Below are positions 1 to 33,497 of a DNA stretch of 33,497 nucleotides, piece by piece. Positions within the stretch are counted from its first letter, which is position 1. The number at the start of each line of letters is the position of its first letter. A model generated the notes under the pieces. It worked only from the letters and a program-made list of their open reading frames with translations. It was not told where the DNA came from and did no database searches. Made by a program: the position numbers and the translations under genes. Origin of the DNA: a virus; the IMG/VR virus record IMGVR_UViG_3300046171_000074, positions 1 through 33,497 of that record. One strand, written 5' to 3'.

Positions 1-280
1 GAAAAAGCCCAATATTCTTATTGGTTTGGATAATATCCAAAGAAAACCACAAGATGAGGAGAACTTAAATACTTTGTTTTACAAAATGTTCACTTCAACT
101 GGTGGATCCGAAGTATTAAAATATCTCAAATCTTTAACTATAGATGCAGTAGCTGGTCCAGAAATATCAAATGAATCGCTAAGACATCTAGAGGGACAAA
201 GATATCTTGTTGGTCTTATACAAAGACGTACTAACAAAGGGTTAAGTCAAAATACTATAAAGGAGAAATCAAATGGCTGA
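1..280 (+). CDS. Small protein between portal and scaffold (Bbp19-like), 3' part; starts at 33490 across the closure point
   Basis: The frame is open at base 1. Joining the window ends gives ATG at 33490 followed in frame by this segment, 95 residues in total. Residues FYKMF, GGSEVLKYLK and LEGQRYLVGLIQRR resemble the small Bbp19-type proteins found beside portal genes in many podoviruses; their role is not established. The stop (278-280) overlaps the scaffold start at 273, so the two are probably translationally coupled. The TTG at 26 is only an internal codon. The family assignment is tentative; the gene itself is well supported by frame, length and context. Confidence 0.8.
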   Translation, partial: KKPNILIGLDNIQRKPQDEENLNTLFYKMFTSTGGSEVLKYLKSLTIDAVAGPEISNESLRHLEGQRYLVGLIQRRTNKGLSQNTIKEKSNG

Positions 281-1058
281 AGAACAAGTAACACAAGAAG
301 CAGTAGAAACTGCACCAGTAGATGATGTTTCACGTGAAACATCTGATGTACCTATACCTGAACGACCAGAACATATCCCAGAAAAATTTTGGGATGCTGA
401 TACTGGTGAAGTAAAACTAGACGATTTAGCTAAGTCTTATATCAATCTAGAAAAGTTTTCTACAGGTAAAAAGGATGAAATGAGAGACCAATTGCTTACT
501 GAATTACAAGCAGAAGCAACAGAGGGGCTTCCAGAAGATCCATCAGGTTATAAATTACCTCCACTTGTAGAGGGAATAACTGAAGAAATGGTAGAAGAAA
601 ACCCATTAACTGGCTGGTGGAGAGACCATTGTCATGATTTAGGTATGCCTGAAGAAGTATTTCAAACAGGTGTAGAAAAATATGTAGACATGATGGTAGG
701 AGGACAGCCTAATTTAGAAGCTGAAGCTGAAAAACTAGGTGAAAATGCTAGAGAAAGACTAGATGCTGTAACAGCATTTGCTCAATCTACATTTCCGCCA
801 GAAGAATTTGAGGTAATCTCAGCTACATTAGGTCAGTCAGCATTGGGGGTTCAGGCACTAGAAAGAATGCAAGATGCTATGAGAAGTAGTATTTCTAGGT
901 CAGAACAAGTAGCTCAACCTGATAGAGCATTATCTGTAGATGATGTAAAAAATATGATGAAAGATCCAAAATATTTTGATCCAAGATACAGAGATGCTAG
1001 TTTCGTCAAAAGAGTTGACGATATGTGGGCTAGACTGAATGCAACAGGACAAATCTAG
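273..1058 (+). CDS. Capsid assembly scaffolding protein (T7 gp9-like)
   Basis: This 261-residue protein is acidic and rich in Glu, Asp and Ala. A segment near residues 30-60 (RPEHIPEKFWD, then DDLAKSYINLEK) is typical of podovirus scaffold proteins. The C-terminal end is more basic (YFDPRYRDASFVKRVDDMWARLNA), the usual capsid-binding end. It would guide procapsid assembly inside the cell and leave before DNA packaging. AAGGAG precedes the ATG. It lies between portal and capsid genes, as in T7. The end overlaps the next gene by 20 bases. Confidence 0.85.
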   Translation: MAEEQVTQEAVETAPVDDVSRETSDVPIPERPEHIPEKFWDADTGEVKLDDLAKSYINLEKFSTGKKDEMRDQLLTELQAEATEGLPEDPSGYKLPPLVEGITEEMVEENPLTGWWRDHCHDLGMPEEVFQTGVEKYVDMMVGGQPNLEAEAEKLGENARERLDAVTAFAQSTFPPEEFEVISATLGQSALGVQALERMQDAMRSSISRSEQVAQPDRALSVDDVKNMMKDPKYFDPRYRDASFVKRVDDMWARLNATGQI

Positions 1059-1584
1059 ACTGTATGTAGAAAAAGGCACACCTACTCATGCGTTTGAATT
1101 AGCTGAAAAGTTAAGGAAACAAGACATAGAGGAGTGTGCCTTAGCTGGAAATACACCTACACAATCATTAGTAAACCCTTTTAGGTATCGTAGAGATAAC
1201 GTAAATACCTATACAATTCTTAAAAATGATGAAGTAGTAGCTATGTTCGGAGCAGTTTCTACAGCAAATAACTTAAAAAAAGGTACAGTTTGGTTTCTTG
1301 CATCAGATAAAATTGATGATGATTGGAAATACTTTACAAAAAGAACCAAAAAGTGGGCTAATTATTTCTTATCTGACTATGAATTTGTATATAACTTTGT
1401 ACCTGAATCTAATAAAACAACAATTAAATGGCTTAAATGGTTAGGTTTTACATTTTCTGATAAGGAAATTGTTGTCAGAGGTGTAAAAGTATTGTATTTT
1501 TACAAGTATATACAAGGGGTATATAAAGATATACAGCCCATATTAGATGACATCGGTCCTGTTTGGATAACCGATCTAAGCTAA
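1039..1584 (+). CDS. T7 gp13-like protein with GNAT-type fold (DUF2833-like)
   Basis: The protein has 181 residues. The middle and end (GTVWFLASDKI, then YFTKRTKKWANYFL, then ESNKTTIKWLKWLGFTF) follow the pattern of T7 gp13 and its DUF2833 relatives, which have an acetyltransferase-like fold. In T7 gp13 is needed for correct virion assembly; catalytic acetylation is not shown for that family. Its place between scaffold and capsid genes differs from T7, where gene 13 follows gene 12. The start overlaps the scaffold gene by 20 bases and has no clear Shine-Dalgarno, which suggests coupled translation. Confidence 0.65.
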   Translation: MQQDKSRLYVEKGTPTHAFELAEKLRKQDIEECALAGNTPTQSLVNPFRYRRDNVNTYTILKNDEVVAMFGAVSTANNLKKGTVWFLASDKIDDDWKYFTKRTKKWANYFLSDYEFVYNFVPESNKTTIKWLKWLGFTFSDKEIVVRGVKVLYFYKYIQGVYKDIQPILDDIGPVWITDLS

Positions 1585-1623
1585 AGATGGACAACTGTGG
1601 TAAATAACTAACGGAGACTTAAT

Positions 1624-1676
1624 ATGGCAACGCAAATTTCTAACGCTTTATTAAGCAGTTTGAAGCAGAAGTCCAC
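1624..1676 (+). other. N-terminal codons of the major capsid gene, out of frame with the rest
   Basis: The ATG at 1624 has ACGGAG at the right spacing and encodes MATQISNALL, then runs to a stop near 1719 in its own frame. The main capsid frame upstream of its first ATG (1677) reads KQFEAEVH, which matches the start of this capsid family, but it has a stop at 1641 and no start. One missing A at 1653-1654 (AA for AAA) would join them as MATQISNALL-KQFEAEVHMAYQRMG. Confidence 0.75.
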
Positions 1677-2447
1677 ATGGCTTACCAAAGGATGGGTTCC
1701 AAATTGCGTAATACAGTAAGAAATACAAACAATGTCACAGGTAACCAAGCAAGATTCCAAAAAGTTGGTAAAGGTTCTGCGTCTACTAAATCTAGACATG
1801 GACAAGTCAACACAATGGAAGTAACACATTCTACAGTAGATGTTACATTAAGTGACTTCTATGCTGCCGACTATGTTGATAGCTTAGATGAACTTAAAAC
1901 AAACATCGATGAGAGACAAGTGTTAGCACAATCTGCTGCGGCTGCTCTGGGACGTAAAATGGATCAATTAATTATCGATGTACTCGATGCTGGTTCTAAC
2001 TCAAACAACGTGGTTCATGGTTCAGCTGCTTTAACATTGGCTAAAGCACTAACAGTATATGAAGCATTTGGTGAGGCAGATGTACCAGATGACGGACAAA
2101 GATACTTTGTTGTATCACCTGCTGGTTGGGCAGATTTACTACAAATCGACCAATTCAGTAGATCAGAATATGTAGGAGAAGCTGACTTACCTTATGCTGG
2201 TGGAATGACCGCTAAGAGATGGCTTGGTTTCTTATGGTTTACTCATTCTGGACTATCTATTTCTAGTACAACTAGGGACTGTCATGCATACCACAGCTCG
2301 TCTGTAGGTCTTGCTACTGGTTCTGATGTACGTACAGAAATGAACTATGTACCAGAAAAAGTAAGTAATTTAATAACATCATACTTTAGTGCAGGAGCTG
2401 TCATGATTGACAACGATGGTGCTATTGAATGTCAAATAACTGAATAA
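1677..2447 (+). CDS. Major capsid protein (frame broken near its N-terminus)
   Basis: The 256 readable residues form a podovirus HK97-fold major capsid protein. Recognisable parts are AYQRMGSKLRNTVR, FQKVGKGSASTKSRHGQV, the helix DERQVLAQSAAAALGRKMDQLI, and the C-terminal YFVVSPAGWADLL region. The ATG at 1677 is an internal Met of the family and has no Shine-Dalgarno. The likely start is 1624, in another frame, giving about 274 residues once one base is restored. It sits after the gp13-like gene and before a small gene with a very strong ribosome site. Several hundred copies would form the icosahedral head. Confidence 0.88.
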   Translation: MAYQRMGSKLRNTVRNTNNVTGNQARFQKVGKGSASTKSRHGQVNTMEVTHSTVDVTLSDFYAADYVDSLDELKTNIDERQVLAQSAAAALGRKMDQLIIDVLDAGSNSNNVVHGSAALTLAKALTVYEAFGEADVPDDGQRYFVVSPAGWADLLQIDQFSRSEYVGEADLPYAGGMTAKRWLGFLWFTHSGLSISSTTRDCHAYHSSSVGLATGSDVRTEMNYVPEKVSNLITSYFSAGAVMIDNDGAIECQITE

Positions 2448-2458
2448 GGAGGTTAACG

Positions 2459-2707
2459 ATGGCTTTAGATGCAACAAATCTTAAAAAGATAGCTGGGGCA
2501 GGCGATCAGAATCTCTTTGTTTATAAGAGTACTGATGCTGTAGCAACAGTTGCTGGTTCGGGTTATTTTAATGACTCAACAGATGACTTAAAGCAGTTTG
2601 ATATTATCTTAGTTGTAGGTTCCACAGGTGGTACTGCAACTGTAGATGTGTTAATTGTTTCATCTGCAACAGGTGCTACAACTGTAACATGCACTAACGG
2701 AACATAA
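2459..2707 (+). CDS. Small Gly/Thr/Val-rich protein after the capsid gene (possible head decoration protein)
   Basis: The protein has 82 residues, begins MALDATNLKKIAGAGDQNLF, and consists largely of alternating Val, Thr, Ser and Gly, which suggests a small beta-rich fold. TAAGGAGG, the strongest ribosome site seen in the window, precedes its ATG, which fits high expression alongside the capsid protein. A strong hairpin follows at once. Position and composition suggest a capsid decoration or head-fibre subunit, but no family function is known to me. Confidence 0.7.
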   Translation: MALDATNLKKIAGAGDQNLFVYKSTDAVATVAGSGYFNDSTDDLKQFDIILVVGSTGGTATVDVLIVSSATGATTVTCTNGT

Positions 2708-2713
2708 TGTTCA

Positions 2714-2741
2714 GGGGGCAGTTAACTCATTTTCTGCCCCC
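2714..2741 (+). terminator. Strong 8-bp hairpin after the capsid operon; possible leaky terminator or RNA processing site
   Basis: GGGGGCAG (2714-2721) and CTGCCCCC (2734-2741) pair perfectly around a 12-base loop. The following bases (ATTTAG) are only weakly T-rich, so it may be a partial terminator or an RNase processing site. It ends eight bases before the next start codon. Confidence 0.6.
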
Positions 2742-2749
2742 ATTTAGTT

Positions 2750-3358
2750 ATGACAGATAGCAAATTTGACATATGTAGTAGGGCTTTAGTACTAGTAAGT
2801 GCTAATACTATTACGTCATTTAATGACAACAACACAGAATCCAAAGTTGCAAATCAACTATACGAATCTACATTAAAGAATTTATTGACCAGATGTCGTT
2901 GGAGATTTGCTGCAAAACAACAACAATTATCTAGAGATACTACAGCACCGACAGCAAGATATGACGCAAAATATCCTTTACCTGCTGATGCTTTAGTAAT
3001 TAATACAATAACAATATCAGATAGTGTTATCACATATGATCGCTATGAAAATGATATTTATTGTGATGCAACATCTACAGATGTTGTAGTGGCTGACTAT
3101 ACCTTTAGACCGAATGAAGCGGACTTTCCCCCTTATTTTACACAAGCTTTGGTATTTGAACTGGCATCTTTATTTGCTGGAGCAGTAGCAAGGAATGATA
3201 GCTTATCTCAACTTTACCAAAACAGAGCAGTAGTAGCGATGGCACAAGCAAAATCGCAAGATTCACAAGCTCAAACAACACGTAGAGTAGATGTTGATAG
3301 ATTTAGAAATAGGAGAAATACTGGAGCTACAACGGTCAAAGCTACAGTACAGTCATAG
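2750..3358 (+). CDS. Tail tubular protein A (T7 gp11-like)
   Basis: The protein has 202 residues, the usual size of T7 gp11. The N-terminal part (FDICSRALVLVSANTITSF, then a Trp/Arg-rich CRWRFAAKQQQLSRD) and the later PPYFTQALVFELASLFAGAVARND match the tail tube A or head-tail adaptor family. It forms the ring between portal and nozzle. There is no clear Shine-Dalgarno and the start lies just after a stable hairpin, so its output may be set by that structure. The stop directly abuts the next start. Confidence 0.85.
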   Translation: MTDSKFDICSRALVLVSANTITSFNDNNTESKVANQLYESTLKNLLTRCRWRFAAKQQQLSRDTTAPTARYDAKYPLPADALVINTITISDSVITYDRYENDIYCDATSTDVVVADYTFRPNEADFPPYFTQALVFELASLFAGAVARNDSLSQLYQNRAVVAMAQAKSQDSQAQTTRRVDVDRFRNRRNTGATTVKATVQS

Positions 3359-4228
3359 ATGGGAATAGCAAGAGTACATCAATCAAACTTTAATCGAGGA
3401 GAAGTAGATCCGAACTTAATCTCACGTAACGATTTAAACAGTTATGGAGCATCACTTGATAAAGCTAGAAATGTAATAGTAAATAATCAAGGACCTGTAG
3501 AACGTAGACCAGGAACAGTCTTTAGAGCAGATTTAGGAGCAACTACAAGGTTAGAATCTTTTATATTTAGCAGTGAACAAGAATATATATTTGCATTTCA
3601 AAATACATCATTAAAAATATATTCAACAAATGGCACATTACTACAAACAATAACTGGTTGTAGCTGGACAACTTCTCAACTCTTTGAATTAAATTTTACA
3701 CAGCAAGGCGATACAATGATTGTTGTACATGAAACATTCATGCCACAACTTATTAAAAGAACAGGTGCTACTACGTTTGCAAAAAGCACATTTGCATTTG
3801 ATTCAAGCATAGACGGATTTAGAATATATCAACCATATTATAAGTTTGCAGATTCATCAGTTACATTAGATTGCAGTAGCTTTACAGCTGGTACTGGGCT
3901 TACTGTAACAGCTAGTACATCATATTTTACGTCAGACTATGTAGGCACTACATTAGAGATATATGGCTCTGAAGCAACTATAACAGGATATACAAACGCA
4001 ACAACAGTTACAGTAACGTTAAAACAAGACTTGAGTGTTGAATTAGATCCAGATCCATTAGCTACACAACAAGGTTCAAAAGTAATAAAAGTAACACACG
4101 TTGCTCATGGATTACAGAATAACTCATCAGTTACAATATCAGGGTGTGAAGATATATTTGATGCTGATGGTAATGGTATTGTAAGTGCAGCTTTAAATGG
4201 AACATTTAGTGTTACAGGTATTAGATGA
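3359..4228 (+). CDS. Tail tubular protein B (T7 gp12-like), N-terminal part, broken by a frameshift
   Basis: These 289 residues begin IARVHQSNFNRGEVDPNLISR and continue with DKARNVIVNNQGPVERRPGT, the typical opening of tail tube B nozzle proteins. The frame ends at a TGA (4226-4228) in the middle of a conserved segment, GTFSVTGI followed by DDDHYEY in the next frame. Removing one A at 4223 joins it to 4197-5855 as an 831-residue protein; T7 gp12 has 794. The product forms the tail nozzle beneath gp11. Confidence 0.85.
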   Translation: MGIARVHQSNFNRGEVDPNLISRNDLNSYGASLDKARNVIVNNQGPVERRPGTVFRADLGATTRLESFIFSSEQEYIFAFQNTSLKIYSTNGTLLQTITGCSWTTSQLFELNFTQQGDTMIVVHETFMPQLIKRTGATTFAKSTFAFDSSIDGFRIYQPYYKFADSSVTLDCSSFTAGTGLTVTASTSYFTSDYVGTTLEIYGSEATITGYTNATTVTVTLKQDLSVELDPDPLATQQGSKVIKVTHVAHGLQNNSSVTISGCEDIFDADGNGIVSAALNGTFSVTGIR

Positions 4229-5855
4229 CGATCATTATGAATATACAACTCCAACTGTTGCAAATGGTACTATTGTAAGCGCTGCTCCAGAATCTGTAGA
4301 TGGTGGTGGTGCTAGGGTAGTTGTAAAAACACATGCACCTACCAGAGACTGGAAAGAACAAGTATTATCTGATGTACATGGTTATCCAAAAGCAATAGCA
4401 TTTCATGAACAAAGACTTTATCTAGCAGGTGTAACCAATATACCTGACTTGATAGCAGGATCTAAAATATCAGACTTTTTTAACTTTGATATAGGTGAGG
4501 GTGAAGATGCAGATTCTATACAAATACAAATTGCATCAAATGAAATTAATGAAATAAGACATTTAGTATCTGGTAAAGTACTCGAAGTATTAACTAATAC
4601 AGCTGAGTTTTATTTAAAACCACCAGTAGGAAAACCAGTAACACCATCAGATATACAAGTTGTTAGACAATCTAGTCTTGGAACACAAAGAAAGGCAACA
4701 CCTAGATTGTTTGATGGAGCTACAGTATTTGTACAAAACAATGGAAAAACAGTAAGAGAGTATTTATTTAGCTCATCATTAGAAGAGTTTTCAGCTGGTG
4801 CTATTAGCATTGAATCAGCTCATTTAATAGATTCGCCAGTAGATAGTGGTAGAATCACAGCATTAGGCAATAAACCAGAACAATTTTATTTTCTTGTTAA
4901 TGCAGATGGCACATTAGCTGTTTATTCATCACAAAGAATACAAAAAATATTAGGTTGGTTTCTTTGGGAGACTGACGGAGTTATTGAATCAATTACAACA
5001 ACAACAGATTTTATTTATGTATCAGTAAAAAGAACTATTAATTCAGCAACAGTCTATTACTTAGAGCAGTTTGCAACGACAGTATTTGATGTACCAACTG
5101 ATATGACAACAACCAAAATAATATCTGGGAGTTACCAACCTCATGGTTCTCCACTAACCAATGGGACAGTTAGTAGCTCCTCGACATTCATTATTGATGG
5201 CTGTACAGCAGCGCCTAATGTTGGTGAAACATTTCAGTTTGCAGGTACAGGTACAGTACATACAATACAGTCTGTAACAGCTACAGGTAACAGTAACGAA
5301 TATACGATAGCTATTGATTCTGCTGTATCACAATCAGATGGAGTAGCACTACAGTTTGTAACTAGCAGAACATTTACAGGATTAAACAGTACACCTGATA
5401 TGCGTGGCAAAACAGTACATGCAACTTCTGGATCGAGTGAGGGTGCGGACATATACTACTATGGCAGTGCTACAGTAGACAGTAATGGTGTAGCAGTATT
5501 TGACATACCAGCTAGTGGAATAGATATAGGACTATCAAATGAATTGCAAATCAAAACATTACCAGTAGAACCACAAATAAGAACATCTGGAGGTTCAACT
5601 ACATTAACTGCATATCCAAGAAAGATTTCTAAAGCTACTATTGAGTTAAATAATAGCTATAATATCAAACTAAACAATAACGATATTATGCTTAATAACG
5701 TTGAAAACATTAACAATTCTGGAATTGTGGATAGTTTTACAGGTAAAGTAAACGTTCATTTGTTAGGATATGATAATGAACCATTTATTGAGATAACCCA
5801 ATCGGTTCCATTACCGCTTAGAGTATTAGGTATTACATCGGAGGTATATTATTAA
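4197..5855 (+). CDS. Tail tubular protein B (T7 gp12-like), C-terminal part
   Basis: The frame continues the tail tube B gene; real coding begins at about 4224. The ATG at 4197 has no ribosome site and its first eight codons are out-of-frame sequence. Family signs include YPKAIAFHEQRLYLAGVTN, SDFFNFDIGEG, LTNTAEFYLKP and the C-terminal ITSEVYY. Ser/Thr/Gly-rich stretches in the middle suggest beta-structured nozzle domains. The stop overlaps the next start in TAATG, so translation is coupled to the internal virion protein genes. Confidence 0.85.
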   Translation: MEHLVLQVLDDDHYEYTTPTVANGTIVSAAPESVDGGGARVVVKTHAPTRDWKEQVLSDVHGYPKAIAFHEQRLYLAGVTNIPDLIAGSKISDFFNFDIGEGEDADSIQIQIASNEINEIRHLVSGKVLEVLTNTAEFYLKPPVGKPVTPSDIQVVRQSSLGTQRKATPRLFDGATVFVQNNGKTVREYLFSSSLEEFSAGAISIESAHLIDSPVDSGRITALGNKPEQFYFLVNADGTLAVYSSQRIQKILGWFLWETDGVIESITTTTDFIYVSVKRTINSATVYYLEQFATTVFDVPTDMTTTKIISGSYQPHGSPLTNGTVSSSSTFIIDGCTAAPNVGETFQFAGTGTVHTIQSVTATGNSNEYTIAIDSAVSQSDGVALQFVTSRTFTGLNSTPDMRGKTVHATSGSSEGADIYYYGSATVDSNGVAVFDIPASGIDIGLSNELQIKTLPVEPQIRTSGGSTTLTAYPRKISKATIELNNSYNIKLNNNDIMLNNVENINNSGIVDSFTGKVNVHLLGYDNEPFIEITQSVPLPLRVLGITSEVYY

Positions 5856-6403
5856 TGTGTGATCCAGTTACATTATCTATAGGAGCAGGTGCTGCATCAT
5901 CTTATGGTACCGCAGCATATTTAGGAGGTGTAACTGCTGCTAATCTTGGTACAGTTATTTCAGTAGGAGCTACTATTGGCTCTGGAACATTAAGTTTATT
6001 ATCACAACAACAAGCATCGAAGATTGAAAAAGCTAAATACGAAGCACAAAAACAACGTTATAAACAAGAAGCAAGAGATAATTATCTTCAAGATATTAAA
6101 GATGCTAATTCTGTAAAAACAAATTACATGAAACAATATCAAAAATCACTAGCTTCAATAGCAAAATCAGGAGGAACGTTAGACTCACCTAGTTACAGAT
6201 CCATATTGGAATCTAGTAAAGATGCATTAAGACGTGATTTAGATAACTTATCACTAAGTGGTTTAGAAAAAAGAATGAAAAACACAGCACTTATACAAGA
6301 AGCTGAATTAGCAAAACAAGCTGTCAATCCATTAGGTGGTATGGCAGAAACTGTGGTAACTGCTGGTCTTAGAACTAGAGAACTATTAGACGAGAAAGGA
6401 TAA
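5855..6403 (+). CDS. Internal virion protein, T7 gp14-like
   Basis: The protein has 182 residues (T7 gp14 has 196). A hydrophobic Gly/Ala-rich N-terminus (about residues 7-48) is followed by a charged helical region with KIEKAKYEAQKQRYKQEARDN and SIAKSGGTLDSPSYRSIL. The same pattern occurs in gp14-type ejection proteins, which leave the particle first and form an outer-membrane pore. It is first in a run of three ejection protein genes, with TAATG overlaps on both sides. Confidence 0.75.
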   Translation: MCDPVTLSIGAGAASSYGTAAYLGGVTAANLGTVISVGATIGSGTLSLLSQQQASKIEKAKYEAQKQRYKQEARDNYLQDIKDANSVKTNYMKQYQKSLASIAKSGGTLDSPSYRSILESSKDALRRDLDNLSLSGLEKRMKNTALIQEAELAKQAVNPLGGMAETVVTAGLRTRELLDEKG

Positions 6404-8259
6404 TGGCAATAAAAAAGTACGAACAACAAACTAGATTTGTAAATGAAATAGGAGTAAACAGAGGTGCTGGTTTTACTACGGCAGCTAATGAATTTAAGAA
6501 TCGAGCTACCGCATTTGATAATATTCTAGATGCAGTATCATCAACAGAAATAAAACGACTTAAACAAGAGGGTGCTTTAAAGGGTGAAAAAGCTGCTGAA
6601 ACAATTCCATATGTACAACAAACAGTTTCTACAGATGAAAGAGGTATAAAAAAAGAATATACAATATACAAAAGACCAGAAATACCTGAATACTTAACAG
6701 GCAAAACAGCTAGAGCAACATTCGATGCAGTATTTACCAGAAGATTTAAAAGAGATTCGGTAGATACATTAAGAAACATTGTCAATAGTATTGCTGAATC
6801 AGCAATTAGTAACGGTGCAGATCCAGAAGTTTATGAAATGGAAGCAGATGGCAGAGTAATACCAATACTAAATGAATATTCTCCAGAGTTTAGAGAAGTT
6901 ATGCAAATAGAATATCAAAAAATAAAAGATGACAGAGGTGTTTATGTAGCTAGTAAATATAACGATGCTGTTATGAAAAATAATATGGAAGATTTTAAAG
7001 CTGAAGTAAATGAATTTGATATTTTAAGACAAACCAGACTATCACAAGGTAAAACAATTACAGATGGAGATTATGAAAATGTATTTAATTCATTAGAACT
7101 TACTAATATTGTTAATAAAGAAAGAAAGAAAAACATGCTCAAAGAAGAAACTCAAGCAATGCAAAACTTTTTTGGTAAGTTTAATTCTTACATAGAATCA
7201 GGTGTTGCTTCTAAATCAATACAAGGTATTAATTCTACTAAATTATTAAGTTTGATAAAAAATCCGACATTAAAACAAGTAACATTAAAAGATGGAACAG
7301 TAGTAACACAAGAACAAATGACTAATATTGCTGGTAATCATAGAAAAAAACTAGAAAACATATTAACTAATTATAAAGAAGTCTATGGATCAGATGTTTC
7401 TAAACAAAATAATTCGTTAATATTTGCTGACTCATTAGATAAAGCGTTTGAATCAGACAATACTTTTCCTGTAACACAGTTTCATTCATTAACCAATCCA
7501 CAAAAAGTAAAAGCATTTGACCAAGAATCATTTGACTTAGAATACAAAAGATATGCAAAAACAAACAACATAGATCCTAGTGATGCAAAAACTAAAAGCA
7601 GGGTTATGCTAGAAAAGTTGAATATGCTTAATCCAAAGATAATGAATGCAGTCAAAAGCAATTTAAAACTTGGAAGTATTAATCCAGAAATGCTAGCACC
7701 AATAAATGATATTGGTTCTTTTATAGATTCCAAAGGAGGAGCGGGTAATGTTGATTTTTTAAACGAAGAAGAACAAACTGAAGTTATTTTAATAAATGAT
7801 ATATATGTAAAAAATAATTATGATGCTGATGAAACTGTTAAAGAATATATGTCATATAAAGAAATGGACGCAAACGAAAAACTTAGTAATGTAATTGAAA
7901 GATTAGGTAAAACTAGACAAAATATAAACACATACTTAACAAATAAAGTTAGAGATGTATTAGGCAGTAAAGTTAAAATTAGTTCTGTAGATATACAGTT
8001 TGTAAACTCAGTACAAAGAAAACTTCAATATGAATTATTAAATGGTAATCCAGCTAGGTCAGATAATGATTTAGATTCATTAATACAAAAACTAGCAGGA
8101 ATTACTTATACAACATCACCTATAGATAGTTATCAGTTTGGAATTAGTAATATTACAGGTTCTGATACTTTAACATTACTATCTGATAACTATGCTTCTG
8201 AAAACATTAAAGTTGTAGCTCAACCATTCGAACATTTTTATGGTGTAGGGACTTCATGA
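6403..8259 (+). CDS. Internal virion protein, T7 gp15-like, N-terminal part
   Basis: These 618 residues are mostly charged and predicted helical, with few hydrophobic runs. The frame ends FYGVGTS at TGA 8257-8259. Removing one G from 8248-8250 instead gives FYGVGLHDIEMYNFTTDD and continues into the next frame to 8692, for 762 residues in total. T7 gp15 has 747, and the order gp14, gp15, gp16 is the same. The assignment rests on size, order and composition more than on motifs. It would form part of the DNA-ejection conduit across the periplasm. Confidence 0.75.
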   Translation: MAIKKYEQQTRFVNEIGVNRGAGFTTAANEFKNRATAFDNILDAVSSTEIKRLKQEGALKGEKAAETIPYVQQTVSTDERGIKKEYTIYKRPEIPEYLTGKTARATFDAVFTRRFKRDSVDTLRNIVNSIAESAISNGADPEVYEMEADGRVIPILNEYSPEFREVMQIEYQKIKDDRGVYVASKYNDAVMKNNMEDFKAEVNEFDILRQTRLSQGKTITDGDYENVFNSLELTNIVNKERKKNMLKEETQAMQNFFGKFNSYIESGVASKSIQGINSTKLLSLIKNPTLKQVTLKDGTVVTQEQMTNIAGNHRKKLENILTNYKEVYGSDVSKQNNSLIFADSLDKAFESDNTFPVTQFHSLTNPQKVKAFDQESFDLEYKRYAKTNNIDPSDAKTKSRVMLEKLNMLNPKIMNAVKSNLKLGSINPEMLAPINDIGSFIDSKGGAGNVDFLNEEEQTEVILINDIYVKNNYDADETVKEYMSYKEMDANEKLSNVIERLGKTRQNINTYLTNKVRDVLGSKVKISSVDIQFVNSVQRKLQYELLNGNPARSDNDLDSLIQKLAGITYTTSPIDSYQFGISNITGSDTLTLLSDNYASENIKVVAQPFEHFYGVGTS

Positions 8260-8266
8260 TATTGAA

Positions 8267-8692
8267 ATGTATAACTTTACTACAGATGATTTAGAAGATG
8301 ACAATAGATTAAGACAAACATTTATAGCAGATATACAAAAAAAAGCTTTCATACCCAATCCTCTTAGCACCAAAAAAATAGATATATATCAGGATTACTT
8401 TAAAAAGAAAATGAAAGGAGCAGTCCTCGATAATGGAGAAGCATTAGGTACAAAATATCAAAGAATGCAAAATGTATTTGAAGATGGAACACTGCAAGTA
8501 GTTCCGCTTTTAGGAGGATACACAAGACCTGGTCAACCACCTAACTACAGGTTAGTACATGTAGATAGTAATGGAGATAAAAGAGATGTTTTAAATCCTG
8601 ATACATTTGAAGAAATTATTTTAGATAAAGAAGAATTAAATGAAATTAAAATGAATTACATTACTCAAGAAATAATAGACCAAGATGGCTAA
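8267..8692 (+). CDS. Internal virion protein, T7 gp15-like, C-terminal part
   Basis: These 141 residues follow the previous frame by seven bases. The ATG at 8267 has no ribosome site, and the sequence just upstream in this frame (LHDIE) reads naturally as a continuation of the larger protein. It is therefore best taken as the C-terminal end of the gp15-like protein after a one-base disruption. A separate small gene is the alternative. Its end overlaps the next start by eight bases. Confidence 0.7.
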   Translation: MYNFTTDDLEDDNRLRQTFIADIQKKAFIPNPLSTKKIDIYQDYFKKKMKGAVLDNGEALGTKYQRMQNVFEDGTLQVVPLLGGYTRPGQPPNYRLVHVDSNGDKRDVLNPDTFEEIILDKEELNEIKMNYITQEIIDQDG

Positions 8693-11600
8693 TCCATACA
8701 ATAGTTCAAATAAAGCTACTCAACAATCTTTTTGGCAAGACACACAAGATGTTATAAATCATAGTTGGTATGGTCAATATGTACAAAAAGAAGATTTAAT
8801 ATATCAGTTAGGAGTTAATACTGACTATAAAGATAATGACTATGATTGGAAACAAAACAATGATGGTTATCAAGAACAAACAGAATGGATGGCAGAGCAA
8901 TCAATACTAAACAAAGAACATCATGATGCTCTTAAACTGCATATAGACTTAAATAAAGAACGTGCATTACGTATGGGTAATACAGATAGAATATGGGGAC
9001 CAGCACTACTTGGCTCTTTATTCGATCCATTAACTTATACACCTATACCTTTTGTAAAAGGATTAGGCTTTACAAAAGCATTTGTTAGAGGTGGAGCTAT
9101 ATCAGCAGGTTCAGTAGGAGCTACAGAGATAGTAAGACATAACTACGATCCACTAGCTACTAATGAACAAACCATAGCTTATGTATCTTCTGCTGGTTTA
9201 TTTGGTGGTATTTTTTCTGGTATCCCTGCTGTATACAGAGCAGGTGTTAAAGCAAAACAAGAAAGAGCATCTAAGTTTCAAGCTAAATCTGAAAGAGAAA
9301 CATTAGATTTTTATATGGAAAAACACAACGAAATTGAAGGTGGTATACCACTTGATTTTAGTATTGATGGAAAAACTATTAAGCGCGGATACACAGGACA
9401 TACAAAAACATACAATACAAAAACTGGAGATAAAACTACTGTAGATCCAGCAGATATTATGACATCTGTAATGGCTAATAATAAAAGAAAAGTTTCAGAA
9501 GACTTAATAGAATACAATCCAGTTAAATATTATCTAAAAGATGGTGAAGAATTTATAGATATTGATGAAGTATTTATAAAAAATCAATTCGTTAAATTTA
9601 AAAACGGAGAAGCTATAGATGGTATACCAGATCAATTAAGAACAGTAATTAAAAATGAGAATGATTTTGTAAACTTTTTTATCAAAAAAGAAATTATAAG
9701 AGAAACAGACAACACATGGAAGATAGGAAAAAATTATAAAGCAAACGAAGAAAGATTAAGCACAGCTACAGCAGCAGAAATAATAGAAGTAGGACTAACT
9801 GACTTTAGTGTAGAATCTGGTAATGTACCTATACTGTCTTTTTTATCAGAACAGTTAGACAAAACAACACCTCTTGGTCGTGTTAGTAAACTATTTAGAA
9901 AAAATAATAAAGTTTATCAAAAGTTAAATAAAAGCATACATTTATTAGTAGGTGATTATGGTGTAAAACATAGGTTTGCTAAACGAGGTATAGCTATAAA
10001 TCGTTCAGTATTACTTAATAGAGATATTAAATGGGGACACGCAACTAATACTTTAAGGATAGATTTAGATAAAGCATACAATTTGTATGTTACTGGCAGC
10101 AGAAGTCAAGATGCGTCAGTATCTAATCCACTTCTCGGAACTGCATTAGACTTAGTTAACAAAGAACAAAACAATAAAGCAATATTAAAAGATGCAGGTA
10201 TACAGCTTAATAGAAAAATAAACCCTAACGATCAACTTAATACTGAAATAACTAGAAAAGAGTTTCAAAGTTTAATTAGTAAATTACAAGCAGATGATGT
10301 TAGATATCAAAAAGCATTAGAAAATGCTCCTACACCAGAAGCAAGAGAAGCACTAGAAAACGGAGTAAGAAGTATAAGACAGTTTTACAAAGAGTTTGAT
10401 GATGAAATGGTCAAACTAGAAATGAAACCAACTAAACAAAAAATAGAAAAACTAAGACAAGAAAAAAAAGACAAGATAAAACAATTACAAATTAAAGAAA
10501 AAAATGCAACTTCAAAAGAAAAACAACAAATATATTCAAGACTTAAAAATGAATACAAAGATGATGTGATAGAAGCAGATGCAATGTTAGAAGAAATAGA
10601 TACAATGGCACCTGCAAACGAAAAAGCACACAACTATTTTCATAGGATGTGGGATATAGAAAACATCATGAAAAATGAAGAAGCATTTAAAAACAGATTA
10701 TATCAAGCATTTGAAGATAGTATTGATTTCTCAAAAATAAAACTAAAGAAGAATCAAACACAAGACCAATACCTAGTAGATAGAGTAGAAGAAGCATTTG
10801 ATAATATTATTGGACATGAATCTTCATTTAGCGACAGTATGAATATTGTTGAATATGCTGGTAAAAAAAGAATTAGACCATTGATGCACAGATCAATAGA
10901 AGTTCCTAATTCATTCTTTATGGATGTAGATGGAGTAGATTACATATTGACAGACAGTTTAGGTATTGCAATGCATTACAAAAACAACATGGGTACTGCA
11001 ATAGAAATGACCAGAGAGTTTGGTGATAGAAATGGTAGAAAACTTAGACGTGATTTAGAAGAATTAATAGCTGATGAAATAGATATAAAAGATGAGGGCG
11101 GTCTTATTAAAGGCACAGCAACAGAGTTAAAAAGAAAAATTACTGGTAAAGGTCCAGATACATTAGGTGACTTAAATACTGTATTAAATACATTTGAAGA
11201 TACTGTAATGCAAATGTATGGAGTTAATAATACATTAGATCCGATGTCATATAACAAAAGATTTGTTGAAGCACTTAAGAATGCAACATCATTATCTACA
11301 ATGGGTTCTGTATTACCTACATCTCTTACTGAAATAGCTAGACCTGTTGTCGTTCATGGCTTTGCAAAAATAGGATTAATGGGAGCTGGTGGAGATTTAG
11401 GTAAAGCATATCGCTCCTTATCTACTGAAGTTATGGAACAAGTTAGAGACCAAGCTAGTTGGATATATACTCATATGGAATTGCAAATGCAAGGTGGTGC
11501 TATGGAAAGATTTGTTGCTAATGATTTAGGAGCAACATCTCAAGTAGGAATATTTTCTGGTGTATCTAATTTTTTAAGGTCAGCACAAAAACCATTTTAT

Positions 11601-12644
11601 TATTTAAATGGATTAACACCTTATACCATTGCAATGAAAAGGTTTTCTGCTGGTGTATCTGTTCATAGATTTATAGAAGATTCAATTAGTTTAGCTAATG
11701 GAACTATTAACAAAGAGGGAGCAGAAAGACTAGCTAGTCATGGTATAAATAAACGTACTGCTAATATGATTAAAAAACTATCTGATGATGGTGTTATTGA
11801 AACAGTATCTAAAGATGGAAGAATGCCACTCTATCTGGCTAATGCTGGTATGTGGGGAAAAACCAAAGGTGGTCGTGAAGCTGCAAGAATACTTAGGATG
11901 GCTGTTAGATCAGATGTAGAAAGAACAATTATAACACCAAATCTTACAGATAAATTTAATATGATGCATGGTGTTATTAGAATAAATAACGACAAAGTAG
12001 CAGACTTTTTAACTAGCAGTAAAGGAGCTAGATTTTTTGCAAAAGCAATGGGCGGTGGACAGTTTGTTAAAACTGCACGTGGAGCTAAATTTGAAAATGC
12101 TTGGTTGACTATGCCATTACAGTTTTATTCGTGGGTAGTTGCAGCACAAAGAAAATTACTTATGTCAGGATTATCTGGACGAGATAAAGCATTTATATCA
12201 GGCAGTATGTATGCCATGTTATGGGCTGATTTTGGTAATAAAATAAAAAATCCATATCATAGTGATAAAGAATACGAAGAAAGACTGCTTTTAGCTTTTG
12301 AAAATAGTGGAGTTGCAGCAGGATTTAGTGATATAAATAGGATGGTAGAAAGTGTTACTAGCGCAGAGCATGGAATTAGACCATATACAGGTATGGAACA
12401 GCCATATGGAGAGCCAGAAGCCCATGATGCTTATAAGGTACTTCTTGGTGCAGGACCTAGCAATGTGTTAGACTTATATAAGGCATTTGATACAGGTACA
12501 GAATATGACCAAAAATATGCAATTAGGAGGATGTTACCTTTACAAAATTTATGGTGGTTTAAATGGGCAACAAGAATGTTAACAGACGAGGCACATCCAT
12601 ATGATCCTATTATTGAACCATTATTGGATATAGAAAGAAGATGA
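8685..12644 (+). CDS. Internal virion protein, T7 gp16-like (DNA ejection)
   Basis: At 1,319 residues it is the longest gene and almost exactly the size of T7 gp16 (1,318), and it follows the gp15-like gene. Hydrophobic Gly/Ala segments lie near residues 105-190 (PIPFVKGLGFTKAFVRGGAIS, SSAGLFGGIFSGIPAVYRAG). A Lys/Glu-rich coiled coil lies near 560-650, and Gly/Met-rich stretches fill the last third. I do not see the N-terminal lytic transglycosylase domain that T7 gp16 carries. The family crosses the inner membrane during infection and helps pull in the genome. Confidence 0.78.
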   Translation: MANPYNSSNKATQQSFWQDTQDVINHSWYGQYVQKEDLIYQLGVNTDYKDNDYDWKQNNDGYQEQTEWMAEQSILNKEHHDALKLHIDLNKERALRMGNTDRIWGPALLGSLFDPLTYTPIPFVKGLGFTKAFVRGGAISAGSVGATEIVRHNYDPLATNEQTIAYVSSAGLFGGIFSGIPAVYRAGVKAKQERASKFQAKSERETLDFYMEKHNEIEGGIPLDFSIDGKTIKRGYTGHTKTYNTKTGDKTTVDPADIMTSVMANNKRKVSEDLIEYNPVKYYLKDGEEFIDIDEVFIKNQFVKFKNGEAIDGIPDQLRTVIKNENDFVNFFIKKEIIRETDNTWKIGKNYKANEERLSTATAAEIIEVGLTDFSVESGNVPILSFLSEQLDKTTPLGRVSKLFRKNNKVYQKLNKSIHLLVGDYGVKHRFAKRGIAINRSVLLNRDIKWGHATNTLRIDLDKAYNLYVTGSRSQDASVSNPLLGTALDLVNKEQNNKAILKDAGIQLNRKINPNDQLNTEITRKEFQSLISKLQADDVRYQKALENAPTPEAREALENGVRSIRQFYKEFDDEMVKLEMKPTKQKIEKLRQEKKDKIKQLQIKEKNATSKEKQQIYSRLKNEYKDDVIEADAMLEEIDTMAPANEKAHNYFHRMWDIENIMKNEEAFKNRLYQAFEDSIDFSKIKLKKNQTQDQYLVDRVEEAFDNIIGHESSFSDSMNIVEYAGKKRIRPLMHRSIEVPNSFFMDVDGVDYILTDSLGIAMHYKNNMGTAIEMTREFGDRNGRKLRRDLEELIADEIDIKDEGGLIKGTATELKRKITGKGPDTLGDLNTVLNTFEDTVMQMYGVNNTLDPMSYNKRFVEALKNATSLSTMGSVLPTSLTEIARPVVVHGFAKIGLMGAGGDLGKAYRSLSTEVMEQVRDQASWIYTHMELQMQGGAMERFVANDLGATSQVGIFSGVSNFLRSAQKPFYYLNGLTPYTIAMKRFSAGVSVHRFIEDSISLANGTINKEGAERLASHGINKRTANMIKKLSDDGVIETVSKDGRMPLYLANAGMWGKTKGGREAARILRMAVRSDVERTIITPNLTDKFNMMHGVIRINNDKVADFLTSSKGARFFAKAMGGGQFVKTARGAKFENAWLTMPLQFYSWVVAAQRKLLMSGLSGRDKAFISGSMYAMLWADFGNKIKNPYHSDKEYEERLLLAFENSGVAAGFSDINRMVESVTSAEHGIRPYTGMEQPYGEPEAHDAYKVLLGAGPSNVLDLYKAFDTGTEYDQKYAIRRMLPLQNLWWFKWATRMLTDEAHPYDPIIEPLLDIERR

Positions 12645-13507
12645 CAATAGTAACAGCAAAAAACACTCCTAGAGTGACATATACAGCAACAGCGAATCAA
12701 ACAGCTTTTACCATACCGTTTGAGTTTTTTACCACAAGTGACATAAAAGTATATAATGGTACGAGTTTACTTACGTATAATGCAAGTCCAAGCTCAACAT
12801 CCCAGTATTCTATTACTGGTACTGCTTCTGCTAGTGATAGTGCTTTTGAGTTTGGTTCTGGCGGTACTGTTACTCTCGGTAGTACTGGGGCTAGTGTTGG
12901 CGATATCATCACTATTATTCGTGATATTTCCATAGAAAGAACAACAGATTTTCCAGTATCTGGATCGTTTGATGTAACTTCCCTTAACACAGATTTAGAT
13001 AAAATATATGCAAAATTAGCTGATATTGACCAACAGTCAGATAGATCAGTTAAATTATTAGATACAGATTCAATATCTGCAACAGTAACACTACCTGCAA
13101 AAGCAAGTAGAGCATCTAAAGTAATGACATTTACATCCGATGGTGATGTAGAAACTACCATAAACTCTGTAGATGTAACCACAATTGCTGGAATATCTAG
13201 CGATGTAACTACTGTATCTGGTATTGCTAGCAATGTTACATCTGTTGCTAGTAATTCAAGTAATATAAATACAGTAGCTGGAGCTATTTCTAATGTAAAT
13301 ACTGTAGGAGGCATATCTTCTGATGTAACAACAGTAGCTGGCATTTCATCAAATGTAACTACTGTAGCTGGTAAAGCCTCACTCATTACATCTGACTTTG
13401 TAGCTGATATGTCATTGGTTACTTCTGATTTTGTAACAGATATGAATTTAGTTACAGCAGACTTTATATCTGATGTTAATACACTTAGCAACTACAGATA
13501 TTGTTAA
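12641..13507 (+). CDS. Tail fibre protein, N-terminal part (T7 gp17 N-domain), broken by a frameshift
   Basis: Residues 1-150 are a T7-type tail-fibre N-terminal domain: VTYTATANQTAFTIPFEF, later GDIITIIRDISIERTTDF and LNTDLDKIYAKLADIDQQSDR. This domain anchors the fibre to the tail. Short repeats of the type SSNVTTVAGIS follow, as in trimeric fibre shafts. The frame ends by chance after DVNTL; dropping one A at 13487 continues as ATTDIVNDLNLLATSDF in the next frame, giving 796 residues to 15032. The start overlaps the previous stop (ATGA). Confidence 0.85.
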   Translation: MTIVTAKNTPRVTYTATANQTAFTIPFEFFTTSDIKVYNGTSLLTYNASPSSTSQYSITGTASASDSAFEFGSGGTVTLGSTGASVGDIITIIRDISIERTTDFPVSGSFDVTSLNTDLDKIYAKLADIDQQSDRSVKLLDTDSISATVTLPAKASRASKVMTFTSDGDVETTINSVDVTTIAGISSDVTTVSGIASNVTSVASNSSNINTVAGAISNVNTVGGISSDVTTVAGISSNVTTVAGKASLITSDFVADMSLVTSDFVTDMNLVTADFISDVNTLSNYRYC

Positions 13508-14520
13508 TGACCTGAACTTATTAGCAACCTCTGACTTTGTATCAGATTTAAATCAGTTAGCAACAAGCGATTTTGTAAGTGATTTAAATGCTCTTGAGGC
13601 AATAAAAGCTAATGTTACATCTGTAGCTAACAACGAATCTAATATTAATGCAGCAGTTAGTAACGCTTCTAATATAAATTCAGCAGTATCAAATGCAAGT
13701 AACATTAATAGTGTTGCTGGTAACTCTACAAATATAAATGCAGTTGCTGGAAATGAAACAAACATTAATGCAGTAAACAGCAATGCATCTAATATAAATA
13801 CTGTAGCTGGTGCTAATTCAAATATTACAACAGTTGCAGGAAGTATTAGTAATGTTAATACTGTTGCAACAAATTTAAGTGGTGTTAATGATTTTGCAGA
13901 CAGATACAGAGTAGTAACATCAGATCCATCATCAAATAACGATTCTGGAGACTTAATATATAACACGACATCTAACTCGCTTAAGGTTTATACAGGTAGT
14001 ACGTTTGCAACTATTAATACATCTGGTGGACTTTCAAATATATCTGAAGATACAACACCACAATTAGGTGGTAACTTAGATGCTGACTCAAACAACATAA
14101 CAAACTTAGGCACAGTAAATACACATACAATTCCAGGTGGTACAGGCACATTTGCACTTACATCTGATTTAACATTTACTACATCATCAACAGATACCTT
14201 AACGAATAAAACAATAAACACCGCATCTAATACTATTACTATAGTAGAAGCAGATATATCGGATCTTGGATCATATATAACTGCTAGCTCAACAGATACA
14301 TTAACTAATAAATCTGGAAACGTAAGTATGTTTACCAATGATTCAGCTTACATTACAGCTTCATCATCAGACACGCTTACCAATAAAGCAGGAAGCAACA
14401 GTCAATGGACTAACGATGCAGGATATATTACAGCTTCATCAACAAATACACTTACCAATAAATCAGGCAACATATCTCAGTGGACTAATGATTCAGGTTA
14501 TATAACAGGTGTAACTGCTG
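13190..14520 (+). repeat. Coding repeats in the tail-fibre shaft
   Basis: Degenerate short repeats encode SNINTVAG-like units from about 13190 to 13880, two near-identical ATSDFVSDLN units lie at about 13525-13590, and three 78-base units lie at about 14280-14520. They are protein repeats, not a CRISPR array. Confidence 0.8.
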
Positions 14521-15032
14521 GTACTGGTATAGATGTATCAGGAACAACTATAAGTATTGAAGCTGATTTAAGAGAGGGTGGTACTACTTCTGATAGATAT
14601 TGGGGTAATACTCACGATTATGTTTTTGCTGATGCATCTCATGGTTTGCGTTTCTATACTGCTGGTGCTGAAGAAATGCGATTAGAAGATGATGGCGACT
14701 TACATGTAGATGGAGATGTTATTGCTTTCTCAACTACAGTTTCTGATGTTGCATTAAAGTCTGATATACAAATGATACCTAATGCACTAGACAAGATAGA
14801 TGAAGTCAGAGGTGTTACATTTACAAGACACAATGGACAGAAGTCAGCAGGTATTATTGCACAAGAATTAGAAAAAGTTTTACCAGAAGCAGTCAGGGAA
14901 AAAACCCTTAAACTTGTAGATGGAAAAACCTACAAGACAGTAGAGTATGACGCAATTCATGGACTTTTAATTAACTGTATAAAAGAGTTAAAAGATCAAA
15001 TTAAGGAATTGAAAGATGGCTTTACAAAGTAG
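13473..15032 (+). CDS. Tail fibre protein, C-terminal part with S74 self-cleaving chaperone domain
   Basis: Real coding begins at about 13488. The frame has ATSDFVSDLN repeats, then many seven-to-ten-residue SNINAVAGN-type repeats, then three 26-residue repeats at 14280-14520 (DTLTNKSGN, QWTNDSGYITA). It ends in a Peptidase_S74 intramolecular chaperone from residue 424: SDVALK holds the Ser-Lys pair (S424, K429, five apart as in endosialidases), followed by GIIAQELEKVLPEAV and a coiled coil. The family trimerises and folds the fibre, then cuts itself off. It recognises the host receptor. Confidence 0.88.
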   Translation: MLIHLATTDIVNDLNLLATSDFVSDLNQLATSDFVSDLNALEAIKANVTSVANNESNINAAVSNASNINSAVSNASNINSVAGNSTNINAVAGNETNINAVNSNASNINTVAGANSNITTVAGSISNVNTVATNLSGVNDFADRYRVVTSDPSSNNDSGDLIYNTTSNSLKVYTGSTFATINTSGGLSNISEDTTPQLGGNLDADSNNITNLGTVNTHTIPGGTGTFALTSDLTFTTSSTDTLTNKTINTASNTITIVEADISDLGSYITASSTDTLTNKSGNVSMFTNDSAYITASSSDTLTNKAGSNSQWTNDAGYITASSTNTLTNKSGNISQWTNDSGYITGVTAGTGIDVSGTTISIEADLREGGTTSDRYWGNTHDYVFADASHGLRFYTAGAEEMRLEDDGDLHVDGDVIAFSTTVSDVALKSDIQMIPNALDKIDEVRGVTFTRHNGQKSAGIIAQELEKVLPEAVREKTLKLVDGKTYKTVEYDAIHGLLINCIKELKDQIKELKDGFTK

Positions 15033-15639
15033 TGGTCAAATAAAACTAAGTGAAATAGCTACAGAATTTGGTGGCACAGCACCACATTCAATGTCAGAGT
15101 ATTATGCTGGTGGTACTAATGTTCCATCTGGAACAGGTAGCATACCTACATCAGGTGAGATACAACTAGCAGCAGACTTTTATGGCACAGCTGCATCAAC
15201 TGTTGCTCTAAATGCAACAATAACTATTGGTACAGTGAATCAAAAAATTAGTAGCACAGATAGATATGGCTTTTTATCAAGTCAAAATGTTCAAGAAAAT
15301 ACAAGTAATTATGGAAGTATTAACAATAGTACATTTACAGCAACAGGTAGCTCAAATACAGTCACGATAGTCCAAGCATATTTTGCTGATAGTACAACAA
15401 ATGCAAATTTTGTTGATTCTTGGAAATTTACATTTACAGGAATAGCAGGTGATGTGTATAGTCATCCTCACCCTATATTTTCTCATATCTTGATAGGTAA
15501 TCACCAACTAAATTACAGCTCATTTTCTATTGCATTTAACACTAATGGTTTTACAAATTTTAGTATAAACTTGCCAAATAATAGTCAAACTAACTATATG
15601 GGTACGAGTGGCACACAAACAATTCAGATAGTGTTATGA
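15016..15639 (+). CDS. Fibre-associated or adhesin-like protein
   Basis: The protein has 207 residues. The first 60 (MALQSSGQIKLSEIATEFGG, then PHSMSEYYAGG and VPSGTGSIPTSGEIQLAADFYG) form a module common at the start of marine phage tail-fibre or adhesin proteins. The rest is rich in Ser, Thr and Asn, like a beta-structured receptor-binding tip. It overlaps the fibre gene by 17 bases and the next gene by ATGA. It probably adds to or decorates the tail fibre; a direct role in host binding is inference. Confidence 0.65.
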   Translation: MALQSSGQIKLSEIATEFGGTAPHSMSEYYAGGTNVPSGTGSIPTSGEIQLAADFYGTAASTVALNATITIGTVNQKISSTDRYGFLSSQNVQENTSNYGSINNSTFTATGSSNTVTIVQAYFADSTTNANFVDSWKFTFTGIAGDVYSHPHPIFSHILIGNHQLNYSSFSIAFNTNGFTNFSINLPNNSQTNYMGTSGTQTIQIVL

Positions 15640-16133
15640 GTTATACATTTACAGAAGTAAACACTTTTCCAATAGATTCTACATTTGATTCTTTATATGC
15701 AGACAGTCTTGCAGATTTAGAAAGTGGAACAGTAGTATTTGATAGTGGATTTACAGCAGATGAAAAGAAAGCAAGAATAATAAAATTAATGAATGGGCAA
15801 AACTACCATGATATGAAAAATATTATTATAGCTAAAGATGAAACTATTTGTATGTATGTTCAAGGAAAGTATGTAGATAATACTTACACATGGGCAAATG
15901 CTTTAGTAGGCAGAATAAACAATAGTAAAGCATGGACATGGTCATCTGAATTTCATGAAGCAAACAAAGAGTGGATTCAATCATTAGGTGGTACTAAGTT
16001 TGCATTAGAGTGCATTAAAGATTCTAGAATTGATACCTACTTTACTGCTGGAACAAATGCTGGAGTGTTTTTAGGTACGCTTACTACAGAACACTTAGAT
16101 GATAATATGAAAAAAATGACATGGGAGTATTAA
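15636..16133 (+). CDS. Unknown protein after the fibre genes
   Basis: The protein has 165 residues, with no family I can name firmly. It has no signal or membrane segment. Its second half (ALVGRINNSKAWTWSSEFHEANKEWIQSLGG, then KFALECIKDSRIDTYF) alternates strands and helices in a way that could fit an acetyltransferase-like fold, but no binding motif is clear. It starts in ATGA overlap with the adhesin-like gene and overlaps the first desaturase by 13 bases. A fibre assembly or modification role is possible. Confidence 0.6.
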   Translation: MSYTFTEVNTFPIDSTFDSLYADSLADLESGTVVFDSGFTADEKKARIIKLMNGQNYHDMKNIIIAKDETICMYVQGKYVDNTYTWANALVGRINNSKAWTWSSEFHEANKEWIQSLGGTKFALECIKDSRIDTYFTAGTNAGVFLGTLTTEHLDDNMKKMTWEY

Positions 16134-16852
16134 CAGGTCTTTATTGGTTTTTCTTAGCAACAGTTCCTTACTGTTTGTATGTTTTAACATGGGAACAATT
16201 ATTAATATCTTATATTATGTTTTGGTTTTTGGGTGATTGTATACATGGATTATTCTTACATAGATATGCAGCACATAAATTATGGAATCCACCAGTCTGG
16301 TTACAAAATGTACTAACAATGTTTTCTGTAGGTAGTCTTACAGGAACACCAATAACATGGAGTGCTTGGCATAGAACTCATCATCACTATGCAGATACAC
16401 CTAAAGATCCTCATAGCCCTAGATATTGTTCAGTACCTTACATGATATTTATGAGCTATTACCACTATGCTGAACCTAAAAGATGCATAGATTTATTTAG
16501 AAATAAGTTTGTAGCTCATGTAACTAAGCATATAGGAATCTATGCTTTATCTATTAACTTGATATTGTTGTCGTTACTAGGTTTAGACATGTACTTATAT
16601 CTCTGGTTATTGCCAAGTGCTATGACTAATGCTATTACGAATTATGGGATTAACGTAATGTGCCATCAAGAAGATGGAATCAAGAATAGACCTATACTTT
16701 ATCCTTTGATATTTAATGAAACACACCACAAAAATCACCATATCAAACCGCAACTTAGATATTATAATTTTGATATTTGGGTTTCTCTTATAACTTTGTT
16801 AGGATGGACTAATGAAAGAAGCAAGAAAGATACAGCTATTAGCATTACTTAA
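16121..16852 (+). CDS. Fatty acid desaturase 1 (membrane di-iron, acyl-CoA or acyl-lipid type)
   Basis: The protein has 243 residues with all three histidine boxes of membrane desaturases: HRYAAH (47-52), HRTHHH (84-89, followed by DPHSP) and THHKNHH (201-207). Hydrophobic segments lie near 6-45, 60-80 and 137-175, so it should span the membrane with the di-iron site on the cytoplasmic side. It would insert a double bond into a fatty acyl chain using O2 and two electrons from a host donor such as ferredoxin; no donor gene is here. It is shorter than usual bacterial enzymes (about 300). It overlaps the next desaturase by 41 bases. Confidence 0.88.
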   Translation: MGVLTGLYWFFLATVPYCLYVLTWEQLLISYIMFWFLGDCIHGLFLHRYAAHKLWNPPVWLQNVLTMFSVGSLTGTPITWSAWHRTHHHYADTPKDPHSPRYCSVPYMIFMSYYHYAEPKRCIDLFRNKFVAHVTKHIGIYALSINLILLSLLGLDMYLYLWLLPSAMTNAITNYGINVMCHQEDGIKNRPILYPLIFNETHHKNHHIKPQLRYYNFDIWVSLITLLGWTNERSKKDTAISIT

Positions 16853-17558
16853 TACAATAATAGCTATTACAGGTTCAATAATGTTTCCTGAATATATTAT
16901 CTATGGGGTTGTTGCATGGTTTTTTGTCATGATATTTAGTGTCAATATTGCAATGCATAGGTTTGTATCTCATAGATCATTTGAAACTACACCATTTAAA
17001 ACAAAATTATTAAAATATTTATCAATACCATGTGCATTTGGTAGTCCTCTATCATGGACAGCTATGCATAGATATCATCACAAACATAGTGGCGGTCCTA
17101 AAGATAACGAGGCACCTCACAATATTGGTTATGTTAGAGCATGGCTTACATTATATGATCCTATAACTGTGCCTAAAACTATGGTAAAAGATATATTGCA
17201 AGATAAAGATTACATGTTTATTACGCGTAACTATTGGAAGATGTTACTAGGTTATGCTTTTATACTATATTTAATAAACCCAATTCTAGGTATATTTGCA
17301 TTTAGTTTTCCCGCAGCTTGTTGTTATCAGGCAGCTGGAGCATTTGCAGTCATACCTCATTCTAAAAAATTTGGTGGATATCTAGTAGTAGAACAAAGGA
17401 ATCATGATACATCTTACAATAGTATACTAGCTAGTTTATTATCATGGGGTGAGGGTTGGCATAACTATCATCACACTAAGTCAAAGGACTATAGACATGG
17501 ACACAAATGGTGGGAGTTAGATCCTCCTGCATTTTTTATAGAGAGAATATTTAAATGA
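16812..17558 (+). CDS. Fatty acid desaturase 2 (membrane di-iron)
   Basis: The protein has 248 residues. The boxes are HRFVSH (49-54), HRYHHKHS (86-92) and EGWHNYHH (214-221), all intact, with hydrophobic segments near 8-45, 65-82 and 145-180. The WHNYHH box and compact size are those of the delta-9-type desaturase family, and it clearly differs in sequence from its upstream neighbour, so this is not a recent duplication. The substrate cannot be told from sequence. It lies between fibre and holin-like genes, in the late unit. Its stop overlaps the next small gene in ATGA. Confidence 0.88.
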   Translation: MKEARKIQLLALLNTIIAITGSIMFPEYIIYGVVAWFFVMIFSVNIAMHRFVSHRSFETTPFKTKLLKYLSIPCAFGSPLSWTAMHRYHHKHSGGPKDNEAPHNIGYVRAWLTLYDPITVPKTMVKDILQDKDYMFITRNYWKMLLGYAFILYLINPILGIFAFSFPAACCYQAAGAFAVIPHSKKFGGYLVVEQRNHDTSYNSILASLLSWGEGWHNYHHTKSKDYRHGHKWWELDPPAFFIERIFK

Positions 17559-17719
17559 AGCAGGTAACAAACACACAGATAATGGAACAACTCCATCAAA
17601 TGGATAAAAGAATTATAAAGTTAGAAGAAAGAATGAACAAAGGTGTAGGAGCTGTATCAGTTATTGCATGGTTTGGAGGTATAGCTGCCATAGTTGGTGG
17701 TTATTTTTATAAATCATGA
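17555..17719 (+). CDS. Small one-span membrane protein (holin-like)
   Basis: This is a 54-residue gene. A charged helical N-terminal half (MEQLHQMDKRIIKLEERMNK) is followed by one hydrophobic segment at about 31-51 and a short basic end. That layout, coiled coil plus one membrane helix, is common in small phage holins and spanin-like partners. It starts in ATGA overlap with the desaturase and ends in ATGA overlap with the next membrane gene, so the three are translated together. Holin function is inference from shape and place. Confidence 0.65.
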   Translation: MKQVTNTQIMEQLHQMDKRIIKLEERMNKGVGAVSVIAWFGGIAAIVGGYFYKS

Positions 17720-18150
17720 TACCTATGGAGCTACTCTCAATGCTGACATCCACCATACTAGGTGGTGTGTTAAGCATTATGGCTCAACGTTCTAAAGACA
17801 GAGCCGAAGAACAAAAGATGCTCATGCAAAGAGCAGACTTTCAAGCACAACAGTTTGACAAAGCAAGAGAAGTAACCGATCAATTCACTAAGAATACTCG
17901 GCGATGGATTGCTTTGATGAGTGTGTTCGCCATACTCATTATTCCTAAACTGGCGCCATTTATAGATCCATCGCTACCGATTTATGTAGGATATGTTGAA
18001 ACAGTTCAACAAGGTTTCTGGATATTTGGTTCTGATACTGACATGACACAGTGGCAACCACTATCTGGATTAGTAATAACACCATTAGATACTCATGTGG
18101 TTAGCTCAATCATAGGACTATACTTTGGTGGCTCATTAGTTAGGAGGTAG
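17716..18150 (+). CDS. Membrane protein, probable holin or lysis-related
   Basis: The protein has 144 residues. A short hydrophobic N-terminus (about 3-22) is followed by a charged Gln/Arg/Lys-rich helix (25-60), then hydrophobic segments near 65-85 and 125-140. Proteins of this shape occur in marine phages near lysis genes. It may act with the preceding 54-residue protein, with which it overlaps. No catalytic motif is seen. The stop is followed closely by a gene with the ribosome site AGGAGG inside its own end. Confidence 0.6.
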   Translation: MIPMELLSMLTSTILGGVLSIMAQRSKDRAEEQKMLMQRADFQAQQFDKAREVTDQFTKNTRRWIALMSVFAILIIPKLAPFIDPSLPIYVGYVETVQQGFWIFGSDTDMTQWQPLSGLVITPLDTHVVSSIIGLYFGGSLVRR

Positions 18151-18151
18151 T

Positions 18152-18280
18152 ATGGCTAAACTATGTGCAAAAGGTAAGGCGGCAGCCAAAAGAAAATTTA
18201 AAAAGTATCCATCAGCATATGCCAACATGTATGCAGCAGGTATTTGCTCTGGAAGAATCAAACCTAAAAAGAAAAAGTAA
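18152..18280 (+). CDS. Small basic protein (42 aa), marine-phage family
   Basis: It begins MAKLCAKGKAAAKRKFKKYP and continues SAYANMYAAGICSG, ending in a Lys tail. It is strongly basic with two Cys. TAGGAGG precedes the ATG. Proteins of this pattern recur in marine cyanophages and pelagiphages next to the two following genes; their function is not known. The charge suggests binding to nucleic acid or virion packaging. Confidence 0.7.
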   Translation: MAKLCAKGKAAAKRKFKKYPSAYANMYAAGICSGRIKPKKKK

Positions 18281-18522
18281 TGGCTAAGAAAGGACTTAGA
18301 GAATGGGTTAATGAGAAGTGGGTTGACATAGCCAACAAAAGAAAAGATGGCTCATATCCACCATGTGGCAGAAGCAAAGGAGAAAAGAGAGGAAAGTATC
18401 CTAAGTGTGTACCACTATCTAAAGCTAGAAAGATGTCACCATCTCAAAGACTAGCAGCAGTCAAACGTAAACAATCAAAAGACAATTCATCTAAAGGTAA
18501 ACCAGGATACGCGAGGACATAA
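18280..18522 (+). CDS. Small basic Cys-containing protein (DUF5872-like)
   Basis: The protein has 80 residues. The pattern WVNEKWVDIANKRKDGSYPPCGRS, then KYPKCVPLSKARKMSPSQR, fits the DUF5872 family as I know it; function is unknown. Two Cys lie about 15 residues apart within a Lys/Arg-rich segment, possibly metal-binding. TAATG overlaps on both sides place it in a tight cassette with its two small basic neighbours. Confidence 0.75.
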   Translation: MAKKGLREWVNEKWVDIANKRKDGSYPPCGRSKGEKRGKYPKCVPLSKARKMSPSQRLAAVKRKQSKDNSSKGKPGYART

Positions 18523-18773
18523 TGGTAGCAAAGAAATATCAAAACCCAGAGGGCGGACTGAACGCAGCAGGTAGAGCATACTTCAAACGTAAAGAGGGAG
18601 CTAATCTTAAACCACCAGTAACTGGTAAAGCAAAGAAAGGATCTAAAGACGCAGCTAGACGCAGAAGTTTTTGTGCCAGAATGTCTGGCATGAAAGGACC
18701 AATGAAAGACAGCAAGGGTAGACCGACACGTAAAGCATTAGCATTAAGAAAATGGAAATGTAGAAAATCATGA
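18522..18773 (+). CDS. Small basic protein (DUF6321-like)
   Basis: The protein has 83 residues and is very basic. It begins NPEGGLNAAGRAYFKRKEG (residues 7-25) and carries SFCARMSGMKGPMKDSKG and a C-terminal ALALRKWKC. This resembles the DUF6321 group found in phages and algal viruses; function is unknown. It is the third gene of the small basic cassette and overlaps the next start in ATGA. The family name is from memory and should be checked by profile search. Confidence 0.7.
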   Translation: MVAKKYQNPEGGLNAAGRAYFKRKEGANLKPPVTGKAKKGSKDAARRRSFCARMSGMKGPMKDSKGRPTRKALALRKWKCRKS

Positions 18774-18883
18774 TAAAAGACAACACATTAAAAAGATTGA
18801 GAAAGAAAATAAAGGAAGCTGAGATGGAAAAACGTATCAAAGCATATAAAGAAAGACAAAAGAAAAAGAAATCAATGACATGA
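18770..18883 (+). CDS. Small Lys-rich helical protein (37 aa)
   Basis: The frame starts in ATGA overlap with the previous gene and ends in ATGA overlap with the next. It encodes a highly charged helix (LKRLRKKIKEAEMEKRIK, then KERQKKKK). No family is recognised. The two exact overlaps and unbroken packing support translation, but its small size leaves some doubt. Confidence 0.5.
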   Translation: MIKDNTLKRLRKKIKEAEMEKRIKAYKERQKKKKSMT

Positions 18884-19503
18884 ATATTAGAATTACCATC
18901 GGTGCAATACTTACAATACTATTATTTGTATTGTTATATGGTATCGAAGAATCATTTTCAGATGTAACATCATCTGGAAGTACAACCAATACTCAGTCTA
19001 ATAATGCTGGAAGTAACACCGCTATTACAGGTGGATATGAATCTAGTACGACTTATCAGTCTGGATCCAGCTCAAACTCTACTACAACTAATACAACAAA
19101 TAATAGTACAAATGCTAAAACAGCTGTTAATGGCTCCTCAGCGCCCAGTATGAGCGTTTATGGACAGGATAGCTGTGTCATACCACTCGCGGCAGGATGG
19201 ACTGTAATCGGTTTCTCAGGCTCATTTGGTAGCTATTTTAGAGACGATGAGTGTGAGAGGAGAAAAGCATCAGCTGTATTAGCCAAGCTAGGTATGAAAG
19301 TAGCATCAATATCTTTGATGTGTCAGGATGAAAATGTCTGGAAAGCAATGATGGATGCAGGAACACCATGTCCAATAGATGGATTGATAGGACAAAAAGC
19401 AAAAGCTAGATGGATAGAGATAGGAGGATTTTACCAACCTGAAGCTAATAAATGGAACGGCAAACCTATACCCTCTGGGATGATTAGTAGTGAAGAAGAT
19501 TAG
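18880..19503 (+). CDS. Membrane-anchored or exported Cys-containing protein, unknown
   Basis: The protein has 207 residues. A hydrophobic N-terminal segment (5-21) acts as signal or anchor, and a Ser/Thr/Asn-rich linker follows (about 25-90). A compact domain then carries four Cys, in QDSCVIPL, RDDECERRK, LMCQDENVWKAM and GTPCPIDG. Disulfides are plausible after export to the periplasm. Similar proteins occur near lysis genes of marine phages; function is unknown. It overlaps the following exported protein by 14 bases. Confidence 0.65.
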   Translation: MNIRITIGAILTILLFVLLYGIEESFSDVTSSGSTTNTQSNNAGSNTAITGGYESSTTYQSGSSSNSTTTNTTNNSTNAKTAVNGSSAPSMSVYGQDSCVIPLAAGWTVIGFSGSFGSYFRDDECERRKASAVLAKLGMKVASISLMCQDENVWKAMMDAGTPCPIDGLIGQKAKARWIEIGGFYQPEANKWNGKPIPSGMISSEED

Positions 19504-20995
19504 TTTATTAGGATTACTGCTCTCTCTAAACATATCACATGCTGACGTAACTGGCAATGTATTACCTCAACAATTCTTTAATAATAATCAAAATCATAAT
19601 GGATGGACATGTAACGATCCATCTCATAATCATGGCAACAGTGTTATAGCAGCTTATCATGGTGATAGTATTGAAAGAGATGTAAGCTTGTCTGATTATT
19701 TAACAGAAGACCAAATTAAATATGGCTGGTCATCTACATTAGGTGCTGATATATGGCATTGGAATAATTTATCTAGCGAAACAGATATGATACAAACCAT
19801 TACAGCTAGTGATGGAACAGTTACAGTACAGTCGAGAACAGTATCATTTGATGAAGTTACACCTTATCAAACATATACGTCTACTTATATAGAAAACATG
19901 AACAGTAATACTGATTATAATATTAATGTTAAATTTAATTTTAGAGAGAGTTCAGAGTCACAATACCACAGAGCAGTTGATCTAAAAAATCCTACTCTTT
20001 TTATAGATTACGAACCTAATCCAGTATTTCTAAACACTGCACAAGAAGAAGAAATAACATCAGCAGTAAGTAATATAGATGTAATAGATATTCCAGAATA
20101 TCAAACAATAGAAGAATTTACAGTTCCAGAAATGAATATTGAATTAGAAACAATAGAGTTTACAGAATTACAATATAGTCCTGTAGCTGTAATAGAAGAA
20201 ATTAATACAGGTGTTATAGATGTATTTTATATATCACCACCAGAAGAAATGGAGATAGAATATGACAATTCGCAGAACATCGAAGAAATCTCAACAGAAA
20301 TCCAAGACTATCAAGAAGAAAGTTTTGACAACCAGAGAGGAAATGAAACTGAACAGACAGTCGCGATCCGAGAAGATGAATCTTTCACAACAAATGAACA
20401 AGAATCAGGAGTTGAAAGCAACGAAGATAGTATCGCAGGGAACAATACAGAACAAGGTGAAGTTATCACCAGAAACGAAAGCTCAGAACAAGTTGAAACA
20501 AGCGAGCAAGTTAGTGAAGAAAGTAGACAATCAGACTTTGGTGAAAGAAATGAATCAGAAAGCAGAGAAGATGAGGGAACAGTATCTGAAACAGCGAGAG
20601 TTGGAGATTCAGAACAGTCTCTGGAACAAGATAATACAGAAACTGAAACGTCTGTTTCGATTGACATAGCTGATATTGAAGCTCAAGTAAGTGAACGTCT
20701 TACATCTATCGATGCTCAACTTGTAGCTACTCAAACAATTATAGCAAATGCAATGACATCTCAATCTGTTGACAGTTATGCTTCAAAGAATAATAATATA
20801 TTTATACAACCATCAATAGATGGAGGTAATATAGATGATTACATTGCAAGAGATTACTCAGATGCTAGACAATTATATGCGTCAGCTCAGTCACCATATC
20901 AAGACAGTATGGTTCAACGTAAAGAAAAGATTGATGAAGCAGTAAGCAATCGAATAAGAGCAGAAGAACATCTAAGGAGAATACGTGGATATTAA
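19490..20995 (+). CDS. Large exported protein with signal peptide and acidic middle, unknown
   Basis: The protein has 501 residues. MKKISLLGLLLSLNISHA is a clear signal peptide with likely cleavage after residue 18. Residues 20-185 look like a beta-rich domain with a His/Asn-rich start (NHNGWTCNDPSHNHGN). Residues about 190-390 are extremely rich in Glu, Gln, Ser and Thr. The last 110 return to a helical region ending in a charged coil. It should reach the periplasm. Its place before a one-span membrane protein suggests an envelope or lysis role, which is inference. Confidence 0.7.
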   Translation: MKKISLLGLLLSLNISHADVTGNVLPQQFFNNNQNHNGWTCNDPSHNHGNSVIAAYHGDSIERDVSLSDYLTEDQIKYGWSSTLGADIWHWNNLSSETDMIQTITASDGTVTVQSRTVSFDEVTPYQTYTSTYIENMNSNTDYNINVKFNFRESSESQYHRAVDLKNPTLFIDYEPNPVFLNTAQEEEITSAVSNIDVIDIPEYQTIEEFTVPEMNIELETIEFTELQYSPVAVIEEINTGVIDVFYISPPEEMEIEYDNSQNIEEISTEIQDYQEESFDNQRGNETEQTVAIREDESFTTNEQESGVESNEDSIAGNNTEQGEVITRNESSEQVETSEQVSEESRQSDFGERNESESREDEGTVSETARVGDSEQSLEQDNTETETSVSIDIADIEAQVSERLTSIDAQLVATQTIIANAMTSQSVDSYASKNNNIFIQPSIDGGNIDDYIARDYSDARQLYASAQSPYQDSMVQRKEKIDEAVSNRIRAEEHLRRIRGY

Positions 20996-21212
20996 ATTTA
21001 TAGCAGGATTAGTAGGATTAGTAATAACTCTTGGCTCTCTTTTTGTATTTCAAGGTCAGTTAATACAAAGGATTGATGTGCTTGAATCACAATCTGCTCC
21101 AGATATTAAACCTCTGGAACAAGATATAGCTATAAACAAAGCTGAGATTGCAGTAATCAAAGCTAAGATTGATGAAATTAAAGCGCGTTCAGACAATCCA
21201 TTGGGACAGTGA
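20985..21212 (+). CDS. Small membrane-anchored coiled-coil protein (inner-membrane spanin-like)
   Basis: The protein has 75 residues. The start is GTG at 20985 with AGGAG upstream. A hydrophobic N-terminal segment (about 5-23) is followed by a helical coil (LIQRIDVLESQ, then PLEQDIAINKAEIAVIKAKIDEIKARS). This is the topology of an inner-membrane spanin, but no lipoprotein partner is seen. It is the last gene of the rightward unit, overlaps the exported protein gene by 11 bases, and is followed at once by a hairpin. Confidence 0.6.
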   Translation: MDIKFIAGLVGLVITLGSLFVFQGQLIQRIDVLESQSAPDIKPLEQDIAINKAEIAVIKAKIDEIKARSDNPLGQ

Positions 21213-21228
21213 GTTCCTCCTCTGTCCC
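21203..21228. terminator. Hairpin between convergent units
   Basis: GGGACAG (21203-21209) and CTGTCCC (21222-21228) form a 7-bp stem, with CCA/TGG pairing outside a short internal loop. It lies between the last rightward gene (stop 21210-21212) and the end of the last leftward gene (21237). T-runs are short on both strands, so efficiency is uncertain. Confidence 0.5.
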
Positions 21229-21236
21229 TTTGGAAA

Positions 21237-21542
21237 CTAAAACTTAGTCCAATCGACATTCATCCCCGATTGGTTTTCCCATTCCTGAAGTAATTCTTCT
21301 TCTGAAATATTGTAAGTTCTTTCAAACCCTTTTCGTCCTAGACCATGATAACCCTCATGAGTTCTATGATGCTTGACGCATAAAGGCACACAACGTATCC
21401 CCCTTTGGGCGATGCCCTGTCCGCTTCTTAGGTGGTGTATTTCAGTGTGTGTTGTTTGTTTTTGTCCTAGTGTTTTACAGAGGATACAGCCATCTTCCTT
21501 TTGGCTTTCATATATCCTCTGCATTTCTTTTTTCTTATTCAT
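21237..21542 (-). CDS. Ref-like HNH nuclease (RecA-dependent nuclease family)
   Basis: The protein has 101 residues. The core reads CILC, then TEIHHLRSGQGIAQRG, CVPLCVKHHRTHEGYHG and KGFERTY. The two Cys-x-x-Cys-type pairs with the HH and KHHR motifs form an HNH metal site as in the C-terminal domain of phage P1 Ref, which cuts DNA at RecA filaments. It is the last gene of the recombination block and overlaps its upstream neighbour by eight bases. DNA cleavage is well supported; RecA dependence follows from the family only. Confidence 0.75.
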   Translation of the reverse strand: MNKKKEMQRIYESQKEDGCILCKTLGQKQTTHTEIHHLRSGQGIAQRGIRCVPLCVKHHRTHEGYHGLGRKGFERTYNISEEELLQEWENQSGMNVDWTKF

Positions 21543-21732
21543 TTACCAAACAAATCTTTTTGTTTTTCTTTGAAATAAGATCATTTTTAATCAAAGCATC
21601 AACTACTTTCCAGGCATGTGACCTACTAGATAACTTACAATGTTCAGTTATTTCCTTGTAGGTTGGGCTATAGCCACTGATATTGATATATCTTTTGATG
21701 TAGTTAAACACTTCTGTTTGTTGCCTAGTCAT
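21535..21732 (-). CDS. LexA-type winged-helix DNA-binding protein
   Basis: The protein has 65 residues. TRQQTEVFNYIKRYINISGYSPTYKEI, then LSSRSHAWKVVDALIKNDLI, match the LexA N-terminal winged helix in length and pattern, with no protease domain. It probably binds DNA as a regulator. Its place between SSB and the HNH nuclease suggests control of the early operon or a recombination accessory. It starts in TAATG overlap with the SSB gene. Confidence 0.7.
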   Translation of the reverse strand: MTRQQTEVFNYIKRYINISGYSPTYKEITEHCKLSSRSHAWKVVDALIKNDLISKKNKKICLVNE

Positions 21733-22112
21733 TAGAATGGTATGTCATCGTCTGAGGGAATATGGGGAGTCGAGTCAATTGATCCCTCAGACTTTTCTCT
21801 TACACTATCAAGCATAAGAATTTCACCACCAAATCCTACAACAATTTGAAATGTAGATTTGCCCTCGTATTCATCTTGTTCTAGTGAACCTTGAACATAT
21901 ACTTGCATACCTTTGGTTAATTTAGATTCAAGGTTCTCTACAATATTACTATTCCAGACAATGACATTCCACCATACAGTTTTCTTTTTGTCACCATAAC
22001 CCTGATTAGTAGCAACAGATAGTCTCATATATCGTTTGCCATTACGTGTATCACCAGCGACTGGGGAATCCCCCAGTCTACCGATGACAGTTACTTGATT
22101 AAGATTTGCCAT
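21732..22112 (-). CDS. ssb: Single-stranded DNA-binding protein
   Basis: The protein has 126 residues with an OB fold: NQVTVIGRLGDSP, YMRLSVATN, TVWWNVIVWN, KGMQVYVQGSLEQDEYEGKS. The acidic tail ends DDDIPF, the motif that recruits host replication and repair proteins. It protects single-stranded DNA during phage replication and recombination. It overlaps the probable annealing protein gene by 14 bases, which places it in the recombination block. Confidence 0.92.
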   Translation of the reverse strand: MANLNQVTVIGRLGDSPVAGDTRNGKRYMRLSVATNQGYGDKKKTVWWNVIVWNSNIVENLESKLTKGMQVYVQGSLEQDEYEGKSTFQIVVGFGGEILMLDSVREKSEGSIDSTPHIPSDDDIPF

Positions 22113-22524
22113 GTTTAATTATTGCCTCCATTTTATTTGTTGTCGGTTGTTTGAAATCATCTGCTTCTGATTCAGAGTACAGATATGCATGTGCATTGAG
22201 TAGTTTAAGTATGCATCTATCTACTGCTCTTTTCTCAGCCATTGCATATGGGTATGAGTTCATTGTGTTTTTGCTACTGCTTTCACCTAATGATTCGACT
22301 ACTCTATCATTTGATTCAGCAATACATTTGACTACAACATCTGGACTAAAGTTAAGTACTTCTAGTTTCCATGTGTACTTTTCTTGAGCTGCAATCTTTT
22401 CTAATGCATTATGTTTTATAATCCATGTAGACTTTCCACCTCTAGCTAAATCCCAGAAGTCATTGCTATCAAGTTTGTATTGTTCTTTAAACTTTTTGAT
22501 AAGGTCTTGTGTATAGTTACTCAT
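22099..22524 (-). CDS. Probable single-strand annealing protein (Rad52-superfamily-like)
   Basis: The protein has 141 residues. A core with WIIKHNALEKIAAQEKYTWKLEV, then YPYAMAEKRAVDRCILKLLNAHAYLYSESEADDF, has the strand-rich start and the charged helix (residues in AEKRAVDRCILKLL) seen in small Rad52-like phage annealases. It lies directly between a YqaJ exonuclease and SSB, the standard setting of an annealing partner. It would pair complementary single strands made by the exonuclease. The family match is moderate; an unrelated SSB-linked protein is the alternative. Confidence 0.55.
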   Translation of the reverse strand: MSNYTQDLIKKFKEQYKLDSNDFWDLARGGKSTWIIKHNALEKIAAQEKYTWKLEVLNFSPDVVVKCIAESNDRVVESLGESSSKNTMNSYPYAMAEKRAVDRCILKLLNAHAYLYSESEADDFKQPTTNKMEAIIKHGKS

Positions 22525-23371
22525 TATTTAGTTCCTCCCTAATGCTTAACCTATTATTTTTGCTACGTTTGATGACAATGCCACCGCCTGTAACTTCGTA
22601 CGCATCATCTGGAACAAGCTCCTTGATGGTGCCTTTTGCTTCATCATGTAACTTAACGTATGGTTTTGTTTCATGATATTGTTTTACTGCTTTCTTGTAG
22701 ACTGTGTTGTTTGAGAAGTCTACTCTACGCATACCACTTAGTTTGATATCAGTAGGTGCTTTTACCTTAGCTCCAAACAAACTGTCCAGATGATTGCTAG
22801 GTAGTTTCTTTTCATTAACACAATCCCAAAAAATTGTTTCAACACTTTTCAATTGCATTTGATATGTTGGATCGCTAGTTATTATTGTAGATTCCCAACG
22901 TGCATTACCAAATATAACTGCAAGATGAATCATATCTGTATCGGTATGCATCATGTAGTGTTGTAGTTGTGGGTAGTAGTTTTGTGCTACTAACTCCATG
23001 CGATTACGTTCTGATGTGTGCTTACATTCTACTAATTGAATGTCTTTAGTAACACCATCAAGGTTAGATGCCATGAATCCCTCTGGTTTAACAATAACAT
23101 TTCTTGTTATCTCAGTATTAAGCTCACGTTCTAACCATTGTATATTGATATGCTCTGTTGCTATACCAATTTGTACGCGTATGTTATCTGATAAATCTTC
23201 TGGATCCTGTTCATCAATCTTCTCAAGATACAAAGTATCCCATTGATTGCCAACAGTTTCCCAGTCTTGTTTATCAAGTCTATACAACAGTCGATTAGCA
23301 TCAGATCCACCGATGTAATTGTTTCTGTCATATGTTTTTTCCTGTGTAGGAAAAGGTATTACATTTGTCAT
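22517..23371 (-). CDS. YqaJ-like viral exonuclease
   Basis: The protein has 284 residues with the PD-(D/E)XK nuclease pattern: GGSDANRLL (21-29), G69 with E73 in the helix GIATEHI, N103-L-D105-G, LVECKHT with E115 and K117, and YPQLQHYM (133-140). These are the metal and catalytic residues of lambda-exonuclease or YqaJ enzymes, which resect double-strand ends 5' to 3'. AGGAGG precedes the ATG. It overlaps the annealing-protein gene by eight bases, which supports a two-component recombination system. Confidence 0.88.
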   Translation of the reverse strand: MTNVIPFPTQEKTYDRNNYIGGSDANRLLYRLDKQDWETVGNQWDTLYLEKIDEQDPEDLSDNIRVQIGIATEHINIQWLERELNTEITRNVIVKPEGFMASNLDGVTKDIQLVECKHTSERNRMELVAQNYYPQLQHYMMHTDTDMIHLAVIFGNARWESTIITSDPTYQMQLKSVETIFWDCVNEKKLPSNHLDSLFGAKVKAPTDIKLSGMRRVDFSNNTVYKKAVKQYHETKPYVKLHDEAKGTIKELVPDDAYEVTGGGIVIKRSKNNRLSIREELNNE

Positions 23372-23386
23372 AGTTCCTCCTATGTA

Positions 23387-23398
23387 TGTATTGTACTA
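23387..23398 (-). promoter_or_regulatory. TAGTACAAT element before the exonuclease gene
   Basis: On the minus strand TAGTACAATACA begins with the stop codon of the upstream gene and lies just before AGGAGG of the exonuclease gene. TACAAT could be a -10 box, but no good -35 box is seen. The same nine bases occur again at 24764-24772. Confidence 0.3.
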
Positions 23399-23998
23399 TT
23401 TTTGTTCTACTTTTGATAGCTTATATTTATTGAGTGAGTGGAAATGATTGATTGTTTTTATCAACCACTTCTTATGTACTTCATAGTATGGGTTACATAT
23501 CTCAATAAAATCTTTAGGTAAAGGTAGTCTTGGATATGAATAAGAACACAATAGATTGTGTGCTGCATAGTCCAAGACAAATTGTGGATATACTTCAAGA
23601 ATATCAAAGTAAGCATGCAAACCATATTCATCTGGAACCTTTACTTGAAACGTACTAGCCACACGTTCAAGGGTAAGTGCGATACCCTTGTGTGTAGCTT
23701 TATGCATTGTTTGAGCAAAGACATCTATCATTGCCATTGCTGATTCATCAATCTCCTTGTTTAATACGAAGTCGTTTGACTTTGCTATCAGCTTGTCCGC
23801 TATCTCTTGACTGCGCAACTCCAGAGATTCGACTCCTTCGATTCTGAATCTCTCTGGAACCTGTTGCAGAATGCCCTTTGCTTTCATTGGACTGTTTGTA
23901 TTCAACGCAACGTCTGATCCACATTCTAAAACTTGCGTTCCAATCTGCTCTAGTCGCTCCATTGCTAAGGTAATAGTCGATAAATTTTTCTTGTTCAT
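23396..23998 (-). CDS. Unknown replication-block protein; start uncertain
   Basis: The open frame gives 200 residues, but its first 250 bases overlap the replisome-organizer-like gene in another frame. The part beyond that (AMIDVFAQTMHKATHKGIAL, then VPDEYGLHAYFDILEVYPQF and LPKDFIEICNPYYEVHKKWL) reads as a normal helical protein of about 115 residues. Possible starts are ATG at 23737, with AAGGAG 15 bases upstream, or the coupled ATG at 23748 (TGATG), which is in another frame and would need one extra base to join. Function is unknown; context suggests replication. Confidence 0.6.
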   Translation of the reverse strand: MNKKNLSTITLAMERLEQIGTQVLECGSDVALNTNSPMKAKGILQQVPERFRIEGVESLELRSQEIADKLIAKSNDFVLNKEIDESAMAMIDVFAQTMHKATHKGIALTLERVASTFQVKVPDEYGLHAYFDILEVYPQFVLDYAAHNLLCSYSYPRLPLPKDFIEICNPYYEVHKKWLIKTINHFHSLNKYKLSKVEQK

Positions 23999-24092
23999 AA
24001 TCTAGGTCCACTCCTGGATAGTTAGTTTGCATCTTCAAAAGAGTAGAAGCCGATGGCTCCCACTCCTCTGTCATTGGTTTTAGTTTACTCAT
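23748..24092 (-). CDS. Replisome-organizer-like protein (DnaT/phage replication protein C-terminal type)
   Basis: The protein has 114 residues. The block PGVDLDYEQEKFIDYYLSNG, then RADWNASFRMWIRR, is typical of DnaT-like and phage replisome-organizer C-termini, which bind single-stranded DNA and help load the host helicase. A Ser/Arg/Gln-rich tail follows. No N-terminal origin-binding winged helix is present, so it may work with a neighbouring protein. The start overlaps the upstream gene by eight bases, and AGGAGG-type bases precede it. Confidence 0.7.
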   Translation of the reverse strand: MSKLKPMTEEWEPSASTLLKMQTNYPGVDLDYEQEKFIDYYLSNGATRADWNASFRMWIRRCVEYKQSNESKGHSATGSREIQNRRSRISGVAQSRDSGQADSKVKRLRIKQGD

Positions 24093-24417
24093 TGTCCCTC
24101 CTGTTTAGCCAACGATTGTAGTAATCAATATCTTCTTGAAAGTTCCAGTCATCTGCAATACTTCCACGTGTTGCAAAGAATGTATCATCAAGCATATACT
24201 GCATAGCCATCCTTGAATAGAATGGCTTGTAGTTATTATTGATTTTGAATTGGTCACCTACAGTATCTAGATCCACATGATATCTTATGACATTCAATAT
24301 GATTTCAATACTGTAGTGACTACGACCTTTATTCTTTTGTTTATATGCATATGCAAGTACCATATCAAACACTCTAGGATTGTTTCTATGAAACTTACTG
24401 AAGTTATCAATCGACAT
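24085..24417 (-). CDS. Conserved phage protein of unknown function (FHRxNP type)
   Basis: The pattern FSKFHRNNPRVFDMVLAYAYK, then HYSIEIILNVIRYHVDLDT, FKINNNYKPFYSRMAMQYM and TFFATRGS, is very common in phages and prophages; no function is established. I chose ATG at 24417 (110 residues) because GAGGAG lies ten bases upstream; the frame is open to 24450. It overlaps the replisome-organizer-like gene by eight bases, so a replication-linked role is likely but unproven. Confidence 0.75.
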   Translation of the reverse strand: MSIDNFSKFHRNNPRVFDMVLAYAYKQKNKGRSHYSIEIILNVIRYHVDLDTVGDQFKINNNYKPFYSRMAMQYMLDDTFFATRGSIADDWNFQEDIDYYNRWLNRRDNE

Positions 24418-24487
24418 CACGATTACACTCCTCGTGCATTTCATCTGCACGTGTCATCAACTAGACATTCAATATCAGCACCTATAT

Positions 24488-24712
24488 TCAATAACATTTA
24501 CGTATATGCAGATATGCATCACGTTGACCTTGATTGTATGACAAGTCGCATCTTGTTCCACTGTCCATTGACGAATTTTTGTATCCATCTGGTAAACTAT
24601 CAACAGCATTTTTATAACAATCGTTTGTGTAGTCTCTGTATTGTCGTGTAACAGCTGATGCTGCCATGAGATCGTACAAGCTCATGGTTTTTATTTTCTC
24701 TCTCTTTCTCAT
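24488..24712 (-). CDS. Unknown small protein
   Basis: The protein has 74 residues, with a charged N-terminus (MRKREKIKTMSLYDLMAASA), then Tyr- and Asp-rich sequence and three Cys. No family is recognised. AGGAGG seven bases before the ATG supports the start. A hairpin lies just upstream in the leader (24732-24755). Confidence 0.6.
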   Translation of the reverse strand: MRKREKIKTMSLYDLMAASAVTRQYRDYTNDCYKNAVDSLPDGYKNSSMDSGTRCDLSYNQGQRDAYLHIRKCY

Positions 24713-24731
24713 TATTGTTCCTCCTAATGAT

Positions 24732-24755
24732 AGGGTAGACTTTATTGCCTACCCT
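24732..24755 (-). other. Hairpin in the leader of the 74-residue gene
   Basis: AGGGTAG (24732-24738) pairs with CTACCCT (24749-24755) around a 10-base loop. No T-run follows on the minus strand. It precedes AGGAGG and could affect translation or processing. Confidence 0.4.
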
Positions 24756-24763
24756 GTTCTATT

Positions 24764-24783
24764 ATTGTACTACCTTTGTACTA
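24764..24783 (-). promoter_or_regulatory. Tandem TAGTACAA repeats, possible internal promoter
   Basis: On the minus strand TAGTACAA occurs twice, spaced 11-12 bases (starting at 24783 and 24772); the first copy starts with the stop codon of the upstream gene. TAGTACAAT recurs before the exonuclease gene. TACAAT may be a -10 box. Confidence 0.35.
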
Positions 24784-25110
24784 TTTAAGATAGCCCTTTG
24801 TCATCCAAGATTGCACATGAATAGCACTAAGCCAATCAGATACCTTTGGAATGTAGCCACAATCTTCAGTGATATGCCTCTCGGCTATCAATCTGACTGG
24901 GACTTTACGTCCATCACTATTAGTTATCGTAGTGCCGAACACTTGTTCACACATAAAGCAACCCTCAGTGTGATGTCGTAAAGCCCTGTGTGTTACAGTA
25001 GCTATGTGTTTTTTACTGTCATCAAACCAATCATGAATGGGTTGGTAATCCTCTGGAACTCCTCCCCATTTCTTGACTGATGACAGTGCATGATAGTAAC
25101 AGTTAGCCAT
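24781..25110 (-). CDS. DUF6915-like protein
   Basis: The protein has 109 residues. HALSSVKKWGGVPEDYQPIHDWFDDSK, then RALRHHTEGCFMCEQVFG, SDGRKVPVRLIAERHITEDCGYIP and DWLSAIHVQSWM, follow the DUF6915 pattern closely. The conserved His and Cys residues could bind a metal. The function of the family is unknown; it occurs in phages and mobile elements. The start overlaps the upstream gene by eight bases. Confidence 0.75.
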   Translation of the reverse strand: MANCYYHALSSVKKWGGVPEDYQPIHDWFDDSKKHIATVTHRALRHHTEGCFMCEQVFGTTITNSDGRKVPVRLIAERHITEDCGYIPKVSDWLSAIHVQSWMTKGYLK

Positions 25111-25330
25111 TCTTAACTACCTCACTATCAAGTTCTTCAAACTCAAATGAATCTTCTTCTCTGTAATAAGTCTGACCTTCGATTTGAAGATGACCATCAA
25201 CAAATGTAAATGTACCTGAGCCACCCTCATTGTTATACCAATCGATATTCTTAGCAGACATATACATACATACAAACTCATTAATGTACTCGTTCATATT
25301 GTATCGTTTATGTGAATTATCCCATTGCAT
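25103..25330 (-). CDS. Small acidic protein resembling the C-terminal half of DUF6878
   Basis: The frame has 75 residues. INEFVCMYMSAKNIDWYNNEGGSGTFTF, then QIEGQTYYREEDSFEFEEL, resembles the end of DUF6878 proteins. No ribosome site precedes ATG 25330 or the later ATG 25297. It may be a separate gene coupled to its neighbour or the second half of a split gene with 25402-25692. Function is unknown; DUF6878 genes are common in conjugative and mobile elements. Confidence 0.55.
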   Translation of the reverse strand: MQWDNSHKRYNMNEYINEFVCMYMSAKNIDWYNNEGGSGTFTFVDGHLQIEGQTYYREEDSFEFEELDSEVVKNG

Positions 25331-25401
25331 TTGTGTATAAACATACAGTACTGCCGATGTTCTCTGGATCTAAATAAAATCTATGTAGAGCATCAGCTTT
25401 T

Positions 25402-25692
25402 TTAACAAGTCTTTTTGTATTCTTTGCTATCCCATCTCATATCATCAGTTATACCAACTTCTTTTCTAGTATCAGACCAGCTTGGTATCTCATCATCACT
25501 GACATATACAGGATCTTCTACGCATCCATCGTCACCACCTCCATTGAATTCAACAGTGAAATATTCAATCTTTTTTTCTTTCATTGTCTCAAAGAAGAAT
25601 GGTAGGTGCTTCTCTCTAAACTCATTAGATTGACGTTCTCTACGTTCTTCCCATGTTTCTTCAGATAACATTGTTGTCATTTCTTGTGTCAT
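25402..25692 (-). CDS. DUF6878-like N-terminal half, probably cut short by one base
   Basis: I take ATG at 25692, which has GAGG six bases upstream, rather than the GTG at 25722. The helical acidic start (LSEETWEERRERQSNEFREKH) leads to YFTVEFNGGGDDGCVEDPVY, the DUF6878-like Gly-Asp-rich turn. The frame stops at 25402. Removing one base from the T-run at 25412-25416 gives EYKRLVKKADALHRFYLDPEN and continues to a stop at 25317, 124 residues in all. The extended reading looks natural, so the present end is suspect. Confidence 0.6.
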   Translation of the reverse strand: MTQEMTTMLSEETWEERRERQSNEFREKHLPFFFETMKEKKIEYFTVEFNGGGDDGCVEDPVYVSDDEIPSWSDTRKEVGITDDMRWDSKEYKKTC

Positions 25693-25711
25693 TGTGTTCC
25701 TCTTTTGGTTT

Positions 25712-25747
25712 GTGCCTATCACATCTCAAACCCTAAGTAATAGGCAC
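25712..25747. repeat. 8-bp inverted repeat in the leader of the DUF6878-like gene
   Basis: GTGCCTAT (25712-25719) and ATAGGCAC (25740-25747) are perfect complements around a 20-base loop, just upstream of the ribosome site. It could be an operator or RNA structure; no T-run follows on either side. Confidence 0.4.
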
Positions 25748-25768
25748 GGTTATATCTAAACGACATGT

Positions 25769-26125
25769 TTAGAATTCTATTTGTATTTGCTGTATGTGAG
25801 AGTTAGCAATTGTATCAATATTATCTAGTATAATCTTTGACCATTCTTCTCTCATTACTTTTTTATGTCCGAAGTAATGTTTGACATGATTCAAAGGTAC
25901 ACTCATGTATGATAATGTTGTTTCATTTGCTGGTATTACTATCTGTATTACATCTGGTAACTGTTCATGTACGATACATCCGCAAGTCTCAATGCCTGTC
26001 ATACTCCAACTAACAGCTCGTATATCTACATAAATATCTGACTGAGGTATAGATTTGACTTGCTCAAGTGTGCATCGCATAGCTATACCTCGCCAGTTTA
26101 CATAGACAATCCTATGTATTTTCAT
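25769..26125 (-). CDS. Unknown protein after DUF2958
   Basis: I use ATG at 26125, which shares its A with the upstream stop (TGATG), giving 118 residues; the frame is open to 26131. The protein has strand-rich sequence with VYVNWRGIAMRC, TGIETCGCIVHEQLPDVIQIVIP and a helical end. There is no membrane segment and no family I can name. Tight coupling to the DUF2958 gene suggests related roles. Confidence 0.6.
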   Translation of the reverse strand: MKIHRIVYVNWRGIAMRCTLEQVKSIPQSDIYVDIRAVSWSMTGIETCGCIVHEQLPDVIQIVIPANETTLSYMSVPLNHVKHYFGHKKVMREEWSKIILDNIDTIANSHIQQIQIEF

Positions 26126-26448
26126 CAGCAACCATCACGTCTCATCTGAATGGTCAAACATTCTTGTAGACTTAGACCAGATGGAAACATCATGTCTCTT
26201 TCAATACCAAGTCCCATACCTACTGGTGTACTAGAAAGTTCATCAAGATCCACGTATCCATACTCAGCTTCTGTGATTACACATAAACCGTAAGCTACGT
26301 TAGTTTTTGGATTTAACTCAGACAGATACCAAGTACCTAATCCTACTGGATTGAATAGTTTAACTACACAATCAAATGATTTAGTTCCATCTTGTTGCTC
26401 ATGATTCTTAATCATCTGAGTGCGTTGTTGTTTCGTTAGTAGTTTCAT
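26125..26448 (-). CDS. DUF2958 protein
   Basis: The protein has 107 residues. LLTKQQRTQMIKN, then FDCVVKLFNPVGLGTWYLSELNP, AYGLCVITEAEYGYVDLDEL and LGIERDMMFPSGLSLQE, match DUF2958 across its whole usual length (about 110). The family occurs in conjugative elements and phages, often beside antirestriction genes; its function is not known. TAGGAG lies before the ATG, inside the end of the 50-residue gene upstream. Confidence 0.8.
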   Translation of the reverse strand: MKLLTKQQRTQMIKNHEQQDGTKSFDCVVKLFNPVGLGTWYLSELNPKTNVAYGLCVITEAEYGYVDLDELSSTPVGMGLGIERDMMFPSGLSLQECLTIQMRRDGC

Positions 26449-26560
26449 TATTATCTCCTAATGTTATGACAGTGAATTCCCATTCACCATCTTTATTGTT
26501 GTAATGCTCTGACTTGTAACCAAGTTGTTCCAGAACTTTTATAGTTTTATCAATAGCCAT
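26408..26560 (-). CDS. Small protein (50 aa) upstream of DUF2958
   Basis: ATG at 26560 has AGGAG at good spacing. The product starts MAIDKTIKVLEQLGYKSEHY, continues NNKDGEWEFTV, and ends in a Thr/Glu/Asp-rich tail. The last 41 bases overlap the DUF2958 start in another frame, which is more than usual here. No family is recognised. The good ribosome site and natural N-terminus support it. Confidence 0.5.
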   Translation of the reverse strand: MAIDKTIKVLEQLGYKSEHYNNKDGEWEFTVITLGDNNETTNETTTHSDD

Positions 26561-26619
26561 ATCTATATCTCCTATTGTTGATGCTCAGGCACCTCTTTAC
26601 TGTAATGCTTGAGCTTATA

Positions 26620-26651
26620 AAAAAAACTAGGGACTCCGAAGAATCCCTAGT
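26620..26651 (-). terminator. Rho-independent terminator with UUCG tetraloop
   Basis: On the minus strand ACTAGGGA (26651-26644) pairs with TCCCTAGT (26633-26626); the stem continues past one mismatch to a C-UUCG-G tetraloop and is followed by a run of T. It ends the 26661-27011 gene and lies before the rest of the leftward unit, so downstream genes need read-through or another promoter. Confidence 0.85.
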
Positions 26652-26660
26652 CTTACAGTA

Positions 26661-27011
26661 TTACTCAGCCATAGCTTGTAATGCTTGTTCTGCATCAGAT
26701 ATGCTCTGTTTTCTAGGATACTTATCCTCTATAAACTTTGAACATAAAGCCATAGCATGATAATCTTCTCTAGCTTCATTGAATTGCATAATGGCATCAT
26801 TTGCAATCTCAACTCTAGAGTCAGATTGAGCAACCTTATTACGATTTACACTCTGGCTAAATAGTCTGCCAATACTTCTAATCAATTGGTCTCTCTTAGA
26901 CGTCTGTGCAAACTTCTTAGTTTTGACATTCAAGATGCCACTGCATGAAGTATTGGCTAAGTTCTCAGCCATTATCAAAAGTTTCTTTGCTTTATTTTCT
27001 ACATTTTTCAT
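26661..27011 (-). CDS. First leftward gene, unknown early protein
   Basis: The protein has 116 residues, basic in the middle and mostly helical (KNVENKAKKLLIMAENLANT, then KKFAQTSKRDQLIRSIGRLF). No family is recognised. AGGAG precedes the ATG. It is the gene closest to the leftward promoter-like element and is followed by a strong terminator, so it can be transcribed alone, at high level and early. That fits a host-takeover or regulatory protein, which is inference. Confidence 0.65.
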   Translation of the reverse strand: MKNVENKAKKLLIMAENLANTSCSGILNVKTKKFAQTSKRDQLIRSIGRLFSQSVNRNKVAQSDSRVEIANDAIMQFNEAREDYHAMALCSKFIEDKYPRKQSISDAEQALQAMAE

Positions 27012-27057
27012 AGTTATCTCCTGTGGACGAAGCCACGATTATTAAACAAAAACAAGA

Positions 27058-27092
27058 GTAATATATATACTCTATGACCGCCCCGAGCATTA
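27058..27092 (-). promoter_or_regulatory. Leftward promoter-like element (early genes)
   Basis: The minus strand reads TAATGCT (27092-27086), 11 bases, then TAGAGTATATATATTAC (27074-27058), ending 46 bases before the first leftward start. The 17-base part is identical to the rightward element; TATATATATT would serve as the -10 region. Confidence 0.6.
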
Positions 27093-27216
27093 ACAAATCA
27101 TCAGAACAGAGAAGCACAGGTATCTATACATTTAGTTTATCTACATTGCATAAAGGATGTACGGAGTAGAATAGTATTGCCACACACAAGAGCAGTCTTT
27201 TGTAATGTGGATAAAC

Positions 27217-27252
27217 TAATGCTACAACAGCGTCTTAGAGTATATATATTAC
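27217..27252 (+). promoter_or_regulatory. Rightward promoter-like element (terminase and late genes)
   Basis: TAATGCT (27217-27223), 12 bases, then TAGAGTATATATATTAC (27236-27252) on the plus strand, an exact copy of the leftward element in the opposite direction. It is followed by a structured leader of about 215 bases before the small terminase gene. Confidence 0.6.
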
Positions 27253-27256
27253 ACCA

Positions 27257-27273
27257 CAGCGACAAAGTCGCTG
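27257..27273. other. 7-bp hairpin in the rightward leader
   Basis: CAGCGAC (27257-27263) and GTCGCTG (27267-27273) pair around AAA, with two further C-G pairs outside one mismatch. No T-run follows, so it is a structural or binding site, not a simple terminator. Confidence 0.55.
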
Positions 27274-27282
27274 GGGTAACAC

Positions 27283-27329
27283 GGTCAAGGGACACGCAAC
27301 AAAGGATTACAACAGTGTGTCACTTGACC
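27283..27329. repeat. 15-base imperfect inverted repeat with GGTCAAG ends
   Basis: GGTCAAGGGACACGC (27283-27297) is complementary to GTGTGTCACTTGACC (27315-27329) at 13 of 15 positions, with a 17-base loop. A related arm, TTGGTTCTTGGTCAA at 27427-27441, is complementary to 27324-27337 apart from one added base. The repeated GGTCAA core suggests protein-binding sites or alternative RNA folds. Confidence 0.55.
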
Positions 27330-27429
27330 AAGACCAATAATCAAATTACTATTTGCTTACCAGTAAACACAAAAAGAGTATTAAGGTTTTGGGGTGCAGA
27401 CCTTTTCTCTTAAAAGGGATGCTGACTTG

Positions 27430-27449
27430 GTTCTTGGTCAATCAAGAAC
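27430..27449. other. Hairpin just before the small terminase start
   Basis: GTTCTTG (27430-27436) pairs with CAAGAAC (27443-27449) around a 6-base loop, 20 bases before the ATG. It competes with pairing to 27324-27337, so the leader may switch between folds. Confidence 0.45.
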
Positions 27450-27468
27450 AGTATGTTATAAAGATTAT

Positions 27469-27849
27469 ATGAAGAAGACCTCAGCATTAGCTGTAGATAT
27501 AAACCCTAAAGCAAAGATACTTGTAGATACTTTAGTATCCACTGGTTGCACTATTAAAGAGGCATCTAAAGTGGCAGGATATAAAGGTAATTCAGCTAGG
27601 GTAAGTGCCTCCAAGATGCTACAGAAACCAGAAGTACAGAAGTACATGATGCAGAGGATTAATCAAACACTAGGATTATCTTCAGCTAAGGCTGTTCATA
27701 AGTTAATGTCTCTGTCCTCAGGGGCTAAGTCAGAGTACGTACAGCTTGAAGCTTCCAAAGACATACTAGATAGGGCAGGATTCAAAGCTCCAGACAAACA
27801 CCAGCACCTGGTAGCAGGAGACTTTAAGGTAACTATAGACTTGGGGTAG
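27469..27849 (+). CDS. Small terminase subunit
   Basis: I take ATG at 27469 (126 residues); the frame is open from 27394 but the extra codons fall in structured leader. Residues CTIKEASKVAGYKGNSARVSA (about 27-47) form the helix-turn-helix of small terminases, followed by KMLQKPEVQKYM and a helical oligomerisation region, ending in TIDLG. It binds the packaging site and hands DNA to the large subunit. A clear ribosome site is missing. It is the first gene of the rightward unit. Confidence 0.75.
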   Translation: MKKTSALAVDINPKAKILVDTLVSTGCTIKEASKVAGYKGNSARVSASKMLQKPEVQKYMMQRINQTLGLSSAKAVHKLMSLSSGAKSEYVQLEASKDILDRAGFKAPDKHQHLVAGDFKVTIDLG

Positions 27850-27983
27850 GAAATTAACAGAGACATTATCTATCAAGGGGGTAGGGTTAAAAAACTCATA
27901 AGCTCATAGACAACAGGTGTTCCCCTCGCATTATTTTCCCTCAAAGTATTTTCATTCCCCAATAAGGTATGGTATAAAAAGGT

Positions 27984-28487
27984 ATGAAAAGCTTAATTAA
28001 AAAACAGGTAGAGTTTTATAAGAACAATCCAGGCAATCTAGCATTGGATGTAGTTTCTTTAGTGCCAGCTGTAAGAGGCATAAGAACAGGATATCAAGTT
28101 TATAAGGCTGCAAAGGCATCTCATGCTATAGGAATGAATAAAGGCTCTAGTATGCTTATGAGAAACTATAAGGATGTTATTGGTCAACTAAAGGTTCATG
28201 CGAAAAAATCTGAATTAGACTTTAAAAAAATTAAAAACCCAACGAAAAATGAAAAAATTGCACAAACTATGTCTCAAAAAAATTATTATAAAGCAATGGT
28301 TCAACATGGCGAAAGAACACAAAAAGAACTTAAAGGACTATCCAGAAAAACAACTAAATTTATTTTGAAAGATCCAACTACAAGAATAGGATATGCCAAT
28401 GTTATTGGTGGTGTAGGTACGTCAGCAGGACTACAAACACTTTTATCTGGAACTGCTACAGACAGATATAGAAACAGAAACAAATAA
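27984..28487 (+). CDS. Unknown basic protein 1 of the terminase block
   Basis: The protein has 167 residues and is Lys-rich, with hydrophobic short stretches (ALDVVSLVPAVRGIRTGYQVYKAAKA near 19-44; GYANVIGGVGTSAGLQTLL near the end). No family is recognised. A 134-base gap precedes it, with a TATAAAA box just upstream that might be a promoter. TAATG overlap links it to the next gene. It may be packaged or may associate with DNA or membrane. Confidence 0.65.
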   Translation: MKSLIKKQVEFYKNNPGNLALDVVSLVPAVRGIRTGYQVYKAAKASHAIGMNKGSSMLMRNYKDVIGQLKVHAKKSELDFKKIKNPTKNEKIAQTMSQKNYYKAMVQHGERTQKELKGLSRKTTKFILKDPTTRIGYANVIGGVGTSAGLQTLLSGTATDRYRNRNK

Positions 28488-28663
28488 TGGCTAAGAAACT
28501 TACCAAAATGGAAAAAAGAGCCAAACAAATACTGGCTAACGAAGAAAAAGAAAAACGAGCTTACCGCAATAAACGAATCAAAGAAGTTATAGAGATCAAA
28601 ATGCAACGAGGACATTCATTAGAACTAGCTAGTGAAATGGCTCGTCAATTGGTAGACGGATAA
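28487..28663 (+). CDS. Small helical basic protein (58 aa)
   Basis: The product is highly charged (KKLTKMEKRAKQILANEEKE, then RNKRIKEVIEIKMQRGHSLELASEMARQL) and looks like one or two long helices. It starts and ends in TAATG overlaps with its neighbours, which is strong evidence of translation. No family is recognised; the charge and place beside terminase genes suggest DNA or packaging association. Confidence 0.65.
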   Translation: MAKKLTKMEKRAKQILANEEKEKRAYRNKRIKEVIEIKMQRGHSLELASEMARQLVDG

Positions 28664-29844
28664 TGGCACTCCCACTTATTCCATTAGCACTGCGCTATGG
28701 TGTAAAAAAATTTGGACCGAAAGCACTCAAAGCCCTCAATATTGGAGCAAACGTTTCATATGGTATTGATACTGCCAAACAGATAAAAGAGGGCAAAACA
28801 GACAATCTAGAGGCATTATCAACGGTATCAGCCCTAAAGGTTAAAGCCCCAATACTTAAATTCTATGACATTGTTACCAGAGATAAGAAGTTTGGTACAT
28901 CAGCTAAAACCAAATCTTATTTGTTAAGAAAGAAAAAGGTTGATGATATCAAAGACCAACGCAATGAATATGCTGTAAGAGCCACAGGTAGAAGTGCTAC
29001 AGGTGGTGTTAGAAACTACAAATCGACTCAAACTCGTAGTCAAATAAGAGATAAACAAGTACAAGTTGCTAAAGTAGATGAAAATACAGGTGAAATATTT
29101 GGCGATCCAACCAAGCTATACAAAGAAAGTCGAGCTAAAACCAAATCAAAATTTTCTAAGAAAAAAGAAAGCATTGGTAAAGACGTTACCAGAAACAGAG
29201 TAGCTACCAAAACAAAAGGCGATACTGCTAGAGAGATTGAGCAGATGCGTAGTACCATTGCTGCAAGATTGGATGACAGAAAAGCTAAAGGAGACATGAA
29301 AGGCACAGTCGTATTAAGTGATAAAGATGGATTAGTTAGAAAAATATACAGCCAAGAAGCTAAGAAACGTGGTATTAGTCTTAGATTTGCTAATGTTCCT
29401 AAAGTAACCAAAGGAGATTTATCTGGACCACCTAGTGCTTTACTAGGTAAAGAATTCAGTACTGTTAAAAAAATAACAGGTGATAAAAAATTTGCTACTG
29501 AAACAGATAAATTAAGAACAATGGGACAACAATCTGCAGTACTTAGATATATTAAAAAAGGTAGAATAGCTAAACAAGATACAGCAATCTTAGGGTTTCA
29601 TGAAAAAAGAAAGTCAGAATTTTTACAGTCTAATGAGGTTTATGATAAAAATAAAAACTTTTTATATACAACAAATACTAGAAAAGTTTTAACCGATAAA
29701 GGTAAATTTAAAGAGGTTAGTGATGAAGTAACCTATACACCTAGAAATATTATTGGATCAACTTACCGAAACTTAAAAAAGAAAGGATATAGTGCTAAAC
29801 TGATAAGAGACGAACTTAGAACTAAGCTTAGTGGAAGACAATGA
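28663..29844 (+). CDS. Large Lys/Arg-rich protein, unknown
   Basis: The protein has 393 residues, very basic throughout. A short hydrophobic N-terminus (MALPLIPLALRYGVKKFGPK) is followed by SAKTKSYLLRKKK, RATGRSATGGVRNYKSTQTRS and many KTKSKFSKKK-type runs. The last third is more ordered (LGFHEKRKSEFLQSN, then TYTPRNIIGSTYRNLKKKG). It is not one of the T7 core proteins I can name. Possible roles are an ejected DNA-binding or packaged protein. Its end overlaps the next gene in ATGA. Confidence 0.65.
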   Translation: MALPLIPLALRYGVKKFGPKALKALNIGANVSYGIDTAKQIKEGKTDNLEALSTVSALKVKAPILKFYDIVTRDKKFGTSAKTKSYLLRKKKVDDIKDQRNEYAVRATGRSATGGVRNYKSTQTRSQIRDKQVQVAKVDENTGEIFGDPTKLYKESRAKTKSKFSKKKESIGKDVTRNRVATKTKGDTAREIEQMRSTIAARLDDRKAKGDMKGTVVLSDKDGLVRKIYSQEAKKRGISLRFANVPKVTKGDLSGPPSALLGKEFSTVKKITGDKKFATETDKLRTMGQQSAVLRYIKKGRIAKQDTAILGFHEKRKSEFLQSNEVYDKNKNFLYTTNTRKVLTDKGKFKEVSDEVTYTPRNIIGSTYRNLKKKGYSAKLIRDELRTKLSGRQ

Positions 29845-30050
29845 GCTATCATTCAATAGAAAAACTACGTAAATACAATCATGGAGCTATGAGTAAGCTT
29901 AGAACGGTTGTTAAGATGACACATATGAAAGACTACCCTAAGTCTGCTTTGACCGATTATGAGGCAGATAAGGTCTTAGAATCACTATCTGAACTAACAT
30001 TGGAGAAGCTGTACAGACTAGCAGTCAACAATAATGTCACTCAACTATAA
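29841..30050 (+). CDS. Small protein before large terminase
   Basis: The protein has 69 residues and starts MSYHSIEKLRKYNHGAMSKL. The second half (YEADKVLESLSELTLEKLYRLAVNN) is helical. The start is in ATGA overlap with the basic protein, and its end overlaps the large-terminase start by 17 bases. No family is recognised. Coupling suggests a packaging-related role. Confidence 0.65.
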   Translation: MSYHSIEKLRKYNHGAMSKLRTVVKMTHMKDYPKSALTDYEADKVLESLSELTLEKLYRLAVNNNVTQL

Positions 30051-31536
30051 GCCAGACGGCGAAGTACTTAAACAATTCATGAAAGATGATACGTTCTTCA
30101 GAGCCATTCGTGGTCCTGTAGGTAGCGGTAAATCGGTTGCTTGTTGTATTGAAATCTTTCGTAGAGCATTGATGCAGGAGCCAGCAGAAGATGGTATTAG
30201 ACATTCCAGATGGGCTGTCATACGTAATACCAACCCTCAATTAAAAACAACTACAATAAAAACTTGGATTGACTGGTTTCCAGAAGAAGAATGGGGCAAG
30301 TTTAATTACAGTGTTCCCTATACACATCGTATAAAAAAGGGTGATATTGACCTAGAAGTTATATTTCTAGCCCTAGATAGACCAGATGATGTTAAGAAAC
30401 TACTATCATTAGAGTTAACAGGAGTATGGATCAATGAAGCTAGAGAGATACCTAAGTCAATTGTTGATGCATGTACTATGCGTGTTGGACGTTATCCTAG
30501 TATGCGTGATGGTGGTCCTACTTGGTATGGTGTGATATGCGATACTAACCCTCCTGATACTGACCATTGGTGGTCAATCCTATCAGGTGAAGCAATGCTT
30601 CCTGATTACATAACCAAGCAAGAAGCTAAGATGCTAGTCAAACCTGACAACTGGATATTTTTTAATCAGCCACCAGCATTGATAGAAGATTACAACAAAG
30701 ACAAGGAACTAGAGGGATATAAAGACAATCCAAAAAAAGAAAATGGTAAGAATTTAACCAAGAATTATTACGAAAGTATTATCAGAGGTAAGTCTAAATC
30801 ATGGATTGATGTCTATGTTTTGAATAAATTAGGACAAATTGAAGACGGTAAACCTGTATATGAGATGTTTAGGAAAGATGTACACGTTGCTAAAGGCGAT
30901 GTAGCTATACTTCCAGATGCACCAATCTATGTAGGAATAGACTTTGGATTAACACCAGCATGTGTATTTGGCATGAAAATACGTAACCGATGGGTAATTA
31001 TTGATGAATTAGTAGCAGAAGATATGGGTATTGTTAGGTTTTCTGATGTCATGAAACAGAAAATGGCAGAGTATTTACCTAGAAACTTTATAGTATTTGG
31101 TGATCCAGCAGGTGACCATAGGGTACAAACCGATGAATCTACCCCATTTCAGATACTTAGAGGGCGCGGAATCAATGCAAGACCAGCTCCAAGTAATGAT
31201 GTAGCCCTAAGATTAGAAAGTGTTAATGCCACTTTATCAAGAATGGTAGATGGAGAATCAGGAATATTGTTAGATCCGAAGTGTATTAACTTGATTAAAG
31301 GGTTTGATGGGGGTTATCATTACAGGAGAATGCAAGTATCTGGAGAAAGGTACGATGAGAAACCAAATAAAAATAGGTTTTCTCATATACACGATGCTTT
31401 GCAATATATGCTTTTAGGAGCAGGTGAGGGTAGAAGTTTGACTATTGGAAATAAAGTTAATAAACCAGTAGTAGCTAAAAAGAATTTTAATGTATTTGAT
31501 TTAAAACCTAAATCAATTTACGACAGGAGAAGATAA
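30034..31536 (+). CDS. terL: Large terminase subunit (packaging ATPase and nuclease)
   Basis: The protein has 500 residues. Walker A is GPVGSGKS (27-34), and Walker B with the catalytic Glu is VWINE (131-135). The RNase-H-like nuclease has D303 in YVGIDFGLTPA, D357 in VFGDPAGD, and a late HDALQYMLLG acidic site. It drives genome packaging through the portal and cuts the DNA. The order small terminase, large terminase, portal is the standard packaging module. Confidence 0.93.
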   Translation: MSLNYKPDGEVLKQFMKDDTFFRAIRGPVGSGKSVACCIEIFRRALMQEPAEDGIRHSRWAVIRNTNPQLKTTTIKTWIDWFPEEEWGKFNYSVPYTHRIKKGDIDLEVIFLALDRPDDVKKLLSLELTGVWINEAREIPKSIVDACTMRVGRYPSMRDGGPTWYGVICDTNPPDTDHWWSILSGEAMLPDYITKQEAKMLVKPDNWIFFNQPPALIEDYNKDKELEGYKDNPKKENGKNLTKNYYESIIRGKSKSWIDVYVLNKLGQIEDGKPVYEMFRKDVHVAKGDVAILPDAPIYVGIDFGLTPACVFGMKIRNRWVIIDELVAEDMGIVRFSDVMKQKMAEYLPRNFIVFGDPAGDHRVQTDESTPFQILRGRGINARPAPSNDVALRLESVNATLSRMVDGESGILLDPKCINLIKGFDGGYHYRRMQVSGERYDEKPNKNRFSHIHDALQYMLLGAGEGRSLTIGNKVNKPVVAKKNFNVFDLKPKSIYDRRR

Positions 31537-31537
31537 T

Positions 31538-31780
31538 ATGTGTCCACCAAGCGGAGGCGGAGGAACACCGCCACCAGATCCAGGCGAAGAAGCTAGAAAA
31601 AAATTAGCTATTAAACGTGAGCAAGATGAAGCTACACGTCTTAAAGAACAAGCTTATGAAGATAGAGTTGCATCTGTTTATGGTAGACGTGGCAGACGTT
31701 CACTTTTAGCAGGTTCTAAAGGCGGTAGAGGATTCGAACTCGATAGAGGTTTGATGAGTAAAGATACACTCGGAGCATAA
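31538..31780 (+). CDS. Small Gly/Pro- and charge-rich protein between terminase and portal
   Basis: The protein has 80 residues: MCPPSGGGGTPPPDPGEEARKK gives a flexible Gly/Pro start, then come a charged helix (REQDEATRLKEQAYEDRVAS) and a Gly/Arg stretch. AGGAG lies upstream at a suitable distance. Small proteins of this composition often lie here in marine podoviruses; function is unknown. It overlaps the portal start in TAATG. Confidence 0.65.
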   Translation: MCPPSGGGGTPPPDPGEEARKKLAIKREQDEATRLKEQAYEDRVASVYGRRGRRSLLAGSKGGRGFELDRGLMSKDTLGA

Positions 31781-33357
31781 TGGTTATAGAAGCAAAGATT
31801 GAACCGCAGGTTAATCTGAATGATTCGCCTACTAAACAGCTTTTGAAAAGATATGAACATGCTTTGCAAGTCAAAGACCAATGGAAAAGTATCTTTGAAG
31901 AATGCTATGAGTATGCATTACCTCAAAATGAAAGCTTTTATACTGAACAGCCAGGCAGAAGAAGAACTGAAAAGATATTCGATGAAACTGCTGTAGTAGG
32001 GGTTCAAGAGTTTGCATCACGATTACAGTCAGGAATCGTCCCTAATTACGCAAGATGGGCTGATTTTGTAGCTGGTAGTGAAGTACCCAAAGAAGAACAA
32101 AAAGAGGTAAATCTCGTACTTGACGAGGTTACAGAGTATGTATTTGAGATATTACAGAACTCTAACTTCTCTCAAGAGATACATGAATCATTTCTAGACA
32201 TAGCATTAGGTACAGGAGTACTGCTTGTTGAGGAGGGAGATGCTATAAATCCTATTAGATTCAAAGCAATACCACTACCTCATGTATGTATGACATCTGG
32301 ACACGATGATAAAGTCGATCATGTGTTTAGAAAACGTATGATTCGTATGAAAGAATTACCTGTTGCCTATCCAAATTCAGAGTATTCAGAAAAAATGATG
32401 ATGGATATGCAAAAGAATCCTGAAAAAGAATGTGAAGTAATAGAGATTGTATACAGAAATTACTACAACATGAAAGAAGAAGAGTACAAATTTTGTGCTA
32501 TTGCTAAGGAACATGAGCATAAATTACATGAAGAAACATTTAAAGGACTAGGTTCTAACCCATTTATTGTATACAGATGGTCTAAATGTGCTGGTGAAGT
32601 ATATGGTCGTGGACCATTGATGTTAGCCCTGCCAGCAATTAAAACAGCTAACTTAACTGTAGAATTAATACTAGAAAATGCACAAATGTCTATATCTGGT
32701 ATGTATCAGGTAGAAGATGATGGGGTAATTAATGTTGATAACATTGCACTAATTCCAGGAACAATCATACCGAAAGCTCCAGGATCTGCAGGATTACAGC
32801 CAGTAGGACCAGCAGGTAACTTTAATGTATCTGATTTGGTACTACGTGATATGCGTACTAATATTAAAAAAGCCTTATACAACGACATGTTAGGCAATCC
32901 TAATGAGAAAACACCTATGTCTGCAACAGAAGTTGCGGAAAGACAAGCTGATTTATCACGTCAAATAGGCGCAGCATTTGGTAGATTACAATCAGAAATG
33001 GTTGCACCAGTGCTTCAAAGAGTAGTTTATATACTTAAAAAGCAAGGAAGAATTAAAATACCTAAAGTTAATGGCAGAGAAGTTAAGATTCAATCATCTA
33101 GCCCATTAGCACAAGCACAACATCAGCAAGATGTAGCAACAGTAGACAGATTTTTAGCAATGATACAAGGCAGAGTTGGTCCAGAGTTAGCCAATATATT
33201 GGTTAAACAAGACGAAGTCGCTAAGTTTGTAGCTAAAAAGCTAGGCATTCCTGAGAATTTAATTAGATCGCAGGAAGAAATGCAACAATTTGCTCAACAA
33301 ATGCAGCAAATGATGCAACAACAACAAATGCAGGAGCCTCAAACTCCTGAAGAATAG
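31780..33357 (+). CDS. Portal protein (T7 gp8-like head-tail connector)
   Basis: The protein has 525 residues (T7 gp8 has 536). LKRYEHALQVKDQWKSIFEECYEYALP, EKIFDETAVVGVQEFASRLQSGI, YRWSKCAGEVYGRGPLMLALPAIKTAN and the late MSATEVAERQADLSRQIGAAFGRL are characteristic of head-to-tail connecting proteins. The C-terminus is a Gln/Met-rich tail. Twelve copies form the portal ring at one vertex. It is followed by a small basic gene with TAGGAGG. Confidence 0.93.
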   Translation: MVIEAKIEPQVNLNDSPTKQLLKRYEHALQVKDQWKSIFEECYEYALPQNESFYTEQPGRRRTEKIFDETAVVGVQEFASRLQSGIVPNYARWADFVAGSEVPKEEQKEVNLVLDEVTEYVFEILQNSNFSQEIHESFLDIALGTGVLLVEEGDAINPIRFKAIPLPHVCMTSGHDDKVDHVFRKRMIRMKELPVAYPNSEYSEKMMMDMQKNPEKECEVIEIVYRNYYNMKEEEYKFCAIAKEHEHKLHEETFKGLGSNPFIVYRWSKCAGEVYGRGPLMLALPAIKTANLTVELILENAQMSISGMYQVEDDGVINVDNIALIPGTIIPKAPGSAGLQPVGPAGNFNVSDLVLRDMRTNIKKALYNDMLGNPNEKTPMSATEVAERQADLSRQIGAAFGRLQSEMVAPVLQRVVYILKKQGRIKIPKVNGREVKIQSSSPLAQAQHQQDVATVDRFLAMIQGRVGPELANILVKQDEVAKFVAKKLGIPENLIRSQEEMQQFAQQMQQMMQQQQMQEPQTPEE

Positions 33358-33366
33358 GAGGTAACT

Positions 33367-33480
33367 ATGCCATACGGTAAAGGTACTTACGGTTCTAAGG
33401 TAGGCAGACCGCCAAAAAATAATAAAAATGGCAATAAATCTGCAAAAAAACCTATGAACAAAAAAAATAAAAAAACATAA
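33367..33480 (+). CDS. Small very basic protein (37 aa) after the portal
   Basis: It begins MPYGKGTYGSKVGRPPKNNK and ends in a Lys/Asn tail. TAGGAGG lies at good spacing. Short proteins starting MPYGKGTYG recur at this site in marine phages; function is unknown. The long A-runs (33444-33475) make its end sensitive to indels. Confidence 0.65.
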   Translation: MPYGKGTYGSKVGRPPKNNKNGNKSAKKPMNKKNKKT

Positions 33481-33489
33481 GGAGTCAAA

Positions 33490-33497
33490 ATGACAGA
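33490..33497 (+). CDS. First 8 bases (start codon) of the gene continuing at position 1
   Basis: The ATG at 33490 has AAGGAG about five bases upstream (33479-33484). It is followed by ACA and GA; the G at position 1 completes a Glu codon and the frame then runs to the stop at 278-280. The lengths 8 + 280 make exactly 96 codons. This is the sequence evidence that the window is a closed circle opened inside a gene. Confidence 0.85.

Follow-up and report, generated by a model that had tools for sequence, protein, structure and literature searches.

Promoters read by a phage polymerase of the T7 type are short identical elements placed before transcription units. The junction described here differs from them: no phage RNA polymerase was found, only two copies of the element are present, and the element is not conserved beyond the nearest relatives. 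Divergent sigma70 promoters that separate the early unit of a phage from its late unit share with this locus back-to-back units, an intergenic control region, and the host polymerase as the only one apparent. Here, however, the two control regions are inverted copies of each other, nearly identical, and in relatives the ribosome site and the start of the early gene are part of the copy. Imperfect inverted arms that match within a genome are also known from quasipalindromes homogenized by template switching (PMC8604942, PMC7202029), but the arms here reach ~210 nt, carry many small bulges, and occur at one locus clade-wide, and spacer inversion was not seen.

The window, a 33,497-nucleotide stretch covering IMG/VR record IMGVR_UViG_3300046171_000074, amounts to a podovirus-like genome that is nearly complete. 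Its large terminase shares 82% identity with that of the cultured Pelagibacter phage EXVC031P Hodr, with the next records at ~43%, and from the Hodr match we infer a SAR11 host. Compared with Hodr, ~1.2 kb between the portal and scaffold genes is apparently missing at the record ends (33497 / 1). The early unit runs leftward from 27.0 to 21.2 kb and encodes small genes, a RecE-like exonuclease, SSB, a LexA-N-like helix-turn-helix (HTH) protein (21535 to 21732), and HNH; it points away from the rightward unit, which opens with terS. Two neighboring fatty acid desaturase genes lie at 16121 to 17558, among structural and lysis-side genes. A protein search with the first early gene matched only one near-identical contig. 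Features of the junction, with comparisons to the related contigs L004 and L005, are as follows.

26661 to 27011, minus strand: first early gene, 116 aa, no family; an unrelated gene takes its place in L004/L005
27017 to 27022, minus strand: Shine-Dalgarno AGGAGA of the first early gene, as read from the sequence
27058 to 27074, minus strand: left copy of TAGAGTATATATATTAC, with an AT-rich −10-like stretch (TATATA/TATATT), 46 nt before the first early gene
27058 to 27153, minus strand: left arm of the imperfect inverted duplication, by gapped alignment; ~42 nt longer than the right arm
27086 to 27092, minus strand: TAATGCT, 11 nt upstream of the left copy
27198 to 27252, plus strand: right arm of the imperfect inverted duplication, by gapped alignment of the inverted pairs
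27217 to 27223, plus strand: TAATGCT, 12 nt upstream of the right copy
27236 to 27252, plus strand: right copy of the 17-mer, 216 nt ahead of the terS start codon
27283 to 27329, plus strand: 13-nt inverted repeat GGTCAAGGGACAC/GTGTCACTTGACC, overlapping the TTGACC −35; identical in L004/L005
27324 to 27352, plus strand: sigma70-like promoter TTGACC-N17-TACTAT, also present in L004/L005, there 6 nt ahead of the terS ATG
27434 to 27462, plus strand: sigma70-like promoter TTGGTC-N17-TATAAA with an extended −10 that ends 6 nt before the terS ATG; score not above shuffles
27469 to 27849, plus strand: terS, terminase small subunit, ATG at 27469 (Pfam Terminase_2, 6e-9; PHROG terS)

The 17-mer TAGAGTATATATATTAC occurs exactly twice in the 33.5-kb record, in opposite orientations, with no further copy within 2 mismatches elsewhere in the record. 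Together with a shared GTC, the copies form an ungapped 21-nt inverted repeat with 1 mismatch, and the 17-mer is not itself a dyad. In 300 dinucleotide shuffles of the whole window, no 16-mer or 17-mer recurred exactly in inverted orientation within 300 bp. The original prediction of two exact copies facing apart, placed divergently between two units, each with TAATGCT 11 to 12 nt upstream (12 nt on the plus strand, 11 nt on the minus strand) and a common GTC, was correct in position, strand, and spacing. It had also stated that no phage RNA polymerase is visible, and this agreed with our scan: no window protein scanned matched an RNA polymerase, a cognate single-subunit enzyme included, or a sigma factor, no unassigned reading frame in the window is large enough for a polymerase, and the ~1.2 kb apparently missing from the record is too short for a single-subunit enzyme. 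The element is also present in two copies only, rather than in the many copies of one consensus per genome typical of phage RNA polymerases. The largest window protein, a virion protein of 1,319 aa, matches an internal virion protein with an endolysin domain. An N4-like hairpin promoter with a virion polymerase was rejected, as this protein does not match a polymerase and L004/L005 have not retained the hairpin that follows the right copy. SAR11 has sigma70 and sigma32 as its only sigma factors (PMC13198564), and the candidate promoters are likely read by host RNA polymerase carrying sigma70.

Searching the genome and relatives for the motif, as had been proposed, found the exact 17-mer in 12 IMG/VR stretches, with the pair only in L004, L005, and L008, at the same locus; the remaining single matches lie in unrelated contexts. 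When other pieces of the core served as queries in three further searches, the same three contigs were returned, so that every contig found with the core keeps both copies, and L004/L005 conserve ~320 bp of core despite a different first early gene. Elsewhere the element was absent: no 17-mer within 3 mismatches was found in the 500 bp upstream of terS in other terS relatives, and blastn of the region against a phage collection gave no match. The comparison of the motif with its flanks came out neutral. Both 17-mers are intact in the three relatives, but they are not clearly more conserved than the 60 to 90 nt around them; because only three genomes are available and most of the flanks are unchanged too, a special constraint on the 17-mers cannot be shown.

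Both copies contain a −10 hexamer near TATAAT (TATATT at 5/6 or TATATA at 4/6), but neither has a −35 near TTGACA at 16 to 18 nt that exceeds 3/6 (TTAATG at the left copy matches at most 3/6), and a sigma70 scan of 26900 to 27600 listed neither. Across relatives, the 100 bp ahead of terS show a strong excess of canonical sigma70 promoters on the plus strand (20, compared with 0.5 expected), an excess absent on the minus strand. Because sigma70-like promoters lie nearer to terS, the right 17-mer is neither the sole nor the nearest candidate for that unit. The promoter reading of the original prediction thus stands in part: divergent placement, and a left copy 46 nt before an ATG preceded by AGGAGA, favor it, while poor −35s and the nearer terS promoters do not. 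"Promoter-like" is reasonable for the left copy, by position the best early promoter candidate in this sequence despite its weak −35, and unproven for the right.

Several other features of the terS side were observed. The 13-nt inverted repeat is a candidate operator or hairpin. The window has ~110 nt more before terS than L004/L005, and the extra segment, 27360 to 27468, resembles the terS-proximal segment of L055 (GGTTTTGGGGTG.AGACCTTTT); it likely reflects recombination of a promoter module. In several relatives (L004, L005, L053, L056, L036, and L046), as in the window (27457 to 27471), 6 nt separate the end of the terS −10 from the ATG, and a Shine-Dalgarno sequence was found in only 3 of 50 terS genes. 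This spacing and the scarcity of Shine-Dalgarno sequences suggest a leaderless terS mRNA.

Like the terS-proximal sigma70-like promoters, a second inverted pair (27132 to 27153 and 27198 to 27219), nested inside the first and collinear with it, was absent from the original prediction. Gap-tolerant alignment joins both pairs into one collinear duplication in which the 17-mers are the longest unbroken stretch. Its score exceeded 300 composition shuffles in all three genomes (60 versus at most 55, 67 versus 63, and 78 versus 52), although outside the 17-mer the match is unconvincing. Similarity in the window group covers only ~55 nt of promoter-proximal sequence, and the single-strand fold of the window arms has a z score of −5.7. 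The left arm stands in front of the first early gene, as far off as a promoter would be, and the right arm is its mirror image facing terS.

This arrangement extends well beyond the window group. Among 49 nonredundant relatives in which 600 nt or more was available ahead of terS, each compared with 50 shuffles, inverted similarity at the early-gene/terS junction was above all 50 shuffles in 39, leaving ~10 without a detectable pair; an earlier scan of 500 nt upstream of terS found inverted similarity in 38 of 50. Scanned lengthwise, 9 of 10 genomes or contig stretches had the junction as their top-scoring inverted site, the exception (L062) having no clear pair. In the window, too, the junction is the only locus with such a pair. 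Arm sequences are unrelated between groups of relatives, and the first early genes fall into ~29 unrelated clusters; because these genes are unrelated between groups, the matching of arms is not inherited sequence. By these comparisons, most genomes of the clade have their own matching pair at this one place. In Hodr, arms of 214 and 205 nt align with 176 matches, 5 substitutions, and 29 small indels, scoring 136 compared with 18 ± 2 in shuffles. Beginning in the leader, the left arm crosses the ribosome site and takes in ~45 codons of the first early gene, whereas the terS promoter TTGACA-N17-TATACT falls within the right arm. The two arms fold as one long bulged hairpin (−117 versus −44 ± 4.5 kcal/mol, z −16). 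No description of a clade-wide mirror-image junction or hairpin was found in the literature searched, a search limited in extent. Nine of 80 contigs (L015, L025, L028, L037, L040, L045, L047, L060, and L070) begin within ~210 nt upstream of terS, perhaps at assembly breaks in the inverted repeat or at physical genome ends. L033 and L036 have a GC-rich hairpin between the arms in common despite different arms, which suggests modular exchange inside the junction.

Arms at the junction match within a genome and differ between genomes, as expected of a quasipalindrome kept matched by template switching. In per-genome alignments, ~78% of left-arm differences were mirrored in the right arm (1,705 of 2,185), a figure inflated by local realignment. 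A covariation test on a fixed multiple alignment of six Hodr-like genomes, with the structure predicted from, and so favored by, the same alignment, gave 146 predicted pairs, 92.8% of them paired. Two-sided changes occurred in 28 of the 146 pairs, compared with 8.9 ± 2.3 in shuffles (0 of 500) and 4 to 9 in slid registers. Close relatives had two-sided and one-sided arm changes mixed, many of them one-sided. Indel positions common to the four closest Hodr-like genomes made up 55 to 72%, compared with 25 to 31% in shifted controls. Mirrored changes together with shared indel positions indicate that pairing is kept up in part and that the bulges are inherited. A known effect of template switching is to homogenize the arms of inverted repeats (PMC8604942); arm matching could come from this process or from selection for pairing, and the data do not separate the two. 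An invertible promoter segment was rejected, the spacer being inverted in 0 of 42 comparable pairs. So was an RNA pairing signature: mismatches compatible with G-U pairing on the plus strand were commoner (103 versus 34), but transversions showed the same bias, which points to base composition.

With about even confidence, we regard the 17-mers as the core that has stayed unbroken within an imperfect duplication, in inverted orientation, of the control region of the early gene. Early transcription by host polymerase carrying sigma70 would begin at the left copy, in its TATATATAT stretch; a mirror start at the right copy would matter less, or not at all, to the terS unit, which would be served by its own sigma70 promoter adjoining its start codon. 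The copies would stay identical through arm matching, by polymerase template switching between hairpin arms, selection for pairing, or both, rather than through one phage polymerase demanding one consensus. Against this reading, the ~55-nt similarity in the window group is explained as well by selection on two functional promoters, neither 17-mer has a −35 above 3/6, near relatives show many one-sided changes, and wholesale recopying would erase the bulge positions shared by Hodr-like genomes.

The step from an exact pair to a dedicated promoter, made in the original prediction, did not survive the clade-wide comparison. Arms match throughout the clade while group sequences are entirely different, and since matched arms are the rule at the junction whatever the sequence, identity is expected without a common polymerase and does not point to a dedicated common reader. 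A version without a phage polymerase, in which both 17-mers are −10 regions for host sigma70, perhaps with a phage activator at TAATGCT, and the early and terS units start together, is possible but falls well short of probable. Position, orientation, the nearly equal distance to TAATGCT, and the AT-rich −10-like core fit it, as do the intact copies in three related contigs, two of them with a different adjacent early gene; the right copy, however, lies 216 nt from terS with sigma70-like promoters between, the −35s are poor with no sigma70-scan match, and the elements are absent from all other relatives. That the 17-mers are operators for one phage regulator silencing or activating both units is improbable: the symmetry of the copies, the further inverted repeat overlapping the TTGACC −35, and the LexA-N-like HTH protein of the early unit would suit an operator, but the 17-mer is not a dyad, and homology in relatives extends through the ribosome site and coding sequence, far beyond what an operator needs. 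Chance similarity of AT-rich sequence can be practically dismissed. The 17-mer is TA-rich and has single IMG/VR matches in unrelated contexts, but 0 of 300 shuffles produced such a pair, L004, L005, and L008 keep it, and a second pair is collinear with it.

Rather unlikely, too, is a functional nucleic-acid structure in which the inverted arms form a hairpin or cruciform with a role in initiating replication, in packaging, or in controlling the first early gene, and in which the 17-mer is the best-paired stem. The huge bulged Hodr hairpin, covariation with retained bulges, an architecture kept while sequence changes, and the presence of only one such site in most genomes scanned all argue for it. 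Against it, transcription from the inferred promoters begins between the arms, which would leave a normal transcript with a single arm; by our reading of the mismatch matrix there is no wobble excess once composition is considered; and ~10 of 49 relatives have no detectable pair. A DnaA-dependent origin was rejected, as TTATNCACA boxes were not enriched (3 in 48 regions versus ~1.4 expected), and no known RNA family in Rfam matched the junction.

How early and late transcription proceeds on host polymerase alone in phages of SAR11 and its neighbors is poorly known, and the junction, common to a large marine clade that includes the cultured phage Hodr, is open to testing. The locus also carries a caution, in that two identical divergent elements need not mean a promoter consensus when arms match genome after genome. 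As a tentative proposal, with the chances rather against it, this marine pelagiphage-like clade may keep a long bulged hairpin between the first early gene and terS as a structure despite sequence change, its arms complementary and one of them carrying the terS promoter, acting as a switch made of nucleic acid, an origin, or a packaging element of a kind not yet described. Of more interest than the 17-mer motif is the junction itself, a mirror image with covarying arms that recurs across the clade.
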